Source: Candidatus Neomarinimicrobiota bacterium (lineage in GTDB: Bacteria > Fidelibacterota > UBA2242 > B5-G15). Taken from it: a stretch of DNA of 64,000 bases. The position numbers were made by a program, and so were the translations under genes. The notes beneath the pieces were generated by a model. That model worked only from the letters and a program-made list of their open reading frames with translations. It was not told where the DNA came from and ran no database searches. How positions within the stretch are numbered: the first letter of the stretch is position 1; every line of letters begins with the position of its first letter. Shown piece after piece: positions 1 through 64,000 of this stretch. The stretch is taken from NCBI GenBank assembly GCA_017656425.1, contig JACDNV010000002.1:1-64000 (forward strand), in the 5' to 3' direction.

Positions 1-446
<446 letters not shown>

Positions 447-495
447 AATCTTTTTATAAGATTAATTTGAATCACGCTCTCTTCTCTCAAGAATT

Positions 496-615
496 TTCCC
501 GGTGCCTATAGCGGAGGGGAAACACCCGATCCCATTTCGAACTCGGAAGTTAAGCCCTCCAGCGCCGATGGTACTGCCCTGGAGACAGGGTGGGAGAGTA
601 GGTCGTCACCGGGAA
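496..615 (+). rRNA. 5S ribosomal RNA
   Basis: A 120-base 5S gene. The ends pair perfectly as helix I (TTCCCGGTG at 496-504 with CACCGGGAA at 607-615), and the interior carries the conserved block cccgatcccatttcgaactcgg. It is the last gene of the rRNA operon and is followed directly by a factor-independent terminator. Confidence 0.97.
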
Positions 616-625
616 ACTTTTAAGC

Positions 626-650
626 AAAGTCCCTATTTGGGACTTTTTTT
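626..650 (+). terminator. Rho-independent terminator of the rRNA operon
   Basis: An 8-bp perfect stem (AAAGTCCC at 626-633 with GGGACTTT at 639-646), a 5-base loop and a T-run that continues to 650. It lies 10 bases after the 5S gene, where an rRNA operon terminator is expected. Confidence 0.93.
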
Positions 651-764
651 GTTTGTAAGAATATTAATTCAATATTATATTCATTATTAGATGATTATTT
701 GTTCTACCTCACATAAATTTAATTTAGTTTTATATAAAATAAATATGTTTTAGGAGGATTTAAA

Positions 765-1979
765 ATGAAGAGGTTATTTTTACTCGCCTCAATAGTTTTT
801 TTAATAGTAATGGTTATGCCTCAGGGTACGACAAATATTCAGATTATTAAGAATTACTTTTATAACTATGAGATATTTTATCTATCGGATTTTGATTTTA
901 ACGATGGTCGAAATAATCCTGATATTTTTTCCTATACATTACTTAATAGTGAGCCATTAGATGTTAGGATTAAAATTGAGTTTGAAATGATCGCTGATGT
1001 TCCAGCCCTGGGGCTTGATAATAAGGTCATATTTAGAGTTTTGACAACTCCTTTCACATTTAAGGGCAATTCCTCGATAACTATCACAACAAAAGATATT
1101 GACCTTAATATGGACAGAATCTACTATGATGATGGTACACCACTAACAGGGATTGATGTTGAAGAATCTGAATATATTTCAGAAGATGAGTTCGCTTCAA
1201 TCCAGCAAGTTGTTTTTGCTTCAGGTAGGTTGCCAGCAGGAACATATTCATTTTTCTTCAAAATTCTAAATGAGGAAGGTGCTGAAATTATCAGCGATGA
1301 CGAAATTCTGGCTATATCTAATCCCACAAGTCTTGAGTTAATTGCACCAGGTGGCGCTTTTGAAGATCAAATTCAGATTCAAACACTGTATCCTATATTT
1401 CAGTGGGAATCAGCAGAATTCATGTGGAATGAAGATTTATTTCCCCAGTGTGGTTACTGGATAAGAATTTGCGAGTATGATCCAGCTAAACATTCATCCG
1501 TTGAAGAAGCTTTGAATGATGATTCTAATCTACCTTTCCCGGATAATGGTGGGTATTATCGGATACCGCCGGAAATCGTTTTACAACTTAAGACAACGAG
1601 CCTCAATACGGCACCAACTACTTTTCAATACCCACTATCAGGGGCAAAGCCGCTAGAACAAGGCAAATATTATGTCTGGCAGGTTAAAAAAGTATATCCT
1701 ACTACTTCTGGACCTGAAACCGTTGAAAGTGAGATATTTGTTTTTAAAGTATTTTCTGCAGAAAGAGAAGGAGAGACTAATATTTATTTGCAGTTACTGG
1801 AGCAGATAATTGGTACTGATACCTATGAAAATCTTTTTTCGGGTGAATTAAATGGATTTTTGCCAACAGGAGTGATTCTCCTAAATGATACTCAACAATT
1901 AACTCAGGATCAATTGCAGGATATAGCTAATGGATTTTTAATGGGTAATTATACAATTCAAAATATAAGAATTGAATAA
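765..1979 (+). CDS. Secreted Ig/FnIII-like protein of unknown function
   Basis: A 404-residue protein with an N-terminal signal peptide (about residues 1-22, Lys-Arg then a Leu/Ile/Val-rich core), so it is exported. The middle is low in recognisable motifs. Residues about 190-330 look like a fibronectin-III or Ig-like beta-sandwich, with the phrases PIFQWESAEF and GKYYVWQVKKVYP that are common in secreted FCB proteins. The start is fixed by an AGGAGG ribosome site at 752-757, seven bases before the ATG. It is first in an apparent operon with a FecR-domain protein, a barrel-like protein and a CHASE2 cyclase, which suggests a role in envelope sensing or assembly. I do not recognise a family; the function is unknown. 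Confidence 0.85.
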   Translation: MKRLFLLASIVFLIVMVMPQGTTNIQIIKNYFYNYEIFYLSDFDFNDGRNNPDIFSYTLLNSEPLDVRIKIEFEMIADVPALGLDNKVIFRVLTTPFTFKGNSSITITTKDIDLNMDRIYYDDGTPLTGIDVEESEYISEDEFASIQQVVFASGRLPAGTYSFFFKILNEEGAEIISDDEILAISNPTSLELIAPGGAFEDQIQIQTLYPIFQWESAEFMWNEDLFPQCGYWIRICEYDPAKHSSVEEALNDDSNLPFPDNGGYYRIPPEIVLQLKTTSLNTAPTTFQYPLSGAKPLEQGKYYVWQVKKVYPTTSGPETVESEIFVFKVFSAEREGETNIYLQLLEQIIGTDTYENLFSGELNGFLPTGVILLNDTQQLTQDQLQDIANGFLMGNYTIQNIRIE

Positions 1980-1994
1980 TACCGAGAGGACGCT

Positions 1995-2681
1995 ATGAGA
2001 GTAAAAATTTTACCTTTAATTATGATAATTTTATTATACACTTTTTCTTATTCAAGTGAAAAAGTTGCCTTGACGATAAAATCCAAGGGAAATGCAAAGT
2101 TAAAACGGGCAGAAGATAAAGAATTTAAATATGATCTTAAAATTGGCACCTCTATTTTCAATAAAGATGTTGTGAAAACTGGTGATAATGGTTATGCAGT
2201 AATAGTATTTCTTGATGATAAGAGTCAGCTAAAGATAAGGGAAAATACACAAATGGTTATTGCAGGAGATAGAAAGCAAGGAGAGATTTCAAAGCAGATC
2301 AATATGCAATATGGGATTTTGAAGGCAGAAATTAGTAAGCAGAGAAAGGGTGATTTTGTAATTGCTACACCAACATCGGTAGCATCCGTTAAGGGAACTA
2401 TTTTCTGGGTTATATCTGATCCTGTGAATGGGGACATTTTTTATGGTGTAGAGGGGACAGTAGAAGTAACTAATAATAATAGCGGTATAACAGTGGTTGT
2501 TGGAGCCAATCAATCGGGTACATCCACTCCCGATGGAGAAATTAATGTGGAAAATGTGTCGCCAGATGAAATGCCAGAAGATCCGACAGAAGCCGAAGAG
2601 GAGGAACAAATAAACACCTTGCGTATACAATTACAAAATTCAGATGGAGATACGAAAGAAATAATTATTGAGTATAAGTAA
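1995..2681 (+). CDS. FecR-domain exported protein
   Basis: A 228-residue protein with a signal peptide (about residues 1-20). Residues about 30-165 match a FecR domain: GTSIFNKDVVKTGDNGYAV, then FLDDKSQLKIRENTQ, then GILKAEI and FVIATPTSVASVKGT. In classical systems FecR is an inner-membrane anti-sigma regulator, but this protein has no N-terminal cytoplasmic segment or separate TM helix, so it resembles the free periplasmic FecR proteins found beside CHASE2 cyclases. The C-terminus is acidic (EDPTEAEEEEQ). It lies 15 bases after the preceding gene and 38 bases before the barrel gene. A role as a periplasmic scaffold or sensor is inference. Confidence 0.85.
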   Translation: MRVKILPLIMIILLYTFSYSSEKVALTIKSKGNAKLKRAEDKEFKYDLKIGTSIFNKDVVKTGDNGYAVIVFLDDKSQLKIRENTQMVIAGDRKQGEISKQINMQYGILKAEISKQRKGDFVIATPTSVASVKGTIFWVISDPVNGDIFYGVEGTVEVTNNNSGITVVVGANQSGTSTPDGEINVENVSPDEMPEDPTEAEEEEQINTLRIQLQNSDGDTKEIIIEYK

Positions 2682-2719
2682 ATCCTGTTGTAGATTTTCA
2701 TTGGAAAGAGGTCTTTAAT

Positions 2720-5242
2720 ATGAAAGTTAAAGCATCCCTTTTTTTATTTATAATACAAATAGCAACTATATTTGGGCAATATAAGATATATCATACACCA
2801 CCCAGTGAAGTTTATGAAGGTGAACCAATAAAAATTGAGGCTATTTTAGAACCTCCAGATATCCAGATATCAAGTGCCACGTTATATTACAGGATTGCTG
2901 GTTCTGATAGTTATAATGAGACTAATTTAGTATACGAAAATGGTGTTTTTAAAGGGACAATACCCGGTGGTTTTGTTACACCTCAGGGCGTAGAATATTT
3001 AATTATTATTGAATCAAGTGATGGTGCAATTTTAGCGTATCCTGAAGTTGATCCATATAATGTACCTATCTTTTTATCTGTTCTTGAAAAAAATGAAATG
3101 ATTGAAAGTCGGCAGGTAGAAGCAACCGAAAGTTCCTCTTCAGATGAAGGTGTTGAGTCTGGAGCATTAATTTTGAGTCCCGAGGAAGGTTCTGTTATTG
3201 CTCCTGGGGAACTTTTAATAGCTGTTTCGTTATTTAATGTTTCAGATGTTGATTTGAATAGTATAAGGATATTCATAGATGGGCTAAATATTACAAAAGC
3301 TGCTGAAAAAACTGAGGATATGATTTTATGCAGACCTACCGGCGTAAGACCGGGGATACATTCTGTACGTATTGAGATGAAGAACATTAACGGTGAATCT
3401 TTTAAGCCGTTAATTTGGGGATTTACAATGGCAAGAAGCAAGGAGGAAGCTGAAAAGCTTATTAAATACTCGGGTAGGATTGAATCAAACGTATTATCAG
3501 AGCAGATAAGAGGTATAAAACAGGATATCCAATCCATTAGAGTGATTGGTGATGTAAATTATGATTGGCTTAAGTTCAGGTCTTTAGTATTTCTAACATC
3601 ACAGGAATCTCCAAATAGGCAGCCCAAGAATAGATATTTAGCAGTTATTAATACTCCATTTGTGGATTTGAATTTTGGAGACGTAACACCAAGGATGAAT
3701 GAGCTTGGTCTAAATGGAAAAAGAATAAGAGGATTTGAGGGAAACTTGAAACTGAAATACATAAATTTACAGCTTATAATTGGGGAGAGTGAAAGAGCGA
3801 TTAAAGGAGATATAAAGCTGGATTCTATCAATTCAATATATAAGAGAACGGGTTATACTTTTAAGAGAAATGTATTTGCCATAAGACCGTATTTTGGAAG
3901 TGGCAGGAGATTTCAGCTTGGTCTTTCGGTCATTAAAGCAAAAGATGATACATTATCGGTAAAGAAATTTTTAGGATCAACAACACTAGCATTTGATAAA
4001 ATTGAAATGGCTGGTGATATGCCCGAAGACAACATAGTAGTTGGTACGGATCTCACTTTAACATTTGATAATCGAAGAGTTGTTTTCAGAACAGAAGGTG
4101 CTTTTTCTATGTTGAATACAAATATTTATGATGGGGTTCTCACCAAGGCGAAGTTAGATACTTTTTTAGCCGATGATTCTTTAATGGATGGTAAAATTGG
4201 AGATTATTTTGAATTGAGTACAATACCTATAGAACCCGAGGATATAAAAGATATATTTATAATAAACCAGAATCAAAGACCTTTGTTACCAATAATACCA
4301 GACACAAGTGGTAATATAGGTTTAAAGCAGATTCTTGATATGCCTTCCACTGCATTTAAAAGTAAATTGAAGTTAAACTATCTTAATAATTATATAATTT
4401 TTGAATACAGGCGCATTGGACCACATTTTTATTCATTGGCCAATCCGTATATGCGCAATAATATTCAGGGATATACAATTTCTGATAAAATAAGATTATT
4501 TAATGGGCGATTATTTTTAAACTTATTATTTGATCAACGTAGAGACAATCTTAGCCAAGAGAATAGGGCTACGAATACAATAAGCCTCTTTTCTGCTGGA
4601 TTTTCTATCTATCCAGGGGAAGGGCTGCCACAGATTAATTTCTCCACAAGACAGAATAGCCGGGCAAATGATATAACAACATTTGATACGGTGAGCACAG
4701 GCAGGGGAGATACATTATACGATTATCGAGAAGATAATGTTACAATTACTCAAAGTTTTAGTATTAGCCATAAGCTGCAGTTAGGTGGATTAACGAACCA
4801 GATAAGATTTATATACAATAATTCTGATCGCGTCGACAGGATTGAAGATAGGTTGCCTGGATATAGATTTTCCTCTTTGAATTCAGACATGTATAGAATT
4901 AGTTTAAATACTCAATATGCCTTTCCAATGCGTACCTATATAAGTTTTTCCAAGAATACCAGTAAAAGTGGTCTTTCTAAAAAACCAAATGAGTTCAGTT
5001 CCATAGACCTCAGAGCGATATACGATGTTTCTAATATGGGTTCAAATGTATATGCGGGTTATAAATATATCAATGCCACTGGAGGTATATCATTTAATCA
5101 AAGTACTATATACATTGGAGGAGATATAATAATATTTAGTAATCACCGAATTCGCGGTATGTTAAAATATGATAACTTAAACGATCCAGAAAATACTTAT
5201 AATGATTTGAGCTTTAATATAGGATATACATTCACTTTCTAG
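2720..5242 (+). CDS. Probable outer-membrane beta-barrel protein with N-terminal Ig-like domains
   Basis: An 840-residue protein with a signal peptide (residues 1-19, ending IFGQ). Residues about 25-125 and 150-235 look like two Ig-like beta-sandwiches, separated by a Ser/Glu-rich linker near residues 135-145. From about residue 270 to the end the sequence has the alternating polar/hydrophobic pattern of beta-strands, and it finishes with a short strand ending in Phe (DLSFNIGYTFTF), the usual outer-membrane barrel signature. It sits between the FecR gene and the CHASE2 cyclase gene (10-base gap), so it is probably the outer-membrane part of the same envelope module. No named family is recognised. 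Confidence 0.8.
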   Translation: MKVKASLFLFIIQIATIFGQYKIYHTPPSEVYEGEPIKIEAILEPPDIQISSATLYYRIAGSDSYNETNLVYENGVFKGTIPGGFVTPQGVEYLIIIESSDGAILAYPEVDPYNVPIFLSVLEKNEMIESRQVEATESSSSDEGVESGALILSPEEGSVIAPGELLIAVSLFNVSDVDLNSIRIFIDGLNITKAAEKTEDMILCRPTGVRPGIHSVRIEMKNINGESFKPLIWGFTMARSKEEAEKLIKYSGRIESNVLSEQIRGIKQDIQSIRVIGDVNYDWLKFRSLVFLTSQESPNRQPKNRYLAVINTPFVDLNFGDVTPRMNELGLNGKRIRGFEGNLKLKYINLQLIIGESERAIKGDIKLDSINSIYKRTGYTFKRNVFAIRPYFGSGRRFQLGLSVIKAKDDTLSVKKFLGSTTLAFDKIEMAGDMPEDNIVVGTDLTLTFDNRRVVFRTEGAFSMLNTNIYDGVLTKAKLDTFLADDSLMDGKIGDYFELSTIPIEPEDIKDIFIINQNQRPLLPIIPDTSGNIGLKQILDMPSTAFKSKLKLNYLNNYIIFEYRRIGPHFYSLANPYMRNNIQGYTISDKIRLFNGRLFLNLLFDQRRDNLSQENRATNTISLFSAGFSIYPGEGLPQINFSTRQNSRANDITTFDTVSTGRGDTLYDYREDNVTITQSFSISHKLQLGGLTNQIRFIYNNSDRVDRIEDRLPGYRFSSLNSDMYRISLNTQYAFPMRTYISFSKNTSKSGLSKKPNEFSSIDLRAIYDVSNMGSNVYAGYKYINATGGISFNQSTIYIGGDIIIFSNHRIRGMLKYDNLNDPENTYNDLSFNIGYTFTF

Positions 5243-5252
5243 AAACCTTTTA

Positions 5253-7514
5253 ATGAAAAAAAATATACTAAGGCAACTTATAGCCGGTTTTATTATAGCT
5301 TTTGGTGTTTCTCTTGTTATGTTCCTATTACTTCGTATAGGATTTTTTAGATCTCTTGAATTGAAATTTCTCGATTATAGATTTAAGGTAAGGGGACCAC
5401 TTGATGTATCAAATTCTAATATAATAGTCGTTGCAATAGATGATCAGACATTTAAAGCTTGCAAAGATAGATATCCTTTTCCTCGAGAATACTATGCACA
5501 CCTTGTGAAAAATTTGATTGAAGTAGGAGCAAGACTAATTGTATTTGATATCCAGTTTACTGAGCCTGATTATAAAAATCCAAATGGGGATAGCCTGCTT
5601 GCTGAACAGATAAAAAGGGCAGGTAATGTTATCTTGTGCGGAAAGATTGTGAGGCAATTTTCGAGAGGAGGGGTTTATTCTTTTGCTGATACGCCAATTC
5701 CTATCCTTATGGAGACTGGTTCTGAGTGGGGAGTCGTAGGTGAGATACAGGATCCCGATGGATTTACAAGACGTTATTTAATTTTCGATTTAGTGAATAA
5801 TAGTTTTATTTATTCCATAGGGATGAAGGTTATATTTAAAGAAAATGGTCTGTCGCCAAATCCAGATTTTTATTTGGATGATGAAGGATTTTTTGTCTTT
5901 TTTGATAGTACAAAAGCCGATAGTTTAAGGGTATTAGCACATAGGGGTTCAAGAGGGTTTGAACAGACAGTGCTAATAAATTATTACGGACCTGCTGGTA
6001 CTTTTCCAACATACTCTTTATCATCTATTCTTGATGATTCTGAGTTTGATTTAAAGGAAGAAGAGGATACAGACTATATGGAATTGTTTAAGAAAAACTC
6101 AATTTATCCTTATGAGCTAAGGATAGCTCTTCTATCGGATTCTGTAAAGCAGGTGGAGGCATTTGCCGCTCTTGCTGAGGGAGATACGAGTATTGTTGAA
6201 GATATTATCCAATCGGAGAATCCATTTAAAGACAAAATAGTTTTAGTAGGTGTTTCAATAGAAGAGCTACACGATAATAAGTATACTCCATTTTACGAAT
6301 ATGGTGGTGTTAGAAGATTAATGCCAGGAGTTGAAACTCACGCTCATGCAATTCAAACAATATTAGATGGTAATTATATAAAGACACTGCCACTGACCTT
6401 GGACTTCCTGCTTATACTTATCTTTTGTTTGATTACTGTTATGCTGGTTTTACTTATTAGACCAGTCTTTGGGGGTCTATTTACTCTTGCGAATATAGCC
6501 TTAGGCGTTTATTTATCCATTTTTCTATTTAAAAATAATAATACATGGCTTTATATAACTCCTGTCATAGCGGGTGTGTTTGTAAGCTATGTTACCGATG
6601 TATTGTATCAATTTATTGCAGAGCAGAGAGAAAAGAAGAAAATAAGAAGTATGTTTCAGACATACATGAGTCCAAGAATCCTCAGGTATTTAGAAGAACA
6701 TCCAGAAGCATTTAGTCTGAAGGGAGAGAAAAGAGAAGCAACAATGTTCTTCTCTGATATAGCAGGGTTTACTACTATCTCAGAGACATTACCTGCTGAG
6801 GAGTTAGCAATAGTTCTTAATAAGTATTTATCTCCAATGACTGAAATCCTGATGTCTTATGATGGTTATGTTGATAAATACGAGGGTGACGCTATTATGT
6901 GTGATTTCGGTGTGCCAGTTGAGGATCCTGATCATGCTTGGAAAGCCTGTTGGGCTGCTTTAGACCAGCAGGAAAAATTGAAGGAGTTAAGAGAAGAGAT
7001 TAGAAAGGACCATGGTGTAAATATTTATGTAAGAATGGGAATAAATTCGGGTATAGTTAGTGCAGGTAATATGGGTTCCAATCAGCGCTTTCAATATACT
7101 GTGATGGGGGATGCTGTCAACCAGGCATCGAGATTTGAGGGTGCAAATAAGGTATATGGAACATGGATTATGATTGGGGAAACAACGTATAATAGTGCAA
7201 AAGATAAAATAGAAGCAAGAGTGCTGGATAAATTGGTGGTAAAGGGTAAGACAAAACCAATTACAGTTTATGAATTACTCTCGAAGAAAGGTAAGCTTGA
7301 TGGTAATATGGAGGAAGTCAGAGATTATTTTACTAAGGGTTTGATGGCATATTGGAATAGAGATTGGGATAATGCTATAAAATGGTTTCAAAAAGCAATA
7401 AGGGTTCGTGGTGATGATCCACCATCGAGGGTATTTATAGAAAGATGTAAATTTTACAAGAAGAATCCACCGCCACCTGATTGGAAGGGCGATTTCGTAA
7501 TGACGACAAAATAA
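5253..7514 (+). CDS. CHASE2-domain class III adenylate cyclase
   Basis: A 753-residue membrane cyclase that makes cAMP in the cytoplasm in response to a periplasmic signal. There is one TM near residues 9-32, then a periplasmic CHASE2 domain (about 35-365), three TM helices (about 378-455) and a class III cyclase domain (about 495-690). The two metal-binding Asp are visible in FFSDIAGFT (D502) and YEGDAIM (D546), and the Lys in VDKYEGD (K542) points to ATP rather than GTP. The transition-state Asn/Arg lie in DAVNQASRFE. The end has a short TPR-like tail. The gene follows the FecR and barrel genes with a 10-base gap, so the CHASE2 sensor may read that envelope module. The nucleotide preference is inferred from single residues. 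Confidence 0.94.
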   Translation: MKKNILRQLIAGFIIAFGVSLVMFLLLRIGFFRSLELKFLDYRFKVRGPLDVSNSNIIVVAIDDQTFKACKDRYPFPREYYAHLVKNLIEVGARLIVFDIQFTEPDYKNPNGDSLLAEQIKRAGNVILCGKIVRQFSRGGVYSFADTPIPILMETGSEWGVVGEIQDPDGFTRRYLIFDLVNNSFIYSIGMKVIFKENGLSPNPDFYLDDEGFFVFFDSTKADSLRVLAHRGSRGFEQTVLINYYGPAGTFPTYSLSSILDDSEFDLKEEEDTDYMELFKKNSIYPYELRIALLSDSVKQVEAFAALAEGDTSIVEDIIQSENPFKDKIVLVGVSIEELHDNKYTPFYEYGGVRRLMPGVETHAHAIQTILDGNYIKTLPLTLDFLLILIFCLITVMLVLLIRPVFGGLFTLANIALGVYLSIFLFKNNNTWLYITPVIAGVFVSYVTDVLYQFIAEQREKKKIRSMFQTYMSPRILRYLEEHPEAFSLKGEKREATMFFSDIAGFTTISETLPAEELAIVLNKYLSPMTEILMSYDGYVDKYEGDAIMCDFGVPVEDPDHAWKACWAALDQQEKLKELREEIRKDHGVNIYVRMGINSGIVSAGNMGSNQRFQYTVMGDAVNQASRFEGANKVYGTWIMIGETTYNSAKDKIEARVLDKLVVKGKTKPITVYELLSKKGKLDGNMEEVRDYFTKGLMAYWNRDWDNAIKWFQKAIRVRGDDPPSRVFIERCKFYKKNPPPPDWKGDFVMTTK

Positions 7515-7809
7515 CTTATTAAAAAATAAGATCGGTATTATTTCTAATTGCCTTTGTTTTTATTTGTTAAGTTTAAATGAATAAAAAGATTATTTCGATA
7601 TTGCTACAAGTTTAGTCTCGTATATAATTTATATTTAATAAGAACTTAGTCTTTTTCTGTTTTCAATTCTTTGTGGAAAACACCAGTATTTTGAATTTTG
7701 AGAATTTATTAAAGCTTGGAGTAAAGGAGAAGCAATTGAATAAAATATAACTAAAGTATAAAAACTTATAAATAATTATATTTAGAGGTTGAAAGAGGTG
7801 GATTTGACT
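7515..7809 (+). other. AT-rich intergenic region upstream of porX
   Basis: About 295 bases with no convincing gene on either strand. It probably holds the end of the cyclase operon and the promoter of the porX operon, but I see no clear terminator with a T-run and no unambiguous -35/-10 pair. The strong site is an AGAGGTGG ribosome-binding sequence at 7794-7801, eight bases before the ATG at 7810. Confidence 0.5.
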
Positions 7810-9375
7810 ATGAAAAAGAAAAAAGTATTGTGGGTAGATGATGAAGTAGATTTGTTGAAGGCACATATTTTATTTCTAAGAAGTAAGGGTTATGAAGTAG
7901 TTCCTGTTACCAATGGTGAAGATGCGATAAAACTGGTATGTCAGGATCATTTTGATCTTGTATTACTTGATGAGATAATGCCCGGGAAGGATGGATTGAA
8001 AACACTTGAGGAGCTAAAAGAAATTTCACCTGCGACACCCGTTGTAATGGTGACAAAAAATGAAGAAGAATCTTTGATGGAAGAGGCAATCGGGATGAAA
8101 ATAACCGATTATTTAACAAAACCAATAAATCCATCTCAGGTTTTGCTGGTATGTAAAAAAATATTGGAACAGGGTAGAATAACCCTTGAGCAGATATCAA
8201 AGGATTACCTGGAAGAGTTCAATAAGATGTCACGAATTAATTTCTCAGACCTTGATTATAATGATTGGATAAAAATTTGCCTAAAGCTTGCGAGATGGGA
8301 AGTGGAATTTGATGAATATCCAGATAGTGGTCTTAAGGAGACATTAGAGGATCAAAAAAGAACATGTAATCTGGAGTTTTCCCGTTTTATCGAAAAAAAC
8401 TATAAAAAATGGGTTAATGAACATCCCCAGAAAAGACCGACATTATCACCAGATTTGATAAAAAAATATGTTTCCCCCTTTTTAATCAGAGGGGAGAAAG
8501 TATTATTTATTCTTATTGATTGTATGAGGCTTGATCAATGGCTGACATTTTCACCAGAACTATATGAATTTTTCAATATAAAGACTGACTATTATTACTC
8601 TATTATTCCATCAGCTACTCCTTTTGCGAGAAACTCGATATTCAGTGGTTTATTCCCAGTGGATTTTACTAAAAATTATCCTGATATCTGGCTTAAGAAT
8701 GATTCAAGCGAGAGTTCCATGAATCGATATGAATCTTCGATGCTTGGAAGTTTAATAAAGAAGAATGGAATTACATTAAAAGGTAGTTATAAATATATAA
8801 AAATAATTGGTTCTGAAGAGGGCTGGACATTGGAGAAAAAAATTAATACATATTTAACTTCACCTCTGGTAGCTGTGGTAATAAATTTTGTCGATATGCT
8901 TGCTCATAAAAGGTCAGAGATGGACTTTTTAAAGGAGATAGTACCGGATGAAGCTGGATATCGTTCTTTAATTAGGACGTGGTTTAAAAATTCGTGGTTA
9001 TATTCGATATTGAGAAATTTTTCACAATATGATTTTAAAATTGTAATAACGAGTGATCATGGAAGCATTAAAGTCAAACATGATGTCGAAGTAATAGGAG
9101 ATAGGGAAACTTCTCCTAATATAAGATTTAAATATGGTAAAAATCTAAATACCCATCCCAAATATGCGTTAAATATAAAAAAACCTGAAGAGTACAAATT
9201 ACCATCTTTTGGTATAAATACGAATTATATAATAGCTAAGGAAGATTATTACTTTGTATATCCTACAAATTATCATAAGTATCAGACATTTTATAAAAAT
9301 ACTTTTCAACACGGTGGTATTTCTTTGGAAGAGATGATTGTGCCAGTAGCTATTTTGGAGCCGAGGTTGAAGTGA
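7810..9375 (+). CDS. porX: PorX-type response regulator with PglZ effector domain (T9SS regulator)
   Basis: A 521-residue two-domain protein. Residues 1-120 form a response-regulator receiver: acidic pair in VLWVDDE, phosphoacceptor D54 in LVLLDEIMPG, and the conserved Thr and Lys in MVTKN and LTKPINP. Residues about 205-500 are a PglZ (alkaline-phosphatase-fold) domain with FILIDCMRLDQW, a probable nucleophile T270 in PSATPFARNS, and the late metal motifs ITSDHGS and HGGISLEE. This is the architecture of PorX, which controls type IX secretion genes in Bacteroidetes. An upstream TTG at 7789 is possible, but the ATG at 7810 has a strong AGAGGTGG ribosome site at the right distance. The stop overlaps the tsaE start. 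The T9SS-sorted proteins downstream fit a T9SS regulator here. Confidence 0.93.
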   Translation: MKKKKVLWVDDEVDLLKAHILFLRSKGYEVVPVTNGEDAIKLVCQDHFDLVLLDEIMPGKDGLKTLEELKEISPATPVVMVTKNEEESLMEEAIGMKITDYLTKPINPSQVLLVCKKILEQGRITLEQISKDYLEEFNKMSRINFSDLDYNDWIKICLKLARWEVEFDEYPDSGLKETLEDQKRTCNLEFSRFIEKNYKKWVNEHPQKRPTLSPDLIKKYVSPFLIRGEKVLFILIDCMRLDQWLTFSPELYEFFNIKTDYYYSIIPSATPFARNSIFSGLFPVDFTKNYPDIWLKNDSSESSMNRYESSMLGSLIKKNGITLKGSYKYIKIIGSEEGWTLEKKINTYLTSPLVAVVINFVDMLAHKRSEMDFLKEIVPDEAGYRSLIRTWFKNSWLYSILRNFSQYDFKIVITSDHGSIKVKHDVEVIGDRETSPNIRFKYGKNLNTHPKYALNIKKPEEYKLPSFGINTNYIIAKEDYYFVYPTNYHKYQTFYKNTFQHGGISLEEMIVPVAILEPRLK

Positions 9376-9854
9376 TTAAGTATATTTCTGATAGCGCTGA
9401 GAGAACATACCAGTTTGGGGTGAAAATAGGTAAATTATTAAAAGGAAATGAGACAATTGCATTTTATGGAGAGATAGGTGCTGGAAAGACTACTATGATA
9501 AAGGGAGTTTGTGAAGGATGTGGTGTTAAGGATTTTATTACAAGTCCTACATACACTTTAGTTAATGAATATAAAGGAGATAAATTTAAAGTCTATCATA
9601 TCGATTGTTATAGGGAAAATAGAATTGATGAATGGATAGAACTCGGGATTTTTGAGTATATTGCATCGCCAGGTGTTGTTTTAATAGAGTGGGGTGACAA
9701 GATTGAAGTATTGTTGCCTGATGATGTTATCAGAATTAGATTTGAGAGTCAGTTTGCACAGGAGAATAAAAGAATAATAATGATTAAAGGAAATGTCGAA
9801 TGGATCGAACCTTTATCCAAGATGAGGTATATAAGTGAAAATACTGGGAATTGA
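9372..9854 (+). CDS. tsaE: tRNA threonylcarbamoyladenosine biosynthesis ATPase TsaE
   Basis: A 160-residue protein of the usual TsaE length. It carries the P-loop GEIGAGKTTMIKG (about residues 33-45), the switch-like segment FITSPTYTLVNEY and the YHIDCYR Walker-B-like segment. TsaE is the ATPase partner of TsaB and TsaD in making the t6A modification at A37 of ANN-decoding tRNAs. It starts with GTG inside the porX stop codon region (4-base overlap), and tsaB follows with a 20-base overlap, so porX, tsaE, tsaB and rimI are almost certainly co-transcribed. Confidence 0.96.
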   Translation: MIKYISDSAERTYQFGVKIGKLLKGNETIAFYGEIGAGKTTMIKGVCEGCGVKDFITSPTYTLVNEYKGDKFKVYHIDCYRENRIDEWIELGIFEYIASPGVVLIEWGDKIEVLLPDDVIRIRFESQFAQENKRIIMIKGNVEWIEPLSKMRYISENTGN

Positions 9855-10470
9855 CACAAGTACAGAGAATTGTAGTATTGCTTTGGTTGAAAATTGTAAG
9901 GTGCTTATTCATAAAAGTGTTATTGGTAAATCTGTACATGCGGAGATGATAACAGAGCTTTTATACGAAGTTAAGAAATCAGGGATTAACTTTGATGAAC
10001 TTGATGGAATAGCTGTAACAAACGGTCCAGGTTCTTATACAGGTCTCAGGATAGGCTTGAGCTTTGCAAAAGGGATGGCAATAGTAATAAACAAACCTAT
10101 ACTGCCTGTGCCGACATTTTCATCTTTGTACCACAGGGTTAAGGATGAGGTTGATGAGTACACAATTTTGTTTATAAGGTCTTATAGTAACTATGTTTTT
10201 TACGTTAAAGCAGGGGATGAGAATAATTTATTTGATAAGAAACCCGATGTTGATTCTGTAGAATCATTAGTTGAGAAATTCCAGGAAGTAAAAAGATTTA
10301 TTGGGAATTATCCCTTCAATCTTGATAACAAAGAGGTACTTGTAAGGTACCCTGATAGTGTAGATACAGCTATACTTGGATGTTTATATTTTGATAAATT
10401 AAAAGCCCTTTATAGTTTCGAGCTTGAACCATATTATTTCTCGGAATTTAAGGCTGTTAAATGGAAGTAA
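9835..10470 (+). CDS. tsaB: tRNA threonylcarbamoyladenosine biosynthesis protein TsaB
   Basis: A 211-residue ASKHA-fold protein that acts as the scaffold partner of TsaD in t6A synthesis. The N-terminal motif ILGIDTSTENCSIAL and the segment VTNGPGSYTGLRIGLSFAKGMA are diagnostic. It starts at GTG 9835, preceded by GAGGT at 9824-9828, and overlaps tsaE by 20 bases. The C-terminal half is diverged, as is normal for the family. tsaD itself is not in the window. Confidence 0.95.
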   Translation: MKILGIDTSTENCSIALVENCKVLIHKSVIGKSVHAEMITELLYEVKKSGINFDELDGIAVTNGPGSYTGLRIGLSFAKGMAIVINKPILPVPTFSSLYHRVKDEVDEYTILFIRSYSNYVFYVKAGDENNLFDKKPDVDSVESLVEKFQEVKRFIGNYPFNLDNKEVLVRYPDSVDTAILGCLYFDKLKALYSFELEPYYFSEFKAVKWK

Positions 10471-10916
10471 AAGTCAAAGCAGAAATAAGGGAAGCTACCG
10501 CTGATGATATTGAAATGGTTATGGAAATTGAAGAGCTTTCCTTTGAAAATCCATGGTCTGAGTTTTCATTTATGAATGAACTTAGAAATCCTGTAACAAG
10601 ATTTTATGTAGTTGAAGTAGAGGATAAAGTTAGGGGTTTTGTGATATTTTGGTACATTGATGATGAAATACATATAGCCAATTTAGCAGTACATCCAGAG
10701 AAAAGAAGGATGGGATTAGGTAGGATGTTGCTTGAAAAAGTGATAAAAGAAGCGAAAGAGAATGGAATTTTATATATATATCTTGATGTAAATTCAAAAA
10801 ATGAGGAAGCAAAGAAATTGTACTTCAAATATGGGTTTGAAGTTGTTGGTGTGAGAAAAAAGTATTATAATAACCGTGATGATGCTTTACTTTTAACAAA
10901 AAAAATAGAGAGTTGA
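10461..10916 (+). CDS. rimI: Ribosomal-protein-alanine N-acetyltransferase RimI (GNAT)
   Basis: A 151-residue GNAT acetyltransferase. The acetyl-CoA motif is LAVHPEKRRMGLGRMLLEKVIKEA, followed by YLDVNSKNEEAKKLYFKYGFEVVGVRKKYYNNRDDALLL, the strand and Tyr-rich end typical of RimI. In E. coli RimI acetylates ribosomal protein S18. It overlaps tsaB by 10 bases, and the tsaB-rimI pairing is a common conserved arrangement. The substrate is by family assignment only. Confidence 0.93.
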   Translation: MEVKVKAEIREATADDIEMVMEIEELSFENPWSEFSFMNELRNPVTRFYVVEVEDKVRGFVIFWYIDDEIHIANLAVHPEKRRMGLGRMLLEKVIKEAKENGILYIYLDVNSKNEEAKKLYFKYGFEVVGVRKKYYNNRDDALLLTKKIES

Positions 10917-10917
10917 A

Positions 10918-11751
10918 ATGGCCTGGTTTAAGAGAAAGAAAAAAGGGTTGTTGAGCACGGGGAAGAAGGATATTCCCGATGGATTATGGACAAAATGTTC
11001 TTCCTGTAATGAAATACTTTATACCAGAGAATTGGAGAAAAATTATTGGGTTTGTAAGAAATGTGGCTACCATTTCAGAATTTCATCGGATGTTTATTTA
11101 AGACTGTTACTTGATGAAGGTTGGGAAGAATTTAATACTCATATAAAATCTAATGATCCATTGAAATTTAAAGCGCTGAAGAAGTATTCGGACCAGCTGA
11201 AAGATGCTATTGCAAAGACGGGAATGAATGAAGCAGTAAGAACCGTTATGGGAAGTATCGGTGGAATAAATGTCATTATGGCGGTAATGGATTTTAGATT
11301 TATAGGTGGAAGTATGGGATCTGTTGTAGGGGAGAAGGTAGCAAGGGCTATTGATAAAGCGATTGAATTAAATCGACCACTAATCATTATATCTCAATCG
11401 GGTGGTGCGAGAATGATGGAGGGTATCCTTTCTCTGATGCAAATGGCTAAGACCAGTGCAAAACTGACGAGGTTGCATAAGAAGGGTATCCCATATATAT
11501 CGATACTTACAGATCCGACAACAGGTGGGACAACAGCAAGCTATGCTATGCTCGGTGATATACATATAGCAGAGCCTGGTGCTCTTATTGGTTTTGCAGG
11601 ACCGCGTGTAATAAAGCAAACAATAGGGCAGGATTTGCCTGAAGGGTTTCAAAGAGCTGAGTTCTTGCTCGAAAAAGGTTTTGTTGATATTGTATGTGAG
11701 AGGGCGGAGTTAAAAAGCCTGCTAGTAAGGATATTGAGCTTCTTTCAATGA
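10918..11751 (+). CDS. accD: Acetyl-CoA carboxylase carboxyltransferase subunit beta
   Basis: A 277-residue protein with the N-terminal zinc ribbon of AccD: two CxxC pairs in CSSC and CKKC (about residues 24-48). A crotonase-like carboxyltransferase core follows, with FIGGSMGSVVGEKV, the SGGARMMEG oxyanion motif and the glycine-rich PTTGGTTASYA. It transfers the carboxyl group from biotin to acetyl-CoA in fatty acid synthesis, together with AccA, which is not in the window. It starts one base after the rimI stop, and surE overlaps its end by 4 bases. Confidence 0.97.
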   Translation: MAWFKRKKKGLLSTGKKDIPDGLWTKCSSCNEILYTRELEKNYWVCKKCGYHFRISSDVYLRLLLDEGWEEFNTHIKSNDPLKFKALKKYSDQLKDAIAKTGMNEAVRTVMGSIGGINVIMAVMDFRFIGGSMGSVVGEKVARAIDKAIELNRPLIIISQSGGARMMEGILSLMQMAKTSAKLTRLHKKGIPYISILTDPTTGGTTASYAMLGDIHIAEPGALIGFAGPRVIKQTIGQDLPEGFQRAEFLLEKGFVDIVCERAELKSLLVRILSFFQ

Positions 11752-12524
11752 GAAAGAATAATTACTATATTCTTGTAACAAATGACGATGGCATTTTTGC
11801 TGAAGGTATAGATACTTTGGTGACAGAGCTCAGAAAATTTTGGAAAGTTGTAGTTGTAGCACCGGAAAGTGAAAAAAGTGCTGTAGGCCATGCAATAACT
11901 CTTTCAGATCCATTGAGGGTCAAGAATTTTTCCAAAAACGGTAGATGGGAGGGTTTTGCTGTATCGGGTACACCTGCTGATTGTGTAAAAATAGGGGTAT
12001 GTGCTTTATTGGATAAAAAACCAGATATGATTGTATCGGGAATTAATCTTGGTTCTAACACTGGAATCAATGTAATATATTCAGGAACTGTTTCAGCTGC
12101 TACAGAGGGCACAATAATGGGAATACCATCGATAGCAATATCACTTGGAACCTATACCAATCCCAATTTTAAACCTGCGGCTCAATTTGCAGTGAAAATT
12201 GTAGATAAGATTTTAAAAGATAGATTACCTGAAGGAACATTGCTCAATATTAATGTTCCCAATGTAAAAAGTATTGACGAAATAAAGGGCGTAAGAATAA
12301 CACGTCAGGGAACTTCTGGTTATGCAGAAAGTTTTGACAAGAGAGTTGATCCGCGTAATCGAACGTATTACTGGATGGAAGGGGATAAAATAATTAAAGA
12401 AGATGATATAAATATAGATGATGTTGCTCTTATTAATAATTATATTTCCATAACACCGATCCATTATGATCTTACAAATTACACTGTTATTAATCATTTT
12501 AAAAAATGGGTAGAGACGCTTTAA
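11748..12524 (+). CDS. surE: 5'/3'-nucleotidase SurE
   Basis: A 258-residue SurE. The metal site is in VTNDDGIFAEGI near the N-terminus, with a later VSGINLGSNTGINVIYSGTVSAATEG, both diagnostic. SurE removes phosphate from 5' and 3' nucleotides and is linked to stationary-phase survival. The start overlaps the accD end (ATGA type), and the stop overlaps the preferred guaA start by one base (TAATG). Confidence 0.96.
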   Translation: MRKNNYYILVTNDDGIFAEGIDTLVTELRKFWKVVVVAPESEKSAVGHAITLSDPLRVKNFSKNGRWEGFAVSGTPADCVKIGVCALLDKKPDMIVSGINLGSNTGINVIYSGTVSAATEGTIMGIPSIAISLGTYTNPNFKPAAQFAVKIVDKILKDRLPEGTLLNINVPNVKSIDEIKGVRITRQGTSGYAESFDKRVDPRNRTYYWMEGDKIIKEDDINIDDVALINNYISITPIHYDLTNYTVINHFKKWVETL

Positions 12525-14071
12525 TGGACGACAGGAAAATTAATAAAGTATGGATAATAGATTTTGGTTCACAATATACTCAGCTAATTGCCCGAAGAGT
12601 TCGTGAGTGTAATATATTTTCGGAAATTGTGGAACCTAAGGTTACTGCCAATGAGATAAAGGCAAATGGAGTATCAGCTCTTATTTTCTCCGGTGGTCCT
12701 TCAAGTGTGTATGAGGTGGAATCCCCAGATATAGACCCTGAAGTATTTAATTTACGCTTGCCAATGCTTGGTATTTGTTACGGATTACAGATAATTGCTA
12801 AGCACTTTGGCGCTAAGGTGCACTCCGATATTAAAAGAGAGTACGGGCGAAGTCTTTTAAGGGTAGTAAGAAAATCGCCTCTTTTCGAAGGAATTGACAA
12901 AGAGTTCATAGTATGGATGAGTCATGGTGATCATGTCGATACTCTACCGGAAGATTTTGAAATAATAGCTGTTACTGAGTATAATGTCCCGGCGGTTTTG
13001 TCTCATAAAACAGAGCCGATTATAGGTGTTCAATTTCATCCTGAAGTTATTCATACCGCATACGGTAAAGAAATTATTCGCAATTTTCTTATTAGGATAG
13101 CCAAATTGAAACAGGATTTTACTCCGAAATATATAATTGACCAAATTAAGTCCGAAGTAAAGGAACGAGTCGGTGGAGAAAAGGTTTTAGTTGCAGTTAG
13201 TGGAGGTGTTGATTCATCTGTAATGTCGGTAATATTATATCAGACTCTTCGCAAGCAGTGTATCCCAGTATTCATAGATAATGGGCTTTTGAGGGCAGAT
13301 GAACAAATTGAGGTGGTAAAAAGGCTAAAAAAAGATCTTGGTATTCCTATAGAAAGTTATAATTATAGCCATAATTTTTTAAAAGCATTAAAAGGTGTAA
13401 CAGACCCTGAGCGTAAGAGAAAAATAATAGGGCGAACTTTTATAGGAGCTTTTGAAGAGATAGTAAAAAAATATAAAGGGGTAAGATTTCTTGCACAAGG
13501 GACACTTTATCCGGATGTTATTGAGAGTCGTTCTGTAAAAGGTCCATCCCAGACGATTAAAAGTCATCATAATGTTGGAGGTTTGCCGAAGAGGTTAAAA
13601 TTTAAATTAATTGAACCATTTAAATTTTTATTTAAAGATGAAGTGAGAAAAATAGGTGAGGAGCTTAACATACCGAAAGAGATACTTTACCGTCATCCGT
13701 TTCCTGGTCCCGGATTGGCTGTAAGGATAATTGGCGAGGTTACAAAGTATCGACTAAGACTGCTGCGGAAAGCAGATAAGATATTTATTGATGAGCTGAA
13801 ATCAAGCGGTGAGTATTATAAAATATGGCAAGCTTTTGCTGTGCTATTGCCGGTAAAAACTGTGGGGGTTATGGGTGATAAGCGGACATATGAAAATGTA
13901 ATAGCACTCCGGGCTGTTACGAGCATGGATGGTATGACGGCGGATTGGGCAAAGATACCCTATAATATCATGGACAGTATAGCCACGAAAATTGTGAATA
14001 AAATTAAAGGTGTTAACCGGGTTGTATATGATATCACTACAAAGCCACCGGGGACGATAGAATGGGAATAG
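12524..14071 (+). CDS. guaA: GMP synthase (glutamine-hydrolysing)
   Basis: About 515 residues. An N-terminal class I glutamine amidotransferase (WIIDFGSQYTQLIARR, catalytic Cys in GICYGLQ, His/Glu in VQFHPEV) is followed by an ATP-pyrophosphatase domain with the PP-loop VSGGVDSSV and a C-terminal dimerisation domain ending in PPGTIEWE. It converts XMP to GMP. The ATG at 12524 overlaps the surE stop and gives the usual N-terminal length. An in-frame ATG at 12506 would add six residues but has no ribosome site. Confidence 0.97.
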   Translation: MDDRKINKVWIIDFGSQYTQLIARRVRECNIFSEIVEPKVTANEIKANGVSALIFSGGPSSVYEVESPDIDPEVFNLRLPMLGICYGLQIIAKHFGAKVHSDIKREYGRSLLRVVRKSPLFEGIDKEFIVWMSHGDHVDTLPEDFEIIAVTEYNVPAVLSHKTEPIIGVQFHPEVIHTAYGKEIIRNFLIRIAKLKQDFTPKYIIDQIKSEVKERVGGEKVLVAVSGGVDSSVMSVILYQTLRKQCIPVFIDNGLLRADEQIEVVKRLKKDLGIPIESYNYSHNFLKALKGVTDPERKRKIIGRTFIGAFEEIVKKYKGVRFLAQGTLYPDVIESRSVKGPSQTIKSHHNVGGLPKRLKFKLIEPFKFLFKDEVRKIGEELNIPKEILYRHPFPGPGLAVRIIGEVTKYRLRLLRKADKIFIDELKSSGEYYKIWQAFAVLLPVKTVGVMGDKRTYENVIALRAVTSMDGMTADWAKIPYNIMDSIATKIVNKIKGVNRVVYDITTKPPGTIEWE

Positions 14072-16140
14072 CACGTACGTTTATATTAATAATTGTCTCA
14101 TTTATATTTGTTAATCTATTAATACCTGAGTATTCTATACAGGATTCTATTAAATCGACAGCTATTGATACTATAGTTATGGATACTTTGTATGGTGATA
14201 GTACTCTTAAAGCTGATACTCTAAAGGAATTTGTTGATACACTGAAGATTAAATTTGAAGATGGTGTAAAGTTTTATAATAGAGGGGAATACAACCGAGC
14301 ATATCAATTGTTTGATGAGTTGAGGTCGATTCCATCCCTGAAAAATAAATACTATAACGCCTCTTTTTTAATGGCTATTAAATGTAATTTGAGACTTGGT
14401 AGATATAAAGAAGTGATAGAAGAAGGGCTAAGTTTCATTAGGAGTGTTAAAAATTCAAAGTACATTGATGATTTGTATTACGCACTTGGTGATGCCTACC
14501 TATTACTTGGGATTTATGATAGTTCATTTGTGAATTATGCAAAGGCTGTTGCCTATTCTGATAATTCAATTCTTATTGATAAAGCATCTGATATGTTGAG
14601 TATAATTTCTGACTTTCATTTATCTTTGGAAAAACTTGAGGACTTAAAGGATATTGCAACGGGTCCTGAAAATGCAATAATTGTATTGAAACTTGCTGAG
14701 AAATATAGTGATATGGGAATGGATCGCGAGGGGATAAAAGAGCTAAAGACGGTTAGAAAAGAGATTTCGGAAATATTATCGGATCAGTATTATCGGGATA
14801 TATATGATAAAATAAGGGGGAGCCATGATAAAAAATACTATATAGGGGTTATTCTGCCACTGTCTGGTGATTATGCTAAAATCGGTAATGCTATTCTTGA
14901 AGGTGTGAAGTATTCATTAATACAATTTAGAAGGATTTCGGATATTGATATATCCTTTATCATATTTGATAACAATGGTGATATTTATAAGACAATTCAT
15001 CAAATGAATTACCTTGCTAGGAATAATAAAGTGATATGCGTTTTTGGCCCGGTTACAAGTAAAAATTGTATACCTGCAGGAGTAATTGCTAATGAAAGAA
15101 AAATACCACTTATTACTCCTACTGCTACTGATAGTAGATTAACTGGGTTAGGGCGATACATTTTTCAGGCAAATGTTGATTATGTTAATTTGGGTTACAT
15201 GCTTGCAAAATATGCTGTAGATGTTATGAAATTCAAAAATGTAGCGGTAATTGCACCGCTTGATATGTACGGTAAAGAGATGGCGGATGCATTCTGTGAG
15301 GCATTTGATTTTTACGGAGGTAATATTTTAACCCAGCAATGGTATTATGGTACTCCTGAGGATATTTCAGAACAGCTGAGAAGAATTAGAGCAATAGGTT
15401 TGGAAATAGCCAGAAAAAATTTTGAGAAAAAGTTGAAATTTATGGCTGACAGTTTAAATGCTCTTATAAATACGCCAGGGTCCTTATACTATAATCTATT
15501 ATTTTATATAAATGATTCGTTATATAGTTATATTCTTGGCGATAGCATAGTTGAAATGGGATTAAAAGATGTTCTTATATACACTGGATTGATGGATTCA
15601 GCAGAATTTGAAATACCGAAGCGGGATACTCTGGATTATAAGATAACCACCATTGACGCTTTGTTTCTACCTATACATACCTCGGATATGGATTATATTT
15701 TACCACAGGTAGCTTACTATAATATTCAGACGTTTTTACTGGGTGACGGAAATTGGTATGATATTTATAGGTTAAGAAGGAGTAAGTCCTATATTAAGAA
15801 TCTTTTTTTTATAAGTGACTACTATATTGATGAAATGAAGGTTAGCTATAGAAATATGTCAGTAGGATTTAGAGCAAAGTTTGGTAAGTATCCAGGGAGA
15901 TTCCAATTGTATGGATATGATACAATGAATGCTATTCTTTCCAGTATAAATGAAAAAGATGTTTCAAGGGAAAGTTTAAGGGATCGTTTGAATGAGTTAA
16001 ATCTATTCAGGGGTATTTCAAGGAATATTTCATTTACTGGCAATAGGCCAAGAGTAAATAATAGTTCATTTATACTTAGATTTGATGGAGAAAAGGTTGA
16101 GCCAGTTGCAATATTAGTTAATGGAAAGGTTATTGATTGA
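14062..16140 (+). CDS. Exported TPR and type 1 periplasmic-binding-fold protein (LppC/LpoA- or LivJ-like)
   Basis: A 692-residue protein with a signal peptide (about residues 1-27). Residues about 70-250 are helical TPR-type repeats, including YNRGEYNRAYQLFDEL and YALGDAYLLLGIYDSSFVNYAKAVAYS. Residues about 260-680 are a type 1 periplasmic-binding fold (YYIGVILPLSGDYAKIGNAILEGVKY, then VFGPVTSKNCIPAGVIANERKIPLITPTAT). TPR plus this fold is the plan of penicillin-binding-protein activators such as LpoA/LppC, but amino-acid-binding proteins share the fold. No transporter genes are adjacent, so a cell-wall-linked role is more likely. It overlaps guaA by 10 bases. Confidence 0.85.
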   Translation: MGIARTFILIIVSFIFVNLLIPEYSIQDSIKSTAIDTIVMDTLYGDSTLKADTLKEFVDTLKIKFEDGVKFYNRGEYNRAYQLFDELRSIPSLKNKYYNASFLMAIKCNLRLGRYKEVIEEGLSFIRSVKNSKYIDDLYYALGDAYLLLGIYDSSFVNYAKAVAYSDNSILIDKASDMLSIISDFHLSLEKLEDLKDIATGPENAIIVLKLAEKYSDMGMDREGIKELKTVRKEISEILSDQYYRDIYDKIRGSHDKKYYIGVILPLSGDYAKIGNAILEGVKYSLIQFRRISDIDISFIIFDNNGDIYKTIHQMNYLARNNKVICVFGPVTSKNCIPAGVIANERKIPLITPTATDSRLTGLGRYIFQANVDYVNLGYMLAKYAVDVMKFKNVAVIAPLDMYGKEMADAFCEAFDFYGGNILTQQWYYGTPEDISEQLRRIRAIGLEIARKNFEKKLKFMADSLNALINTPGSLYYNLLFYINDSLYSYILGDSIVEMGLKDVLIYTGLMDSAEFEIPKRDTLDYKITTIDALFLPIHTSDMDYILPQVAYYNIQTFLLGDGNWYDIYRLRRSKSYIKNLFFISDYYIDEMKVSYRNMSVGFRAKFGKYPGRFQLYGYDTMNAILSSINEKDVSRESLRDRLNELNLFRGISRNISFTGNRPRVNNSSFILRFDGEKVEPVAILVNGKVID

Positions 16141-16862
16141 GATCAGAAATACAATTAAAGATAGCGAGTAAAAAAGGAAGCTTGCACTATTTAAGCTCGA
16201 TTTTGTTAGATAAAATACCCTGGGTTAATCATGCTTTTGGAATTAAAGGTGAGTCGACTGGTAATAAAATAAATACCTTGGGTGATTTTGTTAAAAGTTT
16301 TGGATTGTTTCCAGAATTCATTTCTGAGGTCGACCAAATTCATAGCTCAAAGGTTTTTATAGTATCAAAACCTGGGATAGCAGGTAGGGGTGATGGGTTG
16401 GTGACGAATAAAAAAGGGTTGATATTAGCGGTAAAGACAGCTGATTGTGCTCCTGCATTATTTTGTGATACAAAGAAGAGGGTTATCGGTGCTGTTCACA
16501 TTGGATGGCGAGGAATTGTAAAGGGTATAATTGAAAAGTTCGCTGATGTAGTTGTAAAAGAATTTGGTTCAAAGATGGACGAGATTTTCTGTGCTGTGGG
16601 TCCATTTATTCGGGAATGTTGCTACGAAATCGGGGATGATATCATTGGCTACTTTAAGCATTACTATCAATTAGAAAATGGGAAAATTTTTCTCAATATG
16701 GAAGAAGAGATCAAGGACAGGTTATTGAGGGTAGGCATACCAGTAGATAATATAGAATTTTTAAAGCATTGTACGGCCTGTGATCCAGAGAAGTTTTTTT
16801 CTTATAGAAGAGATAGGGGGAAAACAGGGAGGATGTATTCAATTATAATGATAAATAATTAA
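16137..16862 (+). CDS. pgeF: Peptidoglycan editing factor PgeF (YfiH/laccase-domain family)
   Basis: A 241-residue protein of the YfiH family, which removes wrong residues from peptidoglycan stem peptides; older annotations call it polyphenol oxidase. The metal/catalytic set is visible as KTADCAPALF, VHIGWRGIVKGI and VGPFIRECCYEIG. It starts with TTG inside the stop codon of the upstream gene (4-base overlap), preceded by GAAAGGT. The wall-related function fits the preceding LpoA-like gene. Confidence 0.92.
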   Translation: MRSEIQLKIASKKGSLHYLSSILLDKIPWVNHAFGIKGESTGNKINTLGDFVKSFGLFPEFISEVDQIHSSKVFIVSKPGIAGRGDGLVTNKKGLILAVKTADCAPALFCDTKKRVIGAVHIGWRGIVKGIIEKFADVVVKEFGSKMDEIFCAVGPFIRECCYEIGDDIIGYFKHYYQLENGKIFLNMEEEIKDRLLRVGIPVDNIEFLKHCTACDPEKFFSYRRDRGKTGRMYSIIMINN

Positions 16863-16883
16863 AAGGGTTAAAAGAGGTTTGGT

Positions 16884-17330
16884 ATGGGTATAAAAGAGAG
16901 GTTACAAAGAGATTTAGTTGAGGCTATGAAGAAAAAAGATATATTGATGGTCAGTGTTATCAGGATGTTGAAAAATGGAATTAAACAAAAAGAAATAGAA
17001 CTTAAAAGAGATTTATCTAACGACGAGGTTATTAATGTTTTAAATCATGCTGTCAAACAGAGAAAAGAGGCAATAGAGGCGTACGAAAAAGCTGGAAGAG
17101 AGGATATGGCTGAAAGGGAACTTCGTGAACTGGAAATAATACAGACATATCTACCAGAAAAGTTAAGTCAGGAGGAACTTATTAAAATTATTGATCAGGT
17201 TATAAAAGAAGTAGGGGCAAGTAGTATGAAAGATATGAGCAAGGTTATGCCAAGGATTATGCAGATAGTTAAGGGTAGAGCGGATGGTTCTGAGGTACAA
17301 AAAATAGTTCGTTCAAAGCTGGCAGGGTAA
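16884..17330 (+). CDS. GatB/YqeY-domain protein
   Basis: A 148-residue, mostly helical protein of the YqeY family (IKERLQRDLVEAMKKKDI, VIRMLKNGIKQKEIELKRDL, EEL, AYEKAGREDMAERELRELEIIQTYLPEKLSQEEL). The family resembles the tail domain of GatB and may bind tRNA, but its role is not settled. It lies between pgeF and cvpA in the same strand run, and YqeY genes are often found near dnaG, as here. Confidence 0.92.
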   Translation: MGIKERLQRDLVEAMKKKDILMVSVIRMLKNGIKQKEIELKRDLSNDEVINVLNHAVKQRKEAIEAYEKAGREDMAERELRELEIIQTYLPEKLSQEELIKIIDQVIKEVGASSMKDMSKVMPRIMQIVKGRADGSEVQKIVRSKLAG

Positions 17331-17334
17331 ATCA

Positions 17335-17883
17335 ATGATCAATAATATTTTTGATTTTATTACATTAATTATTATTGGCTTCCTGGCATTGAGGGGTTTC
17401 AGAAGGGGGTTGATTGAGGAGGCTGTAAAGCTAATTGCCCTCGGATTTTCAACAGTGTTAAGCATTAAATATTATTCAGTCGGGGTATCACTTGTTAAAA
17501 ATTTCTTCCCATCTGCTGAGGGAGTGCAGGTCGTACTAGGATTTTTAATAGTTTTTATAGTTATATATTTGGCATTTTACCTGCTCGGAACAATAGTCAA
17601 GGGCTTAATACAGATGCTTCGTCTTGTGTGGCTTGATAAAACATTGGGACTTGCATTTGGTGGACTCAAAGGTGTGGTAATTATGTGCCTTGTAATATGG
17701 CTTATTTCAGTTTTCCCTGAATTAACGATTGATAAGCAGATAAGGGAAAAGTCTGTTCTGTATCCCGTTTTGAATAGAGTAAAAACCGATGTTACAAAAA
17801 TTTTCCATATATCTGACGAGCTTGATAACATTGGAAACAGTATAAGAAGCATTTTTAATCTTGAAGTACAAAAGAACGAATAA
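17335..17883 (+). CDS. CvpA-family membrane protein
   Basis: A 182-residue inner-membrane protein with four predicted TM helices (about residues 4-20, 28-46, 62-88 and 103-120) and the family signature FRGLRRG-like segment ALRGFRRGLIEEAVKLIAL at the start. CvpA proteins are linked to colicin V production and envelope stress. It is directly upstream of mutS2, a common neighbour (cvpA-mutS2). Confidence 0.9.
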   Translation: MINNIFDFITLIIIGFLALRGFRRGLIEEAVKLIALGFSTVLSIKYYSVGVSLVKNFFPSAEGVQVVLGFLIVFIVIYLAFYLLGTIVKGLIQMLRLVWLDKTLGLAFGGLKGVVIMCLVIWLISVFPELTIDKQIREKSVLYPVLNRVKTDVTKIFHISDELDNIGNSIRSIFNLEVQKNE

Positions 17884-17886
17884 TTT

Positions 17887-20238
17887 ATGATAGAAATGGA
17901 AAATGTTTATAGGAAACTTGAATATTATAAGTTGCTTGGTCATATATCCAAAAAAGCTCTTTCTTCCCCGGGTTGCAAGAGAATTTTATCTATAAAGCCT
18001 TTTAACAATTTAATTGAAATAAAATCCACTCAGGATAAAATATGGTCTTTAATGTCATTGATTGAAAGGGGTGAGAAACTCCCTATTGTGCAGTTTAATG
18101 ACATTAGGGATGAGATTTTAAAAGGAAGAGTTAAAGAGTCTTTTTATCCGGTTGAAGTGCTTAACGAGCTCAGGAATATTCTCACTATGTGTGCTGGTAT
18201 AAAATCTTTTTATGCAAAGCACAAAGATTGCCTTAAACCTTTAAGCTTTAACATAGTTGTGTTAGACCCGCTTTTAAATATACGAAAAGGGATAGATAAG
18301 ATTCTTGATATAAATATGAAGATTAAGAGCAGTGCTTCTCCGCAGTTGGCAAAGATAAGGGCGGAAATTAAACATCTGGTTGATCTAATGCACATTAAGA
18401 TAGAGCATGTTATGACGAAAGCCAGAAAAGAAGGCTGGTTAATGGAGGATAAACCGACTATTAGAGATGGCAGGCTCGTAATTCCTGTAAGGACTGAATT
18501 TAAAAGAAAAGTAAGTGGAGTTATTCACGGACAGTCTGCAACGGGACAGACTACATTTACTGAACCTATGGAGATAGTAGATATTAATAATAAATTAGTA
18601 GAACTTGAAGAAGAGGAAAAAGATGAGATAAGACGTATATTGAAAAATGTTACAAAACAAATAAGACCCAATATTGATACAATATTAGCAAATATTGTAG
18701 AACTTATTGAGCTGGATTATCTGAATGCTTGTGCAACCTATGGCGTCGAAGAGAAGTGTTCGTTACCGGAGATAGTTGGTGAAAACAATGGTTTTTACAT
18801 ACTGAATGCCCGACATCCCGTACTTGCAAAGATCAAAGATGTCATACCACTAAATTTTCAAGTATCGGGAAATATTAAAGCTGTAGTTATAACAGGTCCA
18901 AATGCTGGTGGTAAAACTGTAGCAATGAAAACAGTCGGGATTTTGTCCCTTATGGCAATGTGTGGATTACCAATTCCTGCTGATAAAGGGAGTTACATTC
19001 CGTTTTTTGATAAGTTTTTAGTTGATATCGGAGATCAGCAGTCAATTGAAGATGACCTATCTACATTTACTTCCCATATGAAAAATCTAAAAAACTTTAT
19101 AGATGTTGCTGATAATAAGAGTTTGATTTTAATAGATGAACTTGGGACGGGTACTGATCCGGTCGAAGGCTCTGCCCTTGGGCGGGTTATTGTCGAGGAA
19201 ATGATTGGAAGGGGTGCATTTACCATTGTAACAACTCATCATAATGCGCTAAAAGCTTTTGCCGAGGAGAATCCAAAGGTAGTTAATGCAGGAATGGATT
19301 TTGATCCTGATAGACTTGAGCCAACCTACAAATTGAAAGTTGGGATTCCTGGAAATAGTTTTGCTATCGAAATATCCAAGAGGATAGGTCTTGATAGTGA
19401 CCTGTTAGAAAGAGCTAGAAGCTATATTGGCAAAGATGTTGTAGATTATGAAAAATTACTTTTGGAGATTGATAAGCAAAGGAAGAGGTTAGAAATAGAA
19501 AGAGAGGAAGTTGAAAGAGCAAAGAAAACACTGGATAAAGTTGTACAGGAATATCAAAAAAGACTGGATCGATTAAAGGAAAAAGAGAAAAAGTTTGAAA
19601 AGCAATTGAAAGAAAAATTAATGGCAATTGTTGAGGAATATAAGCGAGAGTTAAACAGAACTATAAAAGAGATCAGAGAAACAAAGGCAGACAAAATGAC
19701 AATTAAGAAAACGTTAAATATTATAAATGATATGGAAAAAGACATAAAACAGAGGCAAGAAAAGAAAAAGATTATAAATGTTGATTTAAACGAAGGTGAT
19801 ATGGTACTTGTAAAAGTACTTAATAAAAACGGTATAATTAAGGAAGTAAATAAAAAAACAAATAAAGCATCGGTTGTTATTGATGATAAAATACTTGTGA
19901 TTGATACGTCAGAACTGGAACTGGTAGAGCAAGGTGATAAGGTTGTTGAGAGTAATGAACATGATGGATTTTCTGTTAATATTGAGGAAGATATAGTCTC
20001 TACGACACTTGATATAAGAGGTAAGTATCCCGATGAAGCAGAAGGGGAGGTTATTAGATTTATCGACAGGGCTATGTTAAAGGGGGTCAAAAGAGCCGAA
20101 ATTGTCCATGGGAAAGGAACCGGTGTACTGCAAAAGCTTGTCTGGAATCTGCTCAAAAATATAAAAGGAATAAGGAATTACTATTTCGATGTTCCTGAAA
20201 GAGGTGGCTCGGGTAAGACAATAGTGGAGTTTGAATAA
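17887..20238 (+). CDS. mutS2: Endonuclease MutS2
   Basis: A 783-residue protein of full MutS2 length. The order is: N-terminal core and clamp helices, ATPase with Walker A GPNAGGKT (residues 337-344) and LILIDELGTGTDPVEGS, then TTHHNALK, a long charged coiled coil (about 500-620), a KOW-like linker (about 635-680) and the C-terminal Smr nuclease domain with LDIRGKYPDEAEGEV and IVHGKGTGVLQK. It acts on branched DNA or collided ribosomes rather than in classical mismatch repair. Its stop overlaps the dnaG start by one base. Confidence 0.96.
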   Translation: MIEMENVYRKLEYYKLLGHISKKALSSPGCKRILSIKPFNNLIEIKSTQDKIWSLMSLIERGEKLPIVQFNDIRDEILKGRVKESFYPVEVLNELRNILTMCAGIKSFYAKHKDCLKPLSFNIVVLDPLLNIRKGIDKILDINMKIKSSASPQLAKIRAEIKHLVDLMHIKIEHVMTKARKEGWLMEDKPTIRDGRLVIPVRTEFKRKVSGVIHGQSATGQTTFTEPMEIVDINNKLVELEEEEKDEIRRILKNVTKQIRPNIDTILANIVELIELDYLNACATYGVEEKCSLPEIVGENNGFYILNARHPVLAKIKDVIPLNFQVSGNIKAVVITGPNAGGKTVAMKTVGILSLMAMCGLPIPADKGSYIPFFDKFLVDIGDQQSIEDDLSTFTSHMKNLKNFIDVADNKSLILIDELGTGTDPVEGSALGRVIVEEMIGRGAFTIVTTHHNALKAFAEENPKVVNAGMDFDPDRLEPTYKLKVGIPGNSFAIEISKRIGLDSDLLERARSYIGKDVVDYEKLLLEIDKQRKRLEIEREEVERAKKTLDKVVQEYQKRLDRLKEKEKKFEKQLKEKLMAIVEEYKRELNRTIKEIRETKADKMTIKKTLNIINDMEKDIKQRQEKKKIINVDLNEGDMVLVKVLNKNGIIKEVNKKTNKASVVIDDKILVIDTSELELVEQGDKVVESNEHDGFSVNIEEDIVSTTLDIRGKYPDEAEGEVIRFIDRAMLKGVKRAEIVHGKGTGVLQKLVWNLLKNIKGIRNYYFDVPERGGSGKTIVEFE

Positions 20239-22052
20239 TGCCGAGGATACCTCAGCATGTGATAGATCAGATTAGAGCAAGAGCAGATATACTTGAAGTT
20301 ATTTCAGAGGTAGTACAGCTTAAAAAGAGAGGAAAAAATTGGTTCGCTCTGTGTCCTTTTCATCATGAAAAGACACCCTCATTTAGTGTAAATCCTGAAA
20401 TGGGTATATATCATTGTTTTGGATGTGGAAGAGGTGGTAATGTATTTACATTTTTAATGGAATATGAAAAAATAGATTTTATAGAAGCTGTGGAAAGATT
20501 AGCTGAAAAATATGGTATCAAATTAGAGTATGACGAAAAAGGAGTTGGTAATAGAACTGATACATCACTTCTTTATGAATTACATGAAATTGCGCTTAAA
20601 TACTATACAAGCAAGTTATTTGAACCAGAGGGTGAAAAGGCTTTGAATTATTTAAAATCAAGGGGACTTAGAGAGGAAACAATTAAAAGGTTTAAAATTG
20701 GCTATTCACCGGATAAGTGGGATGGTTTGTTTAATATTCTAAACTTATCAAAATATTCTTTGAATGTTTTAAAGAAATCAGGTCTTTTTATTGTAAGTGA
20801 AAAGGGGAACTGTTATGATAGATTTCGTGATAGAGTTATGTTTCCAATTTATAATTTGAACAATAGAGTTGTTGCATTTGCTGGTAGGTCACTTAAGGAA
20901 GATGATAATGCCAAGTATATGAATTCCCCGGAGACTGATATATATTTTAAAAGTGCAACACTATTTGGTTTAAACTGGTCAAAGGATTATATAAGAAAAA
21001 ATCAGCAGGCAATAATCGTTGAAGGATATACTGATTTTATGAGAGTTTATGAAAGTGGTGTTAGAAATGTAGTTGCTGTTTCGGGGACTGCTTTTAATGA
21101 GCATCACGCTCGGGTTTTGAAAAGATTTGCAAATAGTATCGTTTTGAGTTTCGATGGAGATGAAGCAGGTAGAAAAGCCGCGGAGAGGGCAGGCTATGTG
21201 CTTTTAAAAGAAGAGTGCGAGGTAAAAGTTGCAAGGTTGCCTGATGGAAGTGATCCGGATGATTTTGTGATGAAAAATGGAATTGAAGCATATAACAAAA
21301 TAATAGAAGAAGCAATTGACTTTATTGATTTTATTGCCGATAAGATTGCAGGGAGTAAAGTTTCCAATGTGGAAAAGACAAAACTGATAAATGAAGTTGC
21401 AGTGGAATTTGCGAATATAAGGAATCCCGTATTAAAGGAAATGGTCTCAAGGCAGTTTGCTGAACGTATAGGAATCGAAGAGTCTTCATTTTTCAATTTA
21501 ATAAATAGACTTAAAAGAAAGTCAGCGCGGTTAGAGTCTACGGGAGATAAAGTTATTGATTTTAAGGAGTTGAAGGGGCGACAAAAGGCCGAATATGAAC
21601 TGATTAAAATTCTATTGCATAGCCCCCATCTGTATAAAGATTTTGTGCAGGAATATATTGATCAAGAGAGATTCACGATAGAAATTTTGCGAAAATTGTT
21701 CAGCTTAATTGTTGAGAAGCTAGAAAAAGAGGGTGATTTTAATCCATCGGAACTATTTGATTTTGGCTGGATGGAAAGTGAAAATAAGTTTATATCGAAG
21801 TTAATGCAGGATGCTCTTGATCTGGAAAAAATACCTGATCAAGAGGATATCAGAACGGTAGCAATAGACTGCATAAAACGAATCATTTTTGATGAGTATA
21901 ATGAGGAGATAAGGTTATTGAGAAATAAAATTAAGGAAAAGGAATTAAAAGGGGAGCTTGAAACCGAATACCTGAAAAGGCTGAGTCAAATTCAGAAAGA
22001 AAAAAGGGATCTGGAAGTTAGATTAAGGAGTGTAGTAGCAGGTGATCGTTAA
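20238..22052 (+). CDS. dnaG: DNA primase DnaG
   Basis: A 604-residue primase. The CHC2 zinc finger is C39-P-F-H42 with C60/C63 (LCPFHHEKTPSFSV, YHCFGCGRGGN). The RNA-polymerase core follows, then the TOPRIM domain with IIVEGYTDFM and SFDGDEAGRKAA. The C-terminal DnaB-binding part is diverged and ends in a charged coiled coil. It makes RNA primers for replication. The end overlaps the next gene by 11 bases. Confidence 0.97.
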   Translation: MPRIPQHVIDQIRARADILEVISEVVQLKKRGKNWFALCPFHHEKTPSFSVNPEMGIYHCFGCGRGGNVFTFLMEYEKIDFIEAVERLAEKYGIKLEYDEKGVGNRTDTSLLYELHEIALKYYTSKLFEPEGEKALNYLKSRGLREETIKRFKIGYSPDKWDGLFNILNLSKYSLNVLKKSGLFIVSEKGNCYDRFRDRVMFPIYNLNNRVVAFAGRSLKEDDNAKYMNSPETDIYFKSATLFGLNWSKDYIRKNQQAIIVEGYTDFMRVYESGVRNVVAVSGTAFNEHHARVLKRFANSIVLSFDGDEAGRKAAERAGYVLLKEECEVKVARLPDGSDPDDFVMKNGIEAYNKIIEEAIDFIDFIADKIAGSKVSNVEKTKLINEVAVEFANIRNPVLKEMVSRQFAERIGIEESSFFNLINRLKRKSARLESTGDKVIDFKELKGRQKAEYELIKILLHSPHLYKDFVQEYIDQERFTIEILRKLFSLIVEKLEKEGDFNPSELFDFGWMESENKFISKLMQDALDLEKIPDQEDIRTVAIDCIKRIIFDEYNEEIRLLRNKIKEKELKGELETEYLKRLSQIQKEKRDLEVRLRSVVAGDR

Positions 22053-22803
22053 AGCTTTTAGGCTTGGGATATTTTTTCTTACAATATTAATATTTTTTAG
22101 ATGTGGGCTTAGAAAGGAAGAGAATATCAACTCAATCTATTTTGACGGTGATTTTTATCTTATAATAAATTCTGATGACTCTCTGAATGGTATTTTTAAT
22201 AATGATTTTGCAATTGAGATGTGGGTATCTGGTATTGATGATTCTACGATTCATGATAGAGTTATTTTATCACTGGCAAGGCACAATAGGGATATTTTGC
22301 AGCTGCGGGAAGATGCAAAGTATCTGTCTCAGCTAATTTTTACATTGGAAGGAAATATTTTCCGGTACAACAAGCTTGAAGATGATTATAGAGGCCATAG
22401 ATTCTACCATATATGTGTTACAAGATCAGGCAATATTATTTATCTGTATATGAATGGAACAATTATTGATCAGTTCCCCATATTAATTGATTTAGCTATT
22501 GATAAAATTTTAATTGGTGCCTCTGCCCTTGGATTTTCTGATTCAACCTTATGGATTGGTTATATGGATGAGTTTCGGATATGGTCTGTCTATAAAGACA
22601 ATTCAGCAATTCAATTTCATTATAATAATCCAGACAAACTATGTATCCATTACAGTGAATCATGTATCAATAGCCTGAAAGTTATTTATAGATTTAACGA
22701 TAGACTTAGAGATATAATTCCAAATGAGGCTAAAGGTATTTACGATGCGATGGTTGTAGGAAATATTACGGGGATTAACTGGTCATCTAAGAGTGTTAGG
22801 TAG
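22042..22803 (+). CDS. LamG/concanavalin-like lipoprotein
   Basis: A 253-residue protein starting with GTG. The N-terminus (FFLTILIFFRCG, Cys about residue 22) looks like a lipoprotein signal, although Arg before the Cys is unusual. The rest is a single LamG-type jelly roll: SIYFDGDFYLIIN, FAIEMWVSG, FYHICVTRSGNIIYLYMNGTII and WIGYMDEFRIWSVYK. Such domains bind carbohydrate or protein at the surface. It overlaps dnaG by 11 bases and converges by 8 bases with the exonuclease gene on the other strand. Confidence 0.82.
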   Translation: MIVKAFRLGIFFLTILIFFRCGLRKEENINSIYFDGDFYLIINSDDSLNGIFNNDFAIEMWVSGIDDSTIHDRVILSLARHNRDILQLREDAKYLSQLIFTLEGNIFRYNKLEDDYRGHRFYHICVTRSGNIIYLYMNGTIIDQFPILIDLAIDKILIGASALGFSDSTLWIGYMDEFRIWSVYKDNSAIQFHYNNPDKLCIHYSESCINSLKVIYRFNDRLRDIIPNEAKGIYDAMVVGNITGINWSSKSVR

Positions 22804-24088
22804 CTATTTTTCTTTTTACTCTGTTTAGTCTTTTTATTAATTGTTGAATGTCTTCTCTTTTTGTATTACTTATTCTTTCAAGAGCCATCTCAATATATTT
22901 TAATGCTTCTTTATAGTTTTTCATCTTATGTTCGTAGTATTTTGCAAGTTCTATATAAGGGGTTAAGTAAAATGGATCATCAATTTTTATAGATTTCAAA
23001 AATACACTTTCCATTTCTCTAAATATCTTTTTCTTTTTGTATAGCATGCCAAGTTTTATTAGAAATTCTTTTTTTACGAATGATGGTATATTGTGACTGA
23101 TTAGCTCTTTATACTCTTCAATTGCTCTGTCGATTTCCCCTTTTTTGGTTAAGATTTTTGCTCTTGATTTTTTTATAGATGGGGTGTTTGCATGTGGGTC
23201 GATATTGTGGAAATGTTGCCAGATAGCAATTGTTGTAAGTACCAGTGAAAGTATGTCCTGTCTATTGTGATCAAATATTGGTTTTATTTCTTTCGGGTCT
23301 GATGTATGAAGATATCTGAAATAATATCTGGGCACCTCTTCGCCTGGAATATCGTTTTCTCTTTTTATTGAAAGAATTTTTTCCTCGATTGTGGAAAGCT
23401 TGCAATTTTCAAGTTCCAGATTCCACAGCTGTCTTGCAGGGTAGAGAAGGTCAAGATGTGAAAGATTTTTAAAAGGGGAGTCAAGCATATTTAAGATATA
23501 GCGGGATTCCAGAATTGGTATATCAAAGGCTTTTCCATTAAAGGTAATCATTGTACTGTAAGATTTTAAAAAATCGGCAAGTAATGATAGCATTCCCGCT
23601 TCTTTGTTAAAGTTTTCAATAAAATATTGATCAATAAAAAATTTTTCCTCGCTCAGATAGCCAATACCGATTATAAAACTGATTGTTCCAGTACCTACAG
23701 ATAATCCTGTTGTTTCTGTATCAAGGAATATTGTCTGGTTAAAATCAATTGCGTCTATCTGTTTAAAATTACCAAGTTTTGCCAGCCATGTATCATTTAT
23801 CTGTAATATTTCCTCTAATTTCCTATTTCCCATTCTATTTGAAATTTGAAATTGACTTCTTGCGATAAATACATCACCATGTGGGGTATTATACCATTTT
23901 CCGTTAATGAAATGTTCAATATTTTTATAATCTTTAATAACCACCTCTTCAGGAAAGAATTTTTCTCTTGTAGATTTTTCATATATTCTCTGAAGTTTTT
24001 CTTTAAGGTTTGATATTTTAGCGGGTTCTATTTTTGATTTATCCTGTCTTTCCAGGAAGTTTTTTAATTGCCTTGATAGGTCTGCCAT
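22796..24088 (-). CDS. YprB-like RNase H-fold exonuclease with C-terminal TPRs
   Basis: A 430-residue protein. Residues about 110-290 are a DnaQ/YprB-type exonuclease fold: FLDTETTGLSVGTGTISFIIGIGYL (first metal Asp/Glu), TFNGKAFDIPILESRYI, and a late DHNRQDILSL with the last Asp. The C-terminal third has TPR-like helices (KKGEIDRAIEEYKELI, YKEALKYIEMALERI). The family occurs widely in FCB and Firmicutes and its substrate is not established. It is the only minus-strand gene in the first 60 kb. Confidence 0.9.
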   Translation of the reverse strand: MADLSRQLKNFLERQDKSKIEPAKISNLKEKLQRIYEKSTREKFFPEEVVIKDYKNIEHFINGKWYNTPHGDVFIARSQFQISNRMGNRKLEEILQINDTWLAKLGNFKQIDAIDFNQTIFLDTETTGLSVGTGTISFIIGIGYLSEEKFFIDQYFIENFNKEAGMLSLLADFLKSYSTMITFNGKAFDIPILESRYILNMLDSPFKNLSHLDLLYPARQLWNLELENCKLSTIEEKILSIKRENDIPGEEVPRYYFRYLHTSDPKEIKPIFDHNRQDILSLVLTTIAIWQHFHNIDPHANTPSIKKSRAKILTKKGEIDRAIEEYKELISHNIPSFVKKEFLIKLGMLYKKKKIFREMESVFLKSIKIDDPFYLTPYIELAKYYEHKMKNYKEALKYIEMALERISNTKREDIQQLIKRLNRVKRKIAT

Positions 24089-24209
24089 TTCTTCTTAGCT
24101 CAATTTATTCATTTTTAAATTAATAAAATTTTATAAAAAATTTCTTACTTTTAATACAATTTAGGATTGTATGTTTGGTAAAAAAAGATAAATTAATACA
24201 GAGCTTTTG

Positions 24210-24650
24210 ATGGGGCAGATATTGAAAATATTAATTCTATGTACCGGCAATTCCTGTCGGAGTCAGATGGCAGGGGGGGTCTTGAAATCCTTTGACAGTA
24301 GGATCGAGGTACTCTCCGCTGGCTCTGAACCTACAGAAAAGGTGCATCCATTAGCGGTGGAAGTAATGAAAGAAATTGGTATAAATATAAAAAGTGGAAA
24401 CGAACCCAAGAATGTGTCTGAGTTTCTTGATCAGGATTTTGATATGGTTGTTACCGTATGTGATAATGCAAAAGAGAACTGCTCATTTTTTTCAGGTAAA
24501 GTTAAAAAAAGGTTCCATATTGGTTTTGAAGACCCTGCAAATTTTCAAGGAAATTATGAGGAAAAACTCAATAAATTTCGAGTGATTAGAGATGAAATAA
24601 AGAAAAAGTTTTATGAATTATACAAAAATGAGATCATTAAAAAATTATAA
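24210..24650 (+). CDS. arsC: Arsenate reductase (thioredoxin-coupled, LMW-phosphatase fold)
   Basis: A 146-residue protein of the thioredoxin-dependent ArsC class. The P-loop is CTGNSCRSQMA near the N-terminus; the second and third redox Cys are both present in VTVCDNAKENCSFF. It reduces arsenate to arsenite. The ATG at 24210 is preferred to the overlapping TTG at 24207. No arsR, arsB or acr3 gene is adjacent, so a general low-molecular-weight protein phosphatase role cannot be excluded. The next gene encodes a thioredoxin-fold protein that lacks the redox cysteines. Confidence 0.9.
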   Translation: MGQILKILILCTGNSCRSQMAGGVLKSFDSRIEVLSAGSEPTEKVHPLAVEVMKEIGINIKSGNEPKNVSEFLDQDFDMVVTVCDNAKENCSFFSGKVKKRFHIGFEDPANFQGNYEEKLNKFRVIRDEIKKKFYELYKNEIIKKL

Positions 24651-25059
24651 GATCGTTATTGTTCTATTAATTAGTATTCTTGTTTATAATTGTAAGATTC
24701 TAAAGATAGAATCACCACCTACACTGCCATGTAAAGGCTATGATAAAGTCATAAAATCTGGCAGACCCCATATAATTGAGTTTGGTAATAAATGGTTCGG
24801 ACCGAGTATGGCAAATAGAAATTTTTTAAAAGATTTCTGGTACAAATATAGAGATGAAGTTGATGTCTATTTTGTAAATGTATTAGATTGCGATGAGATT
24901 GTCTTAAAATATGATATATTCTTTATCCCTACTATTTTAATTTTTAACAAAGAGGGTGAAGAAATATTTAGGTGGGTGGGGCAGTGGAATAAAGATGATT
25001 TTTATCGAGTTATAAAAGCTATGAAGATAGTAAAATGGAGAGATGGAAATAAAAGATAA
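24628..25059 (+). CDS. Membrane-anchored thioredoxin-fold protein lacking the CxxC motif
   Basis: About 143 residues. The N-terminus (KIVIVLLISILVYNCK) is a lipoprotein-like or membrane anchor. The body has the thioredoxin order: beta strand PHIIEFGNKW, an active-site position reading WFGPS instead of WCGPC, helix, strand VDVYFVNVLDCDEIVLKYDI, cis-Pro FIPTILIF and KEGEEIFRWVGQW. Both catalytic cysteines are therefore replaced (Phe and Ser), so it cannot be an ordinary disulfide reductase. It overlaps arsC by 23 bases. A start at 24613 is also possible. A chaperone or binding role is a guess. Confidence 0.75.
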   Translation: MRSLKNYKIVIVLLISILVYNCKILKIESPPTLPCKGYDKVIKSGRPHIIEFGNKWFGPSMANRNFLKDFWYKYRDEVDVYFVNVLDCDEIVLKYDIFFIPTILIFNKEGEEIFRWVGQWNKDDFYRVIKAMKIVKWRDGNKR

Positions 25060-25114
25060 CAATCGCTGCTTTGTCTGCGGTCTGGATAGTGAGAAGGGAT
25101 TCAGGTTACCTTTT
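25043..25114 (+). pseudogene. N-terminal fragment of a PaaI-like hotdog thioesterase
   Basis: An ATG at 25043 opens a frame whose first 24 residues read like the start of hotdog-fold thioesterases (MEIKDNNRCFVCG followed by LDSEKGFRLPF); the NRCFVCGxDNxxGxxL pattern is typical. After residue 24 the similarity stops and the frame ends within about 15 codons. The break coincides with an IS-end-like sequence at 25117-25142. The fragment overlaps the 3' end of the thioredoxin-like gene by 17 bases, so it was probably once the next gene in that operon. Confidence 0.6.
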
Positions 25115-25116
25115 AT

Positions 25117-25142
25117 GATTGTGTTCATAATTTTGTGTAAAA
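25117..25142 (+). mobile_element. Solo IS256-family-like terminal repeat (scar)
   Basis: The segment contains TTCATAATTTTGTGTAAA, close to the ends of the IS256-family element at 59240-60602 (TTCATTTTTTGTGTAAAT at its right end). No transposase lies next to it. Its position exactly at the break of the thioesterase fragment suggests an IS insertion followed by loss of the rest. The match is short and AT-rich. Confidence 0.4.
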
Positions 25143-25520
25143 ATCTGGTCACCCTATAAAAAATACAAATTAATTATATACAAATATGGAAATATTATGG
25201 GACAAAAGTTAAAAGAGGACTTTTACGTTAATAAAAAAAAGAAATAATATAGAAAAGCAATCGTGAATATACAAAGAGCAGGGTTTCAAAGTAAATATTA
25301 CAATTATTCTAAATGAGCTAAAAAGAGATTTAAGCAAATTGAGACAAGATTTGTCGTGTATACTTAGAAGTCATACATTTATATTTCTCAAAGGGGTCCT
25401 TTTAAGATAATGTTTCTGCTAAATCATTTGTGCATATTAGCGAAGTATTTAATACTGATATTAAACGACTTTATTTGAATCTAAGTTAAAAAAGGTGTGG
25501 TAGCAGAAAAATATTTTTAA
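25143..25520 (+). other. AT-rich non-coding region left of the accessory locus
   Basis: About 380 bases without a credible gene on either strand; stop codons are frequent in all frames. A small inverted repeat (AAAAGT with ACTTTT) lies near 25205-25224. It separates the housekeeping block from the promoter of the surface-protein operon and probably holds decayed sequence. Confidence 0.5.
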
Positions 25521-25526
25521 TAAGGC

Positions 25527-25555
25527 TTGACAAATAAGCTAAAATTGCTTATACT
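25527..25555 (+). promoter_or_regulatory. Sigma70-like promoter P1 of the first accessory operon
   Basis: TTGACA at 25527-25532, a 17-base spacer, and TATACT at 25550-25555. This is an almost ideal housekeeping promoter. The spacer carries an inverted repeat (ATAAGC at 25534-25539 with GCTTAT at 25547-25552) that overlaps the -10 box. A 54-base block around it (25521-25574) recurs with one mismatch at 41399-41452 in front of the lacI-type gene. Confidence 0.88.
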
Positions 25556-25557
25556 AT

Positions 25558-25573
25558 GAACAAACGTTTGTTC
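25558..25573 (+). promoter_or_regulatory. LacI-family operator O1 (16-bp perfect palindrome)
   Basis: GAACAAACGTTTGTTC is a perfect 16-bp palindrome with the central CG typical of LacI/PurR/RbsR-family operators. It begins two bases after the -10 box, so it covers the expected transcription start, where a bound repressor would block initiation. The same sequence with one change lies at 41436-41451 in front of the LacI-family gene, which is the natural candidate to bind both. Confidence 0.85.
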
Positions 25574-25639
25574 TGTGTTTTGAATAAAAACTATTCTATA
25601 TGTCTGAGTTGGAAAGAAATCATAAAAGGAGGAGGTAAC

Positions 25640-27190
25640 ATGAAAAAAGAAATTGTTATGTTTTTGGTTTTTTGTAGTCTTTTTCTTTTTGTATCATCTT
25701 TAGTATATGGTCAAGGTGATAATTCTCAGGATCCAAACGTTAATCTTGCTTTGCTTGATGAGGCTACTGTCAGTGGTTCCGTTCCAGAAGGTATGGCAAG
25801 GGGGAAGCCAGAAGATATTCTCTGGGATCCAGTTAAACAAGATTTTGCTTATCCATCAGAATATCATGAATATGGAATTCCCTTTGAGGATAAGTTGGTT
25901 GCAACAAAAGATGATCCATTCTATTGGATGGTTGAATGGCAAACACCCAAAAATATTAATTACATTACGGTTGGTGGAGCTTACGAGAATCAGCCGCAGC
26001 CAAATACTCCGTGGGCTATACAATATTGGGATAGTGAAAATGAGAAGTGGATTGATGTCCCTAAAGCCCATAATGGATGGGAAGCTGATACGTTAAATGG
26101 AGTGGGCGGTTGGATTAACAATGGGGTATTTCAATGGCGAGGTTTAGAGCCAATTGTCACTACAAAGTTAAGGGTTATAGCATATTGTGATACAACGGAT
26201 GAATTTGTGGATAATGATACTTTAAAGAGTATTCATTTTAGAGGTACAAATGGTAATGTTAAATCTGTGCTTATACAATACCTGGATTTTTCGAATGCAG
26301 AGCCAGATAATGAAAAAGATGAAATGGTTAATTTAGGGTTATTGCCAGAAGCCGTTGTCAGTGCTGCATTTAAAGCCAGGGAATATGAATATATCCGTGG
26401 TCAGCCTGCAACTATCTTATTTGATCCTGTAAAAGGTGATTTTTATGAAATTACTGAGTGGGGTGAATTTGGATATCCTTTTGAATTTGATGCTGGATAT
26501 CCTACAGAGGAGGATCCTTTTTACTGGATGGTTGAATGGCCAGTACCAAAATATGTGAATTACTTTACATGGGGCGGAGTTTACGGAAACCAACCTCAAC
26601 CGTATACACTATGGGCTGTTCAATATTGGGATGGAGAAGAATGGGTTACTGTTATGAATGGTGTAGGTGGATCTAAGGCTGAAGGCAGACCGGGTGTTGA
26701 TACGGATGCAGAATCTGTATGGCAGTCTGAAACACCTATTGTGACAACAAAATTTAGACTTGCTGTGTGGTCTGATGGGATAAATCCACTTGTGAGTTTT
26801 CATATAAGAGGTAGAGGTGGACACACTTGGAACTGGGATGAAAGAGATTCAACCTTTAAGGCGGTTCTTCTCCAATATCGCGATTTAACAAAGATAGCTG
26901 ACGAGAAAACCGATGATAGACCGAAAGATTTTTCATTACGTCAAAATTATCCAAATCCCTTCAATCCGATCACAGAAATAGCTTTTACTGTATCGAAAAA
27001 CGAACATGTAAAATTGAGCGTTTACAATCTCAAGGGAGAGGAAATATGCGTTCTACTGAATGAGGTAAAAAAGCCGGGAGATTATAAAGTCATTTTTGAT
27101 GGCAGTTCTCTGAGCAGTGGCGTTTATCTTTATCGCTTAGAAACAGAGAGTGGTTTTTCACTTACAAGAAAGATGGTTTTGATTAAGTAG
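25640..27190 (+). CDS. T9SS-sorted secreted protein with two discoidin-like repeats
   Basis: A 516-residue surface protein with a signal peptide (about residues 1-27, ending VYGQ). Two homologous segments (about residues 35-220 and 230-420) share DPVK-DF, the phrase DDPFYWMVEWQTPK / EDPFYWMVEWPVPK, NQPQP and PIVTTKxR; they resemble F5/8 type C (discoidin) sugar-binding folds. The last 85 residues are a T9SS type A sorting domain (QNYPNPFNPITEIAF to SSGVYLYRLETESGF). The ATG at 25640 follows AGGAGG by five bases. A longer frame from 25556 is wrong because it starts inside the operator. First gene after promoter P1, so likely a highly made binding protein. Confidence 0.85.
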   Translation: MKKEIVMFLVFCSLFLFVSSLVYGQGDNSQDPNVNLALLDEATVSGSVPEGMARGKPEDILWDPVKQDFAYPSEYHEYGIPFEDKLVATKDDPFYWMVEWQTPKNINYITVGGAYENQPQPNTPWAIQYWDSENEKWIDVPKAHNGWEADTLNGVGGWINNGVFQWRGLEPIVTTKLRVIAYCDTTDEFVDNDTLKSIHFRGTNGNVKSVLIQYLDFSNAEPDNEKDEMVNLGLLPEAVVSAAFKAREYEYIRGQPATILFDPVKGDFYEITEWGEFGYPFEFDAGYPTEEDPFYWMVEWPVPKYVNYFTWGGVYGNQPQPYTLWAVQYWDGEEWVTVMNGVGGSKAEGRPGVDTDAESVWQSETPIVTTKFRLAVWSDGINPLVSFHIRGRGGHTWNWDERDSTFKAVLLQYRDLTKIADEKTDDRPKDFSLRQNYPNPFNPITEIAFTVSKNEHVKLSVYNLKGEEICVLLNEVKKPGDYKVIFDGSSLSSGVYLYRLETESGFSLTRKMVLIK

Positions 27191-27204
27191 AAATAGTAAA
27201 AAAT

Positions 27205-27239
27205 GGGTGGGGGATTGATTAATTGAATATCCCCCACCC
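27205..27239 (+). terminator. Intercistronic GC-rich hairpin (attenuator or mRNA-stability element)
   Basis: An 11-bp perfect stem, GGGTGGGGGAT (27205-27215) with ATCCCCCACCC (27229-27239), and a 13-base loop. It is very GC-rich against an AT-rich background. No T-run follows, so it is not a classical terminator; between a first-gene surface protein and a TonB receptor it may protect the upstream mRNA or reduce read-through. Confidence 0.7.
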
Positions 27240-27275
27240 GATTAATATAATATCATATATATCGAGAGGGAAGAT

Positions 27276-29990
27276 ATGAGGGTTTGGGAACTCGCTAAGG
27301 TGTTAATAGTAACTGTGTGTCTAGTTGTAGGGTTTGGGTACCCGCAAACTAGTGGAAAAATATCAGGTAAGGTGGTAGATGAAAAAACTGGGGAGCCGCT
27401 TGTAGGTGTAAACATAGTCATTTTAGGTACTCAAATGGGGACTGCATCTGATAATAATGGAGGATTCTTTATATTTAATATTCCCCCAGGAAGTTATGAT
27501 ATAGAGTTTCAAATGATTGGATATAAAAAAGTTAAGTTGGAAGATGTGATAGTAAATGTTAACAGAACTACATACTTGAATATTAGTATGTCACAATCTG
27601 TAATTGAGGGTGAAGAAGTTGTTGTCTATGCGAAAAAGATTGAGATAAAGAAAGACCAAACGAGTTCTGTTAGGAATATAACTTCGGAAGAAATTAATAA
27701 ATTACCCATAGATAACATGTATCAAATAGTAAGTCTTGAACCGGGTGTGGTTGGTTCGCATTTTAGAGGTGGTAGAGGTGATGAGGTATCATATATGGTC
27801 GATGGTATAGCTGTAACTGAATCTTTTTTTCATGAAAGTCAAACGGTTGAGCTAAATCCTGATATAATTGAAGAAGTGGAGGTAATAACTGGGACTTTTA
27901 ATGCTGAATATGGAAATGCTATGAGTGGGGTAGTAAATATTGTAACGAAAGAAGGAAGTGAGAAATTTAATATGTCGGGAGAAGTAAGTGTTGGAGATTT
28001 CTTGACCACACATAAAGATATTTTTATTGGATTAGATAATAATAAAGTGAGGATAAAAGATTATAAAATAAATGTTTCTGGTCCACTATTCGGTAAGTTT
28101 TTAAGATATTTAATAAATTTTAGGTATTACTACAATATGGGGCATTTATACGGAATAAATATTTTTAATCCTGATGATTATAGTGATTTTAGTAATTATC
28201 CAATTTCCTGGATAAGCGAGAAGAATGGGGATAGCTCTTATGTCCCCCTTGAAGATGATAAAGAAACTTCTTTGTTTGCTAAATTTACGCTAAAACCTAT
28301 TTCTTCTCTGAAATTAAACGTAATTTATAATTGTAACACTAGTGATTTTCAAAACTATAATCATCAATTTAAATACAATCCTTATGGATTGCCAACCAGT
28401 CACGAAAGGACTAATTTTATAGCGCTATACGTAAATCATATGTTGTCAACGAATATGTTTTACGAATTAAAATTGTCTTATAATAAGTATAAATATGGCA
28501 ATTATGTTTTTGAAGATCCTCTGGACAGTGGCTATGTTCATGATTTTTATGGTCGGATAACAGGTCAATGGTTTTCAACAGGAGGACAAATTAAAGGTCA
28601 TACAATTAGGACGGAGAAAAAAACAAATGTAAAATTTGATTTTAATTGGCAAGTTAATAAAAATCATGGTATTAAAGCGGGTTTTGATCTAAATAATGTT
28701 TTTTTGAATAATAGGTATGCTAATATAAGAAATAAATACGAGGGCTCTTCATTAGAAAGTATTTTTATAATTGATAGTCTTTCCGGTAAGCGTATGTATC
28801 CTTATTATAAGCCCGAAATTAGGTCTGATTCTTCGATTTATACTGATTATTACAAGAAAAATCCGATTCAATTTTCTGCGTATATACAGGATAAAATGGA
28901 ATTTGAATCGATGGTAGTAAATGCAGGTGTCCGCTTTGATTATTTTGATCCAAATACTATGTATCCAACGAACTGGAGGAACCCGGCAAATCAAGACTAT
29001 TTCGAGGATGAATCAAGAATGAGTAAGTATCCGAAGGTAAAACCTCAATATTTATTTAGTCCTAGGTTGGGTCTTTCTTATAAATTGGGTGAGTATGCAC
29101 TTTTACGTTTTGGCTATGGTCATTTCTTACAGATACCAGCTTATAATTATTTCTATCAGAATAATGATTTTATAGTTACAGAATTAGCGTTAGTGGGGAA
29201 TCCGTTACTGAAATGTCAAAAAACTGTTCAATATGAGATTGGATTGTGGCAGCAATTGACTGGTAATATGAATTTGGAGATTGTGCTATTTTATAAAGAT
29301 TTTTATGACTTGCTAAGCTCAAAATTGATTTACACATATAGCCAAATACGATATGGTTTGTTTTGTAATAAGGATTATGGAAATGCTAGGGGGTTGGAAT
29401 TGAAGTATCAATTTCGCTCTGGAATGTATTTTGTAAATGTTAATTATTCACTGCAGTATTCTAGAGGAGTGGCAGATAGTCCGTATCTAGCATTTAATCG
29501 TGCGGGACAAGATATGGATCCGGTGAATAAGCTCATTCCAATGTCATGGGATCAAAGACATACTTTAAAGGTTGCTATGGGATATGAGGGGAGAAAAAGT
29601 GGGGTGACAATATTGATGAATTACAACACTGGAACGCCCTACACTTGGACTCCTATTTCCGAAAGCCCATTAGTTTTAATTAATCTATTGCCAAATAATC
29701 AATGTAAACCCTCTCAGTTTTGGGTTGATATTAATGCATATTACAACTTAGGTACCATAAAGGGAACAAGCATAAGGTTAACTTTAATTGCATATAATGT
29801 TCTGGATAGACTGAATGAAGTATCTGTGAATAGTACAACTGGAAGGGCTTACACGGGAATTGTTCGTCCAGTAGATCTTTATACATATAGAAGTGATTTC
29901 AGTATTTATTACGATGTTTTACATAATCCGGGAATGTATGGTGCTCCACGTTCAATTAGAGTTGGATTGGAATTTAATTTTAATAAGTAG
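27276..29990 (+). CDS. TonB-dependent receptor with carboxypeptidase-regulatory-like N-domain (receptor 1)
   Basis: A 904-residue outer-membrane receptor. There is a signal peptide (about residues 1-25), a CarboxypepD_reg-like beta-sandwich (GKISGKVVDEKTGEPLVGVNIVILGT through IPPGSYDIEFQMIGY, residues about 28-105), a TonB plug (about 125-230, with YMVDGIAV and EVEVITGTFNAEYGNAMSGVVNIVTKEG) and a 22-strand barrel ending in IRVGLEFNFNK. This is the SusC-like layout, but no SusD gene follows. Instead a T9SS-sorted secreted protein and a PorV/PorQ-family barrel come next. It imports a bound substrate using TonB energy. The substrate is inferred from the locus to be a ribose-containing compound. 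Confidence 0.94.
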   Translation: MRVWELAKVLIVTVCLVVGFGYPQTSGKISGKVVDEKTGEPLVGVNIVILGTQMGTASDNNGGFFIFNIPPGSYDIEFQMIGYKKVKLEDVIVNVNRTTYLNISMSQSVIEGEEVVVYAKKIEIKKDQTSSVRNITSEEINKLPIDNMYQIVSLEPGVVGSHFRGGRGDEVSYMVDGIAVTESFFHESQTVELNPDIIEEVEVITGTFNAEYGNAMSGVVNIVTKEGSEKFNMSGEVSVGDFLTTHKDIFIGLDNNKVRIKDYKINVSGPLFGKFLRYLINFRYYYNMGHLYGINIFNPDDYSDFSNYPISWISEKNGDSSYVPLEDDKETSLFAKFTLKPISSLKLNVIYNCNTSDFQNYNHQFKYNPYGLPTSHERTNFIALYVNHMLSTNMFYELKLSYNKYKYGNYVFEDPLDSGYVHDFYGRITGQWFSTGGQIKGHTIRTEKKTNVKFDFNWQVNKNHGIKAGFDLNNVFLNNRYANIRNKYEGSSLESIFIIDSLSGKRMYPYYKPEIRSDSSIYTDYYKKNPIQFSAYIQDKMEFESMVVNAGVRFDYFDPNTMYPTNWRNPANQDYFEDESRMSKYPKVKPQYLFSPRLGLSYKLGEYALLRFGYGHFLQIPAYNYFYQNNDFIVTELALVGNPLLKCQKTVQYEIGLWQQLTGNMNLEIVLFYKDFYDLLSSKLIYTYSQIRYGLFCNKDYGNARGLELKYQFRSGMYFVNVNYSLQYSRGVADSPYLAFNRAGQDMDPVNKLIPMSWDQRHTLKVAMGYEGRKSGVTILMNYNTGTPYTWTPISESPLVLINLLPNNQCKPSQFWVDINAYYNLGTIKGTSIRLTLIAYNVLDRLNEVSVNSTTGRAYTGIVRPVDLYTYRSDFSIYYDVLHNPGMYGAPRSIRVGLEFNFNK

Positions 29991-30007
29991 TTATGGGGGG
30001 AATAAGG

Positions 30008-33000
30008 ATGAATAAATTTAGAAGAATAATTATTGGAGTTCTGGTCCTAATTCAAGCTTGCTTATATAGCTCGAAGTTGTTTTCCCAGGGTAGAATTTAT
30101 GAAGGTCCAGATGATCCTGCAGGTGATAGAAGTGCTGTTAGAATGGGGGTGATGGATGGAAATCAGTTTTTAACAGTTTTTTTTAACAATACACAAATAG
30201 GATACAAATATATGGTGGATGGTTCAAAATGGCCAAGAGATTCAGAAAAGGGAATACAGGTATTTGATGTTTTGGCTGTTTTGCTTGGGGCACAGGTATT
30301 TGTTGAAAATGATTCCATTCCGGTCACAGATTTGTCTGAAATAATGGCAAGGAAGGATCTTGATTCATTATATTTTATAGAGACTTACTGGAACTATGAA
30401 GATATGCTTGATAGAAATCCAGAGGGAGATATTGTCTGGGGGCTTTACCCTGTTCCAGGTTACTTTAATCCTTTGAGTGAATCTCCTGCTATAAGCAACG
30501 ATCCTTTTTCGTGGCCTCCTGAGGGATGGCCAGCTCGTGGTGATGAGAAGAAATGGCCAGGAGAGTGGAATGGTAGATTTGGGCGAGGTGTTAAATATGC
30601 TCAATTAGAATGTTGTTTTGTTGCTAATGACGCGCAAGATCAGGAATATCTTACACCTGGAAGAAGGATTAAGTATTACCCAAGACCTGGAGTATTTATA
30701 GGGGATAAAAATCCAAATGTTACTATTCAGAAAGGTAAACCATGGGGTGGTGTGGGATATCGTGTAGAAGTGAGAGGTTATCAGTGGGAAAATCCTCAGA
30801 CAAGGAATGTAATTTTTTGGGAGTATAATATAACTAATATTTCAGATTATGATATCCCACGTGCAATATTTGGTTTTTTTGTGGATATGGGAGTAGGAAA
30901 TGCTTTTAATGTTTGGGATGATGGTGATGACCTTGGTGGTTTTGAAGAAAGTATGGAATTGGCATATGTTTGGGATTCAAATAATATGGGTGCAGGCGGA
31001 TACGCTCCTGGAACATGTGGTATAGCTTTTTTGGAAAGTCCTGGCATATATAATGATGGAATTGATAATGATGAGGATGGTTTAGTGGATGAAAGAAGAG
31101 ATAATGTTGCTACTAAGAAAGTAGGCCCTTATGATGGTATTTCGGATCTATCTAAGTTTTTATCGTATTATGGTAAGAAAGAGGAAGATTTAAAGGAGCA
31201 TTGGGATGCTGATGAAGATCAAGATTGGCAAGATGGTATAGATTTGAATGGTAATGGTGTTTATGATATTGGAGAATATGCAGGAGATGATGTAGGCCTT
31301 GATGGTGTTGGCCCCGGTGATATAAACTATACCGGACCAGATCCTGATGGTACAGAGTGTAATCATAAGCCTGATATGGTGATAGGTATAAATAGTGAAC
31401 CCAATTTTGGTATAAACGATGTATCAGAATCAGATATGCTAGGTTTAACAAGCTTTCATTTTATACCTTGGCCGTTCACCAATCCACCTTGTCCAAGATT
31501 TGACGAAGATTTATATAAATTGGTTGCAGATCGAAATCTAGTGAAATATACAGGGCCACCAAGTGATTATGCTCCTGTATTTGGTTCAGGGCCTTTTGTA
31601 TTAAGTAAAGGCACAACTGAAAGAATATCATGTGCATTAATGGCAGCGTATGAAGATGTTGCAAGTCTAAATAGTGGTGATCCGCCTTATTTATTGATGG
31701 AGCAAAAAAAGGTAGTTCAGATGATTTATGAGAATGATTATAGATTTGCTAAACCACCCGAAATGTCAACTTTACATGCAACAGCTTTAGATGGTAAGGT
31801 TATCTTATATTGGGATGATAGAGCGGAAAAGTTAACTAGGGAGCCTTTACTTGGTGGTGAGAATGATTTTGAAGGGTATAAATTATACAAATCAACGGAT
31901 CGTTTCTTTTCTGACGCATCAAGAGTCAGAGATGCATTTGGTAATGTTTCAGGGAAAGTGCCAATCTTTCAATGTGATTTGAAGAATGATTATTATGGTT
32001 TTACTGACTATGCACTAGTAAATGGTGAATCGTTTTTCCTAGGAAGAAATACAGGTATAAGGCACTATTATATAGATGAAGATGTAGAAAACGGAAGAAC
32101 ATATTATTACTATATAACGGCGTATGACCATGGTATACAGGGTCTGGGAGTAGATATAGCACCTTCTGAGACTGTACCATCAATTGTAGTTGATGAGAAT
32201 GAGGAAATAGTTTATATGAGTCCAAATGTTCAGGTAGTGACTCCCCATCCTTTAGCAAGTGGTTATATTCCACCTAGTATAGAATTAAACTCTCCTGATA
32301 TAATTAAAGGAACTGGGGAAATTAGCTTTGATGTAGTAAGCCAAACAGATCTTAAGCCGAACCATGTTTATAAATTAAGTTTTAAAGTTGATACGATAAG
32401 AGTGTTTGGGAAAGAAGGAAAAGGATATCCACTCGGAATTTTCTACAGGAATATAGGATATACTATTTATGACACTATTGAAAAAAAGATATTGGTAGAA
32501 GAAAGCCCAGAACATTATACAGGTAATAATATTCAATATGATATGGTTGGCAGATTTTATCATATTAATTCAGAATTAGTGGAATCGGATTTTTTTGATG
32601 GTATAATTTTCCGAGCTACTAATATTCCTGTTGAGGCTCGACTAGATTCTTCAAGAATAGGTTGGATATCAGGAGATTCTCCAATAGAAATTACGGTGTC
32701 GGAAAATGCTTATAAGCTCTTTCCATGGCAATATGATATAGTCTTTACTGGAGGAGCTGAACAATACACAACCATTTCTAATGATTTTAAGAGTATGTAT
32801 TCTGTCGAAGGGATAACTCTCTTTGATAGATCATTAATACTACCAGCTACTTTTGATTTTTATGTGGAAAATAAATTGTTCAGAGATTCAACTGGAAGTT
32901 TTTACAAATTAGATTTAGTGGCATATGATGCAAATAAAAATGGTCAGTTTGATATATTGGAAGATTATGTTATTGCCGGATATGCTTCTAATGAGGATGG

Positions 33001-33499
33001 CGAGTATAAGTGGATGGTAAGTTTATTTGCTTTTAATTTCAGACAAGCAAATTCGGAAGAAAATTTACCCAAAGCTGGAGATGTTTATAGAATTGATGGA
33101 GTAAGGCCTTTTACTGCAGATGATGTATACTATTTTGAAATATTGCCACCTTCTGAGGAAGAGGTTTCGAAAGCCGAGGATTTGGACAAAATAAAAGTTG
33201 TTCCCAATCCATATATTGTTACAAATTTGCTAGAACCAGCGGTTCGTAATATTTATTTAAATCAAAGACGCAGAATTATGTTTACAAATATTCCATCGCA
33301 ATGTGAGATTAAAATTTTTACGATAAGTGGATATTTAGTAGACGAATTTGAAGTCAACAACGAGCATAGCAATGGTATAGCTTATTGGGATTTGCTGACA
33401 AAAGAGGGAATGGAGATAGCACCTGGTGTTTATGTATATTATATAAAATCTAAGAAGACGGGTAAAGTTAAAACCGGTAAGTTTGCTGTTATTAAGTAA
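30008..33499 (+). CDS. Large T9SS-sorted secreted protein (receptor 1 partner)
   Basis: A 1163-residue secreted protein with a signal peptide (about residues 1-27, ending KLFSQG). The centre has acidic Asp/Asn-rich stretches such as DGIDNDEDGLVDERRDN and DLNGNGVYDIGE that resemble calcium-binding thrombospondin-3/dockerin-type loops. FnIII-like segments follow (about 590-750, GKVILYWDDRAEK and GRTYYYYITAYDHG). The C-terminus is a T9SS type A tail (VVPNPYIVTN to APGVYVYYIKS and KFAVIK). The ATG at 30008 is preferred: a purine-rich GGGGGGAATAAGG sits just upstream, within a possible longer start at 29993. It is a candidate surface binding partner of the TonB receptor, in the place SusD holds in Bacteroides. 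Confidence 0.85.
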   Translation: MNKFRRIIIGVLVLIQACLYSSKLFSQGRIYEGPDDPAGDRSAVRMGVMDGNQFLTVFFNNTQIGYKYMVDGSKWPRDSEKGIQVFDVLAVLLGAQVFVENDSIPVTDLSEIMARKDLDSLYFIETYWNYEDMLDRNPEGDIVWGLYPVPGYFNPLSESPAISNDPFSWPPEGWPARGDEKKWPGEWNGRFGRGVKYAQLECCFVANDAQDQEYLTPGRRIKYYPRPGVFIGDKNPNVTIQKGKPWGGVGYRVEVRGYQWENPQTRNVIFWEYNITNISDYDIPRAIFGFFVDMGVGNAFNVWDDGDDLGGFEESMELAYVWDSNNMGAGGYAPGTCGIAFLESPGIYNDGIDNDEDGLVDERRDNVATKKVGPYDGISDLSKFLSYYGKKEEDLKEHWDADEDQDWQDGIDLNGNGVYDIGEYAGDDVGLDGVGPGDINYTGPDPDGTECNHKPDMVIGINSEPNFGINDVSESDMLGLTSFHFIPWPFTNPPCPRFDEDLYKLVADRNLVKYTGPPSDYAPVFGSGPFVLSKGTTERISCALMAAYEDVASLNSGDPPYLLMEQKKVVQMIYENDYRFAKPPEMSTLHATALDGKVILYWDDRAEKLTREPLLGGENDFEGYKLYKSTDRFFSDASRVRDAFGNVSGKVPIFQCDLKNDYYGFTDYALVNGESFFLGRNTGIRHYYIDEDVENGRTYYYYITAYDHGIQGLGVDIAPSETVPSIVVDENEEIVYMSPNVQVVTPHPLASGYIPPSIELNSPDIIKGTGEISFDVVSQTDLKPNHVYKLSFKVDTIRVFGKEGKGYPLGIFYRNIGYTIYDTIEKKILVEESPEHYTGNNIQYDMVGRFYHINSELVESDFFDGIIFRATNIPVEARLDSSRIGWISGDSPIEITVSENAYKLFPWQYDIVFTGGAEQYTTISNDFKSMYSVEGITLFDRSLILPATFDFYVENKLFRDSTGSFYKLDLVAYDANKNGQFDILEDYVIAGYASNEDGEYKWMVSLFAFNFRQANSEENLPKAGDVYRIDGVRPFTADDVYYFEILPPSEEEVSKAEDLDKIKVVPNPYIVTNLLEPAVRNIYLNQRRRIMFTNIPSQCEIKIFTISGYLVDEFEVNNEHSNGIAYWDLLTKEGMEIAPGVYVYYIKSKKTGKVKTGKFAVIK

Positions 33500-33527
33500 T
33501 TATAATTAAGATTAGGGGTGAAAAATG

Positions 33528-34592
33528 ATGAATAAAAATTTTATATCGCGAGTTTTAGTGATTATCTACCTAGCAATAAGTCTTGTATATGCCCGTTTTT
33601 CTCCGAATCGAGTAGGTACAACTGTAGCAAATTTTCTGGAGCTGGGATATGATCCAAAAGGAATTGCTATGGGTGATGCATATGTAAGTATAGCAAACTC
33701 ATTGTCGAGTATTTATTGGAATCCAGGTGGTTTATCATTTATGAATAAAAAAGAAGCGTTCTTTTCTTATCAGCCATGGATAGTGAACACTAATACATTT
33801 TTTTGTGCTGCAGGTATACCTGTTAAAAATGTAGGAACTTTTGCAATTTCATTATTTGGTATTGATTATGGTGAAATGGAAGTAACAACTGTGGAGTTGC
33901 AGGATGGAACAGGTGAAACTTTCTCTCCGCGCGATTTGGCATTTACGTTTTCTTATGGGCACCTTATTTCTAGCTGGTTTGGCTTTGGGGCAACAATAAA
34001 ATATATCAACTCATCTATATATCACTGTAGTGCAAGTGCTGTATCTGCAGATTTTGGAGTTATAATCCAGACGAAATTTTTTTCGCCGACGAGTGATGGG
34101 AAGTATGGTATGAAAATTGGGATGTGTTTATCTAATTATGGTAGTCGGATGAGATACCGTGGTTTAGATTTGTTAAGATCCTTAGATATAGCACCTGATG
34201 AGGCTGGAAACTATAAAGATGTGCAAGTAGAATTCAAAACTGATTCGTGGGAACTACCATTGATATTCCGAATAGGTTTTTCTTTAAATCCAATAGCTTC
34301 GACAAATCAGCTTTTAACTTTAGCATTGGATGCCATACATCCAAATAATAATAGTGAATCAGTAAATGTTGGAGTTAAGTATTTAATCCGTTTACCAGGT
34401 ATTGCAGATTTCATCTTTCGAGCTGGTTATCGAGGGTTGTTTATGGAAGATTCTGTATTTGGCCCCACATTTGGATTCGGTATCTTGATACATGTAAATA
34501 GGGGTGTGTCACTTCGATTTGATTATGCATTTCGTAGTATAGGAGTATTAGGAAATAGCAATGCTATAGGGTTTAGTTTCTTAATAAATTAG
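33528..34592 (+). CDS. PorV/PorQ-family outer-membrane barrel protein 1
   Basis: A 354-residue protein with a signal peptide (about residues 1-23). The N-terminal signature is that of the PorV/PorQ (FadL-like) barrels: GTTVANFLELGYDPKGIAMGDAYVSIANSLSSIYWNPGGLSFM. The rest is barrel-like and ends with a short strand (NAIGFSFLIN). PorV moves T9SS cargo from the translocon to the attachment complex; family members that pair with individual cargo are common in FCB genomes. Its place after the large T9SS-sorted protein suggests it handles that cargo. Confidence 0.85.
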   Translation: MNKNFISRVLVIIYLAISLVYARFSPNRVGTTVANFLELGYDPKGIAMGDAYVSIANSLSSIYWNPGGLSFMNKKEAFFSYQPWIVNTNTFFCAAGIPVKNVGTFAISLFGIDYGEMEVTTVELQDGTGETFSPRDLAFTFSYGHLISSWFGFGATIKYINSSIYHCSASAVSADFGVIIQTKFFSPTSDGKYGMKIGMCLSNYGSRMRYRGLDLLRSLDIAPDEAGNYKDVQVEFKTDSWELPLIFRIGFSLNPIASTNQLLTLALDAIHPNNNSESVNVGVKYLIRLPGIADFIFRAGYRGLFMEDSVFGPTFGFGILIHVNRGVSLRFDYAFRSIGVLGNSNAIGFSFLIN

Positions 34593-34704
34593 CTCGATAA
34601 TTGTTTGCGCTTTAGATTTTTTATAATGAGCGAATTATTAAATAATTTTCGACATCTATTGTAAATAGTAAGCTGATTCATTGAGAGATAGGAGGAAATA
34701 AGGA

Positions 34705-35706
34705 ATGAACAGATTTTTTTTCGTTAGTGTAATACTATTACTATTCATTTTTAATGCCTGTACTTATAGAGATGAAGGTTCGTCATTAAAAGTAAATGAA
34801 AAGATACGGGTTATACTTGATACGGATGCAAACAACGAGATGGATGATCAAAATGCGATTGCGTGTTTACTGTTTAATGATAATGTTTTTGATATCGAGG
34901 GGATAACAGTTAATAGGACTTATAATGGTGGAGATGTAAACAAACATTTTGAGGAAGCGGAAAGGATAGTGAAGTTATGTGGTTTTGAGGATAGGGTTAG
35001 GGTTTACAGGGGAGCTAATGGTACATTTAAGGATATAATTGCCCACATTAATGAAGAGGGTTTTGATGGTCATGAAGCTGTAGATTTCATTATTCAGAGA
35101 GCTAAGGAGTCAGATAAGAGGAGGTTGGTATTATTGGGTATAGGGAAGCTGACCAATATTGCATTGGCTATATATAAGGATCCGAGTATAGTTAAGGATG
35201 TTCGGGTTGTATGGTTGGGGTCAAATTATCCGATGCCGGGGGAGTATAATTTAGAGAATGACACATCGGCATTAGGTGCAATTTTAAAATCTGATGTTCA
35301 GTTTGAGATGGTAGTTGTACGTTATGGAGAGAATACTGGAGCTGATGCGGCAAAGGTAGATTTGGAGACCTTTCGAAGTAAGATGAAGGGTATAGGACCG
35401 CGAATAGAGGAGCCGATAGTAGGTAGACACGGAGGTGAGTTTAATTGCATAGGGGATTATTTGGTTAACTTGTTTGAGAATTTTCCAGGTAGGCCTAAGA
35501 GTAGGCCACTATTTGATGTAACAGCGGTTGCAATATTAAAAAATCCATCATGGGCAGATCGTCTTGTTGTGAAGGGGTTACAATATGTAAATGGAAGATG
35601 GGAAAAGATTAAAAACGTAGATAGAAGTGTTGTAATATGGGAAAATTTGGATTGTAAGAGTATTATTAGCGACTATTATAATACATTTTTGAAGGTGCAT
35701 AATTAG
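34705..35706 (+). CDS. Inosine-uridine-type nucleoside hydrolase lipoprotein (copy 1)
   Basis: A 333-residue protein with a lipoprotein signal (LFIFNAC, Cys19). The metal/catalytic motif is VILDTDANNEMDDQNAI (D39, D41, D47, D48), the longer-loop form of the nucleoside hydrolase DTDxGxDD site. Further family segments are VLLGIGKLTNIALAI and the late FDVTAVAIL. It should split nucleosides into base and ribose outside the cytoplasm. It is almost identical in its central part to the gene at 57781-58776. A GGAGG ribosome site precedes the ATG. The 112-base gap before it holds a TATAAT-like box near 34622 without a good -35. Confidence 0.88.
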   Translation: MNRFFFVSVILLLFIFNACTYRDEGSSLKVNEKIRVILDTDANNEMDDQNAIACLLFNDNVFDIEGITVNRTYNGGDVNKHFEEAERIVKLCGFEDRVRVYRGANGTFKDIIAHINEEGFDGHEAVDFIIQRAKESDKRRLVLLGIGKLTNIALAIYKDPSIVKDVRVVWLGSNYPMPGEYNLENDTSALGAILKSDVQFEMVVVRYGENTGADAAKVDLETFRSKMKGIGPRIEEPIVGRHGGEFNCIGDYLVNLFENFPGRPKSRPLFDVTAVAILKNPSWADRLVVKGLQYVNGRWEKIKNVDRSVVIWENLDCKSIISDYYNTFLKVHN

Positions 35707-35742
35707 TGGTAATGTGTATGTGAATTGAATAGAGGATTCTAT

Positions 35743-37650
35743 ATGAAAGTCAAATTAGGTATTATTTTTCTGCTTGTAATCTTATTGAAAAACTCTCTGG
35801 TTTCGCAAATTTATATTGTAAAGCAAAAGAATGATCTATGCTATATATGGATTGAGACCGAAGCAGGTAATATAAATCAACCAATGTTGATTCATTATAA
35901 TGAAAAGGCTTCTGGGGGACAGTATATTGAGGTTAAGGAAGGTAATAATAATATTATAAATCCTCCTAAAGATGGCCGTTTTACATATCGATTTAGAGTT
36001 AATAATGCTGGAACCTATAAAATATGGGGTCGAGTCAAAATTGATATGGATTATGAAGATGCTTTTTGGGTTAGAATGGATGATTCAAAATGGGTCCTAT
36101 GGGATGGTATAGATGTTAACTGTGAATGGCATTGGGATGAAGTACACGACTATAGAAATCAAAAAGAAGTTGTAACCTATTATCTTGAACCAGGCATACA
36201 TACACTTACATTGACTTACGGTATGGATCAGGCCCGTATAGATAAATGGTTCATTACTAATGATATGGGCTTTATTCCTACAGGGAAAGGTCCTGGTGTC
36301 GACGCGGTTTTTCAGATTGATACCGAAATTCCTCTAGTTAATAAACTCATTCAATTCGATGGATCTTACTCGTCAAGTACCGAAGGATCTATTGTTTCTT
36401 GGACTTGGGATTTTGGAGATAATATTCGTACTTCTGGGAAAAGGGTAAAACATGGGTTTATGAAAAAAGGTATTTATCAAGTTAGTCTTATTGTTAAAGA
36501 TGAAAAGGGGTTACAGAGTAAGGTAATAAAAAAAATACATGTTTATGACAATGAGCCTGTAGTTCAAATTAGTATTTTATCTGATCGTCCTAAACCCGGA
36601 GAAACAGTAACGTTTGATGCTTCAGGGTCATTTGATCCAGATGGGGAAATAGTACGTTATTATTGGGATTTTGGGAATGGAGTTGTTCAAGAAGGTAGTG
36701 TTGTTAAGTATGTATATGGTAAACCTGGCGAATATTATGTTAACCTTACAGTGATTGATGATAAAGGATTGGTTGTCAGTCGAAAAAAACTGATGACAGT
36801 TATAACCGGAATTCCAAAGAAGGTTATTCTTGAAACGGATATGTGTTTAGATGTAGATGATGTAGGCGCATTAGCCATGCTACACGGTTTAGCCAATAAT
36901 GGTGAAGCTGAGATATTAGCAATTTGTTACAACGAAGTCCATCCATCAGGGCCGGCAGCCATTGACGCTATCAACACATGGTACGGAAGAGGTGATATTC
37001 CCATTGGAGTATATAAAAAGAAACTTCCTGAACCTGATCATTCTGCTTATTTGGATTCTGTGGCCAAATTCCCGCATGATCTTGAGTGGGAAAATGCTCC
37101 CAGTGCACTGGAAGTTTATGCTAAAGTTCTTTCTGCTCAACCGGATCATTCAGTAACTATAGCCAGTGTTGGGTTTCTAAATAATCTTTATGAATTATTA
37201 AAAGCTAAACCTGATCTGGTAAGGAAAAAAGTTAAAGAATTGGTAATTATGGGTAGCAGATATGGAGGAGGATTCAATTTAGAAAGACATGGGACAAAAT
37301 ATATGTCTGAGTATGTAATTAGAAATTGGCCTTCGCCAATTGTTTTTAGTGAACTAGGTACAGGTATGTTGACCGGAGAAGGATTAAGGAATGCACCCAA
37401 AGAAAATCCGGTACGAGAGGCTTATTACCAATTTTTTTATAAGCATTTTTGCAGTCGACACAGCTGGGATCAAATAGCTGTACTTTATGCAGTCCGAGGG
37501 ATATCCGATTACTTTTCTGAATTAATTGATGTTGAAAGATGGGGTATGCCTCCTGGGCAAAGAACGTATTTTAGAGCGAAGTTAAGTCCTGAAAGTTGTG
37601 CAAAAATTATTGAAGATTTGATGCTTAAACCACCTGCTAGTGGGAAATGA
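35743..37650 (+). CDS. Exported PKD-repeat nucleoside hydrolase fusion
   Basis: A 635-residue exported protein. After a signal peptide (about 1-22) comes a CBM-like beta-sandwich (about 25-170, with YIEVKEG and GTYKIWGRVKID). Two PKD domains follow (about 180-268 and 272-355; SWTWDFGDNIRTSGKRVKHGF and RYYWDFGNGVVQEG). The C-terminal nucleoside hydrolase domain (about 358-630) has the site LETDMCLDVDDVGAL (E364, D366, D370, D372, D373), with Glu in place of the first Asp. Later segments include SVGFLNNLYELL. The ATG at 35743 has an AGAGG site at a good distance; a TTG at 35725 does not. It probably binds and cleaves a larger ribose-containing substrate. No T9SS tail is present. Confidence 0.86.
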   Translation: MKVKLGIIFLLVILLKNSLVSQIYIVKQKNDLCYIWIETEAGNINQPMLIHYNEKASGGQYIEVKEGNNNIINPPKDGRFTYRFRVNNAGTYKIWGRVKIDMDYEDAFWVRMDDSKWVLWDGIDVNCEWHWDEVHDYRNQKEVVTYYLEPGIHTLTLTYGMDQARIDKWFITNDMGFIPTGKGPGVDAVFQIDTEIPLVNKLIQFDGSYSSSTEGSIVSWTWDFGDNIRTSGKRVKHGFMKKGIYQVSLIVKDEKGLQSKVIKKIHVYDNEPVVQISILSDRPKPGETVTFDASGSFDPDGEIVRYYWDFGNGVVQEGSVVKYVYGKPGEYYVNLTVIDDKGLVVSRKKLMTVITGIPKKVILETDMCLDVDDVGALAMLHGLANNGEAEILAICYNEVHPSGPAAIDAINTWYGRGDIPIGVYKKKLPEPDHSAYLDSVAKFPHDLEWENAPSALEVYAKVLSAQPDHSVTIASVGFLNNLYELLKAKPDLVRKKVKELVIMGSRYGGGFNLERHGTKYMSEYVIRNWPSPIVFSELGTGMLTGEGLRNAPKENPVREAYYQFFYKHFCSRHSWDQIAVLYAVRGISDYFSELIDVERWGMPPGQRTYFRAKLSPESCAKIIEDLMLKPPASGK

Positions 37651-37715
37651 GATTTATTAGTGTGATGGAGATTTGGTGTATCTCTAAAGTAAAATGTATT
37701 TAAGGAGGACTCTAT

Positions 37716-39758
37716 ATGGGAAAGAAGCTATCTAAATTATTTTTGTTAATGTTGGTTTTTGCTGGGACCTATTTTGGGAATTGTTTTTTGGATGCTAAAG
37801 AGAAGGTAAAAGTTATATATGAAACAGATATGTGTGCAGATGTAGATGATGTAGGTGGTTTAGCTATACTTCATGCTTTAGCAAATAATCAGGAAGCTGA
37901 AATACTTGCAGTTTGTTACAATGAAGTTCATGACTATGGACCTCCAGCAATTGATGCGATAAATACCTGGTATGGTCGTGGAAATATACCAATTGGCATT
38001 TATAAAGGTAACCTTTCAGATCCTGACTACTCGTCGTATTTGTATTTTGTTGCTCAATATCCACATGATCTTGAAAAGAAAGATGCACCAAGTGCTTTGG
38101 AAGTTTATCGATCTATTTTGAGTAAGCAACCAGATAGTTCTGTTACTATAATAAGTGTTGGTTTTCTAAACAATATAAATGATCTTCTTGAAAACGAGTA
38201 TGATTTGATTTCGAAAAAAGTTAAGAAGTTAGTTATTATGTGTGGGATATGGAATGATGGTTTTAATCTTGTACGACATGGTCTTGTTAATGTGTCTCAA
38301 AATGTTATAGAAAATTGGCCTACGCCTATAGTTTTTAGTCAACCAGGTGGAGATATTTTAACAGGTTCATGCCTAAAGAATGCGCCAACTACCAATCCTG
38401 TTAGAGAAGCATACTCTCGATATTTCAATTGCCAATTTAAAGATAGACCCAGTTGGGATGAAATTGCTGTATTATATGCTGTTAGAGGGTTGTCGAATAT
38501 GTTTTATGAAGTGAGTTCGGGAACTGGTCGTCTAGAAAATGGTTATGAATGGCAAATGAAACCAAATTTTAGAACTTATATAGAGAAACGATTATTTAAT
38601 AGCGAGTATGAAGAGATAATTGAAGATTTAATGATGCAATCTCCGATAAGAGTTGACTTCAATGCTGAACCGGAATTTGGTTGGGCTCCTTTAGAGGTTT
38701 TTTTTGATGCGTCGATTTCATATCTAGGTTTGGATAAAGTGATTAAGGAATTTTACTGGGATTTTGGAGATGGGACCACAGGAGAGGGTGATAAAGTGAC
38801 TCATCTATATAGTAGTAGTGGAGAGTATGAAGTGAAATTGACAGTTAAAGACAATGAAAATGAATGTTATGATACATCTAAAGTAATAAATGTCTATGAC
38901 CCTATTTTTAGTCCCGTATTGTATTTTGGAGATGCAAGAAATTACGAGAGAAAGCAAGAAAATCTATGGGCAACGAAAATAGATAATGGAGATTTGCGCT
39001 ATTATTTGAGTAATGGTGAAAGATCTGGAGCTGGTTCTTTGCCTGGTTTTTGTTTTGTAAAGGATAGTTTGTACTCCGATTTTAATCTAACTTTGGATTT
39101 TCGTACAGGGGAATCTGATATTAAGCAAGCTGAAGCTTGTATAATTTTTGGATATCAAGATGAAGGCAACTGTAATTATTTGTTTTTGACTGCTAACGGC
39201 TCACGTTTGGTAAGTGTGACAAATAACCAGGAAATTTATTTGAATTGGACTAAAGAAGAAGGTGTTCCTGATAATAAGTACCATAGATTAGAGATGAGTC
39301 TAACTGATAATCGTATAGAGGTAACTTTAGATGATACTCAACTGTTGGAATGTTCTAGTTCAAGGTTGGTAAGGAGAGGTAGGATTGGGTTTGGTTCGAG
39401 AAACTATTCAGTTTACTTTGATAATATTAAAGTTATTTGTAATGAAACATCTATTAAGGAATCTTCCGTGGGGAAAATGCCTCAAGATTTTTGTGTGTTA
39501 GCTTATCCAAATCCATTTAATTCTCAAGTAAATATTCAGATTAAGATTCCAGAGGATTTAGGAATTAAGTTATTAGTGTATGATATAAATGGTAATTTAA
39601 TTTCTACTTTAGTCAACAGGTTATTACCTGCGGGGACGTATAATGTAATATGGGATGGGAAAAATGATTGTGGACGTAGCATAACCAGTGGTGTTTATTT
39701 TGTAAAAATGATTTCGAATAATTTACTGAGTACGAAAAAGGTAGTTGTAATTAAGTAA
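37716..39758 (+). CDS. T9SS-sorted nucleoside hydrolase with PKD and LamG-like domains
   Basis: A 680-residue secreted protein with the reverse domain order of its neighbour. A signal peptide is followed by a nucleoside hydrolase domain (about 30-310; IYETDMCADVDDVGGLA with E36, D38, D42, D44, D45). Then come a PKD domain (about 320-400; EFYWDFGDGTTGEG), a LamG/DUF1080-like jelly roll (about 405-580; FNLTLDFRTGESDIKQAEACIIFGYQD) and a T9SS type A tail (AYPNPFNSQVNIQI to ITSGVYFVKM). It is therefore predicted to sit on the cell surface. It shares a long stretch with the preceding gene (CYNEVH, AIDAINTWYGRG, SALEVY, VTIxSVGFLNN), so the two hydrolase domains are paralogues. Confidence 0.88.
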   Translation: MGKKLSKLFLLMLVFAGTYFGNCFLDAKEKVKVIYETDMCADVDDVGGLAILHALANNQEAEILAVCYNEVHDYGPPAIDAINTWYGRGNIPIGIYKGNLSDPDYSSYLYFVAQYPHDLEKKDAPSALEVYRSILSKQPDSSVTIISVGFLNNINDLLENEYDLISKKVKKLVIMCGIWNDGFNLVRHGLVNVSQNVIENWPTPIVFSQPGGDILTGSCLKNAPTTNPVREAYSRYFNCQFKDRPSWDEIAVLYAVRGLSNMFYEVSSGTGRLENGYEWQMKPNFRTYIEKRLFNSEYEEIIEDLMMQSPIRVDFNAEPEFGWAPLEVFFDASISYLGLDKVIKEFYWDFGDGTTGEGDKVTHLYSSSGEYEVKLTVKDNENECYDTSKVINVYDPIFSPVLYFGDARNYERKQENLWATKIDNGDLRYYLSNGERSGAGSLPGFCFVKDSLYSDFNLTLDFRTGESDIKQAEACIIFGYQDEGNCNYLFLTANGSRLVSVTNNQEIYLNWTKEEGVPDNKYHRLEMSLTDNRIEVTLDDTQLLECSSSRLVRRGRIGFGSRNYSVYFDNIKVICNETSIKESSVGKMPQDFCVLAYPNPFNSQVNIQIKIPEDLGIKLLVYDINGNLISTLVNRLLPAGTYNVIWDGKNDCGRSITSGVYFVKMISNNLLSTKKVVVIK

Positions 39759-39766
39759 TCTGTGTT

Positions 39767-41374
39767 ATGAGAATGACGTTGTATCCGGTTATATTTAAAA
39801 CGTATAAGTGTAGAAAATTGAATTCGATATTTGTTTGCATTCTTCTAATGATATTTATTTTATATTCAAATTGTGGAAGAAAAGGTTTCTATGGCGGTGA
39901 TGTTAAAATTTTGGCAAAGATTGGAAATAAGACTATTTCAGTAGGTGAATTTTATCAGAGATCTGAATTTACTATAAGACCTAAATATTGCCGACTAAAT
40001 AATAATGTGCATAAAAAGATTATTTTAAATTCACTAATAGCTGAAAAATTGTTAGCTATTGAAGCTGAAAAAAACAAAGATTTCTATAGCAATTTTAAAA
40101 AGAGCGAAAGTATTCAAAATTATATTGTAGGAAGAAAAGAACAGGCAATGAGGCAGTTACTCTTTAGGAAAGAAGGAATTGACAAGGTTACTTTAAATGA
40201 GGAAGAAATTAGAGATTTATATAATTCAATAGGGAGAACATATGAAATAGAATACTTTTATTTTAGAGGAGATAGTATAGCAAAGAATATTATTAGTGAA
40301 ATGGAGAATTTCTCTTTTGAGGAGGTATATAAAAAAATTTGGGGTAAGGAAAAGGTACCCACAAAAGATGTATCGTGGAAGACTATGATGAATCCTGTGG
40401 TTAGGGAAGCTTTGTTTTCGAAACCATTGGAAAAAGGGAAAGTACTTGGCCCGATCAGGTATAGTCCAAATGAATATTTAATGATGAAGATATTAGGTTG
40501 GGAGGACAAAATAGCCGTTTCTAAACAGGAACAATTACAAAGGATGGAAATGGTTAAGGATGAACTAAAGAGAAAAAAAGCCATTAGGATTTATGATCAA
40601 TTTGTTTTAAAAATAATGAAAGGTAAAAGGTTAGATTTTTATAAAGATACATTTTATAGTTTGGCAGATTACCTGAAAAAAATATATCTAAAGAATCCGG
40701 ATGAAACTAAGGAACTTTTCAAAGATTCCCTCTTTGGCCAAGAAGTTTCAAGCTATGATTCTTGTTGCTTGAATAATAAGTTAGAAGAACTACTTGATAA
40801 ACCATTGCTAAAAGTAAATGATAGAATTTGGACAGTAAGGTCTTTTCTAAAAGATATGCAAAGGCATCCGCTCGTTTTTCGTAAGAAGATAAGGAGAGAA
40901 AGTGAATATTATGAACAATTGAAATTAGCAATGGTAGATTTAGTAAGAGATGTTTATTTGACAGAAGAAGCTTATAAACGTGGATATGATAAAGATTTGT
41001 CTGTAAGGCGTCATACTGCAATGTGGTATGATGCATTGTTATCTCAATATTATTTAGATTGTTACTTAAAGAGTAAATTTAATTGTAACATAGATAGCCT
41101 AAATACTATTTCTATAATAGAAAAATATTTGAATCCGTATATTGATAAATTGCAGAGAAAGTATTCAGATTTCATTTGGATAGATGTCGATGAGTTTAAC
41201 AGAATTAAACTCACCCGTATAGATATGTTTGTTTTTCAGAGAAAACAACCGTTTCCAGATATTGTCCCAAATTTTCCTCAGTTAACTACAGACACAAGAC
41301 TTGATTACGGCAATCCAATGAATTCTTATAGTTTTTTAAATAATCTTTTTAGAAGGTTTTCAAAGGGAAAATAA
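39767..41374 (+). CDS. SurA/PpiC-like foldase lipoprotein
   Basis: A 535-residue protein. A lipoprotein-type signal lies about residues 20-37 (FVCILLMIFILYSNCG). The part from about residue 48 has the SurA/PrsA N-terminal pattern (VLAKIG-like ILAKIGNKTISVGEFYQRSEF, then a helix-rich chaperone region). A degenerate parvulin-like segment lies about residues 150-250 (YEIEYFYFRGDSIAKNI, GKVLGPIRYSPNEYLMMKI). The catalytic parvulin residues are not clear. As the last gene of the first unit, it may be a dedicated periplasmic chaperone for the barrel and secreted proteins of the locus. The assignment rests on pattern, not a strong motif. Confidence 0.65.
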   Translation: MRMTLYPVIFKTYKCRKLNSIFVCILLMIFILYSNCGRKGFYGGDVKILAKIGNKTISVGEFYQRSEFTIRPKYCRLNNNVHKKIILNSLIAEKLLAIEAEKNKDFYSNFKKSESIQNYIVGRKEQAMRQLLFRKEGIDKVTLNEEEIRDLYNSIGRTYEIEYFYFRGDSIAKNIISEMENFSFEEVYKKIWGKEKVPTKDVSWKTMMNPVVREALFSKPLEKGKVLGPIRYSPNEYLMMKILGWEDKIAVSKQEQLQRMEMVKDELKRKKAIRIYDQFVLKIMKGKRLDFYKDTFYSLADYLKKIYLKNPDETKELFKDSLFGQEVSSYDSCCLNNKLEELLDKPLLKVNDRIWTVRSFLKDMQRHPLVFRKKIRRESEYYEQLKLAMVDLVRDVYLTEEAYKRGYDKDLSVRRHTAMWYDALLSQYYLDCYLKSKFNCNIDSLNTISIIEKYLNPYIDKLQRKYSDFIWIDVDEFNRIKLTRIDMFVFQRKQPFPDIVPNFPQLTTDTRLDYGNPMNSYSFLNNLFRRFSKGK

Positions 41375-41404
41375 TCTTTAAGTAGAATTAATATTTCGTA
41401 AGGC

Positions 41405-41433
41405 TTGACAAATAAGCTAAAATTGCTTATACT
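41405..41433 (+). promoter_or_regulatory. Sigma70-like promoter P2 of the regulator operon
   Basis: TTGACA at 41405-41410, a 17-base spacer and TATACT at 41428-41433, identical to P1, including the inverted repeat in the spacer. The surrounding 54-base block (41399-41452) differs from the P1 block (25521-25574) at one base. It drives the LacI-family gene and, with no promoter seen in the 50-base gap after it, probably the receptor 2 operon as well. Confidence 0.88.
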
Positions 41434-41435
41434 AT

Positions 41436-41451
41436 GGACAAACGTTTGTTC
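41436..41451 (+). promoter_or_regulatory. LacI-family operator O2
   Basis: GGACAAACGTTTGTTC: the same palindrome as O1 with one arm base changed (position 41437, G for A). It lies two bases downstream of the -10 box and 33 bases before the LacI-family start codon, which fits autoregulation. Confidence 0.84.
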
Positions 41452-41483
41452 TTTCCCAAGGGCATTATATTGCTCGAGAGGCT

Positions 41484-42542
41484 ATGGTAGAGGAAAACAA
41501 AGGTAACAGAAACATAATTACGATAAAATATATCGCAGATAAACTGGGCGTATCCATAACGACGGTTTCCAGGGTGCTGAATGGGAAGGCAAAAGAGTAC
41601 AGAATAAGCGAGAAAACTGCCAATGCTATTTTGAAGTTAGCAAAGGAACTGAATTATACACCTAATCCAATCGCAAAAAGTCTTAGGGAAAGGAAAACAA
41701 ACACTATAGGTTTAATTATTCCCGATATATCAAATCCATTTTTTGCATCAATTGCGAAGAATATTGAAAATGAAGCAAGGAAATTTGGATATACGATTAT
41801 GCTATGTGATAGCGGGGAAAATACAAGTCAAGAAGCTGAGTTGATAAAAATATTGATAAACAGAAGAGTCGATGGTTTTATAATATGTCCTGTTGGTATA
41901 AGTTCCGATCATTTGGAAATTATTTTTAAGAAAAAGATTCCTATAGTCATAGTGGACAGGTATTTCAAAGAGCTTAAATGTTCCTATGTCGTTTCCGACA
42001 ATTATAAAGGTGCATACGACGCTGTTAACTACTTAATCAAATGCGGACATAAAGTGATTGGATGTATACAGGGTTTAATAGGAACATCGGTAAATAGTGA
42101 TAGGGTTCAAGGGTATAAAGATGCACTAATTCATAATGGAATTGAGGTTGACAGGACCCTGATAACTGGCGATAGCTTCGGAGAGAAAAACGGATATATT
42201 GGAACGAAATTGTTATTGAATGGAAAAAATAAACCTACAGCTATACTAGCGTTGAGCAATTTAATCTCACTAGGGACTCTAAAAGCTATTAAGGAGGAGG
42301 GTTTAAGCATACCCCAGGATATCTCGGTTATATCTTTTGATGACCAACCATATTGCGAGTACCTTTCACCTCCCATGACCATGATTGCTCAGCAGAAAGC
42401 GGAGATGGGAGAAATAGCTGTAAAACTCCTGATCGATCAAATGAGCTCGACAGATACATCCTATAATGCTGGAAATACTATGCAGATAATGTTACCAACA
42501 AGACTAATAATTAGGAAATCAGTTAAAGATATCAATGAGTAA
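41484..42542 (+). CDS. LacI-family transcriptional regulator (ribose-repressor-like)
   Basis: A 352-residue regulator of standard LacI length. The N-terminal HTH is ITIKYIADKLGVSITTVSRVLNGK, with the hinge helix near NPIAKSLRERKTNTIGLIIPD. A type 1 periplasmic-binding-fold sensor follows (NPFFASIAKNIENEA, VDGFIICPVG, VIGCIQGL, VISFDDQPYCEYLSPPMT). It most likely binds the two operators O1 and O2. Binding of ribose or a derivative is suggested by the ribokinase in the same unit, but the effector is not visible in the sequence. It is first in the unit that continues with receptor 2. Confidence 0.93.
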   Translation: MVEENKGNRNIITIKYIADKLGVSITTVSRVLNGKAKEYRISEKTANAILKLAKELNYTPNPIAKSLRERKTNTIGLIIPDISNPFFASIAKNIENEARKFGYTIMLCDSGENTSQEAELIKILINRRVDGFIICPVGISSDHLEIIFKKKIPIVIVDRYFKELKCSYVVSDNYKGAYDAVNYLIKCGHKVIGCIQGLIGTSVNSDRVQGYKDALIHNGIEVDRTLITGDSFGEKNGYIGTKLLLNGKNKPTAILALSNLISLGTLKAIKEEGLSIPQDISVISFDDQPYCEYLSPPMTMIAQQKAEMGEIAVKLLIDQMSSTDTSYNAGNTMQIMLPTRLIIRKSVKDINE

Positions 42543-42592
42543 GTTTTTTCAAATTCAAAGGGGGAAACAAATGAGGAGGAGGTAAAATTACA

Positions 42593-45559
42593 ATGAAAGG
42601 AAAATCTTTAAGCAGGAAATTTTTCTTATGCTTCCTTGTTATTGTATTGATTGTTGGGGGAAACGGCCTGAGGGGAGCAATCACAGGAAAAATTGCAGGT
42701 AAAGTTTATGATTCTGAAAGCGGGAAACCTCTGCCAGGTACAAACGTCATCATCGTTGGAACAACCTTAGGTGCTAGTACTGATGATAATGGTTATTTTT
42801 TCATTATTGATGTTCCTCCCGGTAAATATTCAGTAGCGATTAATTATATTGGTTATGAGAAAGTGGTACTGAAGGATGTTGTTGTAAGTTCTGGTAGAAC
42901 TACAGAATTGAATGTACCTTTGAAGCCGACTACTGTTATGGGTAAAGAGGTTATAGTTACAGCAGAGAGGCCAATTGTTGAAAAAGACAAAACGGCTAGT
43001 GAAGTGATTTTGACACCGGAAAAGGTATCTCAAACATGGGTAAGGTCATTATCTGAGGTCTTGGAGATACAGCCAGGAATCTTTAGAGGACATTTTAGAG
43101 GCGGTACAAAATTAGAATCGAAATATATGTTGGACAATGTAAGTCTGAACAGTGGGTTGCTATCAGACAACTATCAGGGACTAAATTTAACTACGGTACA
43201 GGAAATTAGTGTTCTGACCGGTGGATATAATGCAGAATATGGGGATGCGATGTCGGGTATTGTCAATATTATAACAAAAGAGGGAGTACCTGGTATACAC
43301 GGTACCTTTCTATTCAGAGTTCGTCCTCCTGGCAAGTACCATTGGGGAAGATATATGTATAGTAAAAAGAATTATGACTGGCAGCATTTTGACCTTGATT
43401 GGTGGACTGATCAAACTAATGATCCTAATAGTGAGTTTTATGGACTCAATCCAGATTCTCTATTCAATGTTTGGAGAGAAGTAATAACCCCTGATCCTGA
43501 CCAAGCTAATTATACAAAGAGGGCTGAATACGAAACTGAAGCGACAATTTATGGTTCTCCATCTAGTAAGTTAAGTTTCCTTCTGTCTGGTAGGTATAAG
43601 AGGGGAGTGAATGTTTTTCCTCAGGTAATTCCGTACAATCCTGAGTTTAACTTTCAAGGAAAGGTGTCTTACAGCATTACCCCTAAGCTTAAAATAACTT
43701 TAAATGGTTTGTATGGTGGGTATGAAAGCGCTTCATCCTCTCTGCCCACTAATTTTCTATCTATTGAAACAGCCCAGGAGATGGCATGGAATGACCTCCC
43801 CGAATTGAGAGATCCGTATGAGTGGAATAAATATTGTATGAAAGGAGCCTGGGGTAGCCGTCCTGAGTTACGAAGGGTTAAGCAATTTTACATTAGATTA
43901 AAGCACATCTTGAGTTCAAGCACTTATTACAATTTAACTTTTAGTTTTCTTGATGATAAAATGAATAGAACGGATCATTATGGTTGGGTTAAAAGGGATG
44001 AAGATTATCCACATCAGTACCCTTGGTCTTTTGACGATGACGTTTTCGGTCCGTTAGGACATTACCTTGTTAAAGCTTATGAACATTGGGAAGATAAGTG
44101 GGAAAGTAAAGTCTATAATGTCAAGGGTGATATTTCAAGTCAGGTAAATAATAATAATTTGGTTAAAGCAGGTTTTGATATCAAATCTTATGATTTTTAC
44201 TATGATCACCAAATGTCAGCTTACGAGGGTGGAATGAGATGGAATCTGATGAATGTATATGATGGGAAGCCCTACGAAGTTGCAATTTATGCACAGGATA
44301 AGATAGAATTTTCTGGTTTAATACTCAATGCCGGTTTGAGATTAAGCTTTTTTGATCAAAATAGAGAAGCACCCAAAAATATGTTTGATCCTTTAGCATA
44401 TGAGGCAACTACCTCTGGAAATATAAAGCCAGGGTATCCCGGCATACCCGAAAAGGAAAGAACTAAGATGCAGATAGCACTGGCACCGAGGCTGGGAATA
44501 TCTCACCCGATAAGTGAAAATAGCGTTCTCCATTTCATGTATGGTCACTTCTATCAGAGACCTTCTTGGCACAAAATGTTTGGTTTTCCATATATAAATT
44601 TTACAGAGGATTGGGACAAAGTATACGATCCGTATGACACCAGCACAGTGACGTACATGGACCAGTGGCAAGGGTATTATGGTAATCCTAAAATGGGATA
44701 TGAGAAGACTATTCAATTTGAGATAGGATTTGACCAAAATATTGCTGATTTAGCACTATTGAGCATAACAGGGTACTATAAGGATGCCAGCCGCCAGACG
44801 GTTTTTAGAGAAGCTACTCTTTTAGAGCCAAGATGGGGAGATGCGAACACATGGACAACATTATACAACGCTACAAACCAATATAATGTGGCATTGATGA
44901 TTAGTAACTGTGCTTACGCAGATATACGAGGTGTTGAGCTTAGGTTAGATACAAGATTTAGATTCCCTTTAAATTTCTCACTAAACTATGATTTATCTTA
45001 CGTATCAGGGGGTGTTGTTGGATATGAAAGTATGTATGAATTTGGTCTGGGTGTAAATCAACCAAAAGGTTATGGGATGGTAAAAAAAGATTGGAATAGC
45101 AATCATAAATTCAAAGGAATTATGAATTTGTCCTTCGAGAAAGGATATGGTTTTTCTATACTGGGATTTAAACCCTTGAGTGATTTCAATATGAATCTAT
45201 ATTATGAATATTGGAGTGGTCAACAATATACTTACCATGGTCCGGATGATCCATCTACAGAACCTAACAACAAAAGATGGTTTCCTCACATGAGAACAAA
45301 CTTAAAAGTTTCAAAAGGTATTTATGCTGGGAACGTAAGATTTGAACTGGTTTGTGAAGTTAGAAATCTCTTTAACAATTATGATGTTAACATGTTGTGG
45401 TGGGATGATCTAGTATATTTTGAAGAGAATAAAGATAAGCCATTACATGAGCGGTTACCTAAACACTGGTGGTCCGGTGAGCCCAACAAATGGGGATGGT
45501 ATAATATGTGGACTAATCATCCTCGTCAAATTTACTTCCAGCTGCAGGTTGACTTTTAA
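42593..45559 (+). CDS. TonB-dependent receptor with carboxypeptidase-regulatory-like N-domain (receptor 2)
   Basis: A 988-residue receptor with a signal peptide (about 1-28), CarboxypepD_reg-like domain (KIAGKVYDSESGKPLPGTNVIIVGT to VAINYIGYEKVVL, about 33-110), plug (about 125-235, YMLDNVSL and EISVLTGGYNAEYGDAMSGIVNIITKEG) and a barrel ending IYFQLQVDF with C-terminal Phe. It is a paralogue of receptor 1 (27276-29990) with the same FRGG motif at the plug start but a larger barrel rich in aromatic residues. AGGAGGAGGT lies 9 bases before the ATG. The downstream order (T9SS protein, PorV/PorQ-like) repeats that of receptor 1. Confidence 0.94.
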   Translation: MKGKSLSRKFFLCFLVIVLIVGGNGLRGAITGKIAGKVYDSESGKPLPGTNVIIVGTTLGASTDDNGYFFIIDVPPGKYSVAINYIGYEKVVLKDVVVSSGRTTELNVPLKPTTVMGKEVIVTAERPIVEKDKTASEVILTPEKVSQTWVRSLSEVLEIQPGIFRGHFRGGTKLESKYMLDNVSLNSGLLSDNYQGLNLTTVQEISVLTGGYNAEYGDAMSGIVNIITKEGVPGIHGTFLFRVRPPGKYHWGRYMYSKKNYDWQHFDLDWWTDQTNDPNSEFYGLNPDSLFNVWREVITPDPDQANYTKRAEYETEATIYGSPSSKLSFLLSGRYKRGVNVFPQVIPYNPEFNFQGKVSYSITPKLKITLNGLYGGYESASSSLPTNFLSIETAQEMAWNDLPELRDPYEWNKYCMKGAWGSRPELRRVKQFYIRLKHILSSSTYYNLTFSFLDDKMNRTDHYGWVKRDEDYPHQYPWSFDDDVFGPLGHYLVKAYEHWEDKWESKVYNVKGDISSQVNNNNLVKAGFDIKSYDFYYDHQMSAYEGGMRWNLMNVYDGKPYEVAIYAQDKIEFSGLILNAGLRLSFFDQNREAPKNMFDPLAYEATTSGNIKPGYPGIPEKERTKMQIALAPRLGISHPISENSVLHFMYGHFYQRPSWHKMFGFPYINFTEDWDKVYDPYDTSTVTYMDQWQGYYGNPKMGYEKTIQFEIGFDQNIADLALLSITGYYKDASRQTVFREATLLEPRWGDANTWTTLYNATNQYNVALMISNCAYADIRGVELRLDTRFRFPLNFSLNYDLSYVSGGVVGYESMYEFGLGVNQPKGYGMVKKDWNSNHKFKGIMNLSFEKGYGFSILGFKPLSDFNMNLYYEYWSGQQYTYHGPDDPSTEPNNKRWFPHMRTNLKVSKGIYAGNVRFELVCEVRNLFNNYDVNMLWWDDLVYFEENKDKPLHERLPKHWWSGEPNKWGWYNMWTNHPRQIYFQLQVDF

Positions 45560-45601
45560 TTAGGCGCTAAGGTTGGATATTTAAAATAAAGGAGATTTGA
45601 T

Positions 45602-47572
45602 ATGAAAAAAGAAATAATTACAAAGAGAGAAGGTTTTAGTAAAGGAATAATCTCTCTTTTTATAATATTTAATCTAATATTTTTCACGGGGATCCTGAAA
45701 TCTCAAGAGATTCAATGGGGAAAGGAATCGCTTACAAGGGGGAAAGTATGGGTTACTTTACATAATGCTTTCAGGTTAGGAGAGGTAGATTTACCATGGA
45801 CATATTACACTCTCGATTACCCGGGTTACTCTCATGGAGCCGATCCATCAGATAGACCTGCGTATATTATTAGTGGTGGATACATGATATATGGAGAGAG
45901 AGGTACAGATAATTATGGATATAGTATACACGGTGTATTTTATCCATCCTCTCAGTATGTTTACCCCACAAGGAATGCTCAACTTATAAAAAATTATAAT
46001 CTAGTTAATCCTAATCTTAAAGCTGAAGAAATATTTTTAGGTGGGCATCATGTTAAAGACCTGGATGTAGATGTTAACTTAAAAGGGATGGTTTGGAGTT
46101 TCCCAAAGTATGATGACTTTGTTATTTTGGAGGTTTCGATAAAAAACACAGGAAGTACATTACTTGAAAACATGCATTTTGGAATTCGGCTAGGTGTATG
46201 GATCACCCAAAGGGGTGACTGGATAGGACCTGGAAGTGATTTCGATGATAAATACGGATGGGATGAGGCACATAATTGTTTTTACTTCTATGATGATAGG
46301 AGTTTTAATTGGGAAACAGAGGAACCTGTACAATTCAATTTTGGTCCTGGTCCAACAACTGGAGATGTCGGAGATCCTGCCAATATCACTGACCCGGGTG
46401 CAAAAAGTCACGAGATTATGTCACCCGGATACATGACTTTAATCTGTCTAGATTCTGCTGGTGCCAACGTCTATCAAAATATTTTACAATATCTTGGGCA
46501 GATGACCTCAAGTGATGCCCCTCGAGAAGATATTCCCCCAAGACTGGGTACCGATCCACCGAGTAGATTCCTTGAAGTCATGACACATCAACAGCCTCGT
46601 TTATCGTGGGATGATGCGAGAGATAAGGGTGGTGAAGGAGGAAATAAATATGAGAGGAGTCCTGAATTCGTAGTTTCGTGTGGCTCCCATGATATAGCTC
46701 CTAATGACTCTGTAAAACTTGTTTACGCGATAGTTCTGGGTGAGATGGATCGCGCCAGAATTGTTGAAGGGGGTGTTGAAAATATTCAAAGACTTGCAAC
46801 TGATTCAAAGGATTCTTTGTTAAAGAATGTTGAAGCTGCAAGAGAGTTGTATAGTAATGGCTATTACATTGCTGATCCTCCACCGATGACTCCAACTGAT
46901 GGGGAAAATACCTTAGTACTAACACCAGTTGGAGGAGGTATCAAGATACAGTGGCCACCCATTCCCGATACATACGTTGATCCTGTTAGAGGTGTTAACG
47001 ATTTTGCAGGTTATAAAGTATATAGGTCTTCATATTTCTGTACAGGACCGTGGGAATTGGTAGCAACTATACCTAATGAAAGTGCTAATATTGAGGATGA
47101 TCTAGTGACTTATACAGATGAAGGGTTATCCTTAGGTGTAGGTTATTATTATACAGTGACTTCGTATGATGAAAATGGAAACGAGTCTGGCAAGGTAAAT
47201 CCAAACCGTTTTCCTGTTTATCCATTAAGGGCTCCAAATGAGAATTTTCCAAAAAATGTTTATGTAGTACCTAATCCCTTTAGGCAACATAGCGGATTGT
47301 TAGGTGTCGGTGAAGAGTTAAGAATGGAATTCATAGGATTGCCAGCAAAATGTACAATAAAGATTTATACTCTTGCGGGTGAACTTGTGAGAACTATACA
47401 CCACGATGATGGTAGTGGTTCTGAATCCTGGGGTAGTATTGAGACATTTGATTATCAAACTAATAGATGGATGCTATATGTGTCACCGGGTGTATATATA
47501 TTCCACGTACAGAATGAAGTGCCTGGGCATGAAGATGAATATTACATTGGGAAATTTGCAATTATTAAATGA
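45602..47572 (+). CDS. T9SS-sorted secreted protein (receptor 2 partner)
   Basis: A 656-residue secreted protein. The signal sequence is about residues 15-37 (GIISLFIIFNLIFFTGIL). The body is beta-rich with many aromatic residues; residues about 455-545 form a FnIII-like domain (IKIQWPPIPDTY, FAGYKVYRSSYFCTGPWELVATI, GVGYYYTVTSYDENGNESG). The C-terminal 85 residues are a T9SS type A tail (YVVPNPFRQHSG to VSPGVYIFHVQNE, ending KFAIIK). It is shorter than, but laid out like, the partner of receptor 1 at 30008, which shares the FAGYKVYRS/FEGYKLYKS segment. Likely the surface binding partner of receptor 2. Confidence 0.85.
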   Translation: MKKEIITKREGFSKGIISLFIIFNLIFFTGILKSQEIQWGKESLTRGKVWVTLHNAFRLGEVDLPWTYYTLDYPGYSHGADPSDRPAYIISGGYMIYGERGTDNYGYSIHGVFYPSSQYVYPTRNAQLIKNYNLVNPNLKAEEIFLGGHHVKDLDVDVNLKGMVWSFPKYDDFVILEVSIKNTGSTLLENMHFGIRLGVWITQRGDWIGPGSDFDDKYGWDEAHNCFYFYDDRSFNWETEEPVQFNFGPGPTTGDVGDPANITDPGAKSHEIMSPGYMTLICLDSAGANVYQNILQYLGQMTSSDAPREDIPPRLGTDPPSRFLEVMTHQQPRLSWDDARDKGGEGGNKYERSPEFVVSCGSHDIAPNDSVKLVYAIVLGEMDRARIVEGGVENIQRLATDSKDSLLKNVEAARELYSNGYYIADPPPMTPTDGENTLVLTPVGGGIKIQWPPIPDTYVDPVRGVNDFAGYKVYRSSYFCTGPWELVATIPNESANIEDDLVTYTDEGLSLGVGYYYTVTSYDENGNESGKVNPNRFPVYPLRAPNENFPKNVYVVPNPFRQHSGLLGVGEELRMEFIGLPAKCTIKIYTLAGELVRTIHHDDGSGSESWGSIETFDYQTNRWMLYVSPGVYIFHVQNEVPGHEDEYYIGKFAIIK

Positions 47573-47619
47573 AAGGGTAAGAAAACTATGAAAAATTGCA
47601 TAAAAAAGGAGAAGGGGAT

Positions 47620-48627
47620 ATGATTAGTAAAAGAATTATAATTATGGGTGTTTTTCTGACCCTAATCTCGTTTACCTATCTTGGAGCCCAGAGTGGTATC
47701 GCACCATACGATGTAGAAAGGGTTGGCTTGTCCGGATGGCAATTTTTGAAAATTACATATGATACACGTTATTCTGCAACAGGGGGAGCTTTCACTGCAC
47801 TTTCACATGGGAATTCTGGGTCGATTTTTGGTAATCCTTCAGCATTGGTAGATGTTGGAAATATTGACATTCAATTTACAAATGTCAATTGGATTGCTGA
47901 TGTTAAAGGACAATCAATAGCGTTAGCAAAAAACTTTGGGAGAATGGGTGTACTTGGGTTTAGTGTAGTCTCTCTTAATGTTGGAGAAATGTATGAGACT
48001 ATAAATCGAGCAGTGCCCGGAGAAACTAGAACCGAAGCAGTTATTACCGGTAATACTTTTACAGCTGGTGATTTGGCCGCTGGTATTTCGTATGCTAAAC
48101 GTGTTACTGATAGACTATCGATCGGTGCGAATGTTCGTTGGATAAGAGAGGAAATAGCAGAAGTGAGTATGAATAATGTTTCGGTGGATTTTGGCACTAC
48201 CTATTATACTGGTTTCAAGAGTTTACGCCTTTGTATGGCGGCAAGAAATTTTGGTCCCGACGCTCATCTTGTAGGATGGTCTGAAGAATATCAAATGGAA
48301 GCAGTTGATATAAGAATGCCATTGGATTTTAGAGTTGGTATAGGCTATGATTTCTTTGAGGGTTCATCTCATGTTCTCTCATGTGCTATAGAAGGTACTC
48401 ATCCCAACGATGGCCCTGAAAAAATAAATATAGGATTAGAATATAAGTTCGGTAACTTACTGGTCTTACGGAGTGGATATAGGGTGAATTATGATGAGGA
48501 AGATTTTACACTTGGTGGGGAAATAAACTATACGATTGATGGGTTAACAGCGAGAGTAGGTTACGCTTATGTAAATTTTGGAATACTGGAGCAAGTTCAT
48601 ATGTTCACCATTGGTCTGTCGTTATAA
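47620..48627 (+). CDS. PorV/PorQ-family outer-membrane barrel protein 2
   Basis: A 335-residue protein with a signal peptide and the family start GLSGWQFLKITYDTRYSATGGAFTALSHGNSGSIFGNPSALVDVGNIDIQFTNVNWIAD. The remainder is barrel-like (GFSVVSLNVGEMYET, LSIGANVRWI, NIGLEYKFGNLLVLRSGYRV). The ATG at 47620 is preceded by AAGGAG at 47606-47611. A TTG at 47596 would lack this site. It is the third member of the second receptor trio. Confidence 0.85.
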   Translation: MISKRIIIMGVFLTLISFTYLGAQSGIAPYDVERVGLSGWQFLKITYDTRYSATGGAFTALSHGNSGSIFGNPSALVDVGNIDIQFTNVNWIADVKGQSIALAKNFGRMGVLGFSVVSLNVGEMYETINRAVPGETRTEAVITGNTFTAGDLAAGISYAKRVTDRLSIGANVRWIREEIAEVSMNNVSVDFGTTYYTGFKSLRLCMAARNFGPDAHLVGWSEEYQMEAVDIRMPLDFRVGIGYDFFEGSSHVLSCAIEGTHPNDGPEKINIGLEYKFGNLLVLRSGYRVNYDEEDFTLGGEINYTIDGLTARVGYAYVNFGILEQVHMFTIGLSL

Positions 48628-48666
48628 GAAATGGGAAAACCAAAAATATTTGAAGGAGAAAGCAAG

Positions 48667-50205
48667 ATGAGTAAAGTTTTGAAAGGGTTGTTAGTTTCAA
48701 TAGTTATCCTTTTGATGATTGGGATAGCATTTGGGAAATCATATAAGATTTCTCCAGGTGCATTAAAAGATAAAATAATGGGAGGATGGGCTGGCCAAGT
48801 AATAGGGTGTACCTTCGGAGGCCCTACAGAATTTAGACATCAAAGCACCTATATCCCAGATTATCAGCCGATTGCTTGGCCCAAAGGAATTATAAAGTGG
48901 TGGTATGACAATGCCCCCGGTTTGTATGATGATATATATATGGATATTACATTTGTTGAAGTAATCGAGAAGGAAGGTATAGATGCACCTGGATCATCTT
49001 TCGCGAAAGCTTTCGCAAACGCTGAATATCCACTGTGGCATGCAAATCAAATGGCAAGGTATAATATACTGCATGGGATGATGCCACCCGAATCTGGCCA
49101 TTGGTTAAATAATCCCCATGCTGATGACATTGATTTTCAGATAGAAGCAGATTTCGCAGGTATGATGAGCCCCGGGATGCCAAATGCTGCTGCTGAGATT
49201 TGTGATAAGGTAGGTCATATTATGAACTATGGGGATGGATGGTACGGAGGCGTATATGTAGCTGCTATGTATTCTCTGGCATTCGTGTCTGATGATGTGG
49301 AATATATAGTCAAAGAAGCTCTCAAAATGATACCCAAAGAGAGTCAATATGCAAAGTGTGTAAGTGATGTAATAAAACGGTACCATGAATTCCCTGATGA
49401 TTGGAAAGAAACCTGGTGGAGAGTTCATAAAAAATGGAGTGAGGATATTGGGTGCCCGGATGGTGTATTTACTCCGTTCAATATAGATGCGAAAATAAAT
49501 TCTGCTTGGGTTGTTCTTGGATTGCTATATGGTAAAAAGGATTTTGGGAAGACAATTGAAATCGCCGCCAGATGCGGAGATGATTCCGACTGTAATCCAG
49601 CAACTGCAGGCGGTATACTGGGAACTATAATAGGCTATAACAATATCCCCGAGTACTGGAAAAAAGAACTAAAAGAAGTTGAAGATATAGACTTCATATA
49701 TACAGAAACGTCTCTAAAAGAATTGTACGATATCTCATACAAACATGCAATTGCAAACATAAAGAGAAACGGTGGGAAAGTTAAAAAGAACAAGGTAATG
49801 ATATCCTTGCAAGATCCACGTCCTGTCAAATTAGAAGTTGGATTTAAAGATCACTTTCCTGTTGAGAAGCGGTTTTTGTGGAGGAAGGGAAAGGGCTTAG
49901 TTTTACAGGACACACTCACTATTGGATTCTACGGAAATGGTTTTGTAATAAACGGTAAAGCTTATAATGACAATGAAGATTATGTGTTTAAAGTAGAAGT
50001 TTATATAGATGGTAAGCTACAGGAGGTTACTGAACTGCCATGCAATTTTCATGACAGAAAAAATACTTTGTTCTGGAAATACCAATTGCCTGTTGGAAAA
50101 CATAAGGTGTTTTTAAAGCTTTTAAATCCAAATGACTCTGGAGAGGTTAGTTTAAGCGATATAGTTGTATATGGCAAAAAGGTGAGTAATCTGAGAAGAA
50201 AATAA
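48667..50205 (+). CDS. Exported ADP-ribosylglycohydrolase-family enzyme 1
   Basis: A 512-residue protein with a signal peptide (about 1-23, ending AFG). The ADP-ribosylglycohydrolase fold (about 30-370) shows KDKIMGGWAGQVIGCTFGGPTEF, the first metal pair YDDIYMD (D88, D89), HADDIDFQIE, and the second metal motif RCGDDSDCNPATAGG (D305-D308). The last 120 residues form a beta-sandwich that may bind sugar. The family removes ADP-ribose from proteins or acts on related N- or O-ribosides. A secreted form in a ribose locus suggests attack on exogenous ADP-ribose or ribofuranosides. The ATG at 48667 has an AAGGAG site. A paralogue lies at 52287-53888. Confidence 0.88.
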   Translation: MSKVLKGLLVSIVILLMIGIAFGKSYKISPGALKDKIMGGWAGQVIGCTFGGPTEFRHQSTYIPDYQPIAWPKGIIKWWYDNAPGLYDDIYMDITFVEVIEKEGIDAPGSSFAKAFANAEYPLWHANQMARYNILHGMMPPESGHWLNNPHADDIDFQIEADFAGMMSPGMPNAAAEICDKVGHIMNYGDGWYGGVYVAAMYSLAFVSDDVEYIVKEALKMIPKESQYAKCVSDVIKRYHEFPDDWKETWWRVHKKWSEDIGCPDGVFTPFNIDAKINSAWVVLGLLYGKKDFGKTIEIAARCGDDSDCNPATAGGILGTIIGYNNIPEYWKKELKEVEDIDFIYTETSLKELYDISYKHAIANIKRNGGKVKKNKVMISLQDPRPVKLEVGFKDHFPVEKRFLWRKGKGLVLQDTLTIGFYGNGFVINGKAYNDNEDYVFKVEVYIDGKLQEVTELPCNFHDRKNTLFWKYQLPVGKHKVFLKLLNPNDSGEVSLSDIVVYGKKVSNLRRK

Positions 50206-50216
50206 AGGGGTGAAAA

Positions 50217-51218
50217 ATGTTTGTAGTTCAAAGTTATCTGTTAGCGGTTATCTTTTGTTTCATTACAATGTTGTGTTGGGGATCTTGGGCGAATACACAA
50301 AAGCTGGCCAGGAGAGAGTGGCGATATGAGCTGTTCTATTGGGACTATACAGTAGGCGTTTTGTTAATGTCAGTTATTTTTGCATTTACACTTGGTTCAA
50401 TTGGAAGCTTAGGCAGAAGCTTTGTGAGGGATATCTCCCAAGCTGATTTTTCAAATATACTATATGCGTTTACTGGTGGAGTTGTTTTCAATGCAGCAAA
50501 TATTTTATTAGTAGCTGCTATTGCAATTGCGGGTATGTCTGTAGCATTTCCCGTAGGTATCGGATTAGCATTGGTGTTAGGAGTGATTGTTAACTATATA
50601 GCTACTCCGCTGGGGAATCCAATCCTTTTATTTGTGGGTGTGGCACTAGTGGTTGCTGCGATAATTTTAGATTCAGTTGCATATAGGAGACTGCCAGGGC
50701 AACCGAAAAGTGTTAGTACAAAAGGATTATTACTATCGATATTATGTGGGATACTAATGGGATTTTTCTATAGGTTTGTTGCGAGATCGATGTCGTCAGA
50801 TTTCATTAATCTTGAACCTGGTAAACTTAGCCCATATACCGCGGTTTTCTTTTTCTCCATTGGAGTGTTTATAAGTAACTTTGTTTTTAATACTATCATT
50901 ATGAGGAAGCCTTTTGTCGGTGAGCCAGTATCGTATAGGGAGTATTTTAAAGGTAGTTTTGGGACTCACTTAATTGGAATTCTTGGGGGAATTATCTGGT
51001 GTATAGGTATGACCTTTAGTATCATTGCGGCTGGACAAGCAGGCTTTGCTATTTCATATGGATTAGGACAAGGTGCGACTATGGTTGCAGCATTTTGGGG
51101 AGTTTTTATTTGGAAGGAATTTAAGGAAGCACAAGAGGGAACAAATAGTTTAATTGCTTTAATGTTTTTATCTTTTATCGCGGGTCTATTATTAATTATC
51201 ATATCAAGGATTATATAG
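50217..51218 (+). CDS. Ten-TM sugar/nucleoside transporter (DMT superfamily, GRP/RhaT/ureide-permease-like)
   Basis: A 333-residue inner-membrane protein with about ten TM helices and the N-terminal motif TMLCWGSWANTQKLARREWRYELFYWDYTVG, typical of GRP/RhaT-like sugar permeases and plant ureide permease relatives. It lies 11 bases after an ADP-ribosylglycohydrolase and 110 bases before ribokinase, so ribose (or a nucleoside) is the most likely substrate. The B. thetaiotaomicron ribose locus has a transporter in a similar setting. No ABC ribose importer is present. Confidence 0.82.
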   Translation: MFVVQSYLLAVIFCFITMLCWGSWANTQKLARREWRYELFYWDYTVGVLLMSVIFAFTLGSIGSLGRSFVRDISQADFSNILYAFTGGVVFNAANILLVAAIAIAGMSVAFPVGIGLALVLGVIVNYIATPLGNPILLFVGVALVVAAIILDSVAYRRLPGQPKSVSTKGLLLSILCGILMGFFYRFVARSMSSDFINLEPGKLSPYTAVFFFSIGVFISNFVFNTIIMRKPFVGEPVSYREYFKGSFGTHLIGILGGIIWCIGMTFSIIAAGQAGFAISYGLGQGATMVAAFWGVFIWKEFKEAQEGTNSLIALMFLSFIAGLLLIIISRII

Positions 51219-51328
51219 AGGTTCTTTAAAAAAACAACCTGATAGAAAGACTATACGTATAAGAGAATACATACAGTAAAGTTATTGTACTATCCTTTTA
51301 TAATCTTAATTGAGTGTAGGAGGATGTA

Positions 51329-52255
51329 ATGATAGGAAGGAATAAGATTGTGGTTGTGGGAAGTTCGAACACTGACATGGTTATAAAGGTAAAGAACTTG
51401 CCTAGACCGGGGGAAACGGTAATTGGGAAAGAGTTTTACATAGCTGCTGGAGGGAAAGGGGCAAATCAAGCAGTAGCAGCAGCAAGGCTTGGTGCAGATG
51501 TGACATTTATTGCTAAAGTAGGAAAAGATATGTTCGGTGATAGGGCAATAGCAAATTTTCAAGAATCAGGAATAAACACTGATTTTGTCTTCAGAGATGA
51601 AAAAAATCCATCTGGAGTTGCACTCATATTTGTTGATGAAAAAGGTGAAAATTCCATAGCTGTTTCACCTGGTTCTAATGCTAACTTAGTAAAAGAAAAC
51701 ATAAAATTAGCGATAGACGAAATTAAGAAAGCTGTTATAATGCTAATACAGTTGGAAATACCAATTGAAACAGTAGAGTATGCTGTAAATGTTGCAAAAC
51801 AGCACAATGTGAAAATCATTTTAAATCCTGCACCAGCAAGAAAGCTAAGTGATCAGCTATTGAAGCAAGTAGATGTAATAACGCCTAATGAATCGGAAGC
51901 GGAGGTTTTAACAGGCTTAAAAGTTGTTGATGATATAAGCGCTGCTAAGGCTGCCGAAGCTCTTATACAAAAAGGCGTAAACAATGTTGTTATAACACTA
52001 GGGGAAAGAGGAGCTTTTCTATATACTAAAAGTGACAATATGCTGATCCCAACTAAGAAGGTTAATGCTGTTGATACAACTGCTGCCGGTGATGCCTTTA
52101 ACGGGGGATTAGCATTTGCGTTGGGCAGTGGAATGTCATTAAAAGAGGCAATACATTTTGCTAACTTTGTAGGCGCGTATTCCGTGACCAGAAAGGGAGC
52201 GCAACCGTCAATGCCAAATTATGATGAAGTGAAGAGGTTTATGTCTGATAATTAA
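51329..52255 (+). CDS. rbsK: Ribokinase
   Basis: A 308-residue PfkB-family kinase of typical ribokinase length. Motifs are VVVGSSNTDMVIKVKNLPRPGETV at the start, AAGGKGANQAVAAARLGADV, ILNPAPAR, the NESEAEVLTG segment and the catalytic VDTTAAGDAFNGGLAFAL. It phosphorylates ribose at O5. An AGGAGG site precedes the ATG. The 110-base gap before it contains a TATACGTATA palindrome (51252-51261) of unknown meaning. It gives the locus its cytoplasmic entry into the pentose phosphate pathway. Confidence 0.94.
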   Translation: MIGRNKIVVVGSSNTDMVIKVKNLPRPGETVIGKEFYIAAGGKGANQAVAAARLGADVTFIAKVGKDMFGDRAIANFQESGINTDFVFRDEKNPSGVALIFVDEKGENSIAVSPGSNANLVKENIKLAIDEIKKAVIMLIQLEIPIETVEYAVNVAKQHNVKIILNPAPARKLSDQLLKQVDVITPNESEAEVLTGLKVVDDISAAKAAEALIQKGVNNVVITLGERGAFLYTKSDNMLIPTKKVNAVDTTAAGDAFNGGLAFALGSGMSLKEAIHFANFVGAYSVTRKGAQPSMPNYDEVKRFMSDN

Positions 52256-52286
52256 AAGGTAGCGCATAAAAAAAGGGGCAAATTTT

Positions 52287-53888
52287 ATGAAAAGAACAAT
52301 TGTGGTCATTTTATTGGTAGGTTCTTTTATTTTTGTTAGCTATAAAGCGTGTAACAATTACTCGGGTAAAAAAACAGTCAGAGTAACAGAGCAAGAACTT
52401 TTAGATAAAATAAAGGGTGGATGGATTGGTAAAGCCTATGGCGTTTCGTTTGGTGGTCCAACTGAGTTCAGGTACCAGAGTGAAATAATCGAGGGTCCGC
52501 TATCTTTGGACAAAGAGGGGTTAAAATGGCTACCTTGGCAGGATGATATGTATGTAAATATGGCTTTTCTAAAAACATTGGTTGAAAAAGGATTTAGCGC
52601 AACAATCGAAGATTTTGCAAAAGATTTTGCTTACGGTGGATTTTTACTCTGGCATGCAAATGGTCAAGGGAGACAGAATATACTATCTGGCATAGAACCA
52701 GGGCAATCAGGGCACCCATATTACAACCCCCATGCCGACGACATTGACTTTCAGATAGAGTGTGACTTTATTGGGCTTGTTAGTCCAGGATTGCCAAAGT
52801 CAAGTAAAGAAGTCTGTGATATGGTTGGGCACATTATGAATTACGGCGATGGTGTCTACGGGGGTTACTTTGTAACTGCAATGTATGCAGCAGCCTTCAT
52901 AGAGGATGATCCTTATAAAATTGTAAAGTACGGATTGAGTATGTTACCTAAGGGAAGTGGTTATGCCCAAATAATCAGGGACGTATTGAATTGGTATGAA
53001 AAATATCCGGACGATTGGAAAAAGGTCTGGAAGAAAATAGAAGATAAATATAACAGGGATCTGTGTCCATGGGGGGTAAAGAGCAAGTTTAATATTCAAG
53101 CCCGATTAAATGGGTCTTATATAGCGTTGGGAATACTTTATGGCAACGGAGATCTTAAGAAAACTGTAGAGATAGCGACAAGATGCGGACAGGATTCTGA
53201 TTGTAATCCCGGTAATGCTGGTGGGGTTGTAGGAACTATGCTCGGTTATAGTAGATTACCTAAGGATATTAAAGAGGCTATGAAACCGTACATGAAAGAA
53301 GTGTTTTGCTTTACTCCATTCTCGATAGATTCAGCTTCCAAAGTTTGCTTACGTTTGGCAGTTCAAAATATCCTAAGAAATAATGGGAATAAAAGAGGCG
53401 ATACTTTAGAATTTGCTATTCAGTCTTTTGTGAACAAAGATGAAGAGGTTGAAGTATCTTTTCCAACATTGGAGCCTATCGATAAATTTAGTATATATGA
53501 TGACAGAATTAAATGGGTTGGGGATTGGAGTAAAGTAGATTATAAAGGCGATGAAGTCATGCGTAGATCGGATAATCCGGGTGATTACATGGAAGTTAAT
53601 TTTGAAGGAAGTGCTGTCTATGTTCAGGGTGATTTAAGGTATGACCAGGGTATTTTGGAAGCATATATAGATGGAAAATTAATGCAAGAAAGGGATATGT
53701 ATTTACCTAAGAAGTGGGAACTGGCTAATCAATCTACTGCGGTATGGATAACTGGCTTGCCGTTTGGGAACCACAAGCTGGTTGTCAAAGTGACAGGTAG
53801 GAAAAATCCAAAGAGCGAAGGAATTACAATTAGCCTTGGAAAAGTAGTTACATATAGAGGCGAAGTAGCTAAATTACCCAAGCGATAA
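52287..53888 (+). CDS. Exported ADP-ribosylglycohydrolase-family enzyme 2
   Basis: A 533-residue paralogue of the enzyme at 48667-50205. The signal (VVILLVGSFIFVSYKAC) may be a lipoprotein signal at Cys22. The fold shows LLDKIKGGWIGKAYGVSFGGPTEF, the first metal pair WQDDMYV (D86, D87), HADDIDFQIE, and RCGQDSDCNPGNAGG (D303 and D305 keep the DxD; Q302 replaces an Asp). The C-terminal 150 residues form a different beta-sandwich with GDYMEVNFEGSAVYVQGDLRY and GILEAYIDGKLM, like a sugar-binding jelly roll. Its stop overlaps the next start by one base. The two enzymes may act on different ribosides. Confidence 0.88.
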   Translation: MKRTIVVILLVGSFIFVSYKACNNYSGKKTVRVTEQELLDKIKGGWIGKAYGVSFGGPTEFRYQSEIIEGPLSLDKEGLKWLPWQDDMYVNMAFLKTLVEKGFSATIEDFAKDFAYGGFLLWHANGQGRQNILSGIEPGQSGHPYYNPHADDIDFQIECDFIGLVSPGLPKSSKEVCDMVGHIMNYGDGVYGGYFVTAMYAAAFIEDDPYKIVKYGLSMLPKGSGYAQIIRDVLNWYEKYPDDWKKVWKKIEDKYNRDLCPWGVKSKFNIQARLNGSYIALGILYGNGDLKKTVEIATRCGQDSDCNPGNAGGVVGTMLGYSRLPKDIKEAMKPYMKEVFCFTPFSIDSASKVCLRLAVQNILRNNGNKRGDTLEFAIQSFVNKDEEVEVSFPTLEPIDKFSIYDDRIKWVGDWSKVDYKGDEVMRRSDNPGDYMEVNFEGSAVYVQGDLRYDQGILEAYIDGKLMQERDMYLPKKWELANQSTAVWITGLPFGNHKLVVKVTGRKNPKSEGITISLGKVVTYRGEVAKLPKR

Positions 53889-56800
53889 TGTCCATAAGTG
53901 GGAGGAATGGAAAAAGAGGGAGGGATGGTATAATAAAATCTGCAAAGACATCCTTGAGGCAGCTTCCATTCAGTAATTTGGGAAAAGGGATATACTATAT
54001 ACTATTTCTGCTGTCCGGGGTATCCGGGCTGATTTATGAAGTATTATGGCTTAGAATTTTTACGAACGTTTTTGGTAATACCACATATTCTGCAAGTGTT
54101 GTTTTGGCCGCCTATATGGCTGGCTTGGCATTGGGCAGCATTTTTATTGGAAGGGTTTCCGATAGAAAATCTAATTTATTATCTATTTTTGCCATTGTGG
54201 AAATTTGCATTGGGTTATCAGCTTTAGCAATTCCGTTTGTAAGTGGTAAACTTAATTATTTCTACAAGTTTCTCTTTAACTACCTTTCGGATTCAGCATT
54301 ATTACTAATATTTGTAAAAGGTATAATATCGTTTGTGATAATGTTTATACCTACTTTTCTGATGGGAGGGACCTTACCTCTGATAGGTAAGTACTTGGTG
54401 AGAGATATCGACCAAAGTGGAAGGATTGTAGGTTTATTGTATGGATTTAATACATTAGGTGCCACCTTGGGTTGCTTTATTACCGGCTTTTTCCTTTTGG
54501 AGCATTTTGGCATTGTTAGATCTGTTTCTATTGGAGCTTTTGTTAATATTTTTCTGGGGTTGATTTTTCTTCTTTTAAGTAAGGTTTATAAAAAAACCGA
54601 CATAGATTACCACGAATACAAAAGAAGAAAAAAAGAAGGTGTAAAACACCCAATTTCTGAAAAACACAACAAAAACTTAATTTTAATAAGCTATGGTTTT
54701 TACGGCTTTGTGGCGCTGTCATATGAAATATTATGGATGAGGCTTTTAGAATTGAAATTGCACACTACCGTTTACGCATTTACAATAATGCTAACCACTT
54801 TTCTATTGGGCTTGGGAGTTGGTGGAGTAATTTTTTCTGTAATCGATAAGCTTAAGTTGATTAGAAACCATAACATATTTTTTGGTTTGCTGGAAGTATT
54901 GATTGGACTATTTGGACTTTCTTTAATTTTTGTGTTTGCAAATTTAGAGTACATATCAAGTTTTAGTGGGATGATATCCTGGCAAGACCAAATTAAGCAG
55001 CAATTCCTTATATCCGGCTTAATAATGCTGTTTCCAACAACGTTAATGGGGATGTTATTTCCAGCAGCCAATAAAATTTATATCGATGATCCTGACACTC
55101 TTGGGAAATCTGTAGGTTACATATACTCATCTAATACAATCGGTGGTATTTTGGGATCAATAGTTACGGGTTTTTTTCTTGTTAGGCTCTTGGGAACACA
55201 ATATAGTATTCAATTAATTTCTTTCATTGCTCTGGTTGTGGGAAGTGTAAATGTATTTAATCCGTATAAAACTTCCAAACCTAAAGCTATTACATTGTTT
55301 CTACTTTCACTTATGTGGATTTTGGCTGTGCTGTTTAGTGTAATTCTTCCTAGAGATTATCTTATGCGTTATTACAACATAACGGAAAAGGAAGTCAACA
55401 GTCGCGTAAAGATCTTATATGCCTTCGAAGGAATTGAAGGAGTCACAAGCGTTCATGAATACCCAGATGGCAGTAAAGTATTAACGACAGGTTCTACAAA
55501 TGTTGCTGGTACCGATTTTACCTTAAGAACTACTCAGAAGCTTCAGGCCCATATCCCAATGCTCTTACATCACCACCCTGTTGAGGTTCTGCAGGTCGGC
55601 TTTGGTAGCGGTGAAACAAGTCATATACTTACAATGTATGAAACTGCTAAAGTCGATGTTGTTGAAATTAGCTTAGGCGTAATTGATGCGGCCTCTAAGT
55701 ATTTTCTTAATATAAATTCTAACGTTTTCAGTAATCCCAAATTTAGACTTATTTTAATGGATGGAGCCAACTACATTTTTCTGACAGATCGAAAATATGA
55801 TGTGATTATGAACGATTCGATATGGCCTTTTTATTCAGGTAATGCCAGTTTATATACGTTGGAGTATTTTAAGACTTGTAGGGAACATTTGAAAAAAGGT
55901 GGGATAATGACTAGTTGGTTACCTATTGAATTCCCGCTGGAGAGTTTTAAGATTTTGCTAAATACTTTTAATTCAGTGTTTTCATATGTCTCATTGTGGG
56001 TGGCAACAACGCATTATAATAAACATGCATTGTTAGTGGGTTCGATGGAGCCATTGAAGATAGATTTGAATCTGTTCCTAAAACGTTTTTATAAATATGC
56101 TGAAAAGGACCTGGAAATTGTAAATCTTAATGATCCAGTTTTGTTTTTAAGTACTTATAAGATGGATCATGATGGTTTCTCAAATTGGCTTGGCGATGTG
56201 CCAATAAATACGGTTGATAAACCGATTTTAGAGTTTTCGCCCCGGTTAGCAGTTCCTAATATAGATAAAGCCAAATGTTATGAACTGGTGTTGATTAATA
56301 GTTCCTCGGTAATATCACATTTATTTAGCGCTGACACTATCAATTCAAATTATAGAGATTTTATAGAGAAGCTAAAAAATTGTGAAAGGGCAAATCAACA
56401 TTTCATGCGCGGCTTGATAATGAGGGAAAGAGGAGAAGGGGAATTTATAGATGAATTTGAAAATGCTTTAGCACTTTGGCCTAATCACCCAGGAGTTTTG
56501 TTTATGTTAAACGAGATTAACAAATTGGAATCAATTGATATATCGAGTATGGATGGTTATTCGTTTGTAGATTTGATTAATATTGGTGAAAAGTTTCTAA
56601 TAAACAAATTGTATGAAAAAGCGATAAGGGTATTTGGAAAGGCTATTAATGTCAAACCAAATTCAGCATTAGCGCATTACAATCTTGCATCTGCATATCT
56701 TGGTATGGACAAGCTAAACGAGGCGTTACATGAAATGAATAAAGCTATAGAATTACAATCAAGTACAGCATCATTTTATAATACTCGGGGTATGATTTAT

Positions 56801-57331
56801 TTTAAGCTGGGTAAAGTTATGGAAGCTATAAAAGATTTTACCAGAGCAATAGAAATAAATCCCGGATATGCGATTGTTTATAATAGTCGCGGGATTGCTT
56901 ATGCATCTATTGGAAAAGCCCAAAAAGCTCTTGATGATTTCAATATAGCAATAGATTTAGATACTAACTACATTGAAGCTTACTACAATAGAGGTTTGTT
57001 GTACCAAACTCAGTGGAAGAAATTGTATCTAAACGAAAATACTGCATTAACTGAGGCAATTAGAAATTATACTAAGGCGATTTCGCTGAATCCCAGTTAT
57101 ATAAAAGCTTATAGCAACAGAGGGATAGTTTATGCTCTACAGGGACAGTTTCAATTGGCAATTAAAGATTTCAATAAGATTATAGAATTGAAGCCAGAGC
57201 AGGCCGATGCTTACTATAATCGCGGTTTAGTATACGGAATGTGTGGTGACCACATAAAAGCCAGGAAGGATTTTAATAAAGCAATTAAATTAAATCCTGC
57301 TTATACAGACAGGCTTAAAAATCAAAGGTAG
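53888..57331 (+). CDS. Fused MFS-like membrane domain, spermidine-synthase-like domain and TPR array
   Basis: A 1147-residue protein. Residues about 30-490 hold about 12 TM helices with FLLSGVSGLIYEVLWLRIFTNVFGNTTYSASVVLAAYMAGLALGS, the start of fused MFS/spermidine-synthase proteins. Residues about 510-760 are a Rossmann methyltransferase-like domain (VLQVGFGSGETS, DVVEIS, DVIMNDSIWPFYSGNASLYT). Residues about 900-1145 are at least six TPRs (NPGYAIVYNSRGIAYASIGKAQKALDDFNIAI and similar). The biochemical role of this fused family is not settled. It starts in the stop codon of the ADP-ribosylglycohydrolase gene. Its link with ribose use is unclear. Confidence 0.85.
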   Translation: MSISGRNGKRGRDGIIKSAKTSLRQLPFSNLGKGIYYILFLLSGVSGLIYEVLWLRIFTNVFGNTTYSASVVLAAYMAGLALGSIFIGRVSDRKSNLLSIFAIVEICIGLSALAIPFVSGKLNYFYKFLFNYLSDSALLLIFVKGIISFVIMFIPTFLMGGTLPLIGKYLVRDIDQSGRIVGLLYGFNTLGATLGCFITGFFLLEHFGIVRSVSIGAFVNIFLGLIFLLLSKVYKKTDIDYHEYKRRKKEGVKHPISEKHNKNLILISYGFYGFVALSYEILWMRLLELKLHTTVYAFTIMLTTFLLGLGVGGVIFSVIDKLKLIRNHNIFFGLLEVLIGLFGLSLIFVFANLEYISSFSGMISWQDQIKQQFLISGLIMLFPTTLMGMLFPAANKIYIDDPDTLGKSVGYIYSSNTIGGILGSIVTGFFLVRLLGTQYSIQLISFIALVVGSVNVFNPYKTSKPKAITLFLLSLMWILAVLFSVILPRDYLMRYYNITEKEVNSRVKILYAFEGIEGVTSVHEYPDGSKVLTTGSTNVAGTDFTLRTTQKLQAHIPMLLHHHPVEVLQVGFGSGETSHILTMYETAKVDVVEISLGVIDAASKYFLNINSNVFSNPKFRLILMDGANYIFLTDRKYDVIMNDSIWPFYSGNASLYTLEYFKTCREHLKKGGIMTSWLPIEFPLESFKILLNTFNSVFSYVSLWVATTHYNKHALLVGSMEPLKIDLNLFLKRFYKYAEKDLEIVNLNDPVLFLSTYKMDHDGFSNWLGDVPINTVDKPILEFSPRLAVPNIDKAKCYELVLINSSSVISHLFSADTINSNYRDFIEKLKNCERANQHFMRGLIMRERGEGEFIDEFENALALWPNHPGVLFMLNEINKLESIDISSMDGYSFVDLINIGEKFLINKLYEKAIRVFGKAINVKPNSALAHYNLASAYLGMDKLNEALHEMNKAIELQSSTASFYNTRGMIYFKLGKVMEAIKDFTRAIEINPGYAIVYNSRGIAYASIGKAQKALDDFNIAIDLDTNYIEAYYNRGLLYQTQWKKLYLNENTALTEAIRNYTKAISLNPSYIKAYSNRGIVYALQGQFQLAIKDFNKIIELKPEQADAYYNRGLVYGMCGDHIKARKDFNKAIKLNPAYTDRLKNQR

Positions 57332-57780
57332 TTTTATTTAAAAATATAATAGCATTTTGATATTTGAGGATTTTAAAATTGATAGTGGACAGCTGAACTG
57401 TCAACGAATATCTATACCAAAAAATGTTTCCCCATTTTTTTAGAGCTGTTTCCACAGAAAATATTTTACAGAAAATCCTATTGAGTGAACTATCACTTGC
57501 CTTCTGGTTTACACAAAATTCCGGGCACTCTCCGGAATTACACCCTCTTTTGTCTTTAGAATTAAAACTACTGCCAATTGGTAGATTCCTAACTCTGAAA
57601 GATTTGATTAAATGACTTTTATACTTGCATATGTCACTCGTCCATTACCCTCTATCACAAGACACTCTACGAATAAATTTTAATATGTTTGTATGTGCTA
57701 TTTCAGAAATTGGGATTCCTGGTTTCTATGGTCTTTTTGCTTTTTATCATTTAAATTGGAGGAAAAGTGGGGGTTAAGAA
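57332..57780 (+). other. Intergenic region with an IS256-end-like remnant
   Basis: About 450 bases. A short open frame at 57424-57615 has no ribosome site or family likeness. A small hairpin (GACAG 57388-57392 with CTGTC 57398-57402) has no T-run. TTTACACAAAATTCCGG at 57508-57524, read on the other strand, matches the inner part of an IS256-family end, and an 8-bp inverted repeat (AATTCCGG at 57517-57524 with CCGGAATT at 57532-57539) overlaps it. A GGGGG site just before 57781 serves the next gene. No clear promoter. Confidence 0.45.
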
Positions 57781-58776
57781 ATGAGAAGGATACTTTTTAT
57801 TAGTGTAACGGCGTTAATTTTTTTCTTTCATTCATGTTCTTCTGGAAAAGAGGGTTCAGTGTTGAGGTCCCATGAAAAGATACGGGTTATACTTGATACG
57901 GATGCCAACAACGAGATGGATGATCAGAATGCGATTGCGTATTTACTTTTTAATGATGATGTTTTTGACATCGAGGGGATAACAGTTAATAGGACATATA
58001 ATGGTGGAGATGTAAACAAACATTTTGAGGAAGCGGAGAGGATTGTGAAGTTATGTGGTTTTGAGGATAGGGTTAGGGTTTACAGGGGAGCTAATGGTAC
58101 GTTTAAGGATATAATTGCTTATGTTAATGAGGAGGGTTTTGATGGTCATGAGGCTGTAGATTTCATTATTCAGAGGGCTAAGGAGTCAGATAAGAGGGAG
58201 TTGGTATTATTGGGTATAGGGAAGTTGACCAATATTGCATTGGCTATATATAAGGATCCGAGTATAATTAAGAATGTTCGGGTTGTATGGTTAGGGTCAA
58301 ATTATCCGATGCTTGGGGAGTATAATTTAGAGAATGACACGTCGGCATTGGGTGCGATTTTAGAGTCTGATGTTCGATTTGAGATGGTAGTTGTACGTTA
58401 TGGGGAGAATACTGGGGCAGATGCGGCGAAGGTAGATTTGGAGACTTTTCGAAGTAAGATGAAGGGAGTAGGACCTCGGATAGAGGAGCCGATAGTAGGT
58501 AGACACGGGTGTGAGTTTAATTGCATAGGGGATTATCTGGTTAATCTATTTGAGAATTTTCCAGGTAGGCCGGAGAAGAGGCCATTGTTTGATGTGACGG
58601 CTGTAGCGGTGTTAAAGAATCCGTTGTGGGCTGACTGTCTTATTGTCAAAGGTTTGCGATATAAAAATGGGGAGTGGGTAAAGTATAGGGACATAGACAG
58701 AGAAGTTTTAATCTGGGAGAATTTAGATTGTAAGAATATAATAGAGGATTTTTATAAGACTTTAGTAAAGGGATGA
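57781..58776 (+). CDS. Inosine-uridine-type nucleoside hydrolase lipoprotein (copy 2)
   Basis: A 331-residue paralogue of the gene at 34705-35706. A lipoprotein signal ends FFFHSC (Cys19). The active site is VILDTDANNEMDDQNAI (D39, D41, D47, D48) as in copy 1. From about residue 33 to 280 the two proteins are nearly identical, and the DNA is too, whereas the signal peptides and the last 45 residues differ clearly. That pattern suggests recent duplication or gene conversion of the catalytic part. It should release ribose from nucleosides outside the cytoplasm. Confidence 0.88.
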   Translation: MRRILFISVTALIFFFHSCSSGKEGSVLRSHEKIRVILDTDANNEMDDQNAIAYLLFNDDVFDIEGITVNRTYNGGDVNKHFEEAERIVKLCGFEDRVRVYRGANGTFKDIIAYVNEEGFDGHEAVDFIIQRAKESDKRELVLLGIGKLTNIALAIYKDPSIIKNVRVVWLGSNYPMLGEYNLENDTSALGAILESDVRFEMVVVRYGENTGADAAKVDLETFRSKMKGVGPRIEEPIVGRHGCEFNCIGDYLVNLFENFPGRPEKRPLFDVTAVAVLKNPLWADCLIVKGLRYKNGEWVKYRDIDREVLIWENLDCKNIIEDFYKTLVKG

Positions 58777-58841
58777 TATTTTTCGTTCCAGACTAAATAT
58801 GATATTTATAGTCAAATTTTAATGGGGAGGGGGTATTAATC

Positions 58842-59239
58842 ATGCTGGCAGATATTTTTAGGAGGATTTGTTCTTTCATGTTTTTTGTATTTTTTTTAAA
58901 TGGTAGTGTGATAGTTTTTGCGACTGATTATTACATTGATAGTAACAATGGGAATGACAATAATGATGGGACAAGTCCAGATAGTCCGTGGAAGACATTA
59001 AGAAGAGTATCGGGGATGACTTTTCAACCTGGAGATAACATCTATTTTAAGCGGGGTACTATGTATTCAGGTTGTGCCGTTATAAAGGGTGATGGAACTA
59101 AAAACAATCCGATTACAGTTAGCGCGTATGGAAGCGGAGACCCACCAAAATTTACGAATCCTAATTATAATGACCACAATGGCAACGCCATGCAGATAAG
59201 AGGTGATTATGTAATTGTGGAAAACCTATATTTTCACAA
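58842..59239 (+). pseudogene. Secreted right-handed beta-helix protein, cut by the IS element
   Basis: The first about 132 residues of a secreted beta-helix (pectate-lyase-like) protein: a signal peptide, then the DUF1565-type start YYIDSNNGNDNNDGTSPDSPWKTLRRVSGMTFQPGDNIYFKRGTMY and the first helix turns GSGDPPKF, AMQIRGDYVIVENLYFHKG. The coding sequence then runs into the left end of the IS element at 59240. The open frame continues to 59321 only as IS sequence. A convincing remainder is not found after the IS. Such proteins often cut or bind polysaccharides, so this may be the broken last gene of the accessory locus. Confidence 0.78.
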
Positions 59240-59488
59240 GGGAGTGTCTCAATTTTTGTGTAAATGGGACAAAGAAAATATCCTCCTTACTGTTTCTTAC
59301 TCGCGTAAATGCATTCTATGAGTTACGCTTAACCATTTAACAAACGGAGGTATTTACCATGAAATTAGAGAAAGCCATCATCGAGAAACTGGAAAAGGAT
59401 CTGGAAACTGTCAAAACTATGGATGACTTGCTTGGTAAAAATGGCGTCATTAAAAAGTTCATCAAACACTTAACTATAGCAACTGTTA

Positions 59489-59509
59489 TCCGAAGGATCT
59501 CTTTTGAGA
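59489..59509 (+). repeat. Mini-repeat insertion R1 (subtype B)
   Basis: Two tandem hairpins, TCCGAAGGA and then TCTCTTTTGAGA. Removing 21-22 bp here joins the transposase frame as ...LTIATV/QEELTHHLGYE; 22 bp is needed for exact phase. Confidence 0.85.
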
Positions 59510-59588
59510 CAGGAAGAGCTGACTCACCATCTGGGTTATGAACGTTATCAGAAGAGAGAGCATCAGGGTAGCAACTCACGCAATGGTA

Positions 59589-59608
59589 TTCGAAGAATCC
59601 CTTCGGGA
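59589..59608 (+). repeat. Mini-repeat insertion R2 (subtype A)
   Basis: TTCGAAGAATCCCTTCGGGA. Removing exactly these 20 bp restores the transposase frame (NSRNG followed by SSTKNLKGEYGSIAI). Confidence 0.92.
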
Positions 59609-59652
59609 GTAGTACCAAAAATCTAAAAGGAGAATATGGTAGTATTGCAATA

Positions 59653-59673
59653 TCCGAAGGATCTCTTTTGAGA
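59653..59673 (+). repeat. Mini-repeat insertion R3 (subtype B)
   Basis: Same 21-bp sequence as R1. Removal joins GEYGSIAI with QVHLNREGEFEP in frame. Confidence 0.9.
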
Positions 59674-59749
59674 CAAGTTCACCTGAACCGTGAAGGTGAA
59701 TTTGAACCATTGCTGATTGCCAAGCACAAATGTGAATTTGGTGATCTGG

Positions 59750-59769
59750 TTTGAAGAATCCCTTCGGGA
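59750..59769 (+). repeat. Mini-repeat insertion R4 (subtype A, one mismatch)
   Basis: TTTGAAGAATCCCTTCGGGA, one change from the subtype A consensus. Removal of 20 bp joins CEFGDL with EGKILSLYAKWMSV in frame. Confidence 0.9.
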
Positions 59770-59810
59770 AAGGTAAGATTCTCTCTTTGTATGCCAAATG
59801 GATGAGTGTA

Positions 59811-59852
59811 TCCGTTCGAAGAATCCCTTCGGGATAGGATCCCTATTCGGGA
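59811..59852 (+). repeat. Mini-repeat insertion R5-outer (subtype C), split by R5-inner
   Basis: The subtype C sequence is present as TCCG (59811-59814) and TAGGATCCCTATTCGGGA (59835-59852), separated by a complete 20-bp subtype A copy. Rejoined, the two parts equal the uninterrupted 22-bp copy R7 exactly. Removing all 42 bp gives MSV/RDIQEHL, the expected IS256 sequence. Confidence 0.92.
59815..59834 (+). repeat. Mini-repeat insertion R5-inner (subtype A), nested
   Basis: A perfect 20-bp subtype A copy lying inside the subtype C copy R5-outer, four bases from that repeat's left end. It must have inserted later than R5-outer. Confidence 0.93.
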
Positions 59853-59873
59853 CGGGATATCCAGGAGCATTTA

Positions 59874-59893
59874 TTCGAAGAATCCCTTCGGGA
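59874..59893 (+). repeat. Mini-repeat insertion R6 (subtype A)
   Basis: A perfect 20-bp subtype A copy. Removal joins RDIQEHL with QDLHGLELSTVFISRLTDRV in frame. Confidence 0.93.
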
Positions 59894-59965
59894 CAAGACC
59901 TTCATGGACTGGAGTTATCCACTGTCTTCATTAGTCGTCTTACCGATAGGGTGCTTCAAGAAGTC

Positions 59966-59987
59966 TCCGTAGGATCCCTATTCGGGA
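59966..59987 (+). repeat. Mini-repeat insertion R7 (subtype C)
   Basis: An intact 22-bp subtype C copy: hairpin TCCGTAGGA followed by hairpin TCCCTATTCGGGA. Removal joins DRVLQEV with KDWQQHPLESVY, as expected for the family. Confidence 0.92.
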
Positions 59988-60160
59988 AAAGACTGGCAAC
60001 AGCATCCGTTAGAGTCGGTTTATGTTATTGGTATATTTTGATGCTATTCACTATAAGATTCGCAGTGATGGGAAAGTTCAAACCAGGTCTGCCTATACCT
60101 GTCTGTGTATTGATGTTCAGTGGCAACGGGATTTATTGGGTATCTGGATTGGTGAGAGTG

Positions 60161-60180
60161 TTCGAAGAATCCCTTCGGGA
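60161..60180 (+). repeat. Mini-repeat insertion R8 (subtype A)
   Basis: A perfect 20-bp subtype A copy. Removal joins LLGIWIGES with [17 protein letters not shown] in frame, with no extra bases left. Confidence 0.93.
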
Positions 60181-60317
60181 AAGGAGCACATTTCTGGTTG
60201 TCGGTGTTAACTGAATTACAGAACCGTGGTGTAGAAGATGTTTTAATTGCCTGTGTGGATGGTTTAAAGGGATTCCCTGAAGCCATTGAGACTGTTTTCC
60301 CACAAACACGTGTCCAG

Positions 60318-60337
60318 TGTCGAAGAGATCCTTCGGA
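60318..60337 (+). repeat. Mini-repeat insertion R9 (subtype D)
   Basis: TGTCGAAGAGATCCTTCGGA, a diverged form of the family. Removing 20 bp joins PQTRVQ with [13 protein letters not shown] in frame. The exact boundaries may shift by a base or two. Confidence 0.85.
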
Positions 60338-60602
60338 TTATGCGTGATTCATCAAATACGCAATAGTCTGCGCTATATTTCGTATAAAGATCAACGGGAA
60401 TTTATGAAAGACCTGCGGAGAGTCTATCAAGCTCCCACCAAAGCAGTGGCAGAAGAGGAATTAGCCCAATTAGAGAAGAAATGGAAAAAAGCCATCAAGG
60501 ACTGGACAAAAATTATTGCCCAATTGGCTATCCATTTCAAAGGAAGGTTAAGCCTAAAATTCTAATGAAAAAAGGTATTTACACAAAAAATGAAACAGTC
60601 TC

Positions 60603-61101
60603 TTCGAAGAACATTTATAGGAATAATTCCTCTAAAAAATAACCTATTTCTGGCTTATCTTATCCATCAAGATAACTCTCAATTCTACCTAATAACTCCT
60701 CCAAATTTATACAGTAAGAGATGTCAGAACTAGTTTAGCTTTTGTGATTTTCGATAATGAGAATACCTCAACAAATGATTCTATTTTTGCGGAAGTTATA
60801 TTAGAACATCTGCAATGCAATGTTTTGGAGTAAATCTCAGAGAGGTTATAGTATTACTAATAGTGGTAGGAGATTTGTAATTGTATGCAAAAAAGGATCC
60901 TTTTTTATCTTTAGAGAATTTGAGTCCATTTGTGAGAGGGCTAGAGTTCGGTTTTTTGGCAAAAAGGAAAGAATTGTTAAGAAAATTGCAATAGCTTCTT
61001 CTTATGTTAAAGATAAAAGTGGTAATATTTTGTCTACTGCTTTTGGCAAATATTATTGTTTAGATGTGCCCTCTAAAGAATAAAAGTTGTAAGTATAAGA
61101 C
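60603..61101 (+). other. Decayed sequence right of the IS element
   Basis: About 500 bases. A frame at 60820-61083 could encode 87 residues (KGSFFIFREFESICERARVRFFG near its middle) but has no ribosome site and no family I recognise. Another frame upstream (about 60702-60830, VRDVRTSLAFVIFDNENTS) ends just where this one begins, in a different phase, as if one gene had been frameshifted. TTCGAAGAA at 60603-60611 equals the first half of a subtype A mini-repeat. Most likely the remains of one or more broken genes. Confidence 0.45.
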
Positions 61102-62325
61102 CTACTCGTAGCGAAGTGCTTCGATAGGATTTAATCTTGCAGCTTTCATGGAGGGATATATTCCAAATAAAAGACCGACGAATATTGAAAACCCTACACC
61201 GAGAAATATAGACCAGACCGGTATGATTGGGGGTAGTTTTAAAGATACGCCTGCTATTACACCTATGATAGAGCCCAGTATTATTCCTATGATACCCCCC
61301 GCCAGACATATTACAATTGTTTCAGTAAGAAACTGATAGAGAATGTGAATTCTTTTTGCACCAATGGCTTTTCTGATACCTATTTCCCTCGTCCTTTCAG
61401 TAACTGCTACCAGCATGATATTCATAATACCTATGCCACCCACTATTAGAGATATCGAGCATATAACTACTGCAGCAACAAAAATAAAACCTGTAAGGTT
61501 TTTTAGCGTTTGCATTATCGAATCCTGCGTTACTACCTCAAAATCATTTGGATCTCCGGGAGGTACTTTTCTGACCGTCCTTAAGATGCTTATGCTCTGA
61601 TCCATGGCTTCTTGGTAAAAGTCTGAATTTATAGCCTTTACCGCTATTCCGATTGATCTATGCTTGCCGTATATTTTCATGAAAGTACTTATTGGAATTA
61701 CAGCAAAATTATCCTGACTCTGCCCAAAAATACTCCCTTTTTCTTCAAGTACACCAATTATTTTAAATTTTATATTGTCAATTTTTATAAATTCATCAAT
61801 CGGATAAGTATACGGAAAAAGCTTTTCGGCAATTTCTGTGCCTATAACTACAACATTTCTTTTATAGTGTATGTCATCTCTGTTAAAAAACCTCCCTTCT
61901 TTTAAGAATCTCATGTTGATTTCTAACCAGTTTTCATCGGAACCGTAGACAAGAATGTTTGGATTTGTCTTTTTGTCCTTATATCTAAGTTCCTTACCCC
62001 ATGAATAGGCTTCGGGTGAAACCACGGATACAGCACTAGCATATTTTTTAATGGCTTCTGCATGATCAACAGTAATATCTTTTCTGAGTCTATATTTTTT
62101 ATCAAGCTTTCCAAGCCGAACTGCGGGGTACTTTTGAATCCAGAATGTATTTCCTCCTATTACGGAGAGTGTTTTGTTCATATAGGCTTCTAAGGCATTT
62201 ATTAGCGACATCATACCAATTACCGATGTTACACCTATCACTATTCCAAGTGTAGTTAAAAACGTCCTAAGTTTATTGGACTTTATTGTCTGAAAAGCTA
62301 TTCTAACGCCTTCATCAAGATTCAT
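61102..62325 (-). CDS. MacB-like ABC transporter permease (second permease)
   Basis: A 407-residue permease. It has an N-terminal TM ([25 protein letters not shown]), a large periplasmic MacB_PCD domain (about 45-270) and a C-terminal FtsX domain with three TM helices (about 285-400) carrying [30 protein letters not shown] and the end [18 protein letters not shown]. It is a mechanotransmission-type (MacB/LolC-like) subunit and does not itself carry substrate across the inner membrane. It follows the first permease by 3 bases, so the two probably form a heterodimer. The substrate is unknown. Confidence 0.94.
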   Translation of the reverse strand: MNLDEGVRIAFQTIKSNKLRTFLTTLGIVIGVTSVIGMMSLINALEAYMNKTLSVIGGNTFWIQKYPAVRLGKLDKKYRLRKDITVDHAEAIKKYASAVSVVSPEAYSWGKELRYKDKKTNPNILVYGSDENWLEINMRFLKEGRFFNRDDIHYKRNVVVIGTEIAEKLFPYTYPIDEFIKIDNIKFKIIGVLEEKGSIFGQSQDNFAVIPISTFMKIYGKHRSIGIAVKAINSDFYQEAMDQSISILRTVRKVPPGDPNDFEVVTQDSIMQTLKNLTGFIFVAAVVICSISLIVGGIGIMNIMLVAVTERTREIGIRKAIGAKRIHILYQFLTETIVICLAGGIIGIILGSIIGVIAGVSLKLPPIIPVWSIFLGVGFSIFVGLLFGIYPSMKAARLNPIEALRYE

Positions 62326-62328
62326 GTT

Positions 62329-63564
62329 TTATTCATACCTTAAGGCTTCGATCGGGTTCATTTTTGCAGCTCTTGCCGCTGGATATAGACCAAAGAATAT
62401 TCCTACAAATGATGAGAAAATTATTCCACCTATGACAGACCAGAGTGGTACCGAGGCAGGAAAAGGTGTTAATTTATCGATAAGGAGTGATATGAAATAA
62501 CTCAGAATAACAGCTATAAGACCACCAATTGTGCATAAGGTGGATGATTCAATCAGAAATTGGGCAATTATTGTTCTGCGCTTTGCACCAATAGCTTTTC
62601 TAATGCCAATTTCTTTTCTTCTTTCTGTTACAGATACAAGCATGATATTCATAATACCAATTCCACCTACTAAAAGAGAAAGAGTTCCTATCCCTAATGC
62701 TGCTATGTATAACCCGCTTGTCAATCTCTTGTATGTTTGAAGCAATAATTCCTGTCTGTTTATTGAAAAGTTATCAGGGTCAGAGGGTTTTAGAGCCCTT
62801 GCTGTTCTCATCCAGAATCTTAGCTCTTCGATGGTGTCATTAATCATATCTGGATTTTTTACCTTTACTCTTATTTGCAAGCTTCTTCTTTGTCCAAATT
62901 TTGCATACAAAGTACGCAGAGGAATATATACAACTACATCAATTGATTCGCCGAAGATTTTACCTCTTTTTTTTCTCACACCTATAACTGTAAACTTTTG
63001 ATTTCCAATGTGTATTTTTTTCCCAATGGGATCATCGTTTTCAAAGAGTTTTTCCTTTATTTCATAACCTATAATGGCAACCTGTCTTTTTCTATCAATC
63101 TCGATGGGAGTGAAGTACCTGCCCTCTTCCAATTCAAAATTATCTACTAAATTTTCCTCGTAGGTTATTCCAGTAATTGATATGTCCTCTAATGAATTGT
63201 TCATATATTTCAGTGTTGAGGAAGTGGATGTTGTTGGAGCAACTGCTTCCGCATATTGTGAATGGCTTTTAATAAATTCTGCCTCTTTTAGTGTTATTCG
63301 TGGTCTATTTCTATATTTATACCAGTCGTCCATTATAATCCATGGGTACCGATTTATATACAGGATGTTGCTTCCAATGTTCGAAATCTGCTCAGCAAAT
63401 CCCTTATTTAGTCCAGAAATTATTGATGCAACTGAGACGATAGTGAGTACCCCAATAATTATACCAAGAGTGGTAAGAAATGTACGCATTTTGTTAGCTA
63501 AAAGTGCCTGTAAAGCTATTTTTATATTTTCCCAGAATGTGATTATTGCTGAAACCGGCTTCAT
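62329..63564 (-). CDS. MacB-like ABC transporter permease (first permease)
   Basis: A 411-residue paralogue of the next gene in the operon, with the same plan: TM near residues 20-45 ([22 protein letters not shown]), a periplasmic MacB_PCD domain (about 50-280) and an FtsX domain with [33 protein letters not shown] and the end [18 protein letters not shown]. Its start overlaps the ATPase stop by 4 bases. ATPase plus two permeases is a common FCB arrangement; a membrane-fusion protein would be expected upstream, outside the window. Confidence 0.94.
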
Positions 63565-64000
63565 TCTACTTGCCCTGTATCATCTATTATAAGCCCATCC
63601 TTTATATGTACAATTCTTTTAGCATGATCGGCTATGTATTTTTCATGGGTTACAAGGATTATGGTGTTACCTCTACCATGTAATTCATTGAATATTTTCA
63701 TGATTTCTTCACCAGCGTTTGAATCAAGATTCCCAGTTGGTTCATCAGCAAGAAGTATTGAAGGATTATTCACAAGGGCTCTGGCAATAGCCACACGCTG
63801 TCTTTGGCCTCCCGAAAGTTCACTTGGTCTATGGTTTTTTCTGTCTCCAAGTCCAACCATCTCCAGTGCTTCTTCGGCTAATTTCTTCCTTTTTGAGGCA
63901 GGAACACCTGCATAAATTAGTGGTAGTTCCACATTATGCAAAGCTGAAGCCCTCGGGAGTAAATTGAATGTTTGAAAGACAAAACCGATTTTTTTATTCC
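63561..64000 (-). CDS. MacB/LolD-type ABC transporter ATP-binding protein (partial)
   Basis: The C-terminal about 145 residues of an ABC ATPase that continues past the right edge of the window. Visible motifs in order are the Q-loop region [28 protein letters not shown], the signature [15 protein letters not shown], Walker [14 protein letters not shown] and the H-loop VTHE. The Walker A motif lies outside. The [15 protein letters not shown] and DEPTGNLDS forms are typical of the MacB/LolD subfamily. It is first of the three genes within the window. Confidence 0.95.

Follow-up and report, generated by a model that had tools for sequence, protein, structure and literature searches.

Short dispersed repeats of about 20–27 bp, SDR5 among them, were reportedly described in heterocystous cyanobacteria by Elhai et al. 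in 2008. To our knowledge, the mechanism by which DNA of about 20 bases moves has not been settled for these cyanobacterial repeats or for mitochondrial double-hairpin elements. Non-autonomous HUH elements (IS200/IS605, IS91 and Helitron) are recognized through a hairpin, make no target duplication and have a short target beside one end. SDR5 inserts between nucleotides 3 and 4 of HIP1, according to a portion of PMC4390886, and the mitochondrial element GC42 is described in sections of PMC4478555 as 42 nt long with a putative AG target duplication. Here we report repeats of 20–22 bp, remarkably small for mobile DNA, in the genome of a Candidatus Neomarinimicrobiota bacterium (G000; one draft assembly of 2.80 Mb in 50 contigs, given as 99.66% complete). 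The window, that is, the whole 64-kb stretch of DNA analyzed, corresponds to C2:1-64000. Comparison of sequences suggests that the repeats probably form one new family of non-autonomous mobile elements, which would be moved in trans, perhaps as folded single-stranded DNA.

Results

A first reading of the window made without database searches (the sequence-only reading) had claimed ten copies of a short repeat in four subtypes, each interrupting IS256 transposase sequence. Consensus scans, together with inspection by eye for subtype D, agreed with this claim in number, type and place: the repeats at 59489–60337 comprise five A, two B, two C (one split by an A) and one D. Their host was confirmed as an IS256-group insertion sequence on the plus strand (59238–60604), with a degenerate Transposase_mut gene from ATG 59359 and imperfect inverted ends of 28 bp (59238–59265 and 60577–60604; 86% complementary). 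At 58842–59265 this IS interrupts a chondroitinase-B-like gene (PF14592 match, truncated frame), and no target duplication of the IS was recognized there by eye. With the A consensus at up to three mismatches, five matches were found in the window, all within 59489–60337, and none in 100 dinucleotide shuffles. As had been noted, no copy was detected outside 59489–60337 when the entire 64 kb was scanned with the A, B and C consensus sequences at up to four mismatches. Rfam gave no gathering-level match at 59200–60700.

Comparison with unoccupied homologues of the same IS, which had been proposed as a check, was performed within the genome. Unoccupied sites with exact junctions were found for seven of the ten window copies (0–3 mismatches in 28 nt). 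On the plus strand, the 21-bp B element TCCGAAGGATCTCTTTTGAGA at 59489–59509 has an exact empty site in the C3 copy (C3:228448). The 20-bp A elements at 59589–59608 (TTCGAAGAATCCCTTCGGGA), 59750–59769 (one mismatch) and 59874–59893 are missing from the copies on C3, C15 and C23, each of which has the site empty, and the 20-bp A element at 60161–60180 has its empty site in the C15 and C3 copies. Also on the plus strand, a 22-bp C element spanning 59811–59852 is split into 59811–59814 and 59835–59852 by an A element nested inside it (59815–59834), and this C is uninterrupted in C3, C15 and C23. The second C element (TCCGTAGGATCCCTATTCGGGA, 22 bp, 59966–59987, plus strand) is present in four of the five aligned IS copies and its site is empty only in the C3 copy. 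The second B element (21 bp, 59653–59673, plus strand) also occurs in the C19 and C3 copies and is absent in C15 and C23, where the right flank has diverged. Among the other IS copies of this genome, no empty site was seen for the C at 59811, which is present in all five aligned copies, or for D. The latter, recognized by eye at 60318–60337 on the minus strand, is a decayed B-type element in reverse orientation that is intact in the C3 copy (TCCGAAGGATCTCTTAGAGA on the minus strand). The C19 copy, nearly identical to that of the window, carries all five A elements, both C elements and the B at 59653. These comparisons bear out the earlier view of the repeats as mobile, real insertions of defined length; tandem duplication and ancestral sequence are ruled out by the exact empty sites.

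The elements were found to be common elsewhere in the genome by a whole-genome search, which had likewise been proposed. At up to three mismatches, there were 39 C-type, 22 B-type and 16 A-type matches, counts that overlap because some places fit two types, and the reversed-pattern controls gave none. In the stretches of the genome that were read, we collected 83 copies of eight subtypes at 44 flank-distinct sites, with lengths of 22 bp (41 copies), 21 bp (26) and 20 bp (16); this set takes in eight of the ten window copies, the split C and D being outside it. Most copies read sit in IS remnants. Their hosts are the same IS, a second IS, an ISL3-group transposase gene, a second IS256-group element and an IS110-group element, and further copies were found in host genes and in DNA that is intergenic or decayed. 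The second IS was left unnamed because a domain search of five pieces gave only a sub-threshold rve_3 match; a stretch of it with stops written as X gave none. The spread over IS copies partly reflects IS duplication after insertion. The dead IS of the window had been regarded as neutral ground or a preferred element; it does hold elements, but it is not unique, as other IS groups and intact host genes hold them as well.

Several loci were recorded beside these. At C15:3450-3470, in or beside an IS110-group element, there is a 21-bp A-like element, apparently in frame (KFEESLSG) in an open frame of Transposase_20. Six elements of mixed subtypes occur within 600 bp at C18:33088-33682, between host genes, in DNA that appears non-coding or decayed. 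Short MITE-like IS derivatives with both ends and a large internal deletion, at C4:21585-22099 and at two C14 loci, carry elements, and in one of them the deletion end point (C14:9498) resembles a recombined C element. Finally, the ends of seven contigs (C13, C14, C15, C23, C25, C27 and C30) fall inside copies of the window IS, which suggests further near-identical unresolved copies, perhaps including an intact one.

Empty sites were then sought for the 83 copies by searching the rest of this genome, and the same-family genome G001, for the two 14-nt flanks directly joined (with no more than four mismatches per flank and six in total). An exactly unoccupied counterpart was obtained for 30 of the 83 copies, at 13 distinct sites and without target duplication or loss, in a search that was ungapped and could therefore find exact junctions only. 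For the other 53 copies, this ungapped search gave no empty site in the sequence searched. Four occupied copies match the empty site with no mismatch in 28 nt, namely the B at C15:49456 compared with C23, the B at 59489 of the window compared with C3, and the nested A elements of the window and of C19 compared with C3. In addition, G001 holds an empty site in which TATGATACTA is joined to TAGGTTATG, and this site is filled in six copies of the second IS. By comparison, insertion occurred in either orientation. Judged from the junctions, these pairs show that insertion was precise where an empty site was found, whether the target was a transposon, another element or an intact host gene, in which the frame was kept, and that it is, as far as such pairs indicate, in part recent. 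The earlier remark that no target duplication is needed is in line with the exact occupied and empty junctions at the 13 sites.

The sequence-only reading had seen no obvious target shared by the sites. This proved incorrect: the target is TR–element–NARG, where the dashes mark the junctions, and the opposite strand has 5'-CYTN directly before the element. Among 42 sites (the 44 sites minus two recombinant ones), the flanks have G at +4 in 38, A at +2 in 34, R at +3 in 33, R at −1 in 37 and T at −2 in 26. Over all 44 sites, G at +4 is found in 40 (binomial p = 4e-25 against the base composition of more distant flanks), and 24 of the 44 show the full R–NARG. The four sites without G at +4 are C15:1117, C18:33187, C18:33661 and the site in an S46 peptidase gene.

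This S46 gene is one of the intact protein genes that carry an insert. It encodes a peptidase of 719 residues, whose best matches among named genomes are 54–60% identical and come mostly from Candidatus Neomarinimicrobiota bins; by this one protein, the host would belong to that phylum. The A element at C2:140033-140052 encodes FEESLRE, seven residues that homologues lack. Of 80 homologues that covered the place, 45 were examined, and 44 of these 45 are without seven or eight residues at or near the insert (in some, split into two gaps); the exception (L164) has its gap about 20 residues downstream. Because the element here is 20 bases long, the frame is preserved by one further base. If this base is the A after the element, the original flank would have been AAA–GAAG, which fits the target rule. 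A 21-base B element in a response regulator gene (C1:100008-100028) adds VRRISVE, and an orthologue in G001, 67% identical, is without exactly these seven residues. At C10:62732, a frame of 177 residues contains another in-frame B element close to its end, and at C3:64675 a further element supplies the final residues of an M24 peptidase. The elements are also a means by which proteins can acquire peptides of seven residues.

Each subtype consensus can be drawn as two hairpins in tandem, the first with a 3-bp stem and a loop of 3 nt (most often GAA or GTA), the second with a 4-bp stem and a loop of 3–5 nt. The left stem is of the type TTC/GAA, TCC/GGA, CTC/GAG or GTC/GAC and the right stem TCCC/GGGA or TCTC/GAGA, and both sides of a stem change together. 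Since the CTC/GAG type came from a search for perfect double hairpins, it was bound to pair, and only the other types are independent; the GTC type was first found through its similarity to A. Both stems are perfect in 65 of the 83 copies (15 of 31 distinct sequences), and 18 of the 83 have a broken or wobble stem pair. The four subtypes of the sequence-only reading belong to one modular double-hairpin family. Of the 31 distinct sequences, 14 have GTA and 12 have GAA as the left loop, and GTAG or GAAG occupies positions 4–7, across the first loop and stem, in 77 of the 83 copies; this tetranucleotide looks like the NARG of the target. The closing C(GAA)G is that of the very stable DNA mini-hairpin GCGAAGC. 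Very stable DNA mini-hairpins are treated as a concept in a part of PMC10527192. The ends of the element show an inverted match of at most 3 nt by eye.

With DNA folding parameters, the double hairpin is weak, at only −1.1 to −2.8 kcal/mol, and between 17 and 45 of 300 shuffles per type fold as well, except for A. The best predicted fold of A is a different one. On the plus strand, six of seven types favor another fold or a single hairpin, and on the minus strand, which has the CYTN target as its 5' flank, five of seven are predicted to adopt the double hairpin. The case for the fold thus comes from the compensatory changes and not from energy. The elements are predicted to fold more stably as RNA than as DNA, as would suit a copy-and-paste route based on reverse transcription of a hairpin transcript into the target; part of PMC4478555 gives such a route as a suggestion for yeast mitochondrial GC clusters. 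No RVT_1 domain was found in this genome of 99.66% stated completeness, and we consider the RNA route very unlikely.

The history of the inserts was examined in the five aligned IS copies. The window and C15 carry B at 59489, which their close siblings C3 and C23 lack. Across IS lineages, the C copies differ only by one base in C23, and dS between the lineages is 0.23–0.50. We calculated dN/dS per segment, cut at one-base indels and without segments s1 and s2 (C19) and s8b and s9 (C23). Both before and after the frame-breaking C at 59811, the window–C15 and C3–C15 pairs gave 0.13–0.18 (Fisher p 1e-9 to 2e-5), and the range over all between-lineage pairs was 0.13–0.29; the window–C3 values, 1.14 and 0.32, were not significant and gave no clear constraint. 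Either the inserts entered both lineages after their split, or the transposase worked despite them. We favor the former, which would mean either repeated insertion at one site or conversion in a tract of about −3 to +10 bases around it.

The latter would be explained by skipping of the inserts by the ribosome or by RNA processing, as with mitochondrial byps, so that the transposase stays functional. We regard such skipping as extremely unlikely. The low dN/dS of lineages that share the frame-breaking C is consistent with it, but the inserts in the response regulator gene and (with the one further base) in the S46 gene are themselves part of an open frame, the window, C3 and C19 share an ordinary one-base frameshift relative to C15, the window and C3 share a second one, and the divergence between these two is without clear constraint. 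Moreover, contig C30 has at its end a C-terminal third free of inserts, and an intact master copy may therefore be unassembled.

In another, more novel reading, insertion would be homing-like. The elements would then be ultra-small single-stranded DNA transposons that re-enter the same target, with GWAG at the first loop reading the CYTN strand. The argument for this is that B occupies a single IS site in two backgrounds, both of which have a nearly identical sibling with the site empty, and that C stands at two sites with nearly identical sequence despite the dS between lineages; we hold it as a tentative and rather unlikely proposal. Its bolder variant, in which transposase inserts are skipped during expression, is less likely still.

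The same data bear on whether the elements are still mobile. An old burst could have been multiplied only by IS transposition and gene conversion, the elements themselves no longer moving alone. Such a history fits the concentration of copies in IS remnants and the sharing of inserts at identical places by sibling IS copies. It also fits the near-identical C at the same place in diverged lineages, which short conversion tracts could explain, and two sites with hybrid flanks (C14:9498; C6:48310 with C8:48315), whose appearance suggests deletion through recombination of two C elements. Against it, all 113 upstream codons compared are the same in C15 and C23, yet only C15 has B; the window and C3 differ by B with identical 28-nt flanks; and A is nested in C and elements have entered host genes. 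We therefore consider an end of mobility unlikely. According to the sequence-only reading, the same repeats at the same places in intact homologous IS copies would speak against recent insertion. For some inserts such sharing was indeed found, and the sibling copies that share them are broken too. The stronger proposition that sibling copies carry all the repeats, and hence that no insertion occurred, was rejected, since the sharing is only partial and unoccupied siblings exist.

No enzyme linked to the elements was found in the genome. The sole PF01797 match is an intact-looking TnpA-REP (RAYT) protein, with an HUH motif that we take to be PNHVHILL and a tyrosine presumably in YLKYI. Its TnpA-REP-like Y1 domain (C5:26438-26671) is flanked by GTAG-type palindromes (GTAG CACAGGCATTCCTGCCTGTG) and lies in frame inside an Eco57I-type methylase frame, between a YTPREIVHYM segment and the downstream methylase part. 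The elements might thus be REP sequences moved by this protein. TnpA-REP acts on single-stranded hairpins, GTAG helps choose the cut and cutting takes place at CT, as stated in part of PMC8266576; here, the other strand of the target is CYTN and the element has GTAG or GAAG at positions 4–7. In contrast, the GTAG of REPs precedes the hairpin, whereas GWAG here spans the first loop and stem, and REPs are mostly intergenic in the account given in that part of PMC8266576. Furthermore, the palindromes beside the RAYT gene are different ones, and a search of its locus (C5:24938-28171) with four element types at up to six mismatches yielded no element, only one unrelated match with six mismatches. 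We consider movement as REPs by this RAYT doubtful and distinctly unlikely. The protein is a candidate enzyme to which nothing links the elements.

Beyond this genome, a search of relatives had also been suggested. It gave no C-type match at up to three mismatches in 148 other genomes. A wider B/C pattern at one mismatch had 44 matches in its own genome and two single matches in the 148 others, fewer than the five of the reversed control there, and these two are at chance level. The exact C pattern was absent from genome_contigs (84,980 genomes) and viral_contigs, collections in which the own or near-identical records are possibly not included. By the B/C-type searches of relatives and the exact C pattern in the collections, the family seems confined to this lineage. 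In the literature, we found no such element in Neomarinimicrobiota and no bacterial double-hairpin element; subscription journals were mostly uncovered, so absence is unproven.

Discussion

Our data suggest that these repeats are probably small non-autonomous elements moved by an enzyme encoded elsewhere. An element without a gene requires an enzyme that acts in trans. Three features, namely the lack of target duplication, the asymmetric target and the paired stems, suggest that a folded single strand is joined in HUH fashion: a trans-acting enzyme would recognize the folded element as single-stranded DNA and join it at the target in the manner of an HUH transposase. The predominance of elements in IS copies may reflect the harmlessness of insertion there, and IS transposition and recombination between IS copies would multiply and reshuffle existing inserts. 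One genome here offers exact empty and occupied pairs, a target rule, a nested insertion, compensatory stems and inserts in intact genes, and with these features together the mechanism becomes directly testable.

Among known systems, two identities did not hold in the tests applied. MITEs do not fit, given exact junctions without duplication at 13 sites (in an ungapped search) and no IS ends. REPs do not fit either, as the tag is not at the end and no RAYT lies beside the elements. The elements share with REP/REPIN and RAYT the small palindromic form and a GTAG-like tetranucleotide, and single-strand hairpin recognition, a RAYT feature, may apply here too. Unlike in REPs, the tetranucleotide is inside the first hairpin instead of being an unpaired end tag, many copies are in genes and IS, and no RAYT is adjacent. 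They resemble non-autonomous HUH elements in having no target duplication and a short target beside the end, to which hairpin recognition might be added, but no transposase ends or larger relative were found here. Rickettsia palindromic elements are likewise palindromic in-frame inserts in protein genes, but they are 105–146 bp long according to PMC2229807, as against 20–22 bp here.

Closer parallels are offered by two systems, in both cases by description and not by sequence. Like the mitochondrial double-hairpin elements and GC clusters characterized in parts of PMC4478555, the elements are small, palindromic, gene-less, mobile, shuffled by recombination and richer in G+C than their surroundings, and they consist of two tandem hairpins with compensatory changes. 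GC42 differs in its length, its duplication and its mitochondrial location, whereas these elements have 20–22 nt, no duplication at 13 sites and a bacterial chromosome as host. The likeness to very small dispersed repeats of heterocystous cyanobacteria, pointed out from the beginning, was upheld: as with SDR5, the elements are about 20–30 bp, dispersed and gene-less, with precise insertion at a short preferred target. The target is TR–NARG rather than HIP1, and the phylum is different. This suggests that mini-elements are not limited to cyanobacteria and organelles. By analogy, the elements would appear to work most like SDR5 and the mitochondrial double-hairpin elements and GC clusters.
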